64,000 bases of DNA. It comes from Modestobacter marinus. GTDB taxonomy: Bacteria > Actinomycetota > Actinomycetes > Mycobacteriales > Geodermatophilaceae. The DNA lies in NCBI RefSeq assembly GCF_011758655.1, contig NZ_JAAMPA010000001.1, forward strand, positions 558,001-622,000, in the 5' to 3' direction. A program made the position numbers and the translations under genes. The number at the start of each line of letters is the position of its first letter. Positions within the stretch are counted from its first letter, which is position 1. This document shows positions 1 through 64,000 of this stretch, piece by piece. The notes under the pieces are model-generated. The model saw only the letters and a list, made by a program, of their open reading frames with translations, made no database searches and was not told the origin of the DNA.

Positions 1-432
1 GTCGACGGTCAGCACGAGGACCGCCACCACGGCGATGGCCACGGCCAGCCACTGCAGCCGGCGCAGCCGCTCCCGGAAGACGAGCACCCCGAACAGCACG
101 CTGACCAGCGGGTTGATGAAGTACCCCAAGGACGCCTCGACGACGTGCCCGGAGTTGACCGCGTAGACGTAGACCAGCCAGTTCACCGCGATCAGCACGG
201 CGGCGACCGCCAGCACCAGCAGCGCCCGCCGGTCGGTGACGACGGCCCGCACCTGGCTCCAGCCCCGCCGGACGGTCAGCAGCAGCCCGACGAAGACCAG
301 GGACCAGACCACCCGGTGCGCGACGATCTCCAGCCCACCGGCCGGCTCGAGGAGCGGGAAGTAGAGCGGGAAGACCCCCCAGAGGGCGTAGGCGCCGAGA
401 CCGGCCCCCACCCCCACACGCCGTTCGTCCAC
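1..432 (-). CDS. rarD: EamA/RarD-type transporter, N-terminal part (cut by window edge)
   Basis: The gene reads leftward off the window, so only the first 144 codons are present. The translation opens VDERRVGVGAGLGAYALWGV and continues with FPLYFPLLEP, IVAHRVVWSLVFVGLLL and NWLVYVYAVNSGHVVEASLG, which are hallmarks of RarD proteins of the drug/metabolite transporter (EamA) superfamily. About four hydrophobic segments are visible and the full family is near 300 residues with ten. RarD proteins are inner-membrane permeases of uncertain substrate. GTG at 432 is chosen because it directly precedes the conserved first helix. The gene diverges from the DUF5313 gene, with 95 bp between the two starts. 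Confidence 0.85.
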   Translation of the reverse strand, partial: MDERRVGVGAGLGAYALWGVFPLYFPLLEPAGGLEIVAHRVVWSLVFVGLLLTVRRGWSQVRAVVTDRRALLVLAVAAVLIAVNWLVYVYAVNSGHVVEASLGYFINPLVSVLFGVLVFRERLRRLQWLAVAIAVVAVLVLTVD

Positions 433-515
433 CGGCGCACCGTACGCCCGCCCCCGCGCGGCCCTGCGGCGGTGGGACCACCACGATCCCCGGCCTCCTC
501 CCGCCCCTGCGGGCT

Positions 516-521
516 TACCGT
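516..521 (+). promoter_or_regulatory. -10-like box for the DUF5313 gene
   Basis: TACCGT fits the actinobacterial TANNNT -10 consensus and lies 6 nt before the GTG at 528. Transcription would then begin at or next to the start codon, giving a leaderless mRNA. No Shine-Dalgarno sequence is seen before this GTG, and no clear -35 element. Confidence 0.4.
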
Positions 522-527
522 TGGTAC

Positions 528-926
528 GTGCACACGGGACGCCCCAACCCGGTCCAGTGGCTCTGGTACGCCTACGGCGGTGGGCTGCCGCCCTCGCTGT
601 CGGACTGGGTCCTCGAGGACACGACCCGGCGCAGCTGGGTGTGGCGGCACCTGGCCCGCGCCCTGGTGCAGCTCGCGCCGGTGCTGCTGCTGTGCCTGCT
701 CCTCCCGCCCGTGCCGTTCGACATCCGGCTCACCGCGACCCTGGGCGGGGTGGTGATCGGGCTGCTGTTCTCGGTGGCCTACATGACGGAGACGACCGAG
801 CACCGCGCGGTCAAGGCCGGCTGGTCCCCGGGGACGACGGCCGCGCGGCGCGCCGAGCGGGCCGAGCGGGAGCGCATCGAGCGCCAGGCCCGGTACCGCT
901 CGGGTGGCGCGGGCAGCTACGACTGA
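528..926 (+). CDS. DUF5313 family membrane protein
   Basis: This is a 132-residue protein opening with RPNPVQWLWYAYGGGLP followed by WVLEDTT and a RHLARAL segment, the signature of the actinobacterial DUF5313 family. Two hydrophobic helices (about residues 47-62 and 66-86) suggest a small integral membrane protein. The last 40 residues are very rich in Arg, Glu and Ala and probably lie in the cytoplasm. The function of the family is unknown. Its TGA stop shares one base with the ATG of the Rieske gene, so the two are likely cotranscribed and translationally coupled. A TANNNT box 6 nt upstream suggests leaderless translation. Confidence 0.8.
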   Translation: MHTGRPNPVQWLWYAYGGGLPPSLSDWVLEDTTRRSWVWRHLARALVQLAPVLLLCLLLPPVPFDIRLTATLGGVVIGLLFSVAYMTETTEHRAVKAGWSPGTTAARRAERAERERIERQARYRSGGAGSYD

Positions 927-987
927 TGGAGGACCCCCGCGCCCCCCACCCCTCGCACGCTCGCGGCGGGCCCCTGCACGGGGGCCG
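924..987 (+). repeat. Hairpin repeat, family 1, copy A (inside Rieske gene start)
   Basis: This 64-bp element begins on the DUF5313 stop codon with TGATGGAGGACCCCC and ends with GCACGGGGGCCG. It is 55/64 identical by hand alignment to the copy after lsr2 (21089-21152, minus strand). The outer arms CCCCCGCGC and GCACGGGGG pair with one mismatch. Here the element is translated: its ATG at 926 is the best start of the Rieske protein. Confidence 0.75.
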
Positions 988-1387
988 CACGACCCGCCGG
1001 TCACTGCTCGTCGCCGGCGGGGCCGGCCTCGGCGCCCTGGGCCTCGGCGGGTGCGCCGCCGGGCCCCGGTTCCCCGAGGTGACCGCCGCCGGACCGGGGG
1101 ACGCAGTGGTCCCGCTGGCCGAGGTGCCGGTCGGCGGGGGCTACGAGGTGTCCGTCGACGGCCGGGCGGTGCTCGTCACCCAGCCGTCGGCGGGCACGGT
1201 GGCCGCGTTCGACGCCGAGTGCCCGCACGCCGGGTGCACGGTCCGCGCCACGGACGACGGACTGGCCTGCCCCTGCCACGGCTCGGCGTTCGACCCCGCC
1301 ACCGGCGAGGTGCTGCGGGGCCCGGCCACCGAGCCGCTGACCGCGATCGGGGTGGCGGTGCAGGGCCCGGACGTCGTGCTGACCTGA
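926..1387 (+). CDS. Rieske [2Fe-2S] protein with Tat-type signal
   Basis: This is a 153-residue exported Rieske-type protein. The N-terminus carries TTRRSLLVAGGAGLGALGLG followed by Cys, which combines a twin-arginine motif, a hydrophobic stretch and a lipobox-like LGGC. The Fe-S motifs are CPHAGC (C99, H101, C104) and CPCHGS (C115, C117, H118). C99/H101/C115/H118 would ligate the cluster and C104/C117 would form the stabilising disulfide. It resembles small stand-alone Rieske domains with ferredoxin-like or oxidase-linked roles rather than the cytochrome bc1 subunit, and its partner is unknown. The first 20 or so residues, ahead of the Arg-Arg motif, are encoded by a dispersed hairpin repeat. 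The start ATG overlaps the preceding stop as TGATG. Confidence 0.85.
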   Translation: MEDPRAPHPSHARGGPLHGGRTTRRSLLVAGGAGLGALGLGGCAAGPRFPEVTAAGPGDAVVPLAEVPVGGGYEVSVDGRAVLVTQPSAGTVAAFDAECPHAGCTVRATDDGLACPCHGSAFDPATGEVLRGPATEPLTAIGVAVQGPDVVLT

Positions 1388-1390
1388 CCC

Positions 1391-1600
1391 TCAGTCCTCG
1401 ACGCGGAACCCGATCTTCATCGTCACCTGGAAGTAGGCGACGTCGCCGTCGACGACCTGGCCGCGGATCTCCTGGGTCTGGAACCACTCGATGTGGCGGA
1501 CGGTCTCCGAGGCCTTGCGCACGGCCGTCCGGATGGCGTCGTCGACGCTGGTGGTGGAGCTGCCGACGATCTCGCTCAGGCGGTACACGTGGTCGCTCAC
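1391..1600 (-). CDS. Dodecin family flavin-binding protein
   Basis: This 69-residue protein (MSDHVYRLSEIVGSS..., ...FQVTMKIGFRVED) is a full-length dodecin. Dodecins assemble into hollow dodecamers that bind FMN or riboflavin in stacked pairs, protecting the cell from free flavin, and some also bind CoA. The conserved SSTTSVDDAIRTAV helix, the WF flavin-stacking segment (EWFQTQEIRG) and the C-terminal strand TMKIGF are all visible. It converges with the Rieske gene, 3 bp from its stop. Confidence 0.93.
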   Translation of the reverse strand: MSDHVYRLSEIVGSSTTSVDDAIRTAVRKASETVRHIEWFQTQEIRGQVVDGDVAYFQVTMKIGFRVED

Positions 1601-1687
1601 GACGGGACTCCTCGACGCCGGGCTGCCCGGACGGCAGCGCTCGGCCTCGACCCTGGCACGCCCGGGTACGGCCCGCGAGCGGGACGG

Positions 1688-1759
1688 AGCCCCATGTCCG
1701 GATTGAACGGACGACCTTCCGCTTACAAGGCGGGTGCTCTACCACTGAGCTAATGGGGC
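1688..1759 (-). tRNA. tRNA-Thr (anticodon UGU)
   Basis: The reverse strand folds as a tRNA. The acceptor arms GCCCCAT and ATGGGGC pair over 7 bp, the D-arm contains TAGCTCAGTGGTAGAGC, the anticodon loop is CTTGTAA with TGT at positions 34-36, and the T-arm contains GGTTCAATCC-type sequence (GTTCAATCC). CCA is not encoded. A second threonine tRNA (CGU) lies at 47615-47687. Confidence 0.95.
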
Positions 1760-1920
1760 GGGACGCCCATCGGCGCCGACGCGGCACCGCGCTGGCGGGC
1801 GCGGTGCGGGCGCGCACGGTGCTGACGGGCGCGGCGCTGGTGAGGCACCGCAGAGCAGGCTACCGGGGCCGTGGCCGAGCCTCGGGTGGCCCGGCATGGT
1901 CATCGCCCCCAGTCGGCCGG

Positions 1921-2568
1921 TCAGGCGGCGTCGTAGCCGGCCGCGGGGTCGCCGGAGACGTACTCCGCCGGGTCGCTGTCGACGGTCGCCCCGCCGGCGA
2001 GCCAGCGGGCGAACCCCTCGGGGTCGCGGCGCTCCAGCTCGTCCAGCGCCTCCTGCCGGCGGCGCACCAGCTGCTGCCGGGCCACCGGCTCGCGGGTCTG
2101 GGCCAGCGCCGCGGAGGTGCGCACCCATTCCCGGCCCAGCGCCGGCACCGACAGCTCCTGGACCCACCCGCCGTCGGTGGCCAGCGGCAGCACGACGGCC
2201 GGGGTGGCCCGCCGGTCGGCCCGCACCCGCCGCACCGCCCACCGGACCAGCAGGGCCAGCCCTCCGATCGCCGCCAGCAGCAGCGTCAGGGTGCCGCCGG
2301 CCACCACCACGCAGCCACTGAGCACCAGCAGCACGGCCACCGTCACCACGGCGCTGCGCCAGGCGGCGTCGAGCGCCGCTTGGCGCGGGTCCCGGGGTGC
2401 GGCGTCCCGGGCGACGCCCGCACCGAGACAGGCGGCGACGCCGGCGGCCAGCCCCACGGCGATCACGCCGGGCAGCCCGAGCGACACCCCGCCGACCGCC
2501 GCCAGCGCACCGCCGACGAGCACGAGCAGGACCAGGGCACAGCGGCGGAGCAGGACGGGGAGGGGCAC
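1921..2568 (-). CDS. Hypothetical four-helix membrane protein
   Basis: A 215-residue protein I do not recognise. The first half holds about four hydrophobic segments (near residues 7-27, 30-50, 70-90 and 92-108). The second half is soluble and charged, with VQELSVPALGREWVRTSAAL and a helical RRRQEALDELERRDPEGFARWL segment. GTG at 2568 is chosen because GGAGG stands 6 nt upstream; the frame is open further upstream but that part has no coding character. It diverges from the HtrA-type protease gene. The membrane-anchored cytoplasmic layout fits a small actinobacterial envelope protein, without functional evidence. Confidence 0.6.
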   Translation of the reverse strand: MPLPVLLRRCALVLLVLVGGALAAVGGVSLGLPGVIAVGLAAGVAACLGAGVARDAAPRDPRQAALDAAWRSAVVTVAVLLVLSGCVVVAGGTLTLLLAAIGGLALLVRWAVRRVRADRRATPAVVLPLATDGGWVQELSVPALGREWVRTSAALAQTREPVARQQLVRRRQEALDELERRDPEGFARWLAGGATVDSDPAEYVSGDPAAGYDAA

Positions 2569-2788
2569 CGGTGGCCTCCAGGCAGCAGGCGGGCGAGAGG
2601 AGCGGCCGTGCCCTTCCCCGGGGCGTGCTTGATCACCCCTGGCGACGGCGCGGCGCGGCCCCGGGGTGTCGCGCCGCCGAGGAGCGACGTCCAGCCGATT
2701 CACAGCTGACCACCAGTCACGGGCCAGTCCGAGGGCGCACAGTGGTCCTTGCGCGGCGGGGAGGTCCTGCCGTGAGGAGGGACTTCCC

Positions 2789-4270
2789 GTGAGTGAGCAG
2801 AACCGCCCCGCCGACGAGACGGGCTCCGGCACCGACCGCAGCGCCGGTCCCGGCTGGGCGCCACAGCAGAGCCGCCCGGCGTCCACCCACCCGACCCCCG
2901 GCTCCGGGCAGTCCGCGAGTGCACCGACCGAGCAGTTCCCGACCGCCGGTACGGCGGAGCAGCCGTCGGCCACCCGGTCGTTCGCGGCCGGGCCCCCCGC
3001 GGCGCACCAGCCGTGGCCGCCGGCCGGCTACGGCACCCCGGGGTACCCGTCCGGTCCGGGCTCGACCGCGTCGGCCGGCGCCGTGCCCCCCGCCTTCCAG
3101 GCCCCGACCTTCCCGACCCAGGCCTTCCCGCAGCCGGCCTACGGCCCGCAGCCCGCGTCGGCGCGGCGGACCGGGCGCTGGCGGCTGGGCGTGGCCGGGC
3201 TGGTGGCCGGCGCACTGATCGGTGGCGGCGCGGGCGCCGGCGTGGTCGCGCTGAGCGACGTGGACACCGTGGTCACCGCCAGCGGCGCGACCACCCAGCC
3301 CGTCGTCATCAAGGACGCCGAGAAGGCCACCAGCACGACCGCCGCGGCCGCCGCAGCGGCCCCCAGCGTCGTCACTCTCTACGTGAGCGCCGCCGCCGGC
3401 GCGGGGTCGGGCTCCGGAGTCGTCCTGTCCGAGGACGGCTACGTCCTCACCAACAACCACGTGGTGAGCCTGGACAGCAGCACGAACGACGTGACCGTGC
3501 AGGTGCGCACCTCCGACGGGACCGTCTACGACGCGACCGTCGTCGGCACGGACCCGAGCAACGACCTCGCGGTGGTCAAGCTCTCCGACGCCGGCGGGCT
3601 GACCCCGGCGGTCTTCGCCGACTCCGACGCCGTCCAGGTCGGCGACCTCGCGGTCGCCATCGGTGCGCCGCTGGGCCTGACCAACACGGTCACCGACGGG
3701 ATCATCAGCGCCACCAACCGGGCCGTGCAGGCCGGGGCGACCCAGGACGAGAACACGGTGATCGACGCCCTGCAGACCGACGCGGCGATCAACCCGGGCA
3801 ACTCCGGCGGTGCGCTGGTCAACGCCGACGGCGAGGTCATCGGGATCAACACCGCGATCGCCTCGGTCGCCAGCACCGGCCTGCCGGGCCAGGAGACGAC
3901 CAGCGGGAACATCGGCGTCGGGTTCGCCATCCCGTCGAACACCGCGCAGCGGATCGCCGAGCAGATCATCGACACCGGCTCGGCGACGCACGCCCTGCTC
4001 GGGGTCAGTGCCCGCACCGCGGCCGACGCCGGCTCCGCCGTCGGGCAGGGCGCCCAGGTGGCCACGGTCTCCGAGGGCTCCGCCGCCGCCGACGCGGGCC
4101 TGCAGGCGGGTGACGTGATCACCGCGGTCGGCGACCGGCCGATCACCACCTCCACCGAGCTGACCGCCGCGATCCGCAGCGCCCAGCCCGGCGACGAGAT
4201 CACCCTGACCGTCCGCCGCGGCGGGGACAGCACCGAGGTCGACGTCACCCTCGACGAGACCTCGGAGTGA
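2789..4270 (+). CDS. HtrA/DegP-type trypsin-like serine protease with PDZ domain
   Basis: A 493-residue membrane-anchored envelope protease. Residues 1-130 are a Pro/Ala/Gln-rich cytoplasmic tail, about 133-156 is one transmembrane helix, then comes the trypsin-like domain with catalytic His224 (LTNNHVVS), Asp259 (DPSNDLAVVKL) and Ser339 (NPGNSGGAL), and a C-terminal PDZ domain from about 405 (GSAAADAGLQAGDVI). This architecture matches PepD/HtrA-like actinobacterial quality-control proteases that degrade or chaperone misfolded exported proteins. GTG at 2789 is preferred because GAGGAGGG lies just upstream and the acidic, Pro-rich tail begins there. A hairpin directly follows the stop. Confidence 0.92.
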   Translation: MSEQNRPADETGSGTDRSAGPGWAPQQSRPASTHPTPGSGQSASAPTEQFPTAGTAEQPSATRSFAAGPPAAHQPWPPAGYGTPGYPSGPGSTASAGAVPPAFQAPTFPTQAFPQPAYGPQPASARRTGRWRLGVAGLVAGALIGGGAGAGVVALSDVDTVVTASGATTQPVVIKDAEKATSTTAAAAAAAPSVVTLYVSAAAGAGSGSGVVLSEDGYVLTNNHVVSLDSSTNDVTVQVRTSDGTVYDATVVGTDPSNDLAVVKLSDAGGLTPAVFADSDAVQVGDLAVAIGAPLGLTNTVTDGIISATNRAVQAGATQDENTVIDALQTDAAINPGNSGGALVNADGEVIGINTAIASVASTGLPGQETTSGNIGVGFAIPSNTAQRIAEQIIDTGSATHALLGVSARTAADAGSAVGQGAQVATVSEGSAAADAGLQAGDVITAVGDRPITTSTELTAAIRSAQPGDEITLTVRRGGDSTEVDVTLDETSE

Positions 4271-4274
4271 GCGA

Positions 4275-4294
4275 GGCCCCCCTCTGCGGGGGCC
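4275..4294 (+). terminator. Hairpin after the HtrA gene
   Basis: GGCCCCC and GGGGGCC pair over 7 bp around a 6-nt loop, starting 5 nt after the stop codon. It lacks a T tract, as is usual for actinobacterial terminators. Its position and C-rich arm recall a degenerate member of the family 1 hairpin repeat. Confidence 0.5.
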
Positions 4295-4307
4295 CACCTC
4301 CCCTCAC

Positions 4308-4348
4308 CGACGACCCCGGTGCCGACCCCCTCGGCCCCGGGGTCGTCG
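4308..4348. terminator. Second, longer hairpin before the DUF445 gene
   Basis: CGACGACCCCGG (4308-4319) pairs perfectly over 12 bp with CCGGGGTCGTCG (4337-4348) around a 17-nt loop. It separates the HtrA unit from the DUF445 gene and probably ends transcription. Confidence 0.55.
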
Positions 4349-4382
4349 CACGTCCGGCACCGGGCGCCGCGCCGGCGAGGCC

Positions 4383-4388
4383 TAGGCT
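4383..4388 (+). promoter_or_regulatory. -10 box for the DUF445 gene
   Basis: TAGGCT is a perfect TANNNT box, 7 nt before the GTG at 4396, so transcription should start on the initiation codon. There is no Shine-Dalgarno sequence, which supports a leaderless mRNA. Confidence 0.45.
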
Positions 4389-4395
4389 CGGCCGG

Positions 4396-5676
4396 GTGTC
4401 CGGACCCCAGCTGACCACCCCGCTGGCCGAGTCGCTCGACGACCCGCAGCGCGCCCGTGACCTGGCCAAGATGAAACGGCTGGCCACCGGGCTGTTCCTG
4501 CTCGCCGCCCTGGTCTTCCTCGGCTGCGTGCTGCTGGGCGAGGAGGCGGGCAGCTGGGTCGGGTACGTCCGGGCGACCGCGGAGGCGTCCATGGTGGGCG
4601 CGCTGGCCGACTGGTTCGCCGTCACCGCCCTGTTCCGGCACCCGCTGCGGCTGCCGATCCCGCACACCGCGATCATCCCGCGCAAGAAGGACCAGATCGG
4701 TACCAGCCTGGGCACCTTCGTCCGGGAGAACTTCCTCACCCGGACGGTCGTGGACGAGCGGCTGGCCACCGTCGACGTGCCCGGCCGGCTGGGCGCCTTC
4801 CTGGCCGCCCCCGGTCGGGCCGAGCGCCTGGCCGGGGACGCCGGCGCCGCCCTCGGCGGGCTGACCGACCTGCTCAAGGACGACGAGCTGCAGCCCGCCG
4901 TCGCCGCCCTGGTCGACCGCAAGCTCCGCGAGACGCCCGCCGCACCGGCCGTGGCCCGCGGCATCGAGCTCGTCGTCGACGGCGACCGGCACCAGGAGGT
5001 GCTCTCCGCGGCGCTCACCGGGCTCGCCAACTTCCTGGCCGACAACCGGCTGGTCTTCCGCACCCGGCTCGGCGACGCCTCCCCCGCCTGGGTGCCCGAC
5101 TGGGTCGACGACCGGGTGTTCGACCGGGTGTTCGACCTGCTCCAGGGCTTCCTCGCCGAGGTCGGCGAGGACCCCCGGCACGAGCTGCGCCGCAGCTACG
5201 ACAAGCGGCTGCGGGCCTACGTGCACACGCTGCGCACCGACCCGGAGGCCGCGGCCCGGGTCGAGCGGTTCAAGGAGGAGCTGCTGGACCACCCGGCGGT
5301 GCGCACCTGGTCGGGCTCGCTGTGGAGCACCGCGAAGAACGCCGTCGTCACCGCCGCGGCCGACCCCGACTCCGAGCTGCGGGCGCGGATGGTCGGGCTG
5401 ATCCGCTCCGGTGCGCAGCTGCTGCAGACCGACCCGACGGTGCGCGAGCTGGTGCAGCGGCAGTCCCAGCGGGCCGCGGGGTACGCCGTCGAGCGGTTCT
5501 CCGGCGACGTCGCCGACCTGGTGGGCACCACGGTGGCCCGCTGGGACACCGAGGAGACCAGCCGGCGGATCGAGCTCCAGGTCGGCCGTGACCTGCAGTG
5601 GATCCGGGTCAACGGCACGGTCGTGGGTGGCCTGGCCGGCCTGGTGATCTACACCGTCGCCCAGCTGCTCGGCTGA
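4396..5676 (+). CDS. DUF445 family membrane protein
   Basis: A 426-residue protein with the DUF445 layout. A transmembrane helix follows LAKMKRLATGLFLLAALVFL near residues 25-48, then ADWFAVTALFRHPLRLPIPHTAIIP, which is the family signature. A long helical cytoplasmic body follows, and a second hydrophobic helix (GGLAGLVIYTVAQLLG) lies at the extreme C-terminus. The family occurs widely in bacteria and its role is unknown; an envelope function is likely from the topology. GTG at 4396 is favoured by the leaderless TAGGCT promoter. The gene converges on rlmB across a shared hairpin. Confidence 0.88.
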   Translation: MSGPQLTTPLAESLDDPQRARDLAKMKRLATGLFLLAALVFLGCVLLGEEAGSWVGYVRATAEASMVGALADWFAVTALFRHPLRLPIPHTAIIPRKKDQIGTSLGTFVRENFLTRTVVDERLATVDVPGRLGAFLAAPGRAERLAGDAGAALGGLTDLLKDDELQPAVAALVDRKLRETPAAPAVARGIELVVDGDRHQEVLSAALTGLANFLADNRLVFRTRLGDASPAWVPDWVDDRVFDRVFDLLQGFLAEVGEDPRHELRRSYDKRLRAYVHTLRTDPEAAARVERFKEELLDHPAVRTWSGSLWSTAKNAVVTAAADPDSELRARMVGLIRSGAQLLQTDPTVRELVQRQSQRAAGYAVERFSGDVADLVGTTVARWDTEETSRRIELQVGRDLQWIRVNGTVVGGLAGLVIYTVAQLLG

Positions 5677-5780
5677 CCACCGCCCGGGGGTGAGCCGCCC
5701 CCGCGACCGTCGGGCCGCGTCGTGGCACGGCTCCCCCGCCGTGGACGCGGCTCACCCGCCGGCCGGGCCGGGGAACGCCG

Positions 5781-5811
5781 CCGGCCGGCCCTGCCCAGCA
5801 GGACCGGCCGG
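5781..5811. terminator. Bidirectional hairpin between DUF445 gene and rlmB
   Basis: CCGGCCGG (5781-5788) pairs with 5804-5811, and CCTG (5790-5793) with CAGG (5799-5802), separated by one C/A mismatch and closed by a 5-nt loop. It lies between two converging genes and can serve both. Confidence 0.6.
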
Positions 5812-5815
5812 GCGG

Positions 5816-6778
5816 TCAGCGACGGGCGGAGGCCGCGGCGTACAGCGCGATGCCGGCCGCGACGCTGACGTTCAGCGACTCGGTGTCCTTGGTGATCGGG
5901 ATGGACAGGACGACGTCGCAGCGCTCCCGGACCAGCCGGGACAGCCCGGTGCCCTCGGCCCCGACGACCAGCGCGACCGGGTCGGCGAACCCGTCGTACT
6001 CGTGGATGCCCATGTCGCCGTCGGCAGCCAGGCCGACGGTCTGCAGGCCCGCCTCCTGGTAGGAGGCCAGGCTGCGGCCCAGGTTGACGGCTCGGGCCAC
6101 CCGCAGCCGGGCCGCCGCGCCGGCGCTGGTCCGCCAGGCCGAGCCGGTCATGCCCACCGCGCGGCGCTCGGGCACGACGAGACCGTGGGCGTCGAAGGCC
6201 GCAGCCGAGCGGATGACCGCGCCCAGGTTGCGGGGGTCGGTGACGCCGTCCAGCGCCACGACCAGCGGCGGGCGGCCGGAGTCGCGGGCGATGTCCAGCA
6301 GGTCGTCCGGGTGCGCGTAGTCGTAGGGCGGCACCATCAGGCCGATGCCCTGGTGCAGCGCGTGGTCGCTCATCCGGTCGAACTCGGCCTTGCCCACCTC
6401 GAGCAGCGGCAGCCCGCGGTCGGCGGCCAGCTGCACCGACTCGGCGATCCGCTCGTCGGTCCCGCCGCGGCTCGTGTCACCGGTGACGACGTAGAGCGCG
6501 GTCGCCGGGATGCTGGCCCGCAGCGCCTCCAGCACCGGGTTGCGGCCCAGCAGCAGCTCGGGGGCCTCGGCGTTGCGCCGCTGCACCCGCTGCCGGTTGT
6601 CCTGGCGGGCCGCAGCGGCCTTCGCCGCCTTGTACGCAGGGTGGTGCGGTCGGTCCGTGGCCTTCGGGGTGGCGCCCCGGCCGGCCAGCGACCGGCGGTT
6701 CTTGCCGCCGGTGCCCGACGTCGCGGTCTTCTTGCCGGCGCCGGCCGAGCGGCCCCGCCGTTGACTGTTGCCGGCCAT
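5816..6778 (-). CDS. rlmB: 23S rRNA (guanosine-2'-O-)-methyltransferase RlmB
   Basis: A 320-residue SpoU/TrmH-family methyltransferase that uses SAM to methylate a 23S rRNA guanosine (G2251 in E. coli). The first 90 residues are a basic, disordered extension rich in Arg, Lys and Gly, common in actinobacteria. The substrate-binding domain starts at [12 protein letters not shown]. The SPOUT knot motifs are visible as [30 protein letters not shown] and [23 protein letters not shown] at 6778 overlaps the cysS stop by one base (TGATG). It is the last gene of the carD-ispD-ispF-cysS-rlmB unit. Confidence 0.94.
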
Positions 6779-8178
6779 CAGGTCAGCTCCCATCGTGTGC
6801 CCTGGGGGGTGTCCTCGACCTGCACGCCCAGGGCGCCGAGCTGGTTCCGGATCGCGTCAGCTGACGCGTAGTCCTTGCGGGCCCGGGCCGCGGTGCGCTG
6901 CTCCAGCGCCAGCGCGACCAGGCCGTCGGTGGCCTCGGCCAGGCGGCGGTCGCCGCCGGCGTCGGCCCACTGCGGGTCGAGCGGGTCGAGACCGAGCACC
7001 CCGAGCATCGCCCGGACCGCGCCCAGCGCGGCGGCGAGCGCCTCGGCGTCGTCGGCGGCCAGCGCGCTGTTGCCCTGGGTGACGACCTCGTGGACCACCG
7101 CGACGGCAGCCGGGGTGCTCAGGTCGTCGTCCAGGGCGTCGGTGAACTCGGTGGGGAGCACCGGCTTGCCCGCGTCGGCCCCCACCACCTCGGCCGCACG
7201 CCGGACGAAGGACTCCAGCCGCCGGTAGGCGACCCCGGCCTCCTGCAGCGAGGCCTCGGTGAACTCGATCGTGCTGCGGTAGTGCGGGGCCACCAGGTAG
7301 TAGCGCAGCTCCACCGGGCGCACGCGCTGGACGACCTCGTCGACCAGCGCGGTGTTGCCCAGCGACTTGCTCATCTTCTCGCCGCCCATGGTCACCCAGC
7401 CGTTGTGCAGCCAGTACCGGGCGAACGGGTCACCGGCGGCCTGCGACTGGGCCCGCTCGTTCTCGTGGTGCGGGAAGCGCAGGTCCAGCCCACCACCGTG
7501 GACGTCGAACTCCCGGCCGAGGTACTTCTCGGCCATCGCCGAGCACTCCAGGTGCCAGCCCGGGCGCCCGCGCCCCCAGGGGGTCGGCCAGGAGGCGGTG
7601 GCCGGGTCGCCGGCCTTGGCCGACTTCCACAGCGCGAAGTCCCGGGGGTCGCGCTTGCGCTCGTCGGTCTCGGTGTCCGCGGCCGGCTGGAGGTCGCCGA
7701 GCTTCTGGCCGGTGAGCTCCCCGTAGCCGGGGAACGAGCGGACGTCGAAGTACACGTCGCCGTCGACGTCGTAGGCGTGCCCGCCGGCGATGAGCCGCTC
7801 GATCAGCTCGACCATCTCCGGCACGTGCCCGGTCGCCCGCGGCTCGTAGGTGGGCGGCAGCGTGCCCAGCACCTCGTAGGCGCGGGTGGCGGCGCGCTCG
7901 TTCTCGTACGCCCAGGCCCACCACGGGACACCGGCCGCCGCGGCCTTGGTGAGGATCTTGTCGTCGACGTCGGTGACGTTGCGGACGTAGGTGACCTCGT
8001 CGCCGCGGTGCAGCAGCCAGCGGCGCAGCACGTCGAAGGCGAGCGCGAACCGGACGTGGCCGATGTGCGGCGGGCCCTGCACGGTCAGGCCACAGACGTA
8101 CATGGAGACCTGTCCTGCACGCAGGGGCGTGAAGTCACGCACGGCGCGGGCGGCCGTGTCGTACAGGCGGAGGCTCAC
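6778..8178 (-). CDS. cysS: Cysteine--tRNA ligase
   Basis: A 466-residue class I aminoacyl-tRNA synthetase charging tRNA-Cys. The ATP-binding HIGH signature is PPHIGH (residues 38-41), KMSKS is intact ([11 protein letters not shown], near 268), and zinc-binding residues include C29 in YVCGLTVQG and the cysteine of LECSAM. The length is typical. It overlaps the ispF stop by 4 nt and the rlmB start by 1 nt, so the genes are translationally coupled. Paralogous MshC of mycothiol synthesis is excluded by the full-length C-terminal tRNA-binding domain and by this cysS-rlmB context. Confidence 0.95.
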
Positions 8179-8684
8179 CGGGTCGATTCTACGGGCGCGC
8201 CGGGCGTGCTCCGGACCACCAGCGCGGTGGCCACCGCGGCCCGGCCCTCGCCGCGCCCGGTGAGGCCCAGCCCGTCGGTGGTGGTCGCGGTCAGGCTGAC
8301 CGGTGCACCGAGCGCCGCGGACAGCGCCGCCTGGGCCTCGGCGCGGCGGGGCCCGACCTTGGGCGTGTTCCCGATCAGCTGCACGCTCGCGTTCCCGATC
8401 GTCCAGCCGGCCGCGGCCAGCACCTCGCGGACGTGCTCCAGGACAGCGGCACCGCGGGCGCCGGCCCAGCGGGGGTCGTCGGTGCCCAGCAGCCCACCGA
8501 TGTCACCGTGGCCCGCCGCGGACAGCACCGCGTCGGTCAGGGCGTGGGCGACGACGTCGCCGTCGGAGTGCCCCGCGCAGCCGTCGGCACCCGGCCACTC
8601 CAACCCGGCCAGCCAGCAGGCACGCCCGGCCTCGATCGGGTGCACGTCGGTGCCGATGCCGACGCGGGGCAGCTCCGGGCTCAC
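8175..8684 (-). CDS. ispF: 2-C-methyl-D-erythritol 2,4-cyclodiphosphate synthase
   Basis: This 169-residue enzyme forms 2-C-methyl-D-erythritol 2,4-cyclodiphosphate with release of CMP in the MEP isoprenoid pathway. The metal-binding motif [10 protein letters not shown] (D13, H15), the following [17 protein letters not shown] and the C-terminal [14 protein letters not shown] are characteristic. It is encoded with 4-nt overlaps after ispD and before cysS, so the two pathway enzymes should be made together. An unlinked region supplies the intervening IspE kinase. Confidence 0.95.
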
Positions 8685-9352
8685 CGGGGCACCCCCGTCT
8701 GCAGCTCGGCCATCCGCAGGTCGTGCGCGACGGTGATCTTGGCTGCGCGCTCGTCACCGGGCACGGTGTGCACCGCCACCCCGGCCGCCCGGACCACCGA
8801 GGCGTCGTCGGTGAACTCGGCCGCGGCACCCTGCGCGGCGGCGTAGGCGGCCACCAGCGTGGCCCGGTCGAAGCCCTGCGGCGTCTGCACCCGGCGCAGC
8901 GGCGCGCGGGGCACGTCGGCGGTCACCACGCCGTCGGCGTCCACCTGCACGGTGGTGTCGACGACGGGCAGCACCGGGACGACGGCGCGGGCACCTCCGG
9001 CGAGGGCGGCCAGCACCCGGGCGACGAGGTCGGGCGGGGTCAGCGGCCGCGCGGCGTCATGGACCAGCACGGCGTCGGCGTGCTCCCGGGCCGCGGCGAA
9101 GGCGGCCCGGACCGACGCGGTGCGGGTGTCCCCGCCGACCACGACGTGCACGTCGTCGGGGAGGACGGCGGTGAAGGCCGCCTCCTGGGGCGCCGGGACG
9201 GCGACCACGACCTGGTCGACCCCGCCGGCGCGCAGCGAGTCGACCGCCCAGCAGACCAGCGGCCGACCGCCCAGGGGCACCAGGGCCTTGGGCAGCTCTG
9301 CCCCCAGACGTAGACCACTCCCGGCCGCTGCGACGATGCCGACAGCGTGCAC
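8681..9352 (-). CDS. ispD: 2-C-methyl-D-erythritol 4-phosphate cytidylyltransferase
   Basis: This 223-residue enzyme transfers CMP from CTP to 2-C-methyl-D-erythritol 4-phosphate in the MEP pathway. The nucleotide-binding signature [20 protein letters not shown] is at the N-terminus, with [16 protein letters not shown] and the [14 protein letters not shown] segment further on. It lies 35 bp downstream of carD and overlaps ispF by 4 nt. Length and motif order are complete. Confidence 0.95.
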
Positions 9353-9387
9353 GGGAGTGGTCTGGGTGGTGCGGGGGTGGGGCTGGC

Positions 9388-9870
9388 TCAGGAGGCCAGC
9401 ACCTCGTCGAGGAGGACCTCGGCCTTGTCCTCGTTGGTGCCCTCGGCGAGCGCGAGCTCGCTGACCAGGATCTGCCGCGCCTTGGAGAGCATGCGCTTCT
9501 CCCCGGCGGAGAGGCCACGGTCCTTGTCGCGACGCCAGAGGTCACGCACGACCTCGGCGACCTTGTTCACGTCACCGGAGGCCAGCTTCTCGAGGTTGGC
9601 CTTGTAGCGCCGCGACCAGTTGGTCGGCTCCTCGGTGTGCGGGGCGCGCAGCACCTCGAAGACCTTGTTCAGGCCGTCCTGACCGACGACGTCACGGACG
9701 CCCACGATCTCGGCGTTGTCGGCCGGCACACGGACGGTCAGGTCGCCCTGGGCGACCTTGAGCACGAGGTACGACTTCTCGACGCCCTTGATGGTGCGCT
9801 GCTCGATCGCCTCGATGAGCGCCGCGCCGTGGTGCGGGTAGACAACGGTCTCGCCAACAGTGAAGCCCAT
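9388..9870 (-). CDS. carD: CarD family RNA polymerase-binding transcriptional regulator
   Basis: A 160-residue CarD protein. CarD binds the RNA polymerase beta subunit through its N-terminal Tudor-like domain and stabilises the open promoter complex, notably at rRNA promoters. The start [20 protein letters not shown] is chosen by similarity to mycobacterial CarD ([15 protein letters not shown]); an upstream ATG exists at 9894. The helical C-terminal domain has the [13 protein letters not shown] segment whose Trp is wedged into the transcription bubble in known CarD structures. It heads the ispD-ispF-cysS-rlmB unit. Confidence 0.95.
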
Positions 9871-9897
9871 GTGTATGTGACCCCTTTCGCTCACCCC

Positions 9898-9903
9898 AGG
9901 TTA
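9898..9903 (-). promoter_or_regulatory. -10-like box for carD
   Basis: On the minus strand TAACCT fits TANNNT and lies 27 nt upstream of the carD ATG, leaving a short leader of about 20 nt. No convincing -35 element is seen. Confidence 0.3.
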
Positions 9904-9999
9904 GCACGGAAGAATGCCCTCCGGCTCGGCAGAGTGCGACAAAAGTGCAGGTCAGGGGCTTGACCGAGGTCAGCGCGGGGTTGACAGGAGGTGGTCGGT

Positions 10000-10860
10000 G
10001 TGCAGTCGGAGGGCGTCAGGCACCCCTCCGGGCCGTTCGCGACCGCTGCGGCGATGGCCCGCGCGACCCACTTCGAACCGACGGTCGCGGTCACCACGGT
10101 CGCCGTCCTGCTCGCCGTCGCCGCCGGCGTCCCCGCGGGGCGGACGGCGCTGCTCGGGATCGCGGTGCTGGCCGGGCAGGCCTCGATCGGGTGGTGCAAC
10201 GACTGGCTCGACGCCGACCGTGACCGGGCCGTCGGCCGGATCGACAAGCCCGTCGTCCAGGGCCTGCTCACCCCGACGCTGCTGCGCCGGGCGACGGCCG
10301 CCGCCGTCGCCGTCGCCGTCGTCACGTCCTTCGCGCTGGGCGTCGTGCCCGGCCTCCTGCTGCTCGTGCTGGTCGCCAGCGGGCTGGCCTACGACGCCGG
10401 CCTCAAGCGCACCGCGCTGTCCCCGCTCCCCTACCTGACCGGCTTCGGCGCACTCCCCGCCGGCGTGGTCGCCGCGGCACCGGGCGGTCCGGTCGCACCG
10501 TGGTGGCTGGTCGCGGCCGGTGCGGCGCTCGGCGGCGCGGCGCACGTCGCCAACGTGGCCCCCGACGTCGACGACGACCTGGCCACCGGCGTCCGCGGCC
10601 TGCCGCACCGGGTCGGGGCGGTGCCCTCCGCGGTCGCCGGCGCGGTGCTGCTCGGCGCCGCCACCCTGCTGCTGGTGCTGGGGCCACCCGGCCCGCCGAG
10701 CACCCTCGGGTGGCTGGCCTGCGCGTTCGCCGCGCCGGCCGTGGTCGTCGCCGCCCTCGCCGGCAGCCCCCGGGCGCGCCGGCTGGCCTTCCCGGCGGTG
10801 CTGCTGCTGACCGTGCTCGACGTCGCCCTGCTGCTGGCCGGCGGCGCGGCGATCACCTGA
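10000..10860 (+). CDS. UbiA family prenyltransferase-like membrane protein
   Basis: A 286-residue protein with eight or nine hydrophobic segments. The first Asp-rich motif is NDWLDADRDRAVGR (the NDxxDxxxD signature) and the second is DVDDDLATG, the two Mg-diphosphate binding sites of UbiA enzymes. These membrane enzymes transfer a prenyl group to an acceptor, here unknown; it does not look like MenA, UbiA proper or the decaprenyl-phosphoribose enzyme. GTG at 10000 is chosen over GTG at 9991 because AGGAGG (9986-9991) gives an 8-nt spacing. It diverges from carD and converges with the photolyase gene. Confidence 0.82.
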   Translation: MQSEGVRHPSGPFATAAAMARATHFEPTVAVTTVAVLLAVAAGVPAGRTALLGIAVLAGQASIGWCNDWLDADRDRAVGRIDKPVVQGLLTPTLLRRATAAAVAVAVVTSFALGVVPGLLLLVLVASGLAYDAGLKRTALSPLPYLTGFGALPAGVVAAAPGGPVAPWWLVAAGAALGGAAHVANVAPDVDDDLATGVRGLPHRVGAVPSAVAGAVLLGAATLLLVLGPPGPPSTLGWLACAFAAPAVVVAALAGSPRARRLAFPAVLLLTVLDVALLLAGGAAIT

Positions 10861-10893
10861 TGGAGGACCCTCCTTCCCCCCGCAAGAGGGCCG
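10858..10893 (+). repeat. Hairpin repeat, family 1, short copy C
   Basis: TGATGGAGGACCCTCC starts exactly on the stop codon of the UbiA-like gene, and GCAAGAGGGCCG ends the element. Compared with the 64-bp copies the central hairpin is missing, leaving CCCTC/GAGGG arms. It probably works as a terminator between converging genes. Confidence 0.55.
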
Positions 10894-10902
10894 CAGGTCA
10901 CC

Positions 10903-12468
10903 TCAGGGCGAGTCGGTACCGCGCAGCCGCTCCTGCTCGACGACAGCGTCCAGGTCCTTGAGCCGCCCCAGGCCGGCCAACGGCTGACGCATCCGCCGGT
11001 TGTCGGCCAGCCGCTCCCGGTTCCGCTCCAGGAACGCCCAGTACCCGGCGGTGAACGGGCAGGCGTCCTCGCCGATCCGCTTCTTCGGGTCGTACCGGCA
11101 GCCACCGCAGTAGTCGCTCATCCGGTCGATGTAGGCGCCACCGGCGGCGTAGGGCTTGGTCGCGAGCACCCCGCCGTCCGCGTGCTGGCTCATCCCGACG
11201 ACGTTGGCGACCATCACCCAGTCGTAGCCGTCGAGGAACATCCGGTGGAACCAGTCGGTGATCGCCAGCGGCTCGATGCCGCGCTGTAGGGCGTAGTTGC
11301 CCAGCACCATCAGCCGTGGGATGTGGTGCACCCAGCCGCGCTCGCGGACGTCGGACAGCACCGAGGACAGGCAGTTCGCGCCGACCGCCTCGGCCTCCAG
11401 CTCGCCCATCCAGCCGGGGACCTCCTCGTGGGCCTCCAGGGCGTTGCCGTGCCGGTAGTCGCGGCCCAGCTGCCAGTACAGGTGCCATATCCAGTCCCGC
11501 CAGCCCATCACCTGGCGGACGAAGCCCTCGACGGAGTTCAGCGGCAGCGGGTCACCGGCCGCGACGGACTCCCGCCAGGCGGCGTCGGCGCGGTGCACCA
11601 CGTCGGCGGGGTCGACCAGCCCGAGGTTCAGCGACGCCGACAGCATCGAGTGGGCCAGCCACGGGTCACCGCTGAGCATCGCGTCCTCGTGCGGCCCGAA
11701 GGCGCGCAGCCGGTGGGTGAGGAAGTCCTCCAGGCGCGCCTGGGTCCCGGCGTGGGTGACCGGGAACAGCCGCGGGCCGTCGTCGCCGACGAAGGAGACG
11801 TCCCCGGCGGCCTCCCAGGCGTCGAGGTCGGCCCGGACCTGCTCGTCGATCTCGTCCTCCACCGGCCACCAGGGCGGCGGTGCGTCGACCCGGCCGTCGG
11901 CCGGCGGGGGCTGCCGGTTGTCGTGGTCGAGGTTCCAGGTGCCGCCGGCGGGCTCCGCGCCGTCCATCAGGACGTCGTGCACCCGCCGGGCCACCCGGTA
12001 GAAGTCGTCCATCAGCAGGCGCTGCCGGGACCGGCCCTCCGCCCAGCGGCGGAAGTCCGCCTGCCGGGTCACGAAGCCCCGGGCCTCCAGCACCGTGACG
12101 CCGGGACGGCGGAGCACGAGGTCACGCGCCGGCCAGGTCGTCGGCGCGCACACCGACAGGGGCTCCCGGACCCGGTCCAGCGCCTCGGCGTAGGTGTCGG
12201 TCTGCAGGAAGACCGCCTGGTCACCGAGCTCGGCCGCACGGTGCCGGAGGGCCGACAGCAGCAGGTGCGCCTTCTGCCGGTGGAAACGGCGGCGGCGGAA
12301 GACGCCCCGCGACTCGACGAGCAGCACGGGCTGGTCCGGCGCGTCAAGGAAGTGCGGCCCGAGCTGGTCGGCGAAGCACCAGCGGCGGGTGTCCGGGGCC
12401 TGAGCTGGGAAGTCGGCGAGCGCAGGGTCGCCGGAGCCCGCGAGGTCACCCTCGGCACCTGCCGCCAC
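10903..12468 (-). CDS. Fe-S cryptochrome/photolyase (PhrB type)
   Basis: A 521-residue flavoprotein of the iron-sulfur bacterial cryptochrome/photolyase (FeS-BCP) family, whose characterised member PhrB of Agrobacterium repairs (6-4) photoproducts in light. The four cluster cysteines are C366 (ANCLSS), C454 and C457 (YCGGCRYDPKKR) and C470 (ACPF). Their spacing of 88, 3 and 13 equals that of the PhrB cluster as I remember it. The FAD-binding C-terminal half (MGWRDWIWHLYW, NVVGMSQHADGG) is complete. GTG at 12468 is preferred to the one at 12477, because GGGAGG lies 8 nt before it and touches the other. Light-driven DNA repair suits a sun-exposed organism. Confidence 0.92.
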   Translation of the reverse strand: MAAGAEGDLAGSGDPALADFPAQAPDTRRWCFADQLGPHFLDAPDQPVLLVESRGVFRRRRFHRQKAHLLLSALRHRAAELGDQAVFLQTDTYAEALDRVREPLSVCAPTTWPARDLVLRRPGVTVLEARGFVTRQADFRRWAEGRSRQRLLMDDFYRVARRVHDVLMDGAEPAGGTWNLDHDNRQPPPADGRVDAPPPWWPVEDEIDEQVRADLDAWEAAGDVSFVGDDGPRLFPVTHAGTQARLEDFLTHRLRAFGPHEDAMLSGDPWLAHSMLSASLNLGLVDPADVVHRADAAWRESVAAGDPLPLNSVEGFVRQVMGWRDWIWHLYWQLGRDYRHGNALEAHEEVPGWMGELEAEAVGANCLSSVLSDVRERGWVHHIPRLMVLGNYALQRGIEPLAITDWFHRMFLDGYDWVMVANVVGMSQHADGGVLATKPYAAGGAYIDRMSDYCGGCRYDPKKRIGEDACPFTAGYWAFLERNRERLADNRRMRQPLAGLGRLKDLDAVVEQERLRGTDSP

Positions 12469-12505
12469 GGCCCTCACCTCCCAGCGGACATCCTGGGGTG
12501 CCGGT

Positions 12506-12511
12506 TACGCT
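12506..12511 (+). promoter_or_regulatory. -10-like box for lpqE-radA
   Basis: TACGCT fits TANNNT and would start transcription near 12518, about 53 nt before the lpqE GTG, which has its own GGAGG. Confidence 0.35.
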
Positions 12512-12570
12512 CTCCGCGACTCGTGCCACCGGCGTCCTCGGTGGCCGGCACGTCTCTGGAGGTCGACGCT

Positions 12571-13215
12571 GTGAACCGCGCACCGCGCGCTGCCGTGATG
12601 GGTGTCCTGCTGCTCTCCCCGATCGCGCTCACCGCCTGCAGCGCCGGGCAGGTCACGCAGACCTCGACCCAGGAGCCGAACGCGGGCAACCAGGCCGACC
12701 TGGGGGACGTGCGGCTGCGGGCGCTGTCCCTGCCGTACCCGACCGGCGGGCAGTACGCCAGCGGGAGCGACGCCCGGCTGGTGGGCGCGATCGCCAGCAC
12801 GAGCTCCGACGAGGACACCCTGGTGTCCATCGAGGGCGAGGCCTTCGACAGCGTCGAGGTCATCGACCCGGACGCCGCCGAGCCGGCCGCGGACGCCGGC
12901 GGCTCCGGCGACCTGGGCATCACCGTGCCCCCCAACGGCATCGTGTACCTGAGCAGCGGCCAGGGCCCCACGGTCGCGCTGGTGGGCCTCACCGAGGACA
13001 TCGGGCCGGGTGAGGCCATCGACGTGACCTTCACCTTCGAGGAGGCCGGCGAGATCACCCTCCCGGTCCCCGTCGGGGTGCCCACCCGCGACCTGCCGCG
13101 TGGTGAGGAGTTCGACTTCCACGGTGAGGAAGAGGTCTCCGGCGAGGAGGGCTCCGTGGAGGAGAGCTCGGGCCAGGAGGCCCGCGAGCAGGAGTCGGCC
13201 GACAGCGAGGGCTGA
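12571..13215 (+). CDS. lpqE: LpqE-like lipoprotein
   Basis: A 214-residue secreted lipoprotein. The signal peptide is AAVMGVLLLSPIALTAC with a lipobox cysteine. The mature part has the beta-sandwich pattern of the PCu(A)C/DUF461-like family (DVRLRALSLPYPTGGQYASG, VPPNGIVYLSSGQ, VTFTFEEAGEITLPVPVGV). The last 35 residues are a very acidic Glu/Ser tail. GTG at 12571 has GGAGG 8 nt upstream. It precedes radA and disA, as lpqE (Rv3584) does in mycobacteria as I remember, which supports the name. A copper-chaperone role is possible but no Met/His copper motif is clear. Confidence 0.8.
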   Translation: MNRAPRAAVMGVLLLSPIALTACSAGQVTQTSTQEPNAGNQADLGDVRLRALSLPYPTGGQYASGSDARLVGAIASTSSDEDTLVSIEGEAFDSVEVIDPDAAEPAADAGGSGDLGITVPPNGIVYLSSGQGPTVALVGLTEDIGPGEAIDVTFTFEEAGEITLPVPVGVPTRDLPRGEEFDFHGEEEVSGEEGSVEESSGQEAREQESADSEG

Positions 13216-13247
13216 GCGCCCTCCCCCGGACTGTCGTACCCCGCCGT

Positions 13248-13253
13248 CACCAT
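13248..13253 (+). promoter_or_regulatory. -10-like box for radA
   Basis: CACCAT matches TANNNT at the two most important positions and sits 6 nt before the GTG at 13260. No ribosome binding site is present, so leaderless initiation at that GTG is plausible. Confidence 0.3.
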
Positions 13254-13259
13254 GACGGC

Positions 13260-14627
13260 GTGCCAGCATCCGGTGTGAAGTCCTCCCGTCCCGCCCATCG
13301 TTGCTCCGAGTGCGGCTACGCCTCGGCGAAGTGGGTCGGCCGCTGCCCGGAGTGCCAGACCTGGGGCAGCGTCCAGGAGGTCGGCGCCGTCGCCTCTCCC
13401 CTGCGCGCCGTCTCCGCCGGTCCGGTCAGCGCCAAGGCGCGCCCGATCGGGCAGGTGGAGCTCGCCGGCGCCCGGGCGGTGCCCACCGGCATCGCGGAGT
13501 TCGACCGTGTGCTCGGTGGCGGCCTGGTGCCCGGCGCGGTCCTGCTGGTGGCCGGCGAGCCCGGCGTCGGCAAGTCCACGCTCCTCCTGGAGGTCGCCCA
13601 CCGGGTGGCCGCGGCCAACGGCCCGACCCTGGTCGTCTCCGGCGAGGAGTCCGCGGCGCAGGTCCGGCTGCGGGCCGAGCGGATCGGCGCCCTCCACGAC
13701 CAGCTCTACCTGGCCGCCGAGACCGAGCTGTCCGCCGTGCTCGCCCACGTGGAGGACGTGCAGCCCACCCTGCTCGTGCTCGACAGCGTCCAGACCGTGC
13801 GGTCCCCCGCCGTCGACGGCACCGACGGCGGGGCCACCCAGGTGCGCGCCGTGGCCAGCGCGCTCAGCGCGGTGGCCAGGAACCGCAACATGACCACCAT
13901 CCTGGTCGGCCACGTCACCAAGGACGGCGCGATCGCCGGGCCGCGGGCGCTGGAGCACCTGGTCGACGTGGTGGTCTCCTTCGACGGCGAACGGCACTCG
14001 ACGCTGCGCCTGGTCCGGGCCACCAAGAACCGTTTCGGCCCGGCCGACGAGATCGGCTGCTTCGAGATCGGCGACGGCGGTGTCGTCGGCGTCCCCGACC
14101 CCTCGCACCTGTTCGTCTCCCGTCGGTCGGCACCGGTGCCGGGCAGCTGCGTGACGGTGACGATGGAGGGCAGCCGGCCGCTGCTGGCCGAGGTGCAGGC
14201 CCTGGTGGCGACCGCCGGCGGCGGTGGTTCGCCGCGCCGCGCGGTCAGCGGGCTGGACTCCCAGCGGATCGCCATGATCAACGCAGTCGTCGAGCGGCGC
14301 GGTGGGGTCCGGCTGGCCGATGCCGACGTCTTCGCCGCCTCCGTCGGGGGTGTGCGGATCGCCGAACCCGCCGCTGACCTGTCACTGGCCCTGGCGATCG
14401 CCTCGGCGTCGAAGGACCGGCCGCTGCCCGCAGGCCTGGTCGCCATCGGTGAGGTCGGGCTGTCCGGGGAGATCCGGCGGGTGGGGGGAACCGGGCGGCG
14501 GCTGGCCGAGGCGGCGCGACAGGGGTACACCGCTGCGCTGGTGCCGCAGGAGTCCGGCCCCGCGCCGCGGGGCCTCCGGCTGATCGAGGTGCCCGACCTG
14601 GGAGCGGCCTTCGCCCGGATGTGGTGA
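13260..14627 (+). CDS. radA: DNA repair protein RadA
   Basis: A 455-residue RadA (Sms) protein, a RecA-like hexameric helicase that promotes branch migration in recombination. It has an N-terminal zinc finger ([18 protein letters not shown]), a Walker A motif GEPGVGKST, the RadA-specific ATKNRFGP (KNRFG) motif and a C-terminal Lon-protease-like domain ([14 protein letters not shown]). GTG at 13260 is chosen for its spacing from a -10-like box; GTG at 13275 would remove five residues. It is transcribed with disA, whose product RadA is reported to inhibit in other bacteria. Confidence 0.95.
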
Positions 14628-14715
14628 CGCCGGGCCGTCGTGACACAGCGCGACCGCCGCCGGGCGTACGCCCTGACGGGGGACCCGTGCTGACCGACCC
14701 CGCCCCTCCGACCCG

Positions 14716-14721
14716 TAGGAT
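14716..14721 (+). promoter_or_regulatory. -10-like box for disA
   Basis: TAGGAT is a good TANNNT box in the 128-nt gap between radA and disA. It would give a leader of roughly 28 nt with CAGGAG before the GTG, letting disA be expressed apart from radA. Confidence 0.35.
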
Positions 14722-14755
14722 CGGCCGCCGTACCGCCCGACCGTCAGGAGCGTTC

Positions 14756-15838
14756 GTGTCCCCCGCTGTGGACCCCGAGGCTGCGCTGCGGGAACTGCTC
14801 GGCCGGATCGCCCCCGGCACCGCCCTCCGGGACGGTCTGGAGCGGATCCTGGCCGGCCGTACCGGCGCGCTGATCGTCCTGGGCTACGACCGTGTCGTCG
14901 AGTCCCTCTGCACGGGCGGCTTCGCCCTCGACGTCGCACTGTCGGCCACCCGGCTCCGGGAGCTGGCCAAGATGGACGGCGCGGTGATCGTCTCCTACGA
15001 CGGCACCCGGATCGTCCGGGCCGGTGTGCACCTGATGCCCGACCCGACGATCCCCACCGAGGAGTCCGGCACGCGGCACCGCACCGCCGAGCGCGTGGCA
15101 CTGCAGACCGGGTTCCCGGTCATCTCCGTGAGCCAGTCGATGCACATCATCTCGGTGTACGTGGCCGGCCGGCGGTACACCCTCGAGCACCCCACGACCA
15201 TCCTGGCGCGCGCCAACCAGGCCCTCGCCGCCCTCGAGCGCTACAAGCTCCGGCTCGACGAGGTGGCGAGCACGCTGTCCGCGCTGGAGATCGAGGACCT
15301 CGTGACGGTCCGTGACGCGATGAGCGTCAGCCAGCGCCTGGAGATGGTGCGGCGGATCGCCGACGAGATCGAGGGCTTCGTCGTCGAGCTGGGCACCGAC
15401 GGCCGGCTGCTCGCGCTGCAGCTGGACGAGATGCTCGCCGGCGTCGAGGAGGACCGCGGCCTGCTGGTCCGCGACTACCTGCCGAGCGGGCGCCGGGACC
15501 GTTCCGGCGAGGAGGTCCTCTCCGACCTGCGTGCCCTGTCGGCCACCGAGCTGCTCGACCTCTCCGCCGTCGCCCGCTGCTACGGGCTCCCCACCTCCCC
15601 CGACGCCCTGGACTCCCCGGTGAGCCCGCGCGGCTACCGGCTGCTGGCCCGGGTCCCCCGGCTGCCGGCGGGCATCATCGACCGGCTGGTGGCGCACTTC
15701 GGTGGGCTGCAGAAGCTGCTCGCGGCGACCATCGAGGACCTCCTGGCGGTGGAGGGCGTCGGTGAGGCGCGGGCGCGCGGCATCCGGGAGGGGCTGTCCC
15801 GGCTCGCCGAGACCTCGATCCTCGACCGCTACAGCTGA
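14756..15838 (+). CDS. disA: DNA integrity scanning diadenylate cyclase DisA
   Basis: A 360-residue DisA that makes cyclic di-AMP from two ATP and scans DNA for branched structures. The diadenylate cyclase domain has the DGA motif (residues 74-76, KMDGAVIV) and the RHR motif (107-109, GTRHRTAE). A helical linker and a C-terminal helix-hairpin-helix DNA-binding domain ([15 protein letters not shown]) follow. GTG at 14756 has CAGGAG 5 nt upstream. Its stop codon lies within the first unit of a 29-bp tandem repeat. In this window the osmoprotectant importer at 32557 is a possible c-di-AMP-responsive target. Confidence 0.96.
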
Positions 15839-16034
15839 GCAGCCTCGTCCCGGAGCCCTACCGCTGAGCAGCCCCGTCCCGGAGTGCCACCGCTGACCGG
15901 CCCCGTCCCGAGGCCCTGTCGCTGAGCGGCCCCGTCCCGCGGCGCCACCGCTGAGCAGCCCCGTCCCGCGGCGCCACCGCTGAGCAGCCCCGTCCCGCGG
16001 CGCCACCGCTGAGCAGCCCCGTCCCGGAGCTCGC
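15834..16034. repeat. 29-bp tandem repeat at the end of disA
   Basis: Almost seven units of 29 bp follow each other without spacers, starting at 15834, 15863, 15892, 15921, 15950, 15979 and 16008. Each opens GCTGAGCAGCCCCGTCCC with few changes, and units 5 and 6 are identical. The first unit contains the disA stop codon. Since 29 is not a multiple of 3, it cannot be a simple protein repeat. It is a minisatellite (VNTR) and fills most of the 385-bp gap between disA and the next gene. Confidence 0.9.
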
Positions 16035-16109
16035 CGCCAGCTCGCGCGGCACGGGAGGACAGGGAGCCTCCGCTCGCCGGCCCCGAGCGGCCTGCAGCAG
16101 GGCCGCGCG

Positions 16110-16133
16110 CCCCTCAGGCGTCGTCCTGAGGGG
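16110..16133. terminator. Hairpin terminator after disA
   Basis: CCCCTCAGG and CCTGAGGGG form a perfect 9-bp stem with a 6-nt loop. It stands between the converging disA and Rv3587c-like genes, after the tandem repeat; no gene is seen in 15839-16223. Confidence 0.6.
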
Positions 16134-16223
16134 CCTGAGCGGGCAAGGGCTCCAAGGGGGCCACCCAGGCCCATCCCGCGACTCGTCCCCGGGGGGCGAG
16201 GTCGAGGGGGTCGAGGGCCTGCC

Positions 16224-16925
16224 TCAGGTCAGGGTGAAGGTGGCGTCCGGGCTCGTGGCCGTGTCCAGCCGACCGCGCAGTCGGTAGTCCCCCGGCGCCG
16301 GCGGGGTGCGCTCGGCGGTGCACCCCGGCGTGCTGCTGAGCCCGCCCCACACCACCGGGAAGACGACGGACTCCCCCGGCTGCAGCGTCCGCGGGTCCGT
16401 CGTCTCCTCGGGGAAGCAGTCGTTGCTGCCCCAGACCCGGGTGCCCGACCCGTCGACCATCACGATCTCCTGCAGTCCCTTGTCCAGCGACCGGACACAG
16501 GAGACCGGCGAGACGTTGGTGACCACCAGGTCGAACGTCGGCTTGCTGCCCACCGGGCTGCTGGCCGGGGTGGGTCGCACCTCGACGCCGATCATGTCGT
16601 TGCTGCAGGGCCCGCCGTCCACGGGCAGCGACTCGGCCGGCGGCTGCTCCGGGTCCTGCTCCTCCGGATCCTCGGCCGGTACGGCCGTCGGCGGGGGCGA
16701 CGGGAGCTGCACCGCCACCAGCGACGGCACGACCTGGTCCAGGGCGGGCGCCGGTGCCGAGCCGCCGTCAGGGGCGCTGACCACGGCGTCCTCCTCCGGC
16801 GACCCGGTGGCAGCTGCGGCGCCCAGCCAGCCCCCACCACCGAGCACGCCCACCGCGCAGCCGAGGACCAGGAGCCGCCGCCGCCAGTAGACGACAGCGG
16901 GCAACGGGCCGACCGGGTGCAGCAC
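16224..16925 (-). CDS. Rv3587c-like membrane-anchored protein
   Basis: A 233-residue actinobacterial protein of unknown function. It opens MLHPVGPLPAVVYWRRR followed by a transmembrane helix (LLVLGCAVGVLGGGGWLGAA, about 18-38), then a Pro/Glu-rich linker to about residue 105, then an extracytoplasmic beta-sandwich-like domain (GVEVRPTPASSPVGSKPTFD, FDLVVTNVSPVSC, WGSNDCFPE). Several Cys could form disulfides outside the membrane. Mycobacterial Rv3587c has the same beginning and lies next to disA, as here. A wall-associated binding role can be guessed only from the architecture. Confidence 0.75.
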   Translation of the reverse strand: MLHPVGPLPAVVYWRRRLLVLGCAVGVLGGGGWLGAAAATGSPEEDAVVSAPDGGSAPAPALDQVVPSLVAVQLPSPPPTAVPAEDPEEQDPEQPPAESLPVDGGPCSNDMIGVEVRPTPASSPVGSKPTFDLVVTNVSPVSCVRSLDKGLQEIVMVDGSGTRVWGSNDCFPEETTDPRTLQPGESVVFPVVWGGLSSTPGCTAERTPPAPGDYRLRGRLDTATSPDATFTLT

Positions 16926-17109
16926 GTCGGCGACGCTAACCGCCGAACCGGTCCCCGACCGAGCGCCACGCCCTCATCCGGAGAGGCCCATCGCCTCGGA
17001 GGCGTGCCAGCCGGGAGCCGACCCGGCGGGTGGTCACGCAGAGTGCCGGACCGGTTCGTTTGGGACTGCCACGACGGGGTGTTCCTGAGCCCGGGCAGAC
17101 TGGGTCCCC

Positions 17110-18024
17110 GTGAGCACCACCCCGCCCGACGTCGCGCGCCAGGACCCCACTGCCGCCGGGGACGCCGTCGGCGACGTCCTCGTGGACTGGTACGCCGGCG
17201 CTGCCCGGGACCTCCCGTGGCGCGCCCCCGGCACCGACCCGTGGGCGGTGCTGGTCAGCGAGGTCATGCTCCAGCAGACGCCGGTGCGCCGGGTGGAGCC
17301 GGTCTGGCGGGAGTGGCTGGCCCGCTGGCCCGCCGCGGCCGACCTGGCGTCCGCCAGCCCGGCCGAGGTCATCCGGGCCTGGGGCAAGCTCGGCTACCCG
17401 CGGCGGGCCCTGCGGCTACGGGAGGCCGCCGTCGCCATCACCGAACGCCACGGCGGCGTCGTGCCCGCCGACGTGGCCGAGCTGGAGGCCCTGCCGGGCA
17501 TCGGCACCTACACCGCCCGGGCGGTCGCCTGCTTCGGCCACGGCAGCCGCCAGCCCGTCGTGGACACGAACGTGCGGCGGGTCGTGGCACGGCTGGTGCA
17601 CGGGCGGGCCGAGGCGGCGCCCGCGCGGGCGTCGGACCTGACCGACATCGCGGCGCTGGCGCCGGACGACGACGCCCGCGCGGTGCGGTTCTCCGTGGCG
17701 GTCATGGAGCTCGGGGCCCTGGTCTGCGTCTCCGGCACGCCGCGCTGCGGCGCCTGCCCGGTGTCCGATCGGTGCGCGTGGCGGCTGGCCGGGGCACCGG
17801 CGTACGACGGCCCGGCCCGCCGGGTGCAGAAGTTCGCCGGCACCGACCGCCAGGTCCGCGGCCGGCTGCTCGACGTGCTGCGGGCCGCCTCGGAGCCGGT
17901 CGAGGCCGATGCCCTGACGCCGGCCTGGGACGACGCCGTGCAGCGCTCGCGCTGCCTGGACTCCCTGCTGGTGGACGGGCTGGTCGAGCAGACCCCGGAC
18001 GGCCGGTTCTGCCTCCCCGGCTGA
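17110..18024 (+). CDS. mutY: A/G-specific adenine glycosylase MutY
   Basis: This 304-residue DNA glycosylase removes adenine mispaired with 8-oxoguanine. The catalytic Glu51 is in SEVMLQQTPV, Asp152 is in VVDTNVRR after the helix-hairpin-helix LEALPGIGTYTA, and the [4Fe-4S] ligands follow the C-x6-C-x2-C-x5-C pattern in VCVSGTPRCGACPVSDRCAW. The C-terminal Nudix-like domain is short compared with E. coli MutY (350 residues), as in mycobacteria. The neighbouring carbonic anhydrase gene that I remember from Mycobacterium is absent here. Confidence 0.95.
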   Translation: MSTTPPDVARQDPTAAGDAVGDVLVDWYAGAARDLPWRAPGTDPWAVLVSEVMLQQTPVRRVEPVWREWLARWPAAADLASASPAEVIRAWGKLGYPRRALRLREAAVAITERHGGVVPADVAELEALPGIGTYTARAVACFGHGSRQPVVDTNVRRVVARLVHGRAEAAPARASDLTDIAALAPDDDARAVRFSVAVMELGALVCVSGTPRCGACPVSDRCAWRLAGAPAYDGPARRVQKFAGTDRQVRGRLLDVLRAASEPVEADALTPAWDDAVQRSRCLDSLLVDGLVEQTPDGRFCLPG

Positions 18025-18122
18025 GGCGTCCAGCCCTCCGGCCCCGCAGGCCCGGTGGCCGTCCCGCCTCCGACAGGTGACCCGATCGTCGCCGAGGTCG
18101 CCCCGGGCGGGTGCGACGACGA

Positions 18123-18155
18123 AGGGCCGCCCTCCGCGATGCGGAGAGCGGCCCT
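18123..18155. terminator. Bidirectional terminator between mutY and clpC
   Basis: AGGGCCGC (18123-18130) pairs with GCGGCCCT (18148-18155), and CTCCGC (18132-18137) with GCGGAG (18141-18146), one mismatch apart, around a 3-nt loop. It lies between the ends of converging genes and can terminate both. Confidence 0.75.
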
Positions 18156-18188
18156 CGTCCCGACCCCGTCAGGCGACGGGGCCGTCGA

Positions 18189-20732
<2,544 letters not shown>

Positions 20733-20799
20733 CTGCTGTATCTCCCTCTGACCGGCTGGACCTGCTGTGCTCGTGTCCCCGGCAGGGGACGGTGGACAC

Positions 20800-20813
20800 C
20801 CGACGTACGTCGG
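20800..20813. promoter_or_regulatory. 14-bp palindrome upstream of clpC
   Basis: CCGACGTACGTCGG is a perfect palindrome about 70 bp upstream of the clpC start and downstream of the candidate -10, so it would lie in the transcribed leader. It could be an operator for a dimeric regulator. It does not match the ClgR, HspR or CtsR sites as I know them. Confidence 0.3.
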
Positions 20814-20836
20814 CGCGCTGGGGCACCGGTCGTTCC

Positions 20837-20842
20837 ACTGTA
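20837..20842 (-). promoter_or_regulatory. -10-like box for clpC
   Basis: On the minus strand TACAGT fits TANNNT, about 105 nt upstream of clpC. No recognisable -35 hexamer is found at the normal distance. Confidence 0.3.
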
Positions 20843-20973
20843 GTTCGCACCACCCGCTCGGCGTCGAGACCAGGCCGTCGGACCTCGCGGGGGGCTCGAT
20901 GAGGACAACTGTCGTCCCAGGAGTGGTGTTCCGCCGCGGTTACGCCATGAGCGGACGCCGCCCCTGGACGCAC

Positions 20974-21009
20974 GACGACCCGGCTCCCTGGAACGGGAGC
21001 CGGGTCGTC
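20974..21009. terminator. Strong hairpin downstream of lsr2
   Basis: GACGACCCGGCTCCC and GGGAGCCGGGTCGTC form a perfect 15-bp stem with a 6-nt loop TGGAAC. It lies about 140 bp after the lsr2 stop in the 417-bp gap between lsr2 and clpC, and should stop transcription coming from lsr2. Confidence 0.7.
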
Positions 21010-21088
21010 AGACGTGCAGAGCCATGCAGCCGCTCAGCTCGGCCAGCCCCTCGGCAGGAGCCTGCATCGAGCTGGTGACGTGCTGGAA

Positions 21089-21152
21089 CGGCCCCCTTGC
21101 AGGGCCCCGCCGCGAGCTTGCTCGTGGTGGGGGGCAAGGGGGTCCTTCATCA
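21089..21152 (-). repeat. Hairpin repeat, family 1, copy D (after lsr2)
   Basis: Read on the minus strand, this 64-bp element starts on the lsr2 stop with TGATGAAGGACCCCC and ends GCAAGGGGGCCG. The outer arms CCCCCTTGC and GCAAGGGGG pair perfectly, and the inner arms around CGAGC-AA-GCTCG extend the hairpin. With copy A it differs at 9 of 64 positions, one pair of which (16 and 56) is compensatory. Confidence 0.75.
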
Positions 21153-21503
21153 GTGGGCGGCTTCGAAGGCCTCGACGACGCTGGCCGGGATGCGGCCGCG
21201 GTCGCTGACCTGGTGGCCGTTGCTGCGGGCCCAGTCGCGGATCGCGCCGGCCTGCTCACGGTCCATCCGGCCGCCGCCACCGGTGGCCCGCGAGCGACCG
21301 GCGCCCGAGGCCCGGGTGCCGCGGCTGCTCACCTTGCGGGCGGCCGCGATGTACTTGCCGAACACGTCGCGCATCTCCTCGGCGTTCTTGTCCGAGAGGT
21401 CGATCTCGTACGTCGTGCCATCGAGGGCGAACGTGACCGTCTCGTCAGCGGAGATGCTGTCGTCGAGGTCGTCGCTCAGGATCACCTGGACCTTGCGTGC
21501 CAT
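21150..21503 (-). CDS. lsr2: Nucleoid-associated protein Lsr2
   Basis: A 117-residue Lsr2, the actinobacterial H-NS analogue that bridges DNA and silences AT-rich or horizontally acquired genes. The N-terminal oligomerisation domain ([35 protein letters not shown]) is joined by a Ser/Gly/Arg linker to the C-terminal DNA-binding domain ([19 protein letters not shown]) containing the RGR AT-hook-like motif. The start MARKVQV has AGGAGA upstream. It lies between lysS and clpC, the standard position. Confidence 0.96.
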
Positions 21504-21586
21504 TCTGTTCTCTCCTGTTGCTGCGGGGTCGTGGACTGTCGTCACTGCTCCCCCGTGATCGACGAGCCCATTGCACCACGAGAACC

Positions 21587-21627
21587 GGCATTCAGGCGAA
21601 TTCCGGGGCAATTCCCGGCTGAATGCC
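21587..21627. terminator. Hairpin between lysS and lsr2
   Basis: GGCATTCAG (21587-21595) pairs with CTGAATGCC (21619-21627), and inside it CCGGG (21603-21607) pairs with CCCGG (21614-21618). It sits just after the lysS stop and separates lysS from lsr2. Confidence 0.5.
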
Positions 21628-21641
21628 CTCGGACGTGTGAG

Positions 21642-23222
21642 TCATTGGTTGAGTGGGCGAACCAAAGGGAACAGGATCGTCTCCCTGATCCCCAATCCGG
21701 TGAGCGTCATCATCAGCCGGTCCATGCCGATCCCGAGACCGCCGGTGGGCGGCATCCCGTACTCCAGTGCCTCGAGGAAGTCCTCGTCCAGCGCCATCGC
21801 CTCCGGGTCCCCGGCGGCGGCCAGGAGCGCCTGGGCGGTGAAGCGTTCCCGCTGGACCACCGGGTCCACGAGCTCCGAGTAGGCGGTCCCCTGCTCGATG
21901 CCGCCGATGTAGAGATCCCACTTCTCGGCCTTGCCCGCCTCGGACCGGTGGGCGCGGGTCAGCGGTGAGGTCTCCAGCGGGTAGTCGATGACGAACGTCG
22001 GCGACTGCAACCGGTCCTGGACGAGCGCCTCGAAGACCTCCTCGACCACCTTCCCGGGCAGCCACGCGGGATCGACGCCGATGTCGTGCCGTTCGGCGAT
22101 CGCGCGCAACTGCTCGACCGGCGTCTGCGGGGTGATCTCCTCACCGACCGCCTCGGACACCGCGGTGTACAGCGACAGTTGTGGCCACTCACCGGAGAGG
22201 TCGAGTTCGGTTCCGTCATGGTGCCGGGCCACGTGGTCACCGAACAGTGCCGTGCTGCACTCCTGGACCAGTTCCTGGGTCATCCGGGCCATTTCCTGGT
22301 AATCCCAGTACGCGGCGTAGGCCTCGAGCATCGCGAACTCCGGGGAGTGCGAGGAGTCGGCGCCCTCGTTCCGGAAGTTGCGGTTGATCTCGAAGACCCG
22401 GTCCAGCCCGCCGACGATGCAGCGCTTGAGGAACAACTCGGGGGCGATGCGCAGGTAGAGGTCCAGGTCGAAGGCGTTCATGTGCGTGCGGAACGGGCGC
22501 GCAGTGGCACCACCGTGCACCGTCTGCAGCATCGGCGTCTCGACCTCGAGGAAACGACGGGCCGTCAGACCGGAGCGCAGCGTGCTCATCACGGCGGAGC
22601 GCTGGTGCACCGTGCGACGCGCCTCGTCGCGGACGATCAGGTCCACGTAGCGGCGGCGGACGCGCAGTTCCTCGCTCATCGGCTTGTGCGCCACCGGCAG
22701 CGGCCGCAGTGCCTTGGCCGCCAACTGCCAGGAGTCGGCGAAGACCGACAGCTCCCCGCGCCGCGACGTCCCGACCTCGCCGGTGACCAGCACGTGGTCA
22801 CCGAGGTCGACGTCGGACTTCCACGCGGCCAGGGACTCCTCGCCGACCCGGTCGCGGGAGAGCATGACCTGCAGCTCGGTGTCGCCCTCACGCAGCGTCG
22901 CGAAGCACAGCTTGCCGGTGTTGCGCGAGAAGATCACCCGCCCGGTGACGCCGACCTGCTCGCCGGTCATCGTGTCCGGCTCCAGGTCCGGGTGCGCGGC
23001 GCGCACCTCGGCGAGGGTGGTGGTGCGGGCGACGGTGACCGGATAGGGGTCGACGCCGGCCTCGCGCAGCCGGTCCAGCTTGGCCCGCCGGACCCGCAGC
23101 TGCTCGGGCAGTTCGTCCTCGGGCGGGCTCCCGACCTGGTCCGTCTCCCGGTCCGCTCCTCGCTCGTCCCTCGCTGCGATGCTCCCGAGGCGGTCGTCGG
23201 ACGGTGGGGGTTCCTCACTCAC
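21642..23222 (-). CDS. lysS: Lysine--tRNA ligase (class II)
   Basis: A 526-residue class II lysyl-tRNA synthetase. It has the OB-fold anticodon-binding domain ([17 protein letters not shown]), motif 2 ([20 protein letters not shown]) and motif 3 ([16 protein letters not shown]). It is closest to the mycobacterial LysS1 type, next to lsr2. Compared with that protein the N-terminus carries about 28 extra residues, including [16 protein letters not shown], encoded by a GAGCGAGGAGCGGA-type repeat. GTG at 23222 is the furthest plausible start; a start near the LPEQ segment that normally begins the family cannot be excluded. Confidence 0.95.
23152..23187 (-). repeat. Repeat family 2, copy inside lysS 5' end
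   Basis: The minus strand reads GGGAGCATCGCAGCGAGGGA followed by CGAGCGAGGAGCGGA. The spacer between nadB and nadC carries the same core, GAGCATCTCGGCGAGCGCC then GGCGAGCGAGGAGCGGA. In lysS it is in frame and translated. Confidence 0.6.
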
Positions 23223-23233
23223 AGGAACAGAGC

Positions 23234-24058
23234 CTACGGGCGGCCGGACGACGTCCCTCCACCGCCGGAGCCGCCGGAGGACTGGTGTCGCTCGAAGGCC
23301 AGCCGCAGGCCGTGCACGGTGAGATCGGGCTCACGCTCCCCGATGGACCGGCAGCTGTCGACGAGCAGCCGGTGCAGTCCGCCGGTGGCCACGACCACCG
23401 GGGCGGCGCCGAACTGCCCGACCAGTTCGGCGGCGATCCGGGCGACCAGCCCGTCGACCAGCCCGGCGAAGCCGAGGACCATCCCGGACTGCAGGGCGGC
23501 GACGGTGTTCTTCCCGATCGCCTGGGTCGGGACGGTGAGCTCCACCGAGCGCAGCTGCGCGGCGCGGGCGGCCAGCGCGTCCAGGCTGACCTCGACGCCG
23601 GGGGCCAGCGCGCCGCCGAGGAACTGCCCGTCCGGGCCGACGGCGTCCACGGTGGTGGAGGTGCCGAAGTCCACCACCACGACCGGCCGGCCGGTGCCGT
23701 CGGGACGGCGGCCGTAGAGCTCGTGGGCGGCCAGCGCGGTGACCACCCGGTCGGCGCCCACCTCCCGCGGGTTGTCCACATGCAGCGGCACCCCCGTGCG
23801 CACGCCCGGCCCGATCAGGGTCACCGGGACGGCGAGCCGGTCGAGCAGCTGCCGCAGCGCCGGCAGCTGCGCGGGCACGGTGGAGCAGGCGGCGACACCG
23901 GTGACGACGGTGTCGCGCAGCAGCCCGCGCCAGAGCATGTGCAGCTCGTCGGCGGTGGCCCGCGGCTGCGTCGTCACCCGCCAGCAGTCGATCCGCCGGG
24001 CGCCGTCGAAGGTGGCCAGCACCGTCTGGCTGTTGCCGACGTCCACGGTGAGCAGCAC
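23234..24058 (-). CDS. coaX: Type III pantothenate kinase
   Basis: A 274-residue CoaX that phosphorylates pantothenate, the first committed step of CoA synthesis, and is insensitive to feedback by CoA. The ASKHA-fold motifs are [10 protein letters not shown] at the N-terminus, [12 protein letters not shown] and [15 protein letters not shown]. The last 15 residues are a Gly/Ser-rich tail. It is the last gene of the DUF2520-panC-panD-nadB-nadC-coaX run, so pantothenate made by PanC can be used by the product of the same transcript. Confidence 0.93.
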
Positions 24059-24061
24059 GTC

Positions 24062-25030
24062 TCAGCCCGCCCGCAGGTCGAGGGCCCGGAGGTCGAGGGC
24101 GAGGTCCAGGATCGGCGAGGAGTGGGTGAGCGCGCCGACGGAGAGGTAGTCGATGCCGGTGTCGGCGACCTCGCGCGCGACGTCGAGGGTGAGCCCGCCG
24201 GTGGCCTCCAGGTCGACGTCCAGGTCGCCCACCAGCGCGACGGCCTGCCGCAGCTGGTCGGGGGTCATGTTGTCCAGGAGCAGGAAGTCCGCGCCGGCGT
24301 CCAGCGCCTCACCGACCTGGGCGAGGGTGTCGCACTCGACCTGCACGGTGATCCGGGGCGCCCGCTCGCGGACCAGCGCCACGGCCGCGGCCACCGACCC
24401 GGCCGCGGCGACGTGGTTGTCCTTGACCATCGCCACGTCGTAGAGGCCCATCCGCTTGTTCGAGCCGCCGCCGCAGCGCACCGCGTACTTCTCCAGCGGC
24501 CGCAGCCCCGGGGTGGTCTTGCGGGTGTCCAGCACCACCGCACCGGTGCCGGCGACGGCGTCGACCCAGGCGCGGGTGGCGGTGGCAATGCCGCTGGCCC
24601 GGCTGGCGATGTTCAGCGCACTGCGCTCCGCGGCCAGCAGTGCCCGCACCGGGCCGCGCACGGTGAGCAGCACGTCGCCGCGGCGCACCCGGTCGCCGTC
24701 GGCCGCACCGGCGGTGAGCGTCGCCCCGGGCGCCAGTCGGGTGAACACCCGGGCGGCCAGCGGCAGCCCGGCGACCACGCCGTCGGCCCGGGCGACGAGG
24801 TCCGCCGTCCCGAACTGGGTGCCAGGGACGGTCGCGGCGCTGGTCACGTCGTAGCCCACGGCGACGTCGGGGGCGCTGGGCAGCGGGGCGCCGCCGGTCA
24901 GGTCCTCGGTCAGCGTGCGCTCGACGAGCTCGGCGACCCAGTCGGCGCTCAGGCCCGTGCCGGTGAGGTCGGTCGGGTCCGTGGGCAGGGCGCGGGCAGC
25001 CGGGTTGGTCACCAGGTCATGCTCGCTCAC
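24062..25030 (-). CDS. nadC: Nicotinate-nucleotide pyrophosphorylase (carboxylating)
   Basis: This 322-residue quinolinate phosphoribosyltransferase converts quinolinate and PRPP to nicotinate mononucleotide, CO2 and PPi. Motifs include SALNIASRASGIATATR, LDTRKTTPGLRPLEKYAVRC and GGSNKRMGLYDVAMVKDNH. The first 30 residues are an extension before LSADWVAELVERTLTEDL. The GTG start and the next 20 bp duplicate the end of nadB. Quinolinate synthase NadA is not in the window, although nadB is adjacent. Confidence 0.94.
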   Translation of the reverse strand: MSEHDLVTNPAARALPTDPTDLTGTGLSADWVAELVERTLTEDLTGGAPLPSAPDVAVGYDVTSAATVPGTQFGTADLVARADGVVAGLPLAARVFTRLAPGATLTAGAADGDRVRRGDVLLTVRGPVRALLAAERSALNIASRASGIATATRAWVDAVAGTGAVVLDTRKTTPGLRPLEKYAVRCGGGSNKRMGLYDVAMVKDNHVAAAGSVAAAVALVRERAPRITVQVECDTLAQVGEALDAGADFLLLDNMTPDQLRQAVALVGDLDVDLEATGGLTLDVAREVADTGIDYLSVGALTHSSPILDLALDLRALDLRAG

Positions 25031-25114
25031 CAGGTCACCGCCTCGCTCCGCTCGGGTGGCTCGTTCCGCTCCTCGCTCGCCGGCGCTCGCCGAGATGCTC
25101 GCTCACCAGGCCAC
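25019..25114 (-). repeat. Repeat family 2 with flanking 20-bp direct repeat (nadB/nadC spacer)
   Basis: Two 20-bp copies (25019-25038 and 25095-25114) agree at 19 positions and stand 76 bp apart. They overlap the nadC start and the nadB stop. Between them lies a GAGCGAGG-rich sequence related to the one inside lysS. The whole looks like a repeat insertion or a 76-bp duplication that supplied the nadC start. Confidence 0.6.
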
Positions 25115-26770
25115 CGCCACGGGCGTCCCGACCGGGCGGCGGGTCAGCCCGACCCGGCCGTCGTCGTCCAGCCGCACGTCCAGGTGCACCCGCCACTCCT
25201 CGACCGCCTCGGGGTGGTCCTCCCGCCAATGGCAGCCGCGGGTCTCCTGGCGGGCGGCCGCCGCGGCGGTGATCGCGGTGGCGACGGTGAGCAGGTCGGT
25301 GGTCTCCCAGCCGGGCACCCCGGGGACGGCGGTGGTCCACTCCCCCAGCGCCGCCAGCTGCCCGGCGGCCTCGGCCAGCCCCGGACCGCTGCGCAGCGCA
25401 CCGACCCGAGCGGACATCGCCGTGGTCAGCGGTGCCCGGGCGGCGACGTCGACCAGCCCGGCCGGCCGCGGGTCGTCGGGCCCGGCGGGTGCGGGCACCG
25501 GCAGCTCGCGGGCCAGTGCCTCGCCGATCCGGCCGGCGAACACCAGCCCCTCCAGCAGGGAGTTCGACGCCAGCCGGTTCGCCCCGTGCACGCCGGTGCA
25601 GGCGACCTCGCCGCAGGCGTAGAGGCCGGGCACGGTGGTGCGCCCGGTCAGGTCGGTGGCCAGCCCGCCGGAGGCGTAGTGCGCGGCCGGGGTGACCGGC
25701 ACCAGATCGGTGACCGGGTCGATGCCGGCCCCGCGGCAGCGGGCCACGATGGTCGGGAAGCGCTCGGCGAGCCCCGGGATGCCGCGGGCGTCGAGCCAGA
25801 CGTGGTCGACGCCGTCCCGCAGCTGCACCCGGGTGATGGCCTTGGCCACCACGTCGCGGGGGGCCAGTTCGGCGAGCGGGTGCACGGCGGTCATGAACCG
25901 CTCACCGGCGTCGTCGCGCAGCACCGCCCCTTCCCCGCGCAGCGCCTCGGAGACCAGCGGCTGCTGCCCGCGGGCGTCCGGCCCCAGGTAGAGGGCGGTG
26001 GGGTGGAACTGGACGAACTCCAGGTCGGTGGCGACCGCCCCGGCCCGCAGACCGAGAGCCACGCCGTCGCCGGTGGAGACGCCCGGGTTAGTGGTGGCGG
26101 CGTACACCTGGCCCATCCCGCCGGTGGCGAGCACCACGGCCCGGGACCGCACGGCGCCCACGCCGTCGGCGCTGCCCTCGCCGAGCACGTGCAGGGTCAC
26201 CCCGGCGGCGCGGCCGTCGGCGTCGCGCAGCAGGTCGAGCACCATCGCGTGCTCGACCAGCGTCACCCCGGGGTCGGCGGCCACCGCGTCGCGCAGCGCC
26301 CGCTGGACCTCCGCCCCGGTGGCGTCGCCGCCGGCGTGCACGATCCGGTCGGTGGAGTGACCACCCTCCCGGGTCAGCAGCAGCCGGCCGGTCGGGCCGC
26401 GGTCGAACGCGGCTCCCCAGCTGATCAGCTCGTGCAGCCGCTCGGGCCCCTCGGTGACCAGCGCCTGGACGGCGTCCGGGTCGCAGAGCCCCACCCCGGC
26501 CACCTCGGTGTCCCGCGCGTGCGCGGCCGGGGTGTCGGCCGGGTCCAGGACGGCGGCGATCCCACCCTGCGCCCAGCGGGTCGAGCCGTCGTCCACCTCG
26601 ACCTTGGTCACGACGGCGACCGACAGCCCCGCCGCGCGGGCGTGCAGCGCCACGCAGAGCCCGGCGACGCCGGAGCCCACCACGCAGACGTCGGCGGTCA
26701 GCTGCCACCCCGGCGCCGGGGCGCGCAGCCGCAACGGCAGGCCGGTCACCGGCTCCGCGGCGGTGATCAC
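25103..26770 (-). CDS. nadB: L-aspartate oxidase
   Basis: A 555-residue FAD enzyme that oxidises L-aspartate to iminoaspartate for quinolinate and NAD synthesis. The FAD-binding [19 protein letters not shown], the [17 protein letters not shown] segment, the GGMGQVY turn, [15 protein letters not shown] and [20 protein letters not shown] are typical of NadB rather than succinate dehydrogenase flavoprotein. Its GTG overlaps the panD stop by 4 nt. PanD and NadB use the same substrate, L-aspartate, from overlapping reading frames. Confidence 0.95.
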
Positions 26771-27192
26771 CGGATCGGGACGCCGAGCGGGCTCCGCTGG
26801 TGGTCCCCGGCCCCGGGCACCGGTGCCGAGGGGTCCGCACCCAGCTCGACGACGCGGTTGTCGGCGTCGACGTGCACGACCGCCGGCAGGTAGGACTTGG
26901 CCTCGGACTCGTCCATCAGGCCGTAGCTGATCAGGATCACCAGGTCGCCGGGGTGCACCAGGTGCGCGGCGGCACCGTTGATGCCCAGCACGCCGGTGCC
27001 ACGCTCGCCGGGGATGACGTAGGTCTCCAGCCGGGCGCCGTTGGTGACGTCGACGATCGCCACCTGCTCGCCGGCCAGCAGGTCGGCGGCGTCCATCAGG
27101 TCCTCGTCGACGGTGACCGACCCGACGTAGTGCAGGTCGGCCTGGGTGACCGTGGCCCGGTGGATCTTGCTCTTGAGCATGGTGCGCATCAT
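26767..27192 (-). CDS. panD: Aspartate 1-decarboxylase precursor
   Basis: A 141-residue pyruvoyl enzyme that makes beta-alanine from L-aspartate. The self-cleavage site is Gly24-Ser25 in [15 protein letters not shown]; Ser25 becomes the pyruvoyl group. [20 protein letters not shown] is also characteristic. It overlaps panC by one base (TGATG) and nadB by 4 nt. The C-terminal 25 residues form the variable tail that in mycobacteria carries pyrazinamide-resistance mutations. Confidence 0.95.
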
Positions 27193-28046
27193 CAGCGGTA
27201 CCCCAGTTCCACAGCGGTGTTGTCGATGAGTCGGGTGCTGCCGGCGCGAGCGGCGACCAGCAGCCGGGCGGGTCCGGCGGTGGGCGCCGGTCCGAGATCT
27301 GGATCGGTCAGTTCCAGGTAGTCCTGGAGCAGGTCGGGGGCCTCGGCGAGGACCGCGCGGGCCGCGGCCAGGACCGCGCCGGCGCCCTGCGGCCCCGCCT
27401 GGGCACCCGCGCGCAGTGCTGCGGACAACGCCGCAGCGGCCTGGCGCTGTTCCGGGGACAGGTAGCGGTTGCGGGAGGACAGCGCCATGCCGTCGTCCTC
27501 ACGGACGGTCGGGACGCCGACCACCTGCACCCCCAGCGCCAGCTCGCGGGCCATCGCCCGGATCAGCGTGAGCTGCTGGTAGTCCTTCTCGCCGAAGACG
27601 GCGACGTCCGGGCGGACCAGGCCGAACAGCTTCGCCACCACGGTCAGCACGCCGGCGAAGTGCCCGGGGCGGACAGCGCCCTCCAGCACCTCCCCCAGCG
27701 GGCCGGGCTGCACGGTGACCCCCAGGGCGCGAGGCGGGTAGACCTCCTCGACCGGCGGGTGGAACACCAGGTCGGCGCCCTCCTCGGCGAGCGCGGCCAG
27801 GTCGGCGTCCCAGGTCCGGGGGTAGCGGTCGAAGTCCTCGCCGGGGCCGAACTGGGTCGGGTTGACGAACACCGAGACGACGACGCTGCCGCCGTGCTCG
27901 CGGGCCGCGCGGACCAGCGTGCGGTGCCCCTCGTGCAGCGCCCCCATGGTGGGCACCAGCACGACCGGCCCGGGGAGCTCCGCCCGCAGCCGGCGCAGCT
28001 CGGCGGTCGTCTCGGCGACCACCGGCGTCCGGACGGCCGGGCTCAT
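27192..28046 (-). CDS. panC: Pantothenate synthetase
   Basis: This 284-residue ligase joins pantoate and beta-alanine with ATP to form pantothenate. The HIGH-type motif is [14 protein letters not shown], with [12 protein letters not shown] and [12 protein letters not shown] further on. It overlaps the DUF2520 gene by 4 nt and panD by 1 nt, so the supply of beta-alanine and its use are coupled. Confidence 0.96.
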
Positions 28047-29002
28047 CGCGCCGCCTCCTCGGCCGAGTCGAGCAGCTCCAGCAGCGGTGCGCCCTCGTGC
28101 CGCCGCAGCCGGCCGGCCGCCAGCGCCCGCTCGGTGGTGCGCCGGGCGAGGGCCACGTAGGCGTCGACGGCGGCCGGCGCCCGCTCGGTCAGCGTGTCCA
28201 GGTGGGCGGCGACGGTGCCGACGTCGCCGCGGCTGACCGGGCCGGTGAGCCCCCGGTCGCCGCGGCGCAGCCCGTTGTCCAGGGCGGCGGTCAGCAGCGG
28301 GGTGAGCACCCGGGCGGGCTCGTCGACGCCGGCGGCCCGCAACAGGTCCGCGGCCTCGGCGACCAGGGTGACCAGGTGGTTCGCCCCGGTGACCAGGGCG
28401 GCGTGGTAGAGCCCGCGGTCGGCCTCGTCGATCCAGAAGGGGTCGCCGCCCATCTCCAGCACCAGGGTCTCGGCGACCGCGCGGTGCTCCGGGCGGCTGG
28501 TGACCCCGAACGGGGCGGCGCCCAGCCGGGCGGCGTCCTCGGGCGCGCCGGAGAAGGTCATCGCCGGGTGCAGCGCCAGGGCCAGGACGCCGCTCCGCTC
28601 GGCCGGCGCCAGCACGGCCAGGCCGTGCGCACCGGAGGTGTGGAAGAGCAGCTGGCCGCGCCGCCAGGCGCCGGTCTCGGCGAGGCCGGCGACCAGCCCG
28701 GGCAGGGTGTCGTCCGGCACGGCGAGCACCACCAGGTCACTGGCGGCCACGACCTCGTCGGCGGGCAGCAGCGGGACGCCGGGCAGCAGGCGGGCGGCCC
28801 GCTCGGCGGAGGCGGCGGACACCCCGGAGGCGGCGACCACCTCGTGGCCGGCGGCGGAGAGCGCGGCGCCGAGCAGGGCGCCGACCCGGCCGGCGCCGAC
28901 GACGCCGACCCGCAGGCGGGCCGGGGCCTCGGTCGCGGCGGGCAGACCGGCCGCGGGCAGGGCGGTGGGGCGCGCGGGGACCGCGCGGGGACGGATGGGC
29001 AT
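28043..29002 (-). CDS. Rossmann-fold/DUF2520 protein, panC-linked
   Basis: A 319-residue protein with an NAD(P)-binding start ([19 protein letters not shown]) and a C-terminal helical DUF2520 domain ([21 protein letters not shown]). The fold is that of 6-phosphogluconate dehydrogenase/ketopantoate reductase-like enzymes. Its constant position upstream of panC in actinobacteria suggests a role in pantothenate synthesis, possibly as a ketopantoate reductase; this is inference. ATG at 29002 is selected because GAGAGGTG precedes it; an upstream in-frame start at 29062 lacks similarity. It heads the pan/nad/coaX run. Confidence 0.85.
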
Positions 29003-29163
29003 CCCGGTGCACCTCTCGTTCCAGTCCCTCGCGGGTACCGGACTCAGGTCGCGTCGTCCCACGTCGTCGTGGGCCGTGTGGAGCGGTGGAGCCGTGCTGA
29101 CCCACCTGCTGCAACCACCCCGGAGGACGTGTCACGCAGGTGTACTGACAACAACGAGTCTGT

Positions 29164-29195
29164 CATCCGCGGCGTTCCGGGCAACGCCGCGGATG
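29164..29195. other. Perfect 13-bp hairpin between divergent genes
   Basis: CATCCGCGGCGTT and AACGCCGCGGATG are perfect inverted copies around a 6-nt loop CCGGGC. It stands between the divergent starts at 29002 and 29297, where no terminator is expected. It may be an operator, a leader hairpin of the SDR transcript, or the end of a small RNA. Confidence 0.5.
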
Positions 29196-29296
29196 TGTGT
29201 CCTGACTCACCCGGGCGAGCACCGGAGCCGCATCCGCCCGTGATTGGGTGAGGCCGGCCGGCAGCGGAGCCGGCCCTGGTGAGCAGGAGGAGCACG

Positions 29297-30049
29297 GTGA
29301 GCAGCTTCGAGGGACGCACTGCACTGGTCACGGGAGCGAGCCGGGGCATCGGCCTCGCGATCGCGCAGAGCCTGGTGGAGCGAGGCGCCCGGGTGGTGGT
29401 CACCGCGCGCAAGCCCGACGCGCTCGCGGAGGCGGTCGAGGCGCTCGGCGGCCCGGAGAAGGCGGTCGCCGTCGTGGGCAACGTCGGCGACCCCGAGCAC
29501 CGCGCCGAGGCCGTCCGCACCGCGATCGAGACGTTCGGCAGCCTGGACGTGCTGGTCGGCAACGTCGGCATCAACCCGGTGTTCGGCCCGCTGATGGACG
29601 CCCCGCTGGACGCCTTCCGCAAGATCCTCGACACCAACGTCGTCGCCAGCCTCGGCCTGGTGCAGGAGGCGTGGAAGGCATGGATGTCCGAGCACGGCGG
29701 TTCGGTGCTGATCGTGGCGTCGGTCGCCGGGCTGAAGTCCAGCGAGGGGATCGCGGCCTACGGCGTCAGCAAGGCAGCGCTGATCAACCTCACCACCCAG
29801 CTGGCCGTGGAGATGGGCCCGAAGGTGCGGGTGAACGCCGTCGCCCCGGCCGTGGTGAAGACCCGGTTCGCCGAGGCGCTCTTCACCGGCCGCGAGGCCG
29901 AACTGGGCGGCCAGTACCCGGTCGGCCGGCTCGGGGTGCCCGAGGACATCGGCGAGGCGGCCGCCTACCTGCTCAGCGACCAGGCCGGCTGGGTCACCGG
30001 CCAGACCCTCGTGCTGGACGGCGGCGCGCTTTCCCGCGGCCCGATCTGA
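29297..30049 (+). CDS. SDR family oxidoreductase (FabG-like)
   Basis: A 250-residue short-chain dehydrogenase/reductase. TGASRGIGLAIA binds the cofactor, the catalytic residues are Ser in IVASVAG and the YGVSK pair (Tyr and Lys), and TGQTLVLDGGALS ends the fold. The usual NNAG motif reads GNVG here (VGNVGINP). Substrate is unknown; it resembles mycobacterial FabG-like proteins such as Rv2766c rather than the fatty-acid synthase FabG. GTG at 29297 has AGGAGG 6 nt upstream. It is on the plus strand inside a conserved minus-strand block, and a family 1 repeat starts on its stop. Confidence 0.88.
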   Translation: MSSFEGRTALVTGASRGIGLAIAQSLVERGARVVVTARKPDALAEAVEALGGPEKAVAVVGNVGDPEHRAEAVRTAIETFGSLDVLVGNVGINPVFGPLMDAPLDAFRKILDTNVVASLGLVQEAWKAWMSEHGGSVLIVASVAGLKSSEGIAAYGVSKAALINLTTQLAVEMGPKVRVNAVAPAVVKTRFAEALFTGREAELGGQYPVGRLGVPEDIGEAAAYLLSDQAGWVTGQTLVLDGGALSRGPI

Positions 30050-30111
30050 CGAAGGACGCCCTTGCCCCCCCGCCACTCGCGAGCTCGCGACGGGACCCTG
30101 CAAGGGGGCCG
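30047..30111 (+). repeat. Hairpin repeat, family 1, copy E (after SDR gene)
   Basis: The 65-bp element starts on the stop codon with TGACGAAGGACGCCC and ends GCAAGGGGGCCG. Its core holds the perfect 14-bp palindrome TCGCGAGCTCGCGA, where copy D has CGAGCAAGCTCG. It lies between the converging SDR and DUF6779 genes. Confidence 0.7.
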
Positions 30112-30167
30112 GGGACGAGGTCGGGGGCCGGGGGCCGGGGGCTCGAGGCTGGCCGGGGGGGGGCCGG

Positions 30168-32264
30168 TCAGCGCTGGCCGAGCACCCGGGCGAGGACGTC
30201 GTCGGCGGCGTCCTCGCCCTCCTCGCGGTAGCGGCGCCGCCGGGACCGGCCGCCAGTGGGTGCCTGGACCCCGCTGCCGGCCAGGATCTGCTCCAGCCGG
30301 GCGTGCCCCTGGGCCGGCGGCGTCGGCCGGGGTGCTGGGTCCGCAGCCGGGCCGTCCGGCTCGACCGACCAGCTCGCGGGCAGCACGTCGCCGACCGGGG
30401 CCGGTCCGGCCGAGGACGCCGGGTCCGCCGGCGGCGACCAGGCAGCCGGCTCAGCCGGCGGTGACCAGGCAGCCGGCTCAGCCGGCGGTGACCAGGCAGC
30501 CGGCTCAGCCGGCGGTGACCAGGCAGCCGGCTCGGCCGGCGGTGACCAGGCAGCCGGCTCGGCCGGCGGTGACCAGGCAGCCGGCTCGGCCGGCGGTGAC
30601 CAGGCAGCCGGCTCGGCCGGCGGTGACCAGGCAGCCGGCTCGGCCGGCGGTGACCAGGCAGCCGGCTCGGCCGGCGACGCCCAGGACGGCGACTCGGTCG
30701 ACGGTGACCAGGCAGCCGGCTCGGCCGGCGACGCCCAGGACGGCGACTCGGTCGACGGTGCCGAGGACGGCGCCTCGGCCGGCGATCCCCACGAGGCCGG
30801 CTCCACGCGCGATGCCCAAGACGTGGCCCCGGCCGACGACCCCCGGGACGACCCGGCCGGCGATCCCCAGGACGTCGGCTCCGGGGACGGCGGCGGCCAG
30901 GACGCCCACGGCGGAGGCTCCGCGGCCGGCGCACCCGGTACGGGTGCCAGGTCCCCTGCCGGCGAGCCGGCGCTCGTGACCAGGTGGTCCGCCGGGGCGG
31001 CGTGGCTGCGTCGACGACCGGTCGCGGGGGCGACGTCCTCCTCGTCGGGCTCGGCGGCCCGGCGGTGACGACGCCGCGGCGGCTCCGCCGGCTCTGGCAT
31101 CGCACCCACGAGGTCGGACACGCGGAGCGCCGGCTCGGGCAGCGGCGGCCGGGAGGCCATCGGCACCACCGGCGGCTCAGCGGGCGGACGGGCGGCCTCG
31201 TCGAGCAGCGCCTGGTCCTCCAGCCACGCCAGCGGGGACTTCGGGCTCGGTTCGACCCACGGCTCGAGCACCGCCTCCTCGACCAGCCACTCCATCGGCG
31301 AGGGCGGCCGGTCCCGGGCGGGCGACTCCTCCTCGGCGGGCGCAGACACGGCGGCCCGAGCCGGCGCGGGCGCGGTGGGCACCGACGCGGCAGGCGCGGA
31401 GATGACGGTCGCGGTGGCGACGTCCTCGGCAGACGCGGACCCGGCAGACCCGGACCCGGCAGACGTGGACCCGGCAGACGTGGACCCGGTGGGCGCGGTC
31501 GAGGTGACCTCGGCGGCCGCAGGGGGTGGCGTGCCCGGCGACGACGGGGATGCGTCGAGGGGGTCGGCCACGGCCGTCGGGAGAGCCCGGGCTGCCTCGC
31601 TGCGGGAGTCCCGCCCGGCCGGGGACGACAGCCATCCGGAGGACTCCCACGCCGGCGCGCCCTCCACCGCGCGACCGGCGTCGGTGGCCTGCGCCGGGCC
31701 GCGGACGGACTGCGCCCGCATCACCATGCGCTCGATCAGCAGCTCGCCGGACAGCTGCTCGGTCAGCTCACCGCGCATCCGGCCGAGGTCGCTGCGCAGC
31801 TCCCCCCACCCGGCGAGCTCGGCGCGCAGCTCGCGCAGGACGGTCAGCTCGCCACGCAGCTCGGTGAGGGCGGCGAGCTCGGCACGCAGCTGACCGAGCT
31901 CACCGTCCGCGGTCTGCTCGGCCTCGCGCCGGAGCCGGTTCTCCAGCCGGGCCTCGTACTCGTGCCGGGCGGCGACCTCCCGCGCCAGCTCTAGGTCGTA
32001 GGCGTGCCGGAGCTCGGCCTCCCGGGCAGCGGCGGCCACCTGGTCGGCGCGGCGGCTGCCGGCGAGGAAGGCGGCGATCACGAAGGCCCAGCAGACGGCC
32101 AGCAGCGCGACCCGCAGGTACTGCGGGTCCTCGGTCAGGAGAGCCGCGGCCGTGGCCGGCACGGCCAGCAGGAGCGCGATCGCCGACCAGACCCGCGAGC
32201 CCCCCTCAGCCGGTGTGACCGCGGTCAGGTCACCGCGAGTGACTTCAACCTGACGACCGGTCAT
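30168..32264 (-). CDS. DUF6779-like membrane protein with Pro/Ala repeat tail
   Basis: A 698-residue protein related by position and layout to mycobacterial Rv3604c (between DUF2520 and DUF3180 genes). Two transmembrane helices (SAIALLLAVPATAAALL and LRVALLAVCWAFVIAAFLAG) are followed by a coiled coil (about residues 80-180, repeating LRELRAELA). A long Pro/Ala/Ser-rich region comes next, with about nine copies of AEPAAWSPP near the end, and a basic C-terminus (GGRSRRRRYREEGED...VLARVLGQR). ATG at 32264 begins MTGRQVEVTRGD. The role is unknown; the architecture suggests a cell-envelope or septum scaffold. Confidence 0.75.
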   Translation of the reverse strand: MTGRQVEVTRGDLTAVTPAEGGSRVWSAIALLLAVPATAAALLTEDPQYLRVALLAVCWAFVIAAFLAGSRRADQVAAAAREAELRHAYDLELAREVAARHEYEARLENRLRREAEQTADGELGQLRAELAALTELRGELTVLRELRAELAGWGELRSDLGRMRGELTEQLSGELLIERMVMRAQSVRGPAQATDAGRAVEGAPAWESSGWLSSPAGRDSRSEAARALPTAVADPLDASPSSPGTPPPAAAEVTSTAPTGSTSAGSTSAGSGSAGSASAEDVATATVISAPAASVPTAPAPARAAVSAPAEEESPARDRPPSPMEWLVEEAVLEPWVEPSPKSPLAWLEDQALLDEAARPPAEPPVVPMASRPPLPEPALRVSDLVGAMPEPAEPPRRRHRRAAEPDEEDVAPATGRRRSHAAPADHLVTSAGSPAGDLAPVPGAPAAEPPPWASWPPPSPEPTSWGSPAGSSRGSSAGATSWASRVEPASWGSPAEAPSSAPSTESPSWASPAEPAAWSPSTESPSWASPAEPAAWSPPAEPAAWSPPAEPAAWSPPAEPAAWSPPAEPAAWSPPAEPAAWSPPAEPAAWSPPAEPAAWSPPAEPAAWSPPADPASSAGPAPVGDVLPASWSVEPDGPAADPAPRPTPPAQGHARLEQILAGSGVQAPTGGRSRRRRYREEGEDAADDVLARVLGQR
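30430..30780. repeat. 27-bp in-frame tandem repeat in the DUF6779 gene
   Basis: Nine nearly identical 27-bp units (30430-30672) read AEPAAWSPP on the minus strand. Four diverged units follow to 30780, alternating two variants. A smaller 15-bp repeat encoding STSAG lies near 31430-31500. Because 27 is a multiple of 3, copy-number change keeps the frame. Confidence 0.9.
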
Positions 32265-32556
32265 GCCAGCAGGGTAGAGGCGCGAGCGGGCCAGTGGTCT
32301 GACCTGCTTGCCGTGCGCGCCGCCGTCGCACGGTGGACCATGTGGGCCGCCGGGCGCCTCACCGTGTCGGCGGCATGTGATTCGATTGCGGAACACGGGT
32401 CGTCGACCAGCACGGACGCCACCGACCGGGTGGATCTGGGCAGCCAGCCGATCGAGGGGGGTCGGTGACCGCACCTCCCTCCGCCGTCCCCGCGACGGCC
32501 GGACGGTCGAGCCGCGCACCGGCGACCGACCGCCGGACACCCCGAGGAGGAGCCCG

Positions 32557-33693
32557 ATGATCCGGTTCGACGCGGTGTCCAAGGAGTTCCCCGACGGCAC
32601 GGTCGCCGTCGACGCGCTGAGCCTGACCGCGGCGTCGGGGCAGATCACCGTGCTGGTCGGGCCGTCCGGCTGCGGGAAGACCACCAGCCTGCGGATGATC
32701 AACCGGATGATCGAGCCCAGCGCGGGCACCATCACGATCGACGACCGCGACGTCATGTCCGTGCCGCCCGCCGAGCTGCGCCGCGGCATCGGCTACGTCA
32801 TCCAGCACGCGGGGCTCTTCCCCCACCGCACCGTCGTGGACAACGTCGCGACCGTGCCGCTGCTCACCGGCACCCGCCGTCGGGAGGCGCGGGCCCGCGC
32901 GATCGAGCTGCTCGAGCGGGTCGGGCTGCCCGCCTCCTTCGCCGACCGCTACCCGGCCCAGCTCTCCGGCGGCCAGCAGCAGCGGGTGGGCGTGGCCCGG
33001 GCGTTGGCCGCCGACCCGCCGGTCCTGCTGATGGACGAGCCGTTCAGCGCCGTCGACCCGGTGGTGCGCGACCAGCTGCAGCAGGAGTTCCTGCGGCTGC
33101 AGGACGAGCTGGGCAAGACGATCGTGTTCGTCACCCACGACATCGACGAGGCGATCCGGCTCGGTGACCAGGTCGCCGTGCTCGCCGTGGGCGGGCGGCT
33201 GGCCCAGCTCGCCGCCCCGGCCGAGCTGCTGGCGAGACCGGCGGACCCGTTCGTCGCCGGCTTCGTCGGCCGCGACCGCGGCTACCGCGCACTCGCCTTC
33301 GTCTCCGCCGAGGTCGCCGTCACCCCCGAGCCCACCGTGGCCCTCGGCTCGGCACTGGCCCGGGCGCACGACGTCGCCGTCGACGAGTGGGTGCTGGTGG
33401 TGGACGACGCCCAGCGACCGCAGGGCTGGCTGCACCTGCGTGCCCATCCCGACGGCGGCGCCGGACCCGCACCCGGCGACGTCGTCTCCCCTGACCTGCT
33501 CAACCTCGGGGGCACGCTGTCCCCCGTCGGCGGCACGCTCCGCGAGGCGCTGGACGCGGCGCTCTCCTCACCGAGCGGGCGCGGCGTGGTGGTCGACGAC
33601 GACGGCCGGCTCGTCGGCTCGGTGCTCGCCGGCACCGTGCTGGACCACCTGCGCGAGGAGACCGCGGGCGTCCCGGCGCGGGTGCACCCGTGA
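32557..33693 (+). CDS. Osmoprotectant ABC transporter ATP-binding protein (OpuCA/ProV-like)
   Basis: A 378-residue ATPase of the glycine betaine/choline/carnitine import family. It has Walker A GPSGCGKTTS, Q-loop YVIQHAGLFPH, signature LSGGQQQRVGVARAL and Walker B VLLMDEPFSAVDP. From about residue 245 there is a C-terminal regulatory region with two CBS-like halves (one ending GRGVVVDDDGRLVGSVL). In Firmicutes OpuCA such CBS domains bind c-di-AMP. ATG at 32557 has GAGGAGG upstream. Its stop overlaps the next gene by 4 nt. The 292 bp upstream, between this start and the divergent DUF6779 gene, contain no gene or clear promoter. Confidence 0.92.
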   Translation: MIRFDAVSKEFPDGTVAVDALSLTAASGQITVLVGPSGCGKTTSLRMINRMIEPSAGTITIDDRDVMSVPPAELRRGIGYVIQHAGLFPHRTVVDNVATVPLLTGTRRREARARAIELLERVGLPASFADRYPAQLSGGQQQRVGVARALAADPPVLLMDEPFSAVDPVVRDQLQQEFLRLQDELGKTIVFVTHDIDEAIRLGDQVAVLAVGGRLAQLAAPAELLARPADPFVAGFVGRDRGYRALAFVSAEVAVTPEPTVALGSALARAHDVAVDEWVLVVDDAQRPQGWLHLRAHPDGGAGPAPGDVVSPDLLNLGGTLSPVGGTLREALDAALSSPSGRGVVVDDDGRLVGSVLAGTVLDHLREETAGVPARVHP

Positions 33694-34382
33694 CCTCCCC
33701 CGGCGGATCGGCCCCCTGGGACCTGTTCGGGTACTTCGCCGACCACCGGGACGAGGTGCTGGCACTCCTCTGGTCGCACACCTGGCTCTCGGTGCTCCCC
33801 GTGGTGTTCGGGCTCCTGCTGTCCCTGCCGATCGGCTGGCTGGCCCGTCGCTACCGCTGGGCGTACCCGCCGATCGTGTCGGTGACCGGGCTGCTCTACA
33901 CGATCCCCTCGCTCGCCCTGTTCGTCGTGATGCCGACCGTCCTCGGGACGCAGATCCTCGACCCGGTCAACGTGGTCATCGCGCTGACCGTCTACACCGT
34001 CGCGCTGCTCGTGCGGGTGGTCGCCGACGGACTGGCCGCGGTCCCCGACGACGTCCTGCAGTCGGCCACCGCGATGGGCCTCACCCGGTTCCAGCGGCTG
34101 CGGTCGGTGGAGCTGCCGCTCGCCGTCCCGGTCATCGCCGCCGGCCTGCGGGTGGCCACCGTGGCCAACGTCAGCCTGGTCGCCATCGCCGCGACCATCG
34201 GCATCCCGCAGCTCGGCCAGTTGTTCATCACCGGGTTCCAGCTGTCGGTGACCGGCCCCTACTACCCGCCGATCGCGCTCGGCATCGTGCTCTGCGTGCT
34301 CCTGGCGCTGGCGCTCGACGCCCTCATCGTCCTGGGCAGCCGCCTGCTGACCCCCTGGCAGCGCGGGGCGGTGGCCCGGTGA
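33690..34382 (+). CDS. Osmoprotectant ABC transporter permease (OpuCB-like)
   Basis: A 230-residue permease with five or six transmembrane helices. The ABC inner-membrane signature lies in DDVLQSATAMGLTRFQRLRSV, the EAA loop contacting the ATPase. LLYTIPSLALFVVMPTVLG is typical of the ProW/OpuCB family. GTG overlaps the ATPase stop by 4 nt and its own stop overlaps the second permease by 4 nt. Together the two permeases form the membrane channel. Confidence 0.93.
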   Translation: MTSPGGSAPWDLFGYFADHRDEVLALLWSHTWLSVLPVVFGLLLSLPIGWLARRYRWAYPPIVSVTGLLYTIPSLALFVVMPTVLGTQILDPVNVVIALTVYTVALLVRVVADGLAAVPDDVLQSATAMGLTRFQRLRSVELPLAVPVIAAGLRVATVANVSLVAIAATIGIPQLGQLFITGFQLSVTGPYYPPIALGIVLCVLLALALDALIVLGSRLLTPWQRGAVAR

Positions 34383-35221
34383 CCGACAACCTCCTGGTCT
34401 GGCTCAACGACCCGCAGAACTGGACCGGCACGCGGACCAGCCCCGGGATCGGAGCGCAGGTCCTCGCGCACCTGCGGTACACCGGGATCGCGCTGCTGAT
34501 CGCCGGCGTGATCGCGTTCCCGCTCGGCCTGCTGCTCGGCCACACCGGCCGGGCCGGCTGGCTCGTCTCGGTCGCCAACGGGCTGCGGGCGCTGCCCACG
34601 GTGGGCCTGCTGATCCTGCTCTACGTCATGGTGTCGCCGCTGATCAGCGGCCGGGGCAACGCCGTCTACCTCGTGCCGACCGAGATCGCCCTGGTGCTGC
34701 TGGCGCTGCCGGCGATCCTGGCCAACACCCACGCCGGGGTGCGCAACGTGCCCCCCGCCGTCCGTGACGCCGCCCAGGGCATGGGGATGACCGGGCCGCA
34801 GGTGCTGTTCCGGGTGGAGCTGCCCAACGCCCTGCCGCTGGTCTTCTCCGGCGTCCGCAGTGCCGCCCTGCAGGTCATCGCCACCGCCACCATCGCGGCG
34901 TACGTCGGCCTGGACGGCCTGGGCCGCTACGTCTACGACGGGCTGGCCAGCCGGCAGTTCGGCCAGATGGCCGGCGGCGCGGTACTGGTGGCGTTGCTGG
35001 CGCTGCTGGTCGACGCCGTCCTCGCCCTCGTGCAGCGGTTCACCGTGTCCCGCGGGGTGTCCGGCCGGTTCTCCCGCCGGGCAGGCCGCGACAGCCGGAC
35101 CGCCGCCCTCGTCGAGCAGGCCGACGCCGACAGCCAGGACGCCGGCCCGCGCCCCAGCGGCCCGGACGCCGTCCCGGCCGGCGCCGGCACGGGCAGCTCG
35201 GCCGGGCGGCCCTCGGCGTGA
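34379..35221 (+). CDS. Osmoprotectant ABC transporter permease (OpuCD-like)
   Basis: A 280-residue second permease. Helices run from about residue 30 to 225 and the EAA loop is VRDAAQGMGMTGPQVLFRVELP. GLRALPTVGLLILLYVMVSPLI matches the family. A 60-residue Arg/Ala/Gly-rich cytoplasmic tail is longer than usual. The start GTG overlaps the previous stop by 4 nt. A 9-bp hairpin separates this gene from the binding-protein gene. Confidence 0.92.
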   Translation: MTDNLLVWLNDPQNWTGTRTSPGIGAQVLAHLRYTGIALLIAGVIAFPLGLLLGHTGRAGWLVSVANGLRALPTVGLLILLYVMVSPLISGRGNAVYLVPTEIALVLLALPAILANTHAGVRNVPPAVRDAAQGMGMTGPQVLFRVELPNALPLVFSGVRSAALQVIATATIAAYVGLDGLGRYVYDGLASRQFGQMAGGAVLVALLALLVDAVLALVQRFTVSRGVSGRFSRRAGRDSRTAALVEQADADSQDAGPRPSGPDAVPAGAGTGSSAGRPSA

Positions 35222-35266
35222 CCCTCCCCCACCACGGGCGGCAACCCGCCGTCCGGTACCCGGCGA

Positions 35267-35289
35267 CCCCGGCGCCTCGCGCGCCGGGG
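35267..35289 (+). terminator. Hairpin between permease and binding-protein genes
   Basis: CCCCGGCGC and GCGCCGGGG form a perfect 9-bp stem with a 5-nt loop, 20 nt upstream of the binding-protein ATG. It may partially terminate transcription or, as in other ABC operons, protect the downstream mRNA and raise the relative amount of binding protein. Confidence 0.45.
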
Positions 35290-35309
35290 CTGACCTCAGG
35301 AGAAACAGA

Positions 35310-36269
35310 ATGAACCGCAGGATGGCCATGGCGCTGACCGGCGCGACAGTCCTGCTCACGTCGCTCGCCGCGTGCGGCGAGTCGGGCAGCAGCAGCACCG
35401 GCACGCCCGCCGGCGGCGCCGAGGGGGCCGGGGACACGATCGCCTCCGACCTCGTGCTCGGCGGCCCGCCGGAGTTCCAGACCCGGCCCGACGGCGTCCC
35501 CGGCCTGGAGGAGGTCTACGGCGTCACGTTCGGTGAGTTCCGCAGCCTCGACGCCGGCGGCCCGCTGACCGTCAACGCACTGGCCAACGGCCAGATCGAC
35601 GCGGCCGACATCTTCACCACCGACCCGAACATCGCGGCCAACGACTGGGTGGTCCTCGAGGACCCCGAAGACCTCTTCGCCGCGCAGAACGTGCTGCCGC
35701 TGATCAACACCGAGCAGGCCACCGACGGCGTCGCCGCCGTGCTCAACGCGGTGTCCGCGGAGCTGACCACCGAGGACCTCATCGCGCTCAACGAGCAGGT
35801 GATCATCGAGCGGCAGGACCCGGCCGCGGTCGCCGGGCAGTGGCTGGCCGAGGCGGGACTGGACGCGACGGGCACCCAGGCCGCCGGGGTGAGCCTCACC
35901 ATCGGGTCGGCGAACTTCCCGGAGAACGTCACCCTGGCCAACATCTACGCCCAGGCGCTGACGGCCCAGGGGGCCACGGTCGACACCCAGCTGAACATCG
36001 GCAGCCGGGAGACCTACATGCCCGCGCTGCAGGACGGGTCGATCGACCTCATCCCGGAGTACAGCGGCGTGCTGCTGGAGTACTTCGACGAGGAGGCGAC
36101 CGCGGTCAGCTCCGAGGAGGTCTACGCGGCGCTGCCCGAGGCCCTGCCGGAGAACCTGACCGTGCTGGAGCAGTCGGAGGCCCAGGACAAGGACGCCATC
36201 GTCGTGACCCGGGAGACCGCCGAGGAGTACGGCCTCACCTCGATCGCCGACCTGGCCGAGCAGCCCTGA
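35310..36269 (+). CDS. Osmoprotectant substrate-binding lipoprotein, circularly permuted
   Basis: A 319-residue OpuAC-family lipoprotein (signal peptide to the lipobox, Cys22 in SLAACGES) with AGGAGA before the ATG. In relatives as I know them the mature protein starts with the IGSANFPENVTLANIY lobe and ends with the LVLGGPPEFQTRPDG lobe and WLAEAGL. Here residues 48-184 contain the usual C-terminal half (from LVLGGPPEFQTR to QWLAEAGL) and residues 195-317 the usual N-terminal half (from LTIGSANFPENV to LTSIADLAEQ). A short DATGTQAAGVS linker joins the old ends. All parts are present, so function is likely retained. It ends the osmoprotectant operon. Confidence 0.88.
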   Translation: MNRRMAMALTGATVLLTSLAACGESGSSSTGTPAGGAEGAGDTIASDLVLGGPPEFQTRPDGVPGLEEVYGVTFGEFRSLDAGGPLTVNALANGQIDAADIFTTDPNIAANDWVVLEDPEDLFAAQNVLPLINTEQATDGVAAVLNAVSAELTTEDLIALNEQVIIERQDPAAVAGQWLAEAGLDATGTQAAGVSLTIGSANFPENVTLANIYAQALTAQGATVDTQLNIGSRETYMPALQDGSIDLIPEYSGVLLEYFDEEATAVSSEEVYAALPEALPENLTVLEQSEAQDKDAIVVTRETAEEYGLTSIADLAEQP

Positions 36270-36275
36270 CCCACC

Positions 36276-36317
36276 GGCGGTCCGGCCGGGTGGGTCCTCC
36301 TGCCCGGCCGGACCGCC
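36276..36317. terminator. Strong bidirectional terminator after the osmoprotectant operon
   Basis: GGCGGTCCGGCCGGG and CCCGGCCGGACCGCC form a perfect 15-bp stem with a 12-nt loop. It fills the space between the binding-protein stop and the converging DUF3180 stop. Confidence 0.8.
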
Positions 36318-36824
36318 TCAGGCGCGGGCGGACGGCGCCGCCGCGTCGTCGTCGCCGTCCGGCGGGATCTTGCAGACGTGCTCCAGCCACAGCGCCGCAC
36401 CCGTCAGGGCGGCGGCGAACAGCACGCCGAGGACGCCGGTGACGGTGTCCGCGGTGGCCGCGGACAGCCGGCCCAGCTGCGGCACCGTGTGCAGCAGCAG
36501 CCCCGCCCAGCAGCCGACGAGCACCGCGCCGACGTAGGCGCTGGCCTGGGCGAGCACCGCCACCCGGGCCACCAGCATCGGCTCGACCGGCCGGGTGGCG
36601 CCCGGGGCCCGGCCCGGCGGCGGGCGGCGGTCGCGCTGGGCGGACAGCCGGGCCGCCAGCGTCCGGGCGCCGAGCAGCTCGGCGACGGCGAGCACGCCGA
36701 GGGGCACCGGCAGCCACCACTGCAGCTGCGGCAGCGACCCGTACCCGGCCCGGACCAGCAGCCAGCTGGCCACCGCGAGCCCGACCGCGAGGGCCAGCAG
36801 GTCCCGGCGACGGACCGAGGTCAT
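36318..36824 (-). CDS. DUF3180 family membrane protein
   Basis: A 168-residue membrane protein with four helices in two pairs (LLALAVGLAVASWLLVRAGY, LPVPLGVLAVAELLGARTLA, then two after residue 80). DUF3180 proteins follow folK throughout actinobacteria (Rv3605c in M. tuberculosis, from memory), and their function is unknown. The ATG overlaps the folK stop by 4 nt, so it is translated with the folate genes. Confidence 0.88.
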   Translation of the reverse strand: MTSVRRRDLLALAVGLAVASWLLVRAGYGSLPQLQWWLPVPLGVLAVAELLGARTLAARLSAQRDRRPPPGRAPGATRPVEPMLVARVAVLAQASAYVGAVLVGCWAGLLLHTVPQLGRLSAATADTVTGVLGVLFAAALTGAALWLEHVCKIPPDGDDDAAAPSARA

Positions 36825-37324
36825 GCCAGCTGCTCCCAGCGGACCACCGCGGCGACCTCGTCGGCCGGGAGCGCGGCCACCAGGTCGGCGACCCGGCCGT
36901 GCCCGGGCAGGGTCGCCGTGGGATCCAGCGCCAGCCAGGGGACGAGCACGAAGGCCCGCTCAGCCGCCCGCGGGTGCGGCAGGGTCAGCACCGGGTCGGC
37001 GGAGACCACCGGCGTGCCGTCGTCGGCGGTCACCGTGACCACGTCGACGTCCAGCGTCCGGGCTCCCCAGCGGACCTCCCGGGTGCGCCCGGCGGCCTGC
37101 TCCAGCTCGTGGGCCACGGCGAGCCAGCCGGCGGCGTCCCGGTCGCCCCGGACGACGGCGACCGCGTTGAGGTACGGCGGCTGCTCGACCGGCCCCCACG
37201 GCGGCGTCTCGTACAGCGTCGACCGGGCCACCAGGCCGTGCTCCCGCAGCGCCGTCAGCGCTCCACGCAGCGTGCCGGCCCGGTCGCCCAGGTTCGCGCC
37301 GAGGGACAGGACCGCCCGGCTCAT
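36821..37324 (-). CDS. folK: 2-amino-4-hydroxy-6-hydroxymethyldihydropteridine diphosphokinase
   Basis: This 167-residue enzyme transfers pyrophosphate from ATP to 6-hydroxymethyl-7,8-dihydropterin. The family signatures are SLGANLGDR, VEQPPYLNAV and RWGARTLDVDVV (Mg-binding Asp). The start MSRAVLSLG overlaps the folB stop by 4 nt; the frame upstream is not conserved. It is part of the folE-folP-folB-folK unit. Confidence 0.94.
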   Translation of the reverse strand: MSRAVLSLGANLGDRAGTLRGALTALREHGLVARSTLYETPPWGPVEQPPYLNAVAVVRGDRDAAGWLAVAHELEQAAGRTREVRWGARTLDVDVVTVTADDGTPVVSADPVLTLPHPRAAERAFVLVPWLALDPTATLPGHGRVADLVAALPADEVAAVVRWEQLA

Positions 37325-37683
37325 CGGCGGGTTCGGCGGATCGCCACGGTGACGTCGTCGGCCGGCACGCCCAGGTCGACCTCCGGCTTGTGCACGGTGA
37401 TCTCGACGGCGTCCACCACCGGGTAGGCCAGGCACAGGTCGGCCAGCCGCTGGGCCAGCGTCTCCAGCAGGTCGACCGGCTCACCGACGAGCACGGCGTG
37501 CAGCTGCTGGGCCAGCTCGCCGTAGTGGACGGTCTTCGTCAGGTCGTCGTCCGCGGCTGCCGGGGCGGTGTCCAGCTCGAGCACCGCGTCGACCCGGAAG
37601 GTCTGGCCGTGCTCGCGTTCCGGCGGGTACACGCCGTGGTAGCCGTGCCCGGTGAGGCCGTGCACGGTGATCCGGTCAGGCAC
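37321..37683 (-). CDS. folB: Dihydroneopterin aldolase
   Basis: This 120-residue enzyme cleaves 7,8-dihydroneopterin to 6-hydroxymethyl-dihydropterin and glycolaldehyde. The conserved ITVHGLTGHGYHGVYPPERE, VHYGELAQQL and LLETLAQRLAD segments are visible. GTG at 37683 has GGAGGAGG upstream and leaves an 8-nt overlap with folP; an ATG at 37710 would overlap folP more deeply. Confidence 0.93.
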   Translation of the reverse strand: MPDRITVHGLTGHGYHGVYPPEREHGQTFRVDAVLELDTAPAAADDDLTKTVHYGELAQQLHAVLVGEPVDLLETLAQRLADLCLAYPVVDAVEITVHKPEVDLGVPADDVTVAIRRTRR

Positions 37684-38533
37684 GCGGTCCTCCTCCGCCG
37701 GCGGCCGCACGCACTGCGGTCAGGGTGGCGATCGCGTCCAGCGACCGCACCGGGTCGTGCACCCGGACACCCCAGGCGCCGGCCTGCGCGGCCAGCACCG
37801 AGATCGCCAGGGTCGCCGCCTCCCGGCCCTCGACCGGCCGGAGCTCCCCACCGGGCCCGGCCAGCAGCCGGCCGAGGAACGTCTTGCGCGAGGCCCCGAC
37901 CAGCACCGGCAGCCCGAGGGCGACCAGCCGGTCCAGCCCGGCCAGCAGCGCCCAGTTGTGCTCGGCGTTCTTGGCGAACCCCAGCCCCGGGTCCAGCACC
38001 AGCTGGGCGGGGTCCACGCCGGCGGCCACGACGTCCTCGACCCGGGCGGTGAGCTCCGCGCCGACCTCGGTGACGACGTCGCCGTAGCGGGCCGCCGCGT
38101 ACATCTCCCGGCTGTGCCCGCGCCAGTGCATCAGCACCCAGGGCACCCCGGCCTCGGCGACCAGCCGGGCCATGCCCTCGTCGGCCAGGCCGCCGCTGAC
38201 GTCGTTGACCAGCACCGCGCCGGCCTCCAGCGCGGCCGCGGCGACCTCCGCGCGGGTGGTGTCCACGCTCACCCGCGCGCCGGCGCCGGCCAGTTCCCGG
38301 ACCACCGGCACCACCCGCCGGCACTCCTCGGCGGCGTCGACCCGGTCCGCACCCGGCCGGGTCGACTCACCGCCGACGTCGACGTAGTCCGCGCCCGCCG
38401 CGTGCATCTCCAGCCCGTGGGCGATCGCCGCAGCGGCGTCGGCGTAGCAGCCGCCGTCGGAGAAGGAGTCCGGCGTGACGTTGAGGACGCCCATCACCAG
38501 GCACCGGCCCGGGCGTGGCAGGAGGACGGTCAC
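37676..38533 (-). CDS. folP: Dihydropteroate synthase
   Basis: A 285-residue enzyme that condenses 4-aminobenzoate with the pterin diphosphate and is the sulfonamide target. [26 protein letters not shown] and [16 protein letters not shown] are the family motifs. GTG at 38533 overlaps the folE stop by 4 nt. Residues from [13 protein letters not shown] match the usual start of the barrel. Confidence 0.95.
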
Positions 38534-39206
38534 CGGCCCAGGATGAGGCTCATCGCCTCGCTGCGGGTCGCCGGGCTCTCCCGGAAGATGCCGCGCACCG
38601 CCGAGGTGAGGGTGGTCGAACCGGGCTTGCGGACGCCGCGCATCGCCATGCACAGGTGCTCGGCCTCCACGACCACGATGACGCCCTGCGGCTTGAGCAC
38701 CTCGAACAGCGCGTCGGCGATCTGCCGGGTCATCCGCTCCTGCACCTGTGGCCGCCGCGCGTAGACCTCGACCAGCCGGGCCAGCTTGGACAGCCCGGTC
38801 ACCCGCCCGTCGGCGCCGGGGATGTAGCCGACGTGCGCCCGGCCGTGGAAGGGCACCAGGTGGTGCTCGCAGGTCGAGTACATGGGGATGTCCTTGACCA
38901 GGACCAGCTCGTCGTGGTCCTCGTCGAACGTCGTCGCCAGGACGTCGTAGGGGTCCTGGCCCAGGCCGGCGAAGGTCTCCCCGTACGCCCGGGCGACCCG
39001 TGCGGGGGTGTCGACGAGGCCGGGCCGGTCCGGGTCCTCCCCGATCGCCAGCAGGATCTCCCGGACGGCGGCCTCGATCCGGGCTGCGTCGACCCGGCCC
39101 TCGGCCAGGTCGGCCACCGGGTCGCCGGTCCGGGGGTCCTGACCGAGGCCGTCGACCGGCCCACGCCAGGTGCCGCCCTGGTCGTCCGCTCCCCCGGGTG
39201 CGCCGC

Positions 39207-39210
<4 letters not shown>
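38530..39210 (-). CDS. folE: GTP cyclohydrolase I
   Basis: This 226-residue enzyme opens the guanine ring of GTP to form dihydroneopterin triphosphate, the first step of folate synthesis. The zinc-binding motif [20 protein letters not shown] and the late [11 protein letters not shown] cysteine are present. GTG at 39210 overlaps the ftsH stop by 4 nt. The first 40 residues are variable and Gly/Asp-rich. Confidence 0.95.
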
Positions 39211-41204
<1,994 letters not shown>

Positions 41205-41289
41205 ACACCGTGGCCGGGCGCCGGGATGAGCCCGACCTGCCCGTCGACCCTCCTGATCGTCGCTGGACGCCGCCCGCGACCCTGGGGGA

Positions 41290-41306
41290 CGCCCCGCCGC
41301 GGGGCG
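41290..41306. terminator. Hairpin after hpt
   Basis: CGCCCCG and CGGGGCG form a 7-bp stem with a 3-nt loop in the 181-bp gap between the hpt stop and the ftsH start. It would end hpt transcription before the ftsH promoter. Confidence 0.45.
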
Positions 41307-41385
41307 ACGTCGTTGCGACGACGGTACACCGCAGAGGCTGTGTCCCTGCTGGTCGCGCGCTGGCTGTGAGCTGGGAACCCACCCG

Positions 41386-41976
41386 TCAGGAGGAGTAGAC
41401 CTCGGGCTTGAGCGTGGCGATGTAGGGCAGGTCGCGGTAGCGCTCGGCGTAGTCGAGCCCGTAGCCGACGACGAACTCGTTGGGGATGTCGAAGCCGATG
41501 TAGCGCACCGGGACGTCGACCTTCACCGCGTCCGGCTTGCGCAGCAGCGTGCACACCTCCAGGGACGCCGGCCGCCGGCTGCCCAGGTTCTTCAGCAGCC
41601 AGGAGAGCGTGAGCCCGGAGTCGATGATGTCCTCGAGGACCAGCACGTGCTTGTCGGCGATGTCGCGGTCCAGGTCCTTCAGGATCCGCACCACGCCGGA
41701 GGAGCTGGTGGCGCTGCCGTAGGAGGAGACCGCCATGAACTCCATCTGGGTCGGCAGCTGCAGCGCCCGGGCGAAGTCGGACATGAACAGCACCGCGCCC
41801 TTGAGGACGCCGACCAGCAGCACCTCGCGGCCGGCGTAGTCCTGGGCGATCTGCCCGGCCAGCTCGGTGATCTTGTCCTGGATCTGCTCCTCGGAGAGCA
41901 GCACGTGGTCGATGTCCGGGCCGTAGCCGTGGTCCCGGCCCAACGGGCCGGCTGCGGGGATGGCGGGCTCGCTCAC
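41386..41976 (-). CDS. hpt: Hypoxanthine phosphoribosyltransferase
   Basis: This 196-residue purine salvage enzyme makes IMP or GMP from hypoxanthine or guanine with PRPP. The PRPP-binding motif is [15 protein letters not shown] and the flexible loop region contains [14 protein letters not shown]. The C-terminal [22 protein letters not shown] is typical. It lies 5 nt after tilS, as in many bacteria. Confidence 0.95.
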
Positions 41977-41981
41977 GACGG

Positions 41982-43007
41982 TCAGGGCTCCTCTGGGGGG
42001 ACGGCGTCAGGTGCAGCGGGGCGCGGACCGGTCCCGCGGCCGGGAGGGCCGCCGCGCTGCACGCTCAGCCTGCCAGACGCCCGACGCACGCCCGCACCAC
42101 CGGGGAGGTCCACCCGCCCCTGTCCCCTCCACCGGGTGAGCAGGGCGTCCACCGCCGACAGGTGGACGCCCTGCAGGTCGGGCACCCCGGCGCCGCGGAG
42201 CCAGCCGCGCAGCACCCGGCGCCGCAGCGCCGCGGGCAGCTCGGCCAGCGGGGCAGCAGGCAGGTCGCCGTCCGGCCCGGCGAGCGTCGCCAGCTCGGCG
42301 TCGGCCAGGGCGTCGAGGGTGTCCAGGTCCTCCCGCAGCAGCGCCGCCGTCCGGCCGAGGGCGGCCGCCACCCCGCCACCGAGCACCTCCTCCAGCAGGG
42401 GCAGCACCTCGGTGCGCAGCCGGACGCGGGTGTAGGCGGGGTCGCTGTTCCACGGGTCGTCCCACACCGGCAGCTGCTGCGCCGCGCAGGCGGCCCGGGT
42501 GGTCTCCCGCGGGACGCCGAGCAGCGGGCGCCAGAACGGCGGGCGGTGTTCGACCATCCCGGCGACCGAACGGGGTCCGGAACCGCGGGCCAGCCCGAGC
42601 AGCACGGTCTCGGCCTGGTCGTCGCGGGTGTGGCCCAGCGCGATCGTCGCCCCGTGCTCGGCCGCCGCCCCGGCCAGCGCCGCCCCGCGCGCCGCCCGGG
42701 CCGCCCCCTCCGGCCCGCCGGCGTCGCCGACGTCGACGCTGAGCACCAGCACCGGGGAGAGCCCGAGCGAGCGGAGCAGGCCGGCGGTGCGCTCGGCCTG
42801 CTCGGCGGAGCCTGGCTGCAGCCCGTGGTCGACGGTGACCCCGCCGACCGGCCGGCCGGCCCGCGGCCCCTCGAAGGCCAGCGCGGCGGCCAGCGCGACG
42901 GAGTCCGCTCCCCCGCTGCACGCGGCCAGCACCGGCCCCGCGCTGGCGGTCAGGCCGGGGCGCACGGCGGTGCGCAGCGCCGCGACGGCGGGGTCGGGTC
43001 CGACCAC
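41982..43007 (-). CDS. tilS: tRNA(Ile)-lysidine synthetase
   Basis: This 341-residue N-type ATP pyrophosphatase attaches lysine to C34 of tRNA-Ile2 (CAU), letting it read AUA. The PP-loop is [11 protein letters not shown] (SGGADS at 31-36), with [17 protein letters not shown] and [20 protein letters not shown]. The C-terminal domain is short. Its start lies 15 nt after the DUF2342 stop and it precedes hpt. Confidence 0.94.
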
Positions 43008-43022
43008 GTCCGGGTCGCCGGT

Positions 43023-44117
43023 TCAGGCCGGGAAAGCCGGCCGCGTCTCCAGCACCCGCTGCACCCAGCGGGCCGGATCGGTCAGCTCCTCCTTGTACGG
43101 GAGGTTCTCCGGCCCGGCCCACACCTGGTTGAACCCGTCCATCCCGGCGAGCTCGACGACACCGGCCACGAAGACCCGGCCGTCGGCGTACTGCTGCATC
43201 TTCTGCTCCAGACCGAGCAGCCGGCGCAGCACCCGGTCGATGGGGCCACGGCCCTTGCGGCGCTGGGCGAAGCGCTTGCGCAGCGTGCGCACGGAGGGGA
43301 CGACGTCGGGCCCGACGCCGTCCATCACGTACTCGGCGTGCCCCTCGACCAGGCTCATCACCGCGGTGACCCGGTCCAGCACGGCGCGCTGCCCGGGGTC
43401 CCGGACCAGCGCCATCAGACCCTGCGGGGCGTCGTCGTCGGCACCGGTGCCCCGGACGACGTCGGTGAGGCTGCGCAGCACGTCGGTGAGCCGCTCCCGC
43501 AGCACGTCGGGGGTGAGGTCGGTCGCCTCCGCGAAGACGGCGATCTGCTCCTCCAGGTAGCCCCGCAGCCAGGGGACGGCGGTGAACTGCAGCTGGTGGG
43601 TGACCTCGTGCAGGCAGACCCACAGCCGGAAGTCGCTGGGGTCCACGCCGAGCCGGCGTTCGGTCTCGACGATGTTCGGCGCCACCAGCAGCAGGCGGCC
43701 ACCGCTGCCGAAGACCTCGTACTGGCCGAGCACGCGGGTGCACAGGAAGGCCAGCACGCCGCCGGCCTGCACGCCGGTCGCCCGGGAGCCGATCGCGGTG
43801 GCCAGCGGCCCCGGCGTCGAGCCCTGCGCCGCCTGCAGCCCGTCGGCCAGCGGGTCCAGCAGGGCCGCCATCCCGGTGGTGTTCGAGTCGATCCAGCCCG
43901 GCCGGTCGACGACCGCCACGGTGGGCACCGGGCCGCCGGGGACGGGGCGCAGCCCGGTCAGCCCCTCGACGTGCGCGACGGCGATCGCGGCGGCGCTGTG
44001 GAGCTCCGCGACGACGGCCGCCGCCTCCTCCCGGGTGGTCTCCGGGCCGGCGCCGACCAGGCGGCGGGCGGTGCGGCCGGCGAGGTCCCAGTCGACCAGG
44101 GACGAGGAGCGGCTCAT
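43023..44117 (-). CDS. Zinc-dependent metalloprotease-like protein (DUF2342)
   Basis: A 364-residue actinobacterial protein with the gluzincin-like HEVTHQLQF (HExxH) motif and a downstream EGHAEYVMD that probably gives the third ligand. Members of DUF2342 are annotated as putative zinc-dependent metalloproteases or F420-biosynthesis-associated proteins without known substrates. No signal peptide is seen, so it should be cytoplasmic. It lies between dacB and tilS, as Rv3626c does from memory. Confidence 0.87.
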   Translation of the reverse strand: MSRSSSLVDWDLAGRTARRLVGAGPETTREEAAAVVAELHSAAAIAVAHVEGLTGLRPVPGGPVPTVAVVDRPGWIDSNTTGMAALLDPLADGLQAAQGSTPGPLATAIGSRATGVQAGGVLAFLCTRVLGQYEVFGSGGRLLLVAPNIVETERRLGVDPSDFRLWVCLHEVTHQLQFTAVPWLRGYLEEQIAVFAEATDLTPDVLRERLTDVLRSLTDVVRGTGADDDAPQGLMALVRDPGQRAVLDRVTAVMSLVEGHAEYVMDGVGPDVVPSVRTLRKRFAQRRKGRGPIDRVLRRLLGLEQKMQQYADGRVFVAGVVELAGMDGFNQVWAGPENLPYKEELTDPARWVQRVLETRPAFPA

Positions 44118-44158
44118 CGCCTCACCGTACGCGGCGGCACCCCGGGACCGGCCCGCCG

Positions 44159-46885
44159 TCAGCGGCAGCCGCAGGCGGCCAGCGCGGCCGCCACGACGTC
44201 CAGTGCGGTCTCGGTGGCCGTGATGCTCCCGGTCGCGCCGTCGGCGAGCACCGCGAACGCCAGCAGCCGGCCGTCGGCGGTCTGCACCGTGCCGGCCAGG
44301 TCGTTGACGCCCAGCAACGTGCCGGTCTTGGCCCGCACCGACCCCGGGCTGCCCGGGCCCGCCGACACGCGGTCGGTCAGGGTGCCGTCGTACCCGGCGA
44401 CCGGCAGGCCGGAGAGCAGCAGGTCGGCGTCGGGGATGCTGCCGTCGGCGGCGGCCCGCAGGACGTCGACCAGCAGGCGGGCGGGCACCCGGTCGTCGCG
44501 GGAGAGCCCGCTGGCGTCGGACAGCGCGAGCCCGGCGGTGTCCAACCCGGCCTCGGCCAGCGCGGCGCCGATCGCCTGCGCGGCGCCGTCGAAGGTGGCC
44601 GGCAGGCCCCGGGCGAGGGCCACGTGCCGGGCCAGCGACTCGGCCAGCAGGTTGTCCGAGGCGGTGAGCGCCTGCTCGACCAGCCGGGCGACGGGCGCGG
44701 ACTCGACGGTGCCCAGCGTGCGTGCGCCGGCCGGTGCCGTGCCGAGGCTCACCGGGGCCTCCGGTGCGCCCAGCGCGGCGGCCAGGGCCGCACCGGCGTC
44801 GGTGCCCGGCGACCCGCTGCGCGGGGTGCTGCCGGGGGTCAGCCGGGCACCGTCGACCGCGGTGGCGGTCACCGGCGCGGCGTAGGTCGAGGGTGCGTCC
44901 TCCGCGCCCCAGCCCTGGGCGGTCAGCGGGCCGCTGAACAACGAGTTGTCGACCACGACGCTGGTGACCGGCTGGCCGCCGAGGGCCTGCTGCACCTGGG
45001 CGGCCAGGTCGGCGACGGTCGCCGCGCCCGGGTAGTCGACCGACGGGGCGGTCGTCGACAGGGTCGGGTCACCGCCGCCGACCAGGACGACCTCGCCGGG
45101 CGCGCTGCCGGCCACCACGGTCGTCGACAGGGTGTCGGTGGGCTTGAGCGTGGTGACGGCGGCGAGGGCGGTGAGCAGCTTGGCCGTGGAGGCGGGGGTG
45201 CTGGGGTCGGTCGCGTCGCGGTCGAAGAGCACCTGACCGGTGGCCACGTCGACCACCTGTGCGGAGAGGTCGGTGCCGAACACCGGGTCGGCGAGCAACG
45301 GGGTCAGCACGGCCGCGAGCGCCGCCGGGTCGGGCACCGGGGCCTCCGCGGACAGCGGGGCGAGCACCGGGTCGGGGTCGGTGAGCTCGGGCAGGACGGC
45401 GTCGGGCACCTGCTCGGCGTCCTCCGCCACGGCGGAGCCGTCACCGCCGACGAGGTCGAGGGCGAAGACGACGCCCGCCGCCACGAGCACGAGCGCGAGG
45501 ACGGCGGCGGCGAGCACCTTCGCCAGCCGGGCGCCCCCGCTGCCGGCCCCTGCCCGCCGCCGACCCGAGGCAGGCGTGGCACCCGCCGGTCCGGGATCAG
45601 CGGCGACGCTCCCGGAGGCGTGCGCGGGGACGCCAGGGCGACCGGCCACCCGGTCGGTCTGCCCCCGTTCCCCGCGCTGGTCCCGCGCCCCGGCTGCGCG
45701 GTCGGCCGCCGCGCGCTGCTCGGCCGCTGCTCTCTGCTCGGATGCAGCCCGGCTCTCCGCTGCGGCGCGGTCGGCCGCCACGGCGCGTTCGGCTGCCGCG
45801 GCACGGTCGGCCACGGCGCGGTCGGCCGCAGCCCGTTCGGCCGCGGCCCGCTCCGCCGCGGCCCGCATGGCAGCCTCCTGCTCGAAGGCCGCGCGTTCGG
45901 CGGCCATCGCCGCGGCTGCGGCGGCCCGCTGCCCGGCTGCCTCCTCCTCCGCCGCCCGCTCCGCCGCCACCCGGTCGGCTTCCGCTCGCTCGGCCGCCGC
46001 CCGTTCGGCCTCCGCCTGCTCGACGGCGGCCCGCTCGGCCGCAGCGCGCGCAGCCTCGGCCTCCTCGACCGCCGCCCGCTCGGCAGCGGCCTGTTCCTCG
46101 GCGGCCCGGGCCGCAGCGGCCTGCTGCGCTGCCCACTCCCGGACGGCGGCGAGGTCGGCGGCGGCCTGCTCGACCCGGGCTCGTTCGACGTCGGCCTGGT
46201 CGAGTGCGGCCTGGGCGGCGGCAGCACGCTCGGCGTCCTCGGCTGCCGCGCGCTCGGCGGCAGCGCGCTCGGCGGCCCACTGCTTCACTGCGGCCAGGTC
46301 GGCGGCCGCCTGTTCCGCGGCGGCGCGACGTGCCTCGGCGTCCTCCGCGGTCGGCTGCTCCGTGACCTGCTCGGGGGCCGATCGCTCGGACACCAACGGG
46401 CCGACTGTCTGTTCCGGCGCGGTCGAGGCCGTGGTCTCCGGGTGCCCCGGCTCGGCCTCCGCCGCGTCCGGCTCAGCGGGGTCCATCGCGGCGCCCTCCT
46501 GCACGGCGCCCTGCTGCTCGGCACCCTGCTGCACGGCGCCCTGCTGCTCGACGCCCTGCGAAGCGGCGCCCTGCTGCGCGGCGCCCTGCTGCTCGGCCGT
46601 CGTCGCGGCCGGGTCCGCATCCACAGGTGCAGCCGGTCCCGCAGCCGGGTCCTCCCCGTCGTCCAAGGCCGGGACGTCGATGTCGTCGGGAACCGGGGCC
46701 TCGGCGTCGTCGGCGGTCGGGGCCTCGACGTCGTCCGGGGCCGGAGTCCCGGGAGCCCCGACCGTCGGGATCGACGGATCGGGTGTCGTCGCGTCGCCGC
46801 TGGCAGCCGCCGAGGGTGGCACCTCCGGGGTGCCGTCAGGCTCCCCCGGCTGCTGTTCGCGCGGACTCGACGAGATCTCCCCCAC
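44159..46885 (-). CDS. dacB: D-alanyl-D-alanine carboxypeptidase/PBP4-like with very long cytoplasmic domain
   Basis: A 908-residue protein. The penicillin-binding domain (about 490-908) has the active-site STAK (Ser566, Lys569 in STPASTAKLL), SDN (743-745, TASDNLLAE) and KTG (853-855, AKTGTLLG), typical of class C low-mass PBPs that trim peptidoglycan. One transmembrane helix lies at about 452-477. The first 450 residues are cytoplasmic: an acidic Pro-rich part, QQGA repeats, and a 220-residue Ala/Glu/Arg coiled coil. Mycobacterial DacB has about 460 residues and lacks this domain. GTG at 46885 is the first plausible start facing ppa; its ribosome site is weak. Confidence 0.85.
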   Translation of the reverse strand: MGEISSSPREQQPGEPDGTPEVPPSAAASGDATTPDPSIPTVGAPGTPAPDDVEAPTADDAEAPVPDDIDVPALDDGEDPAAGPAAPVDADPAATTAEQQGAAQQGAASQGVEQQGAVQQGAEQQGAVQEGAAMDPAEPDAAEAEPGHPETTASTAPEQTVGPLVSERSAPEQVTEQPTAEDAEARRAAAEQAAADLAAVKQWAAERAAAERAAAEDAERAAAAQAALDQADVERARVEQAAADLAAVREWAAQQAAAARAAEEQAAAERAAVEEAEAARAAAERAAVEQAEAERAAAERAEADRVAAERAAEEEAAGQRAAAAAAMAAERAAFEQEAAMRAAAERAAAERAAADRAVADRAAAAERAVAADRAAAESRAASEQRAAAEQRAAADRAAGARDQRGERGQTDRVAGRPGVPAHASGSVAADPGPAGATPASGRRRAGAGSGGARLAKVLAAAVLALVLVAAGVVFALDLVGGDGSAVAEDAEQVPDAVLPELTDPDPVLAPLSAEAPVPDPAALAAVLTPLLADPVFGTDLSAQVVDVATGQVLFDRDATDPSTPASTAKLLTALAAVTTLKPTDTLSTTVVAGSAPGEVVLVGGGDPTLSTTAPSVDYPGAATVADLAAQVQQALGGQPVTSVVVDNSLFSGPLTAQGWGAEDAPSTYAAPVTATAVDGARLTPGSTPRSGSPGTDAGAALAAALGAPEAPVSLGTAPAGARTLGTVESAPVARLVEQALTASDNLLAESLARHVALARGLPATFDGAAQAIGAALAEAGLDTAGLALSDASGLSRDDRVPARLLVDVLRAAADGSIPDADLLLSGLPVAGYDGTLTDRVSAGPGSPGSVRAKTGTLLGVNDLAGTVQTADGRLLAFAVLADGATGSITATETALDVVAAALAACGCR
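46498..46600. repeat. 15-18 bp repeats in dacB encoding QQGA units
   Basis: On the minus strand the region reads EQQGAVQQGAEQQGAVQEGA, about six copies of a five- or six-residue unit, directly before the coiled coil of the DacB cytoplasmic part. The repetition is in frame and may vary in copy number. Confidence 0.6.
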
Positions 46886-46927
46886 CCCCTGGAGTGACCT
46901 CCGCCGACGGGGCGGACAGTCGTACGC

Positions 46928-46933
46928 CACACT
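46928..46933 (+). promoter_or_regulatory. -10-like box for ppa
   Basis: CACACT matches TANNNT at the second and last positions and stands 6 nt before the GTG at 46940. No Shine-Dalgarno sequence is present, which fits a leaderless mRNA. Confidence 0.3.
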
Positions 46934-46939
46934 ATCGGC

Positions 46940-47431
46940 GTGCAGTTCGACGTGACGGTAGAGATCCCCAAGGGCCAGCGGAACAAGTACGAGCTGGACC
47001 ACGCCACCGGACGCATCCGCCTGGACCGGATGCTGTTCACCTCGACCCGGTACCCGGCCGACTACGGGTACATCGAGGAGACGCTCGGGATGGACGGTGA
47101 CCCGCTCGATGCCCTCGTGCTCCTGGAGGAACCGACGTTCCCCGGGTGCCTCATCACCTGCCGGGCCATCGGGATGTTCCGGATGACCGACGAGGCCGGC
47201 GGGGACGACAAGGTCCTCACGGTCCCGGCGACCGACCCGCGGATGGCCCACCTGCAGGACATCAACGACGTGTCGGAGTTCGACCGGCTGGAGATCCAGC
47301 ACTTCTTCGAGACCTACAAGGACCTCGAGCCGGGCAAGTCGGTCGAGGGCGCCGAGTGGGTCGGGCGCGCCGAGGCCGAGGCCGAGATCGAGGCCTCCCG
47401 GCAGCGCGCCATCGACACGCCCCAGCACTGA
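46940..47431 (+). CDS. ppa: Inorganic pyrophosphatase
   Basis: A 163-residue family I soluble pyrophosphatase, which hydrolyses PPi from biosynthesis. [40 protein letters not shown] (the catalytic Asp-rich motif) and [13 protein letters not shown] are diagnostic. It diverges from dacB, 54 bp between starts, as in mycobacteria. The membrane H+-pyrophosphatase at 57426 offers a second, energy-conserving route. Confidence 0.96.
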
Positions 47432-47468
47432 CCCCAGCGGCGGACCTCGCCGGACACGCACCGACCAG

Positions 47469-47500
47469 ACGGCGGCGCACCCACCCGGGTGCGCCGCCGT
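47469..47500 (+). terminator. Terminator of ppa
   Basis: ACGGCGGCGCACCC and GGGTGCGCCGCCGT form a perfect 14-bp stem with a 4-nt loop, followed by TTCCG. It starts about 38 nt after the ppa stop. Confidence 0.8.
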
Positions 47501-47614
47501 TCCGCATCTCCGGGACAACTGTCGACGCCGCTCTCCTGCGGCGCACCGACCGAGGCCGACCATGCGCGCTGACCGGGCACGCCGGCCCGGCTGGGAGACG
47601 AACGGGGGAAGGAG

Positions 47615-47687
47615 AGCCGCCTGTCGGAATCGAACCGACGACCTTCTCATTACGAGTGAGATGCTCTACCGACTGAGCTAAGGCGGC
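47615..47687 (-). tRNA. tRNA-Thr (anticodon CGU)
   Basis: On the minus strand GCCGCCT and AGGCGGC form the acceptor stem. TAGCTCAGTCGGTAGAGC is the D-arm, TCTCA-CTCGTAA-TGAGA the anticodon arm with CGT at 34-36, and GTCGGTTCGATTCCGAC the T-arm. CCA is not encoded. Confidence 0.96.
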
Positions 47688-47757
47688 GGACTGCGCGAGT
47701 GAGCTTACGGCACCCCGGTGCCCCGCCTGCGACACCCCCGCCGGGTGGCGGGGCGGC

Positions 47758-48927
47758 TCAGGCAGGCAGCCGCAGAGCGACGGTCAGCGCCTCCACGGCG
47801 ATCTGCGGCTTCACGTTCTGCTCCAGGGCGGTGCGCGCGGCCAGCACCGCATCGATCCGGCGCAGCGCGCCCTCGGCACCGATCCGGCGGGCCAGCTCCA
47901 CCGCATCGGCCCGGCGGTCCGGGTGGGCCAGCGGCAGTGTCAGCTCCCCCGACGTCGAGCTGATCACCAGCGCGTCCCGGTACAGCGCTGCCAGGTCGAC
48001 CAGCGCCCGGTCCAGGGAGTCCCGGCCGATCCGGGTCGCCCGCCGCTTCTGTCGCGTCTCCAGCTCCTTGAGCTGACCGGCACCGCGACTGGCGGCAGCG
48101 ACCCCCGGCCCGCGCGCCCCCACACCCAGGCTGGCCTTGACGGCGTCGGTCTCGACCGCGTCGACCTCGGCGACGGTCTTGTCCGACTCCTCCTTGGCCG
48201 TCCCGACCAGGTCGTCGGCGGCGTGCAGGCAGGCCGCGAGCGAGACCAGCGACAGCGGGATGTCCAGCACCGCCTTGCGGGCCAGCCGGGCCGATTCGTC
48301 CCGGGCCAGGTGCCGGGCCCGGCCGACGTGCCCACCGGCGGCCGCCGCGGACCAGGCGGCCAGCGCCGGGTCGATGCCGTCCCGGCGCACCAGCACCTCG
48401 GTGACCGCCTCGACCCGCGGCGCGCGCAGGGCGACCACCCGGCAGCGGGAACGGATGGTGACCGGCACGTCGTCGGGGTGCAGCGAGGGCGCGCAGAGCA
48501 GGAAGACCGTCCGCGGCGGCGGCTCCTCCAGCATCTTCAGCACGGTGTTGGAGGCCTGCTCGGTCATCCGGTCGGCGTCCTCGACCACCACGATCTGCCA
48601 GCGGCCCTGGGACGGCGCCCGGCCCGCGGTCCGGACGATCTGCCGCACCTCGGCGACGCCGATGGACAGCCCCTCGGGCACGACGCGGTGGACGTCGGAG
48701 TGGCTGCCGGCCAGCACGGTCCGGCAGGCGTGGCAGGTGCCGTCGCCCCCGGCCGGGCACTGCAGGGCAGCGGCGAAGGCGCGGGCGGCGACCGAACGAC
48801 CGGAGCCGGGCGGCCCGGTGAACAGCCACGCGTGGGTCATCGCCCCCGGCTGGGCGACCGCGGCCTGCAGCTCGGCCACGACCGCCGGCTGGCCCACCAC
48901 GTCGGCCCACACCCCACCGACCGTCAC
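47758..48927 (-). CDS. holB: DNA polymerase III subunit delta'
   Basis: A 389-residue clamp-loader subunit. The N-terminus MTVGGVWADVVGQPAVVAEL, the P-loop-like GPPGSGRSVAAR (Arg in place of the usual Lys), VVVEDADRMTEQASNTVLKMLEEPP and RSRC (in TIRSRCRVV) are characteristic of delta'. The zinc module reads CPAGGDGTCHACR and seems to have three cysteines instead of four. The C-terminus has a long helical collar domain. It lies 53 bp downstream of the MFS-dTMP kinase gene, a conserved neighbour. Confidence 0.93.
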   Translation of the reverse strand: MTVGGVWADVVGQPAVVAELQAAVAQPGAMTHAWLFTGPPGSGRSVAARAFAAALQCPAGGDGTCHACRTVLAGSHSDVHRVVPEGLSIGVAEVRQIVRTAGRAPSQGRWQIVVVEDADRMTEQASNTVLKMLEEPPPRTVFLLCAPSLHPDDVPVTIRSRCRVVALRAPRVEAVTEVLVRRDGIDPALAAWSAAAAGGHVGRARHLARDESARLARKAVLDIPLSLVSLAACLHAADDLVGTAKEESDKTVAEVDAVETDAVKASLGVGARGPGVAAASRGAGQLKELETRQKRRATRIGRDSLDRALVDLAALYRDALVISSTSGELTLPLAHPDRRADAVELARRIGAEGALRRIDAVLAARTALEQNVKPQIAVEALTVALRLPA

Positions 48928-48980
48928 GTCCCCATCCTCCCTCAGTCCTCCCCGGGCCGGACCCGAGACCTGTTCGCGCG

Positions 48981-51419
48981 TCAGGGGTGCAGGTGCGGCG
49001 TCGACCCGGTCTGGACGACGTGGTCGCCGCCCCGGCGGCTGTGCGGCACCGGGACGTCGGCCGGGAGCTGCTGCAGCGGCAGCCCCTCCAGCAGCACGCT
49101 CACCCGGGTGCGGATGGCGGCGGCGAGCTCCTCCGGCGACCGGCGGGCGTCGAGCACCAGGTAGCGGTCGGGCTCGGCCTCCGCCAGGGCGAGGAACGTC
49201 CGGCGGACCCGCTGGTGGAAGTCCAGCGACTCCGACTCCAGCCGGTCTGCCGCGGCCCGCCCGCGGGCCCGGGCCAGGCCGACCTCGGGCGGCAGGTCGA
49301 GCAGCAGCGTGAGGTCCGGCCGCAGCCCCTGGGTGGCCCAGCGGGAGATCGAGCGGACGTCGTCCATCGGGATCGTGCGGCCGGCGCCCTGGTAGGCCAG
49401 CGAGCTGTCCACGAACCGGTCGGTGATCACCACCTCCCCGGCGTCCAGCGCCGGGCGGAGGACGTCGTGCACGTGCTGCGCGCGGTCAGCGGCGTACATC
49501 AGTGCCTCCGCCCGCGGCGACAGCCCGGCACTGGCCGGGTCCAGCAGCAGCGCCCGGACCTTCCCGCCCAGCGCCGTCCCGCCCGGCTCGCGGGTGGTCC
49601 GGGCGACCAGGCCCTCCCCGGTCAGCCACTCCTGCAGGCGGCGCACCTGCGTGGACTTGCCCGCCCCCTCGCCGCCCTCGAAGGCGATGAACACCCCGCC
49701 CCCGGCCAGTCGCCGCCGCGCGGTGGTGTCCCGCCGCAGGGCGGTGAGGACGTCGGCCAGCAGCGGCACCGGGCGGCCGTCGTCCATCTGCCGGTAGGCG
49801 AACAGGCCCACGCCGACGGCCAGCAGCCCGGCCACGAACAGCATGACCCGTTCCCCGGTGACCGCCAGCGTCAGGACGCCGACGTCGACCTGGTGCTGAC
49901 CGATCACGCCCACGCCGATCGGCACCGTTGCGAGGGAGAGGATCAGCGAGGCGCGGACGAGGGACTGGACGAGCGCGAACGTGCGGCCACGGATCTCGTC
50001 CTCGACCTCCGTGCCGAGCAGGGTGAAGCCGGCCAGGTAGGCGTTGCCGGCGAAGAAGCCCATCAGCACGACCAGCAGCAACGCCATCCACAACGTGGCG
50101 GTCCACGCCATGAGCAGCACCACGATGCCGGCGCCGACGATGGCCACCCCGAAGACCCGCTCCCGGGCGAGGTCGTGGGCGATGCTCGGGCCCAGCGCGA
50201 TACCCAAGCCGAGGCCGACGAAGACCGCGCCGAACAGCAGCCCGTACGCCGCCTGCCCCCCGCCCAGCCCGCTCACGTAGAACTGCCCGGTCGCGATGAT
50301 CGCGCCGGCGGCGGCGAAGGCCCCGGTGATCCCGAGGACCAGCCCGCGGACCAGCGGGGTGTGGCTGGCGAAGGAGAAGCCCTCCTTCAGCGAGCCGAGG
50401 AAGCTCCCCTGCGGCGCCTCGGGCCGGGCCGCCCGGCGGCCGCTGATCGAGGGCAGGTTCCAGATCACGAAGGCCGCGACCAGGAAGGTCAGGGCGTTCA
50501 GGTACAGGGCGAGGGCGATCTGGTCCAGCCCGGGGAGCAACTGGCTCAGCCGGCCGTCCGAGGTGTTGAGCACCGCGTAGACGCCACCGGCCAGCACCGG
50601 GGTGATCCCGTAGGTGGTGACCAGGGACAGCTGGTTGGCCGGCTCCAGCTGGTCCTTGCGGAGCATGTTCGGGACGGCGGCGTCCTTCGCCGGGGTCCAG
50701 AAGAGGCTGATCACCTCGATGAGGAACTGCGCGATGAACAGCCAGACCAGGTCGCCGACCAGCGGGATCGAGGCGAAGAGGCCGAACCGGAAGAGGTCGG
50801 TGACCACCATCGTCTTGCGCCGGTCGAACCGGTCGGCGAAGACCCCGGCCACCGGACCGAGCAGGATCGCCGGCAGCAGCCGGAAGAGCAGCACACCGCT
50901 GAGGGCCAGGTTGCTGGCCATGTAGCCGTCGACCAGCGTGGTGGCGGTCGCGGTGATCGCCAGCAGGCCGAGCCAGTCGCCGAAGCTGGACAGCGACATG
51001 GACAGCCACAGCTTGCGGAAGTCGCGCACCCGCAGCACGGCGCGGATCTTCGCGACCTGACCGACCGCCCCGCCGCCGGGATGCTCCTCCTCCTCCGCAC
51101 CGGACCGGTCCTCACCCGGGGCGCCGTGCTCCGACAGCGGCAGCCCGGCGTCGTCCGGTGTGGGTGCGCCGGCGGCCGGGAGCCCGTCCGCGGGGACCGG
51201 AGCCGGCGCCGGGCCGGGACCACCGTCGTCGAGACCACCCGAGCCGGCCCGGGGCGCGGCGTCCGGCACCGGGGGGCCGCCGTCGGCCGCCCTGCTGGCG
51301 TCGGTCGAGCCGCCCGGGGACGGGCGGTCCGTCGGGTCGGAGCTGATCGGGGACCCCCGGGGTGTGGCGGCACCGGAGCGCCGCGGGACATGGCCGTGTC
51401 GTGGCCTCGGCTCGGTCAC
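48981..51419 (-). CDS. tmk: MFS transporter-dTMP kinase fusion protein
   Basis: An 812-residue fusion. Residues 1-120 are a Pro/Gly/Asp-rich cytoplasmic tail, and about 125-545 form an MFS-type transporter with roughly eleven or twelve helices (ADRFDRRKTMVVTDLFRFGL is the loop motif). From about 575 there is a complete thymidylate kinase: P-loop FEGGEGAGKST (Gly582-Thr590), TREPGGTALGGKVRALLL, VITDRFVDSSLAYQG and the lid RGRAAADRLE. The kinase makes dTDP from dTMP. Such fusions occur in other actinobacteria. No stop or internal start clearly separates the parts. The transporter substrate is unknown. Confidence 0.92.
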   Translation of the reverse strand: MTEPRPRHGHVPRRSGAATPRGSPISSDPTDRPSPGGSTDASRAADGGPPVPDAAPRAGSGGLDDGGPGPAPAPVPADGLPAAGAPTPDDAGLPLSEHGAPGEDRSGAEEEEHPGGGAVGQVAKIRAVLRVRDFRKLWLSMSLSSFGDWLGLLAITATATTLVDGYMASNLALSGVLLFRLLPAILLGPVAGVFADRFDRRKTMVVTDLFRFGLFASIPLVGDLVWLFIAQFLIEVISLFWTPAKDAAVPNMLRKDQLEPANQLSLVTTYGITPVLAGGVYAVLNTSDGRLSQLLPGLDQIALALYLNALTFLVAAFVIWNLPSISGRRAARPEAPQGSFLGSLKEGFSFASHTPLVRGLVLGITGAFAAAGAIIATGQFYVSGLGGGQAAYGLLFGAVFVGLGLGIALGPSIAHDLARERVFGVAIVGAGIVVLLMAWTATLWMALLLVVLMGFFAGNAYLAGFTLLGTEVEDEIRGRTFALVQSLVRASLILSLATVPIGVGVIGQHQVDVGVLTLAVTGERVMLFVAGLLAVGVGLFAYRQMDDGRPVPLLADVLTALRRDTTARRRLAGGGVFIAFEGGEGAGKSTQVRRLQEWLTGEGLVARTTREPGGTALGGKVRALLLDPASAGLSPRAEALMYAADRAQHVHDVLRPALDAGEVVITDRFVDSSLAYQGAGRTIPMDDVRSISRWATQGLRPDLTLLLDLPPEVGLARARGRAAADRLESESLDFHQRVRRTFLALAEAEPDRYLVLDARRSPEELAAAIRTRVSVLLEGLPLQQLPADVPVPHSRRGGDHVVQTGSTPHLHP

Positions 51420-51497
51420 CGTACCGGTCGGGACCGACGGATCCGGCCGATCGGCACTCGGCCGGGCCAGTCGGCCGACCCAGGTCGGCGACCGCGC

Positions 51498-52241
51498 TCA
51501 GCGAGGGGTGAGCCGGTACGCCCGGGTCGTGTACGGCAGCTGGAGGTGCGCGGCTCCCCGGGTGTCGGGGTGGGTGGCCAGCAGCTCCCGTACCGCGCCC
51601 AGGAACTCCACCCGCCGGGCGTCGTCCATCGTCGCCACGTAGCTGCGGGTGCCGATCCCGCGGACGACCTGCTCCGGCGTCACCTGCTGCACGACCGCGG
51701 AGTCGGCCACCACCACGTCGGCGGGCAGCACGGCGGCGAACCGGTCGACGACCGTCTGGTCGGCCTCGTGGTCGCGGGCCTCGTCGGCGAGCAGCCGGCC
51801 CAGCGCGCGGACCCAGGGCACCCGCTCGTCCCGGGTGTTCCAGACCAGGCCGACCACCCCGCCCGGGCGCAGCACCCGGCGCAGCTCGGCAGCCGCGGGG
51901 CCGACGTCGAACCAGTGCGCGGCCTGCCCGGCGACGACCGCGTCCACGTCGTGGTCGGGCAGCGGGATCGACTCCGCTCCCCCGGTGGCCGCACGCACCT
52001 GGGGCAGCCGCTCGCGCAGCTGCGCCAGCATCTCCCCGGACAGGTCGACGGCGACCACCTCGTGCCCGGCGGCCACCAGGCGGTCGGTGAGCAGGCCGGT
52101 GCCGGCCCCGAGGTCGAGCACCCGGCGCGGGGCGTCACCGAGCAGGAAGCCGACCACGTCGGCCGGGTAGGTCGGCCGGAGGGCGGCGTAGTCGGCCGCG
52201 ACCGCGCCGAACGACGTGCGCCGCTGCTCCCAGCCGTCCAC
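51498..52241 (-). CDS. Class I SAM-dependent methyltransferase
   Basis: A 247-residue protein with a Rossmann-type methyltransferase fold. Motif I is VLDLGAGTGLLTDRLVAAG, the acidic end of strand 2 is VVAVDLSGEMLAQL, and motif post-I is DAVVAGQAAHWFD, followed by LRPGGVVGLVWNTRDERVPW. It is closest to the UbiE/Tam type and to small actinobacterial methyltransferases of unknown substrate. It lies between topA and the tmk fusion on the same strand. Confidence 0.86.
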   Translation of the reverse strand: MDGWEQRRTSFGAVAADYAALRPTYPADVVGFLLGDAPRRVLDLGAGTGLLTDRLVAAGHEVVAVDLSGEMLAQLRERLPQVRAATGGAESIPLPDHDVDAVVAGQAAHWFDVGPAAAELRRVLRPGGVVGLVWNTRDERVPWVRALGRLLADEARDHEADQTVVDRFAAVLPADVVVADSAVVQQVTPEQVVRGIGTRSYVATMDDARRVEFLGAVRELLATHPDTRGAAHLQLPYTTRAYRLTPR

Positions 52242-52267
52242 CCCGGCCCTCCGTCCGTCCTCGGTCG

Positions 52268-55147
52268 TCAGCTGCCGGCCGGGACCCGCTCGTCGACCTC
52301 GGCGGTGGTCGGCGCGGCCGTCTTCGTGGCCGTCTTCTTCGCCGTCGTCTTCTTCGCCGTCGTCTTCTTCGCCGTGGCCTTCGTGGCGGCCTTCTTCGCC
52401 GGTGCCTTCTTGGCGGCGGTCTTCTTCGCCGCCTTCTTCTTCACCGGCGCCCGCTCACGGCGGTCGGCGAGCAGCTCGGCCGCCCGCTCGAGGGTGATCG
52501 TCTCGACCTCGTCGCCCTTGCGCAGGCTGGCGTTGTGCTCACCGTCGGTGACGTAGGGCCCGAAGCGGCCCTCGCGCACCGTGACCTGGCCCTGGCTGAC
52601 CGGGTCCGCGCCCAGCTCCTTGAGCGGTGCCTTGGCCGCAGCCCGCCCCCGCTGCTTGGGCTGGGCGAAGATGGCCAACGCCTCGTCGAGGGTGATGGTG
52701 AAGAGCGCGTCCTCGCTCTCCAGCGAGCGGGAGTCGGTGCCCTTCTTGATGTAGGGCCCGTACCGGCCGTTGAGCGCCTGGATCTCCTCGCCCTCGGCGT
52801 CCTTGCCGATCGTGCGCGGCAGGGTGAGCAGCTGCAGCGCCTGCTCCAGGGTGACCGTCTCCGGCGTCATCGTCTTGAACAGGCTGGCCGTGCGCGGGGT
52901 CTCCTTGCTCCCCTCGGGCACCTGGGTGGTGACGTAGGGGCCGTAGCGGCCGGCCTTGACCGCCACCGGGAACCCGGACTCCGGGTCGGTGCCCAGCTCC
53001 CGGTCGGAACTGGGCGCGTTGAGCAGCTCCGCGACGCGCTCGGTCGTCAGCTCGTCGGGCGCGATGTCCTCGGGGATGCTCACCCGGGCGCCGTCCTCAC
53101 CGCCGGCCTGCAGATAAGGGCCGTACCGGCCGACCCGGACCACCACCGGCTCACCGTCGGGCGACACCGCACGCAGCGGGATGGAGTTGACGCCGCGGGC
53201 GTCGATCTCCTCCAGCCGCTGGCCGACGACGGACTTCAGCCCGCCGGAGGCGCCGATGCCGCCGGCGTGCTGACCCTCGCCACCGAAGTAGAACTCGGTG
53301 AGCCAGTCGACCCGGCCGAGCTGACCGGCGGCGATCTCGTCGAGCTCGCGCTCCAGGGAGGCGGTGAAGTCGTAGTCGACGAGCTGGCCGAAGTGCTGCT
53401 CCAGCAGGTTCACCACGGCGAAGGCGATGAAGGAGGGCACCAGCGCCGACCCCTTCTTCCAGACGTACCCGCGGTCCTGGATGGTCTGCATGATCGACGC
53501 GTAGGTCGACGGCCGGCCGATCTCCAGCTCCTGGAGCCGGGCGGTGAGGCTCGGCTCGGTGTAGCGGGCCGGTGGGCTGGTGGTGTGCCCCTTGGGGTCC
53601 AGCTCGCGGGTGTCCAGCCGCTGGCCCTGCTCCACCCGCGGCAGCCGGCGCTCGCTGTCGTCGGCCTCGTCCTCGCTGCCTGCGCCCTCGTCCTTGCCCT
53701 CGACGTAGGCCCGCAGGAACCCGGGGAAGGTGATCGTCCGCCCGGAGGCGGTGAACTCGACGGCCTCACCGGTGCTGGAGCTGCCGGCGAGCCGGATGCT
53801 GAGCGTCTTGCCCACGGCGTTGGCCATCTGCGAGGCGATGGTGCGCTGCCAGATCAGCTCGTAGAGCCGGAACTCGTCGCGGGCCAGCTGACCGGCCAGC
53901 TGCCCGGGCGTGCGGAAGGAGTCACCGGCGGGGCGGATCGCCTCGTGCGCCTCCTGGGCGCCCTTGGCCTTCTTGTCGTAGCGGCGCGGCTCGGCCGGGA
54001 CGTAGGCGTCGCCGTACAGCTCGGCGGCCTGCCGGCGGGCGGCGGTGATCGCCTCGTTGGACAGGTTGGTCGAGTCGGTCCGCATGTAGGTGATGTGGCC
54101 GTTCTCGTACAGCCGCTGCGCCACCCGCATGACCTGAGCCGAGGACCAGCCGAACTTGCGACCGGCCTCCATCTGCAGGCTGGAGGTGATGAAGGGGGCG
54201 TAGGGCTTGCGGGTGTAGTCCCGCTCGTCGACCCGGCTGACCGAGACCTGCCGGCCCTCCAGGCGCGCGGCCAGGCCCCGGGCACCGGCCTCGTCCAGGT
54301 GGACGACGTCGCTGGTCACGGTGCCGGTGTCGGCGTCGAAGTCGCGGCCGGTGGCGACCCGGCTGTCGTCCACGGTCACCAGCCGGGCCCGCAGGGTCGT
54401 CGGCTCCCCCGCGTCGGCGCCGGCCCGCTTCTCGGCGACCTCGAAGACGCCGTCCAGGCTCCAGTAGTCCGCGGCGGTGAACCGCATCCGGGCCCGCTCG
54501 CGCTCGACCACGATCCGGGTGGCCACCGACTGCACGCGGCCGGCCGACAGCTTGGGCAGCACCTTCTTCCACAGCACCGGGGAGACCTCGTAGCCGTAGA
54601 GCCGGTCGAGGATGCGGCGGGTCTCCTGGGCGTCGACCAGGGCGGTGTCCAGCTCGCGCGGGTTGGCCACGGCCCGGGCGATCGCCTCACGGGTGATCTC
54701 GTGGAAGACCATCCGGCGGATCGGCACGGTCGGCTTGAGGGTGTCGATCAGGTGCCAGGCGATGGCCTCGCCCTCGCGGTCCTCATCGGTGGCGAGGTAG
54801 ATCTCGCTGGCGTCCTTCACCAGCTGCTTGAGCCGGGTCACCTGCTGCTTGCGGTCCGGGCTGACCACGTAGAGCGGGGAGAAGCCGTTGTCCACGTCGA
54901 CGCCGAGCCGGGCCCAGGACTCGCCCTTGTGCGCGGCCGGCACGTCGGCGGCGTTGCGCGGCAGGTCACGGATGTGCCCGACGCTGGCCTCGACGACGTA
55001 GTCGCTGCCGAGGTAGCCCGCGATCTTGTTCGCCTTGGTCGGCGACTCCACGATGACCAGCGGCTTGCCCCCCGCCGCGGCGGCACGCTTGCGCGGCGCG
55101 CGGTCGCCGGTGCTGGTGGCTGACTTCGTGGTCTTGGTGGGCGGCAC
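52268..55147 (-). CDS. topA: DNA topoisomerase I
   Basis: A 959-residue type IA topoisomerase that relaxes negative supercoils. It has a Toprim domain (LVIVESPTKANKIAGYLG, IYLATDEDREGEAIAWHL), the catalytic Tyr354 in ITYMRTDSTNLS, and C-terminal repeats of the FGPYV type (GRYGPYVTTQVPEG, GRFGPYVTDGEH) used by actinobacterial TopA. The tail is Lys/Ala-rich (KKTAAKKAPAKKAATKATAK), helping DNA binding. GTG at 55147 has AGGAG upstream. Confidence 0.96.
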   Translation of the reverse strand: MPPTKTTKSATSTGDRAPRKRAAAAGGKPLVIVESPTKANKIAGYLGSDYVVEASVGHIRDLPRNAADVPAAHKGESWARLGVDVDNGFSPLYVVSPDRKQQVTRLKQLVKDASEIYLATDEDREGEAIAWHLIDTLKPTVPIRRMVFHEITREAIARAVANPRELDTALVDAQETRRILDRLYGYEVSPVLWKKVLPKLSAGRVQSVATRIVVERERARMRFTAADYWSLDGVFEVAEKRAGADAGEPTTLRARLVTVDDSRVATGRDFDADTGTVTSDVVHLDEAGARGLAARLEGRQVSVSRVDERDYTRKPYAPFITSSLQMEAGRKFGWSSAQVMRVAQRLYENGHITYMRTDSTNLSNEAITAARRQAAELYGDAYVPAEPRRYDKKAKGAQEAHEAIRPAGDSFRTPGQLAGQLARDEFRLYELIWQRTIASQMANAVGKTLSIRLAGSSSTGEAVEFTASGRTITFPGFLRAYVEGKDEGAGSEDEADDSERRLPRVEQGQRLDTRELDPKGHTTSPPARYTEPSLTARLQELEIGRPSTYASIMQTIQDRGYVWKKGSALVPSFIAFAVVNLLEQHFGQLVDYDFTASLERELDEIAAGQLGRVDWLTEFYFGGEGQHAGGIGASGGLKSVVGQRLEEIDARGVNSIPLRAVSPDGEPVVVRVGRYGPYLQAGGEDGARVSIPEDIAPDELTTERVAELLNAPSSDRELGTDPESGFPVAVKAGRYGPYVTTQVPEGSKETPRTASLFKTMTPETVTLEQALQLLTLPRTIGKDAEGEEIQALNGRYGPYIKKGTDSRSLESEDALFTITLDEALAIFAQPKQRGRAAAKAPLKELGADPVSQGQVTVREGRFGPYVTDGEHNASLRKGDEVETITLERAAELLADRRERAPVKKKAAKKTAAKKAPAKKAATKATAKKTTAKKTTAKKTATKTAAPTTAEVDERVPAGS

Positions 55148-55343
55148 GGTGCTCCTGTCGGGGTGCTGGTGCAGGCGCCCGGGGAGGACCCGGTGGCGCA
55201 CGGGGCAGAACGGGCTGTACCCGCTCGGCGACGCCACGGTAGGCCACCGCTCGACCGGGAGGCCGGGCGGTGAACCGGGACGCCCCGGCTGGTCCACCTC
55301 CAACGGATGACGTCGCTGACTGTTCCCGGCGTCGATCCGCAGG

Positions 55344-56873
55344 TCATCGTGGCGTCCACGGGCCGGCGACGACCGCACCGACGGCGGCCAGGGTCGGGCG
55401 GTCGCGGTCGTAGTACTGGGTGTGTCCCTGGGTCGGCTCGGTCGGGAGCCGGACGTCGCCGAACCCGCTGTCGAACGGGCCGGCCCCGTACCAGCCGGAC
55501 CATGCGATCGGGTCGGTCGGCGACCAGGCCCCGTAGACCTCCGCCGCCTCCAGCCCCTCGGCTCCGCCGGTCCCCGTGCCGGGGCTGCCGAGCAGGACGA
55601 CGGCGTCCGCGGCCAGCCGGCCCGGTGCCCGCGCGGCCTCGCCGGTGACGACGGTCCCGTAGCTGTGCGCCAGCACGGTCGTCCGCGGCGCCGGCCCCGC
55701 GGCCGGGGCGCCACGGCTGGCGGCCAACCCGTCCAGCGCGCGGTCCAGGTCACGACCCCCACGGTGGGAGGCCTGCTCGACGACGGAGCTGAACCACCGG
55801 GGTGTCCGGTAGCCCAGCCAGGCGACCGTGGCCACGGCCAGGCCCGGGCTCGCCACCGCAGCGGCCGCTGCGACGTCCCGGGCGTCGCCGGCCACCGCGG
55901 CCAGGTCGTCGACGACCGTGGTCTCGACCCCCGGGACCAGGACGCCCACGGCGGCGGCGGTGTCCAGGTCACCGACGGACACGGCCACCAGGCCGGCCGC
56001 CGGGTCGAACTGCAGGAGCTGTGCCAGGGAGCCGGTGTCCACCAGCTCGGTCAGGGTGCGCTGCACGGCGCGGGCGGTGTCGTGGCCGACCGACCCCGGC
56101 GGGAGGTGCTGCAGCGCGGCGGCCAGGTTGGCCCGGTTCGCCCGGTCGCGGGCCCACGCCGGCAGCCCGTCCAGCGCACCGACCGCCCCCGGCCAGGCGT
56201 CGATCGCCTCCAGCTGCTGCACGGCCGTCAGCCCGGCCCACCAGTCGGCGGCCCTCTGCGGTGCGCCGCCCGAGGGCAGGGCCGGCACCGGCGCCGGCAG
56301 GCGGGGTGCCAGGTCGCCGAGGTCCACCGGGCCGCCGGCCGGCACGCCCAGCCCGGCCAGCGGTTCCGCTGCGGCGGCCGTGCGCGCGGCGGCCTGCGCA
56401 CCGGCGGCCAGCGCCTGGGCAGCGGTCGCCTCGGCCACCGCGGCGGCAGCGCGGGCGACGGTGACGTCGGCGACCTGGTCGGGGGCCATCACCGGCAGCG
56501 GCGCCGCGGGCACCCCGACCGCCGTCCCCGTCGCGTCCAGCCGCAGGCCCGCGGCGCGCGCCACCGCGAGAGCGGTCGCGGCCCGCTCCTGCGCCTCGCC
56601 CGCCGCGGCGACCAGGCCGGCCAGGTCGGCGGCGGAGCGGTCCAGGGCCGCGGTGAGGCCGGCGGCCACCGTGGAGAGCTCGACCAGTGCGGCAGCAGCC
56701 GCCGTCCCGGCCGGGCCCGACCAGCACTCCGCGGTGCCGAGCTCCCGGCCCAGCGCGTCGAGCCGGTACCGCCAGGGCGGCAGCCGGTCGACCACCGTCC
56801 CCAGCGCGCCGACGGACCCCCGCAGCTGCGCGACGTCCCAGCCGGCCAGCTCGGTGAGCGTCGCGCCGGTCAT
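55344..56873 (-). CDS. Alpha/beta hydrolase with N-terminal helical domain (DUF1023)
   Basis: A 509-residue protein. The first 190 residues are helical and Ala-rich, with WSGPAGTAAAAAL near residue 51, like WXG100/ESX-type proteins. The C-terminal half has the DUF1023 hydrolase fold with nucleophile Ser in TVLAHSYGTVV, an acid in SPTDPIAW and a His in GHTQYYD. Actinobacterial proteins of this type are proposed esterases or type VII-linked effectors. It overlaps the WXG100-like gene by 4 nt and should form a pair with it. Confidence 0.8.
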   Translation of the reverse strand: MTGATLTELAGWDVAQLRGSVGALGTVVDRLPPWRYRLDALGRELGTAECWSGPAGTAAAAALVELSTVAAGLTAALDRSAADLAGLVAAAGEAQERAATALAVARAAGLRLDATGTAVGVPAAPLPVMAPDQVADVTVARAAAAVAEATAAQALAAGAQAAARTAAAAEPLAGLGVPAGGPVDLGDLAPRLPAPVPALPSGGAPQRAADWWAGLTAVQQLEAIDAWPGAVGALDGLPAWARDRANRANLAAALQHLPPGSVGHDTARAVQRTLTELVDTGSLAQLLQFDPAAGLVAVSVGDLDTAAAVGVLVPGVETTVVDDLAAVAGDARDVAAAAAVASPGLAVATVAWLGYRTPRWFSSVVEQASHRGGRDLDRALDGLAASRGAPAAGPAPRTTVLAHSYGTVVTGEAARAPGRLAADAVVLLGSPGTGTGGAEGLEAAEVYGAWSPTDPIAWSGWYGAGPFDSGFGDVRLPTEPTQGHTQYYDRDRPTLAAVGAVVAGPWTPR

Positions 56874-57193
56874 CGCGGCACCGGCACGGCACCGACCCGA
56901 CCCGGCCCGAGCTGCCCGGCGAGGCCGGCGTCCATGCGGCGGTAGGCCGCCAGCGCCGCGTCCAGGGTCGCCGCGACCGCCAGGGTGCGGGCGGCCAGCG
57001 CCTCGATCACCTCGGCCCAGCCGGCGCCGACCCCGGCGGCGTCGTCACCCACCGGCCCGGCCAGGGCGGTGCCCAGCGAGCGGCCGGTCGATGCGGTCAG
57101 CCGGCCCTCCTCCCCCAGCTCGGCACCCAGCACGGTCAGCTCGGCCGACAACCTGCCCAGCGCGTCGAGTTGGACGGAGATCAGGTGGGACAC
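56870..57193 (-). CDS. WXG100-like small helical protein
   Basis: A 107-residue, Ala/Leu-rich helical protein with two long helices (VQLDALGRLSAELTVLGAEL and WAEVIEALAARTLAVAATLD) broken by a glycine-rich turn. The size and fold fit the WXG100/ESX-target superfamily although the turn lacks a clear Trp-x-Gly. GTG at 57193 has GGAGG 5 nt upstream. Its stop overlaps the DUF1023 hydrolase start by 4 nt, so the two are made together. Confidence 0.6.
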   Translation of the reverse strand: MSHLISVQLDALGRLSAELTVLGAELGEEGRLTASTGRSLGTALAGPVGDDAAGVGAGWAEVIEALAARTLAVAATLDAALAAYRRMDAGLAGQLGPGRVGAVPVPR

Positions 57194-57273
57194 GGAGGCC
57201 TCCCGGCGCGACGGCGGCCCCGGGGAGGGACCGATGCCGCGGACGGTAGGAAGGCCGGCGGCCGGTCCGGGCG

Positions 57274-57379
57274 CCGTCGTCCACACCCGGCTCCGTCGTC
57301 CACACACCGGGCCCCGACGTCCACACGGGCCGCGTCGTCCGGGCCGGGCCCGTCGTCCGGACCGGGCCCGTCGTCCGGA
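57274..57379. repeat. About 18-bp degenerate tandem repeat
   Basis: The sequence CGTCGTCCxxxCCGGGCC recurs about six times with variations (CGTCGTCCACAC in the first units, CGTCGTCCGGACCGGGCC in the last ones). It lies between the WXG100-like gene and hppA and is not coding. Confidence 0.6.
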
Positions 57380-57416
57380 CCGGCCGTGGTGTCCCACGAC
57401 CGGACACCACGGCCGG
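57380..57416. terminator. Terminator of hppA
   Basis: CCGGCCGTGGTGTC and GACACCACGGCCGG form a perfect 14-bp stem with a 9-nt loop, 10 nt after the hppA stop on the minus strand. Confidence 0.75.
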
Positions 57417-57425
57417 GCTGGACGG

Positions 57426-59690
57426 TCAGGGGGCGCTCGTGGTCAGCGCCCCGGTGGTGGCGTCGCTCTCCCCGCCGACCACGATCGAGCGGCGCTTGCT
57501 CACCACCACCGCGACCACGATCACCAGGGTCGCGGCCACCGCGATGGCCACCCGCACCGGCGTGTTGGCGTCCTCGCCGACGGACAGCCCGACGACGGCC
57601 GGGGCGATCAGCAGCGCGACCAGGTTCATCACCTTGATCAGCGGGTTGATGGCCGGGCCGGCGGTGTCCTTGAACGGGTCGCCGACGGTGTCGCCGATGA
57701 TGGTCGCCTCGTGGGCCGGGCTGCCCTTCCCGCCGTGCGCGCCGTCCTCGACCATCTTCTTGGCGTTGTCCCAGGCGCCACCGGAGTTGGACAGGAACAC
57801 CGCCATCAGCGTGCCGGTCGCGATGGCGCCGACCAGGTAGGCCGCCAGCGGGCCGAAGCCGAGACCGAAGCCGACCGCCACCGGCGCCAGCACGGCCAGC
57901 AGGCCTGGGGTGGCCAGTTCCCGCAGCGAGTCCCGGGTGCAGATGTCGACCACCCGGCTGTAGTCGGGGCGCTCGCTGAAGTCCATGATCCCGGGGTGGG
58001 TGCGGAACTGCTCACGCACCTCGAACACCACCCGGCCGGCGGCACGGGAGACCGCGCTGATCGCCAGCCCGGAGAAGAGGAACACCACCGCCGCACCGAC
58101 CACGGCGCCGACCACGTTGTTCGGCGAGACCAGGCTGAGGGCGTCGCCGAGGTCGAGCCCGCCGGCGTCGTCCAGCGCGTCGACGAGGCTGGCGTTGTAG
58201 GAGCCGAACAACGCCGTGGCCGCCAGCACGGCGGTGGCGATCGCGATGCCCTTGGTGATCGCCTTGGTGGTGTTGCCGACCGCGTCCAGGTCGGTGAGCA
58301 CCTGGGCGCCCTCCTCGTCGATGTCACCGGACATCTCCGCGATGCCCTGCGCGTTGTCGCTCACCGGCCCGAAGGTGTCCATCGAGACGATCACCCCGGC
58401 GGTGGTGAGCAGCCCGCAGCCGGCGAGCGCGACCGCGTACAGCGCCGCCGCACCGCCGATGAGGAACGCGCCGTAGACCGCGGTGCCGATGAGCAGTGCG
58501 GCGTAGACGGCCGACTCCAGGCCCAGCGAGATGCCGGAGAGGATCACCGTGGCGGGGCCGGTGAGGGAGCTGCGGCCGACGTCGCGGACCGGCCGGCGGG
58601 AGGTCTCGGTGAAGTAGCCGGTGAGCTGCTGGATCGCCGCCGCCAGCACGATGCCGACCAGGACGGACAGGAAGCCGAGCACCTGCGGGCTGACCTCGAT
58701 GTCCAGGCCGTCGGAGATCGTCGGCAGGATCGTGAAGGACGCCGCCGCGACCAGCACCAGCGAGACGGCGGCGGAGACGAAGAAGCCGCGGTTGATCGGG
58801 GACATCCAGTTGCGGTCGTCGCTGCCGGGGTTGCTGGCCAGGATGCCGACGACGGAGGCGATCACCCCGATCGCGGCGACCACCAGCGGGAACACCATGC
58901 CCACGGGCCCGAAGAAGACCTGGCCGAGGATCAGCGCCGCCACCAGGGTCACCGCGTAGGACTCGAAGAGGTCGGCGGCCATCCCCGCGCAGTCGCCGAC
59001 GTTGTCCCCGACGTTGTCCGCGATCGTCGCGGCGTTGCGCGGGTCGTCCTCCGGGATGCCGGCCTCGACCTTGCCGACCAGGTCCGCGCCGACGTCGGCG
59101 GCCTTGGTGAAGATGCCACCACCGACGCGCATGAACATCGCCAGCAGCGCCCCGCCGAAGCCGAAGCCCTCCAGCACGATCGGCGCGGTCTCCTGGAAGA
59201 GCAGCAGCGCCAGGGACGCGCCGAACAGCCCCAGGCCCACGGTGATCATCCCGCAGACACCGCCGGTGCGGAACGCGATGCGGAAGGCCGGCCGGTGCCC
59301 GCCGGCGGCCGCGGCGGCCGCCACCCGGACGTTGCCGCGGGTGGCCAGGGTCATCCCGATGAAGCCGACCGCGGCGGAGAACGCGGCCCCGACCAGGAAG
59401 AAGGCGGCACGGCCCAACCGGGTGCCCAGACCGCCGTCGGCCACCGGGAGCAGGAGCAGCAGCCCGAAGACGATCACGGCGAAGACGGCGAGGGTGCGGA
59501 ACTGGCGTCTCAGATAGGCCCCGGCGCCCTCCTGGATCGCCTTCGCGATCTCCTGCATCGACACCGTGCCCTGGTCTGCGGCCAGGACGGCGCGGACCAG
59601 CCAGGCGGCGAAGCCGAGGGCGGCGAGGGAGATGAGGAGCGCGATCGCCACCAGGGCGAGGTCTCCTCCGGACAGGTCGGCGTCGGGCAT
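57426..59690 (-). CDS. hppA: K+-independent membrane-bound H+-pumping pyrophosphatase
   Basis: A 754-residue proton pump that couples PPi hydrolysis to H+ export, with about 16 transmembrane helices. The PPi-binding motif is in ADVGADLVGKVEAGIPEDDP, and further Asp-rich motifs are ADNVGDNVGDCAGMAADL and IGDTVGDPFKDTAGPAI. The segment GNTTKAITKG has Lys where K+-dependent enzymes have Ala, indicating the K+-independent type. ATG at 59690 follows GGAGG. It diverges from the helicase gene. Confidence 0.96.
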   Translation of the reverse strand: MPDADLSGGDLALVAIALLISLAALGFAAWLVRAVLAADQGTVSMQEIAKAIQEGAGAYLRRQFRTLAVFAVIVFGLLLLLPVADGGLGTRLGRAAFFLVGAAFSAAVGFIGMTLATRGNVRVAAAAAAGGHRPAFRIAFRTGGVCGMITVGLGLFGASLALLLFQETAPIVLEGFGFGGALLAMFMRVGGGIFTKAADVGADLVGKVEAGIPEDDPRNAATIADNVGDNVGDCAGMAADLFESYAVTLVAALILGQVFFGPVGMVFPLVVAAIGVIASVVGILASNPGSDDRNWMSPINRGFFVSAAVSLVLVAAASFTILPTISDGLDIEVSPQVLGFLSVLVGIVLAAAIQQLTGYFTETSRRPVRDVGRSSLTGPATVILSGISLGLESAVYAALLIGTAVYGAFLIGGAAALYAVALAGCGLLTTAGVIVSMDTFGPVSDNAQGIAEMSGDIDEEGAQVLTDLDAVGNTTKAITKGIAIATAVLAATALFGSYNASLVDALDDAGGLDLGDALSLVSPNNVVGAVVGAAVVFLFSGLAISAVSRAAGRVVFEVREQFRTHPGIMDFSERPDYSRVVDICTRDSLRELATPGLLAVLAPVAVGFGLGFGPLAAYLVGAIATGTLMAVFLSNSGGAWDNAKKMVEDGAHGGKGSPAHEATIIGDTVGDPFKDTAGPAINPLIKVMNLVALLIAPAVVGLSVGEDANTPVRVAIAVAATLVIVVAVVVSKRRSIVVGGESDATTGALTTSAP

Positions 59691-59875
59691 GTGTTCCTCC
59701 GAGGCGAGGTGGGGCGCGCACCGGCCAGTCGCCCCCGGGCTCTCGCGCGGGGAGGGCCCGGCGTGGGACGCACTGTGCCGCAGGAGGGATGCCTGCCGCC
59801 AGACCCAGTTGTGATCCCGTTCACACTCAACGTGATCTGGTCCAGGTGCCCGGGCACCGGGTTGCGCGCCGGTGT

Positions 59876-59881
59876 GACAGT
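59876..59881 (+). promoter_or_regulatory. -10-like box for the DEAH helicase gene
   Basis: GACAGT fits TANNNT except at the first base and lies 6 nt before the GTG at 59888, again without a Shine-Dalgarno sequence. Confidence 0.3.
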
Positions 59882-59887
59882 GGGGTG

Positions 59888-62395
59888 GTGACGTCCCTGC
59901 GCTCCGTGCGGCCACCCGCGGAGACCCCGCAGCCGGTGCCCGACCCGGCCGGTGGCGTGCTGCCGGGCACCGACCTGCTCGAGGCCCTGCTGTCCGGCAC
60001 CGACGCCGACGACGACCCCGTGACCCACGTGCACCGGCTGCCGGCCCGGCCCAGCCGGCTGGCGGAGTGGCCGGACTGGGTCGGGACGCCGCTGCGCGAC
60101 CGGCTGGCTGAGCGGGGCGTGCGGGCGCCCTTCAGCCACCAGGTCGAGGCGGCCGAGCTGGCCCGGGCCGGCAGCAACGTCGTCGTCGCCACCGGCACGG
60201 CGTCGGGCAAGTCCCTGGCCTACCAGCTGCCCGCGCTGACCGCGCTCGCCGACGACCCGCGCGCCTGCGTGCTCTACCTCGCCCCCACCAAGGCCCTGGC
60301 CCGGGACCAGCTCGCCTCCGTCGCCGAGCTGGCCGACTCCTCGGTGCGCCCGGCGGCCTACGACGGCGACACCCCGATGGAGGAGCGGGAGTGGGTGCGC
60401 CGGCACTCGCGCTGGATCGTGACCAACCCCGACATGCTGCACCGGGGGGTGCTCCCGGCCCACCAGAAGTGGTCGAGCACGCTGCGCCGGGTCGCCTACG
60501 TGGTGGTGGACGAGTGCCACGCCTACCGGGGGGTGTTCGGGTCGCACGTCGGTCACGTGCTGCGCCGGCTGCGGCGGATCTGCCGCCGCTACGGCGCCGA
60601 CCCGGTGTTCGTCCTGGCGTCGGCGACGGTGGCCGACCCCGCCCTGGCCGCCGGCCGGCTGGTCGGCGCCCCGGTGACGGCGGTGACCGAGGACGGCTCG
60701 CCGCGGCCGGGGGCGACCTTCGCGCTGTGGGAGCCGCCGCTGACCGAGCGGACCGGCGAGCACGGCGCTCCCCTGCGCCGGTCGGCGGCCGCCGACGCCG
60801 CCGGGCTGCTGGCCGACCTGGTCGAGCAGGGCGCCCGCACGCTGGCGTTCGTGCGCTCCCGCCGTGGCGCGGAGTCCGTCGCCGAGCAGGCCCGGGCGAT
60901 CCTGCGCTCCCGCGGCCGGTCGGACCTGGTCTCCCGGGTCGACTCCTACCGCGGCGGTTACCTGCCCGAGGAGCGGCGGGAGCTGGAGCGGGCGCTGTCG
61001 ACCGGGGTGCTGCTGGGGGTGGCCACCACGAACGCCCTGGAGCTCGGGATCGACATCGCCGGCCTGGACGCCGTCGTGCTCGCCGGCTACCCGGGCACCC
61101 TGGCCTCGATGTGGCAGCAGGCCGGCCGGGCCGGGCGGGCCCAGCGGGAGTCGCTCGTCGTGTTCGTCGCCCGGGACGACCCGCTGGACCACTACCTCGC
61201 CCACCACCCGCGGGCGGTCTTCGGCCGGCCCGTCGAGGCGACCGTCACCGACCCGGCCAACCCCTACGTGCTGGGCCCGCAACTGTGCTGTGCCGCCGCG
61301 GAGCTCCCCCTGACCCGTGCCGACCTGGCCGACTTCGGTGGCGAGGTGGCCGAGGCGCAGGTGGCCGAGCTGGTCGCCGAGGGGCTGCTGCGCACCCGCC
61401 CGACCGGTTGGTACTGGGCCGGCCGGGGCCGGCCGGACGTGGACATCCGCGGCAGTGGTGCCGCACCGGTGTCGATCATCGAGGGCGCGACCGGCCGGCT
61501 GCTGGGCACGGTCGACGGCGACGCCTCGCACGCCACCGTGCACACCGGCGCGCTCTACGTGCACCGCGGCGCGACCTACGTCGTCGACGAGCTCGACGTG
61601 GAGGACGCCTGCGCCGTGGTGCACCCGGAGAGCCCGGAGTGGACCACGGTGGCCCGCGACACCGTGGACCTGTCGATCGTCGCCACCGACCGCACCCGCC
61701 GGCTGGGCACCGTCACCGCACACACCGGCGTCGTGGACGTCACCAACCAGGTCGTCGCCTACCAGCGCCGGCGGCTGGGCACCGGCGAGGTGCTCGCCGA
61801 GTTCCCGCTGGACCTGCCACCCCGCCAGCTGCGGACCCGGGCGGTGTGGCTGACCCTGGAGGAACGCGCGATCGCCCGCGCCGACGTCGACGACGCCGCC
61901 CTGCCCGGCTCGCTGCACGCGGCGGAGCACGCCTCGATCGGGCTGCTGCCGCTGCTGGCCACCTGCGACCGCTGGGACCTCGGCGGGATCTCCACCGCCC
62001 TGCACCCGGACACCGGCGCGGCGACGATCGTGGTCTACGACGGCAACCCTGGCGGCGCAGGTTTCGCCGAGCGCGGGTACGCGGTGCTGCGGGACTGGCT
62101 GCAGGCGACCCGGGCCACGGTGGCCAGCTGCGAGTGCGAGTCCGGCTGCCCGTCGTGCGTGCAGTCGCCCAAGTGCGGCAACGGCAACGACCCGCTGGAC
62201 AAGGCCGGCGCGGTGCGGGTGCTCGACGTCGTGCTCGACGAGCTGGCCGGCGCCCCGGAGCTCTCGGCAGAGGAGGCGGAGGTGACCCGCCGCTCGACGC
62301 CGGCGTCGGGCCTGTTCGGCACCAGCGCCCCGGCCGAGGCCGGACCCGCCGACACCGGCGCGGCCGGCCCCGACCCCGACGACCTCGTCTTCTGA
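59888..62395 (+). CDS. DEAH-box helicase with DUF1998 (Tad-neighbourhood helicase)
   Basis: An 835-residue superfamily 2 helicase. It has ATGTASGKSLAYQLPAL (motif I), VVVDECHAYRG (DECH, motif II), FVLASATVADP (motif III) and QQAGRAGRAQ (motif VI). The C-terminal DUF1998 region has a zinc-like cysteine cluster (CECESGCPSCVQSPKCG). In actinobacteria this protein adjoins a Tad-type pilus cluster (helicase/secretion neighbourhood). GTG at 59888 is preferred to 59885 by distance from a -10-like box. Its DNA role is unproven. Confidence 0.93.
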   Translation: MTSLRSVRPPAETPQPVPDPAGGVLPGTDLLEALLSGTDADDDPVTHVHRLPARPSRLAEWPDWVGTPLRDRLAERGVRAPFSHQVEAAELARAGSNVVVATGTASGKSLAYQLPALTALADDPRACVLYLAPTKALARDQLASVAELADSSVRPAAYDGDTPMEEREWVRRHSRWIVTNPDMLHRGVLPAHQKWSSTLRRVAYVVVDECHAYRGVFGSHVGHVLRRLRRICRRYGADPVFVLASATVADPALAAGRLVGAPVTAVTEDGSPRPGATFALWEPPLTERTGEHGAPLRRSAAADAAGLLADLVEQGARTLAFVRSRRGAESVAEQARAILRSRGRSDLVSRVDSYRGGYLPEERRELERALSTGVLLGVATTNALELGIDIAGLDAVVLAGYPGTLASMWQQAGRAGRAQRESLVVFVARDDPLDHYLAHHPRAVFGRPVEATVTDPANPYVLGPQLCCAAAELPLTRADLADFGGEVAEAQVAELVAEGLLRTRPTGWYWAGRGRPDVDIRGSGAAPVSIIEGATGRLLGTVDGDASHATVHTGALYVHRGATYVVDELDVEDACAVVHPESPEWTTVARDTVDLSIVATDRTRRLGTVTAHTGVVDVTNQVVAYQRRRLGTGEVLAEFPLDLPPRQLRTRAVWLTLEERAIARADVDDAALPGSLHAAEHASIGLLPLLATCDRWDLGGISTALHPDTGAATIVVYDGNPGGAGFAERGYAVLRDWLQATRATVASCECESGCPSCVQSPKCGNGNDPLDKAGAVRVLDVVLDELAGAPELSAEEAEVTRRSTPASGLFGTSAPAEAGPADTGAAGPDPDDLVF

Positions 62396-62773
62396 CCCGG
62401 TCCCCGGCGCTGCCGGGCCGGCCCGCGCCCGCGCCGGGGCGTCGACGACGCCCAGTGGCCCGAGCCGGACGGGGACGTGCACGCGCACCTCGACGACCGC
62501 GCCGGGGGTGACGGTGCAGGAGTCGACGACGGCCTCGTTCGCCGCGGCGACCTGCCCGGCGACCGTGCAGGCGGCGGGGTCGCCGAGCACGGCCCGGCCG
62601 GCCGCGGCCAGGGCTGCGAGGTCGGCGGCCGAGGTGGCGCGGTGGCGGGCGACGACCGCGGCGCCGACGAGCACCGTGGCGACGCCGACCAAGGCGAGCA
62701 GCCCGGCCAGCGCGACCATCCACACGGTGGCCGAACCACGCTCCCCGTCCCGGGCCGGCTCGGGACCGGTCAC
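62396..62773 (-). CDS. TadE-like protein, stop codon missing near its expected end
   Basis: The recognisable part is about 121 residues. It opens GERGSATVWMVALAGLLALV with a single N-terminal helix, then HRATSAADLAALAAAGRA and VHVPVRLGPLGVVDAPARAR, matching the TadE-like proteins found beside the DEAH helicase in actinobacteria. Relatives end just after the ARARAGP segment, near 62411 here, but no in-frame stop exists there. The frame continues antisense through the helicase gene to 59510, which would give a 1087-residue protein. The stated end is the limit of similarity. Its start overlaps the TadE gene by 4 nt. Confidence 0.6.
62403..62417 (+). terminator. Hairpin after the helicase gene
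   Basis: CCCGGC and GCCGGG pair over 6 bp around GCT, 8 nt after the helicase stop. It overlaps the expected end of the converging TadE-like gene. Confidence 0.4.
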
Positions 62774-63156
62774 GGCGTGTAGCCGGCTGCCGGTTCGCGG
62801 ACGCCGGTGGCCGTCGCCGAGACCTCGATCCGCCAGGGCAGCGGCCCCAGCGGCTCGACGGTCGCCGTGACGGTGACCCGCACCGTCTCCCCCGCGTCCA
62901 GACCGGTGGTCGCACCGTCGGGGGCGGCCCGCGCCACCAGCTCGCGCACCACGGCCGCCGGCTCCCCGCGGGCTGCCGCCCGGGCCCCCTCCCGGGCGGC
63001 GTCCACGCAGCGCAGCTGGGCACCGACCACGACGACCGCCGCCACCGCACCGGCCAGCACGGCCAAGAGCACGGGCAGCACCACGGCGGTCTCCGCGGTC
63101 ACCATCCCGGCCTCCCGGGAGCCGCCGGCCCGACCGCTGCGGTGGGGTGTCGACAC
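62770..63156 (-). CDS. TadE family pilus assembly protein
   Basis: A 128-residue minor-pilin-like protein. After a short charged leader, the segment AGMVTAETAVVLPVLLAVLAGA carries the conserved Glu of TadE/pilin-like helices, and QLRCVDAAREGARAAARGE continues it. A globular beta-rich part follows. It is expected in the membrane as part of a Tad pilus. It overlaps the TadE-like gene by 4 nt. Confidence 0.85.
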   Translation of the reverse strand: MSTPHRSGRAGGSREAGMVTAETAVVLPVLLAVLAGAVAAVVVVGAQLRCVDAAREGARAAARGEPAAVVRELVARAAPDGATTGLDAGETVRVTVTATVEPLGPLPWRIEVSATATGVREPAAGYTP

Positions 63157-63162
63157 GTCGAC

Positions 63163-63399
63163 TCAGGCGAGCGTGGCGAGCGCGGTCTGGACGAGCTCAC
63201 CCAGCGCCGCGACCACCGATCCGCCGGTGACCACCTGGTAGAGCACGGCGGCGAAGGCGCAGGCGGCGACCGTGCCGACGGCGTACTCGGCGGTGCTCAT
63301 CCCCTCCTCGCCGGCCACCCGGGCGTCCGACCAGCGCTGGGCCAGCGCCGAGCGCCGCCGTCCGGTAGGCCGTTCCTCGTTCTCCGGCTGGGTCTCCAC
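63163..63399 (-). CDS. DUF4244 small Flp-pilin-like protein
   Basis: A 78-residue protein with a basic N-terminal half and the pilin-like GMSTAEYAVGTVAACAFAAV helix, with Glu at the position used in Flp pilins. It is probably the main pilin or a companion subunit in the Tad cluster. GTG at 63399 has AGGAGGA upstream. It lies 6 nt before the TadE gene, in a unit running TadC, DUF4244, TadE, TadE-like. Confidence 0.85.
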   Translation of the reverse strand: METQPENEERPTGRRRSALAQRWSDARVAGEEGMSTAEYAVGTVAACAFAAVLYQVVTGGSVVAALGELVQTALATLA

Positions 63400-63540
63400 G
63401 TGTCCTCCTCCGCCGGACCGCCTGCCGGTCCGTCGACCCGAGCCTGGCGCTGGCGAGGACATCCCGGGGGCGCTGCGGCCGGGTTGTGGAGGACGCCCGC
63501 GGTTGTGGACGCCGGCCGGCATGACGGCCGTGACCGGGAC

Positions 63541-64000
63541 TCAGCCGAGGACGTCGCCACCGATGCCCAGCACCATCGGGACGACGCCCAGGCACAGGAA
63601 GGCGGGCAGGAAACACAGCCCCAGCGGCGCCAGCACCCACACCCCCGCCCGCTGCACCGCGGCCTCGGTCCGGCTGCGCCCGGCGCTGCGCAGGTCGGCG
63701 GCCAGCCGCTGCAGGGCCGGCACGACCGCCGACCCGGACTCCCCGGCCCGCACGATGGTTCGCGCCAGCGCGTCGACCGGCGGGGCCGCACCGGTCCAGG
63801 CCCGGCGCGGGGCGGCGCCCAGCCGGTACAGCGCCCCCACCTCGACCAGCCGGTCGCCGAGCGGGCCGGGCACGGCCTCTCCGACGGCCGCGACGGCGGC
63901 CCCCACCGGGGTCCCGGCCGCGAGGCAGACGGCGAGCAGGTCGCAGGCCACCGGCAGGTCCCGGGTGAGGGCATCGGCGTCGACCGGTGGCGCGCCGGAC
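63541..64000 (-). CDS. TadC-type type II secretion F protein, C-terminal part (cut by window edge)
   Basis: The frame is open to the window end and no start is visible, so only the last 152 residues or so are present. LPVACDLLAVCLAAGTPVG, RTIVRAGESGSAVVPALQRL and the C-terminal hydrophobic LGLCFLPAFLCLGVVPMVL match the T2SF domain of TadC, an inner-membrane platform protein of the Tad pilus. The in-frame GTG at 63951 lies inside the conserved domain and is unlikely to be the start. Confidence 0.85.
   Translation of the reverse strand, partial: SGAPPVDADALTRDLPVACDLLAVCLAAGTPVGAAVAAVGEAVPGPLGDRLVEVGALYRLGAAPRRAWTGAAPPVDALARTIVRAGESGSAVVPALQRLAADLRSAGRSRTEAAVQRAGVWVLAPLGLCFLPAFLCLGVVPMVLGIGGDVLG

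Follow-up and report, generated by a model that had tools for sequence, protein, structure and literature searches.

A lipid-anchored OpuAC-type binding protein of Modestobacter, very probably a natural circular permutant of the OsmF/AfProX-type order

The soil actinobacterium Modestobacter marinus carries, within the 64,000-nucleotide stretch of DNA analysed here (the window), a gene whose product is very probably the lipid-anchored substrate-binding protein (SBP) of a four-gene ABC importer and a natural circular permutant of the domain order found in OsmF and the AfProX-type proteins. Sequence comparison shows the permuted order itself, the operon that it has in common with unpermuted systems and the presence of close unpermuted relatives, and tandem duplication followed by trimming is a plausible way of arriving at it. 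The published natural permutations of binding proteins that we found are remote structure pairs for which the route has been lost; the permuted and unpermuted proteins described here are about 70% identical, belong to the same operon type and recur independently. On such natural pairs, the origin and the cost of a permutation, and the effect of the lobe that bears the anchor, become testable.

The gene is intact and encodes a 319-residue lipoprotein with an N-terminal LAAC lipobox (Cys22; Table 1). The Pfam OpuAC domain (PF04069) matches it with an E-value of 1.3e-53 and 182.7 bits against a gathering score of 21.2, in two stretches of reversed order, residues 46-181 corresponding to profile positions 113-257 and the second half to positions 2-111. 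Both halves score when scanned alone (98.8 and 89 bits, respectively), which excludes a chance match. With the segments named as in Table 1, we call S1-S2a-S2b the canonical order, S2a-S2b-S1 the P0 order, S2b-S1-S2a the P1 order, and an order with its cut inside S2a the P2 order; the window protein is P0. The first-pass annotation had described a clean circular permutation with a complete OpuAC domain and a retained lipoprotein signal, a description borne out by the two reversed profile stretches and the lipobox, and it had correctly located Cys22, the landmark LVLGGPPEFQTRPDG at residue 48, the end of QWLAEAGL at residue 184 and the C-terminal SIADLAEQP. The landmark that it gave for the second half, LTIGSANFPENV, is also present, starting at residue 196 instead of 195. 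The cut had been assigned to the hinge; under the lobe limits that we assume for AfProX, the new ends lie instead in the loop preceding the first strand of lobe 2.

Table 1. Features of the permuted binding-protein gene and its neighbours, in window coordinates
Feature	Position	Strand	Basis
ABC transporter ATPase, ProV-like	32557..33693	+	TIGR01186, 305.5 bits (cut-off 326.6)
ABC transporter permease 1	33690..34382	+	betaine/choline permease models
ABC transporter permease 2	34379..35221	+	betaine/choline permease models
Permuted OpuAC-type substrate-binding lipoprotein (P0)	35310..36269	+	profile match; AlphaFold model, pLDDT 88.9
Signal peptide, lipobox Cys22 and flexible spacer; residues 1-45	35310..35444	+	residues 1-40 mostly pLDDT <50
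S2a, first half of lobe 2; residues 46-109	35445..35636	+	profile/segment match
S2b, C-terminal WLAEAGL; residues 110-184	35637..35861	+	profile/segment match
Joint DATGTQAAGVS (11 residues) linking the old C- and N-termini; residues 185-195	35862..35894	+	pLDDT block means 97
S1, N-terminal part of unpermuted relatives; residues 196-317	35895..36260	+	profile/segment match
DUF3180-like gene, convergent, beside folK; marker of the shared locus	36318..36824	-	locus comparison

Comparison with solved structures makes the canonical order of the family plain. The P0 profile matched 27 solved chains at E <1e-20, some of them engineered sensors; in 26 of them the best stretch places S2 towards the end of the chain, and in the 27th, OsmF, it places S1 at chain positions 4-128, which is likewise canonical, so that the statement that known binding proteins run in the reverse order to the window protein holds for all 27 solved relatives. 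OsmF/YehZ and the AfProX-type proteins (OpuCC, OpuBC and EgtUC) have in common with the window system the OpuAC domain, an Arg/Tyr pair in the pocket and an accompanying ATPase with two permeases, but the halves of the window protein stand in the opposite order to their S1-S2a-S2b. Against the NCBIfam OsmF equivalog NF049931, which needs 400 bits, the window protein scores 82, and an unpermuted relative (L062) also falls short at 109.4. The relationship to Bacillus subtilis OpuAC (2b4l, 3chg) is of another kind: our model matches 2b4l sequentially from end to end and thus has its chain topology, yet identity in structural alignments is 12-16%, both entries are absent from the sequence-profile matches, and the P0 order, which here has unpermuted relatives as close as about 70% identity, was reached separately. 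An AfProX-type chain was absent among the 50 matches listed by VIA-align for the P0 model, and Foldseek returned some AfProX-type relatives at E about 2e-5; as far as the predicted structure can indicate, there is no evidence that the P0 and AfProX-type folds differ.

The P0 order is a lineage trait that is present in several other families too, and not the singular case that it had been taken for. It occurs in eight of 23 Modestobacter genomes, where the other seven proteins are 79-91% identical to that of the window; 14 of the remaining 15 genomes have P1 and one draft has neither. P1 was likewise the order in all 21 further loci from the rest of the family (L034-L054), which are the best-scoring loci and no census, and P2 was seen in two genomes. 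In samples of 397 genomes of the order, 394 of the class and 396 of the phylum, each including that of the window, P0 was present as a single full-length match in at least 14, five and 12, respectively, and these counts are lower bounds since the E-value limits were strict and the match lists capped. Five S1-S2b paralog ORFs were excluded from the segment-order set of the scanned loci, and one P1 comparison took 20 of 40 P1 rows. Canonical and P0 orders occur side by side within genus g28 of family f2 (G164 and G127), and two genomes hold a permuted and an unpermuted copy together (G816, G840). Aligned with the unpermuted protein of G164, the window protein shows 71% identity (183/257); with the permuted one of G194, which by tree path is the closest relative that it has outside Modestobacter, it shows 69% (178/257). 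The supposition that close homologs are unpermuted is therefore right for relatives at up to 71% identity, but the counterparts within Modestobacter have P0 or P1 and are not unpermuted orthologues. A search of viral contigs gave zero relatives; 382 plasmid records matched, all at <60% identity, and the two that we opened both adjoin hut-type genes, the one checked for order (L284) being canonical. In Allobranchiibius, two separate P0 lipoprotein genes stand in tandem (L111:7950-9856), and L175 has tandem P1 genes.

We propose a model in which an unpermuted gene would first have been duplicated in tandem, and the copies then fused and trimmed so that the second half of copy one continues directly into the first half of copy two. 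The loci scanned held no fused double-length intermediate, so this route is one that we infer; its possible traces are the tandem but separate SBP genes (L111, L175) and short xPAS- or xIAS-like tails at both ends, which are weak and occur in some rows. We further propose that the pseudo-symmetry of the type II binding fold accounts for the tolerance and the recurrence of the permutation: a cut before the first strand of lobe 2 would create ends equivalent to the originals in lobe 1, leaving the overall path of the chain unchanged and its start moved to the other lobe. The permuted protein would still close on its ligand and hand it to the permeases, with the lipid tether exiting from lobe 2 instead of lobe 1.

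It is conceivable, if rather unlikely, that this shift of the anchor was itself adaptive, altering the docking or closing of the tethered protein. The lipobox cysteine is kept in 24 of 24 aligned P0 rows, and the order recurs among tethered proteins, whose anchor now exits S2a. However, lipobox-like N-termini are found in unpermuted relatives as well, the spacer, disordered in the AlphaFold model, should buffer the orientation of the protein, P1 and P2 are cut elsewhere, and neutral tolerance explains the recurrence equally well.

The number of origins was examined with two trees, one of the SBPs, with the segments first put into a common order, and one of the ATPase and permeases, which is blind to SBP order. 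In both, the P0 rows are shown to fall among canonical relatives in three or more distinct positions. A single clade of all P0 proteins was rejected in the 65-row SBP tree (AU p 1.4e-5) and the 65-row operon tree (8e-45), as well as in earlier tree sets. The former dropped 45 of 110 rows, among them the long-branched L263_P0, and the latter ten, and L277 and L278 had no nearby ABC genes; an earlier operon tree took 54 of 63 rows with an SBP, without incomplete operons and a duplicate (L104). Joining f61, f102 and L168 in one clade was also rejected (p 6e-4 for the SBPs and 1.3e-6 for the operons), with p-values that are optimistic because the grouping was named after earlier trees. A clade of f61 and f102 was compatible with both data sets (p 0.34 and 0.29), and these two may share one origin. 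The same holds for the P0 group that contains the window protein, P0-main (p 0.665, a test with 48 of 110 rows, and 0.54), although its rows split weakly in three trees, the SBP and operon trees included. The data thus support at least three origins, in P0-main, in f61/f102 (f102 having five rows in the SBP tree, two of them complete enough for the operon tree) and in L168, a single draft genome, and P1 and P2 are two further orders from other cuts. A quick tree made before the later rows were dropped, and without L182, L089, L180, L183, L184 and an ORF of unclear order (L259), needs five changes of P0, four of them forced by its starred branches (L263 included).

The canonical order is likely to be ancestral, because the trees were rooted on paralogous canonical systems and canonical rows appear in every major part of the later ones. 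One ancient P0-type permutation, with several later reversions to the canonical order or SBP-gene replacements, is by comparison improbable. Chain order can in principle revert, xAS-like residues before S2a are kept in both P0 groups, and in an earlier rooted tree (without L182) the deep P0, P2 and P1 rows formed one clade (97/82), but this clade held only until deep canonical rows were added, whereupon P0 fell into its separate places in both trees; the paralogous outgroups are canonical, as are the solved relatives, and the reversions would cost as many rearrangements. We consider the family in Actinomycetota to be probably a hot spot of natural permutation, with the half-turn cut fixed at least three times and the P2 and P1 cuts in addition. 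Part of this reading is that the half-turn permutation probably puts the chain ends at the position that pseudo-symmetry pairs with the original N-terminus; if true, pseudo-symmetry would predict where natural permutations succeed.

It is very improbable that the gene is a chimera of halves from two different genes, since trees built separately from S1 and S2 agree in placing P0-main within the same canonical clade (support 96 and 99). Of the segments S2b is the least conserved, and the S2 tree alone does not single out the nearest canonical group, but in comparison with the G164 protein the three segments have fairly even identities (74, 74 and 65%). An artefact of assembly or annotation has next to no chance of being correct: some carriers do have draft contigs, but the ORF is intact, dN is below dS in all ten pairs among five Modestobacter P0 genes, and the order recurs both within Modestobacter (eight of 23 genomes) and in other families, where two of the carriers (G127, G556) are single-contig genomes, so that the swapped order of the halves is genuine and the suspicion of misassembly is settled.

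The SBP gene is the last of an operon, downstream of an ATPase and two permease genes in the same direction. Among NCBIfam models the ATPase scores best with that of the betaine/proline/choline family, just short of the cut-off (Table 1), and the best matches of the permeases are far below the equivalog cut-offs. This layout is common to the P0, P1 and P2 loci and most canonical ones, with the ATPase on the opposite strand in nine P1 and two P2 loci read. The window operon lies between a DUF3180-like and a DUF6779-like gene, beside ftsH-folE-folP-folB-folK. In seven of the eight P0 Modestobacter the operon adjoins DUF3180 as in the window, and in the eighth (G010) it is found between folK and DUF3180. 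In the P1 Modestobacter, DUF3180 is adjoined in 14 of 14 by a P1-type ATPase 49-53% identical to that of the window, with the P1 SBP on the same contig in 13 of 14 and the locus read through in three (L086-L088). The exchange of P0 and P1 operons at the fol locus is thus a clear case of replacement or differential loss at one locus. On folK-folB-folP, a single clade of P0 holders is rejected (AU p 8.6e-70), and dS does not mark the operon as clearly younger than the genes beside it: its divergence is about equal to theirs between G000 and G005 and greater between G000 and G019; a single recent transfer among Modestobacter species is therefore unsupported, and transfer remains the likely route of the P0 operon into the locus. 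Beside the operon, a long minus-strand ORF contains a 27-bp tandem repeat of 13.6 copies (30418-30784; repeats like AEPAAWSPP), and further tandem arrays lie at 15827-16026 (29-bp unit, 6.9 copies) and at 45762-46597 (several, mostly of 15-bp units, about 800 bases).

The initial assignment of glycine betaine or proline as substrate finds no support in the pocket residues or in the gene neighbourhood of the clade. With positions transferred through an alignment to AfProX, whose ligand contacts we take to be those on our residue list, the window protein keeps Arg59 (AfProX Arg149) and Tyr251 (Tyr63), and has Phe102 in place of Tyr190 and Ala201, Gln126 and Asp295 in place of Lys13, Tyr214 and Tyr111. 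All 21 P0-main rows and all 30 related canonical rows have Asp295, and Gln126 is found in 21 of 21 and 28 of 30; conservation across both orders suggests that the ligand was probably left unchanged by the permutation. An aromatic-lyase gene adjoins the operon in nine of 12 P0-main loci outside Modestobacter, the contigs of the other three ending earlier, and in nine of 20 canonical loci of the same clade. The Ala-Ser-Gly-type triad from which the MIO cofactor is formed is absent from 21 of the 22 sequences in an alignment of HutH-like lyases, which counts one gene twice and includes a rhizobial one; the 22nd (L154) is located away from its operon. Ergothionase is described as lacking MIO (PMC13405746), but this identity is disfavoured by the one linked lyase tested (L092), which is nearer to histidine ammonia-lyase among solved chains (158.7 bits against 102.7). 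Urocanase (L094) and imidazolonepropionase (L096) genes lie near some of these operons, and related systems on Neorhizobium and Aureimonas plasmids stand among hut genes. We infer that the ligand would be histidine or a betaine of the histidine type (hercynine, for example), and less likely glycine betaine. This argument rests on relatives, because a search of the window genome for the linked lyase gave zero matches at E 1e-8. Two single loci may be added: on a Neorhizobium plasmid (L284:1902-6959) a canonical relative is followed by a hutH-annotated lyase without the triad, and among the eight P0 Modestobacter a triad-less aromatic lyase is linked to the operon in G010 only (L085:4898-6301, minus strand).

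That comparable rearrangements were already known for binding proteins had been anticipated, and two reports bear this out. The relevant section of the 2008 CPSARST study relates glycine-betaine-binding proteins to one another by permutation, with 2b4l, 1r9l and 1sw1 as the examples (PMC2395249); the pairs are <24% identical, and neither a close pair nor recurrence nor a series of cuts is described in that section. TpMglB-2 (Tp0684), according to passages on it in PMC4990184, is a circularly permuted, tethered ABC glucose-binding lipoprotein that still binds its ligand, and an anchoring hypothesis has been raised for it there. It has natural permutation and tethering in common with the P0 protein, but it has a type I fold (cluster B), another ligand and another cut. 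In the open-access literature we found no report of a close permuted and unpermuted pair in one operon family, of repeated fixation of the same cut, or of a series such as P0, P2 and P1. For annotation, our results mean that paired half-matches in reversed order can be real genes in the OpuAC-type family, and that the label "glycine betaine transporter" may be wrong in it.

In two genomes of the phylum, an OpuAC-like domain in P0-type order shares its chain with peptidoglycan-binding and polysaccharide deacetylase domains (L263:631-2913, minus strand; L259:1084-3162, plus strand, where S2a went undetected by the segment model), a reuse of the binding domain in a cell-wall enzyme.
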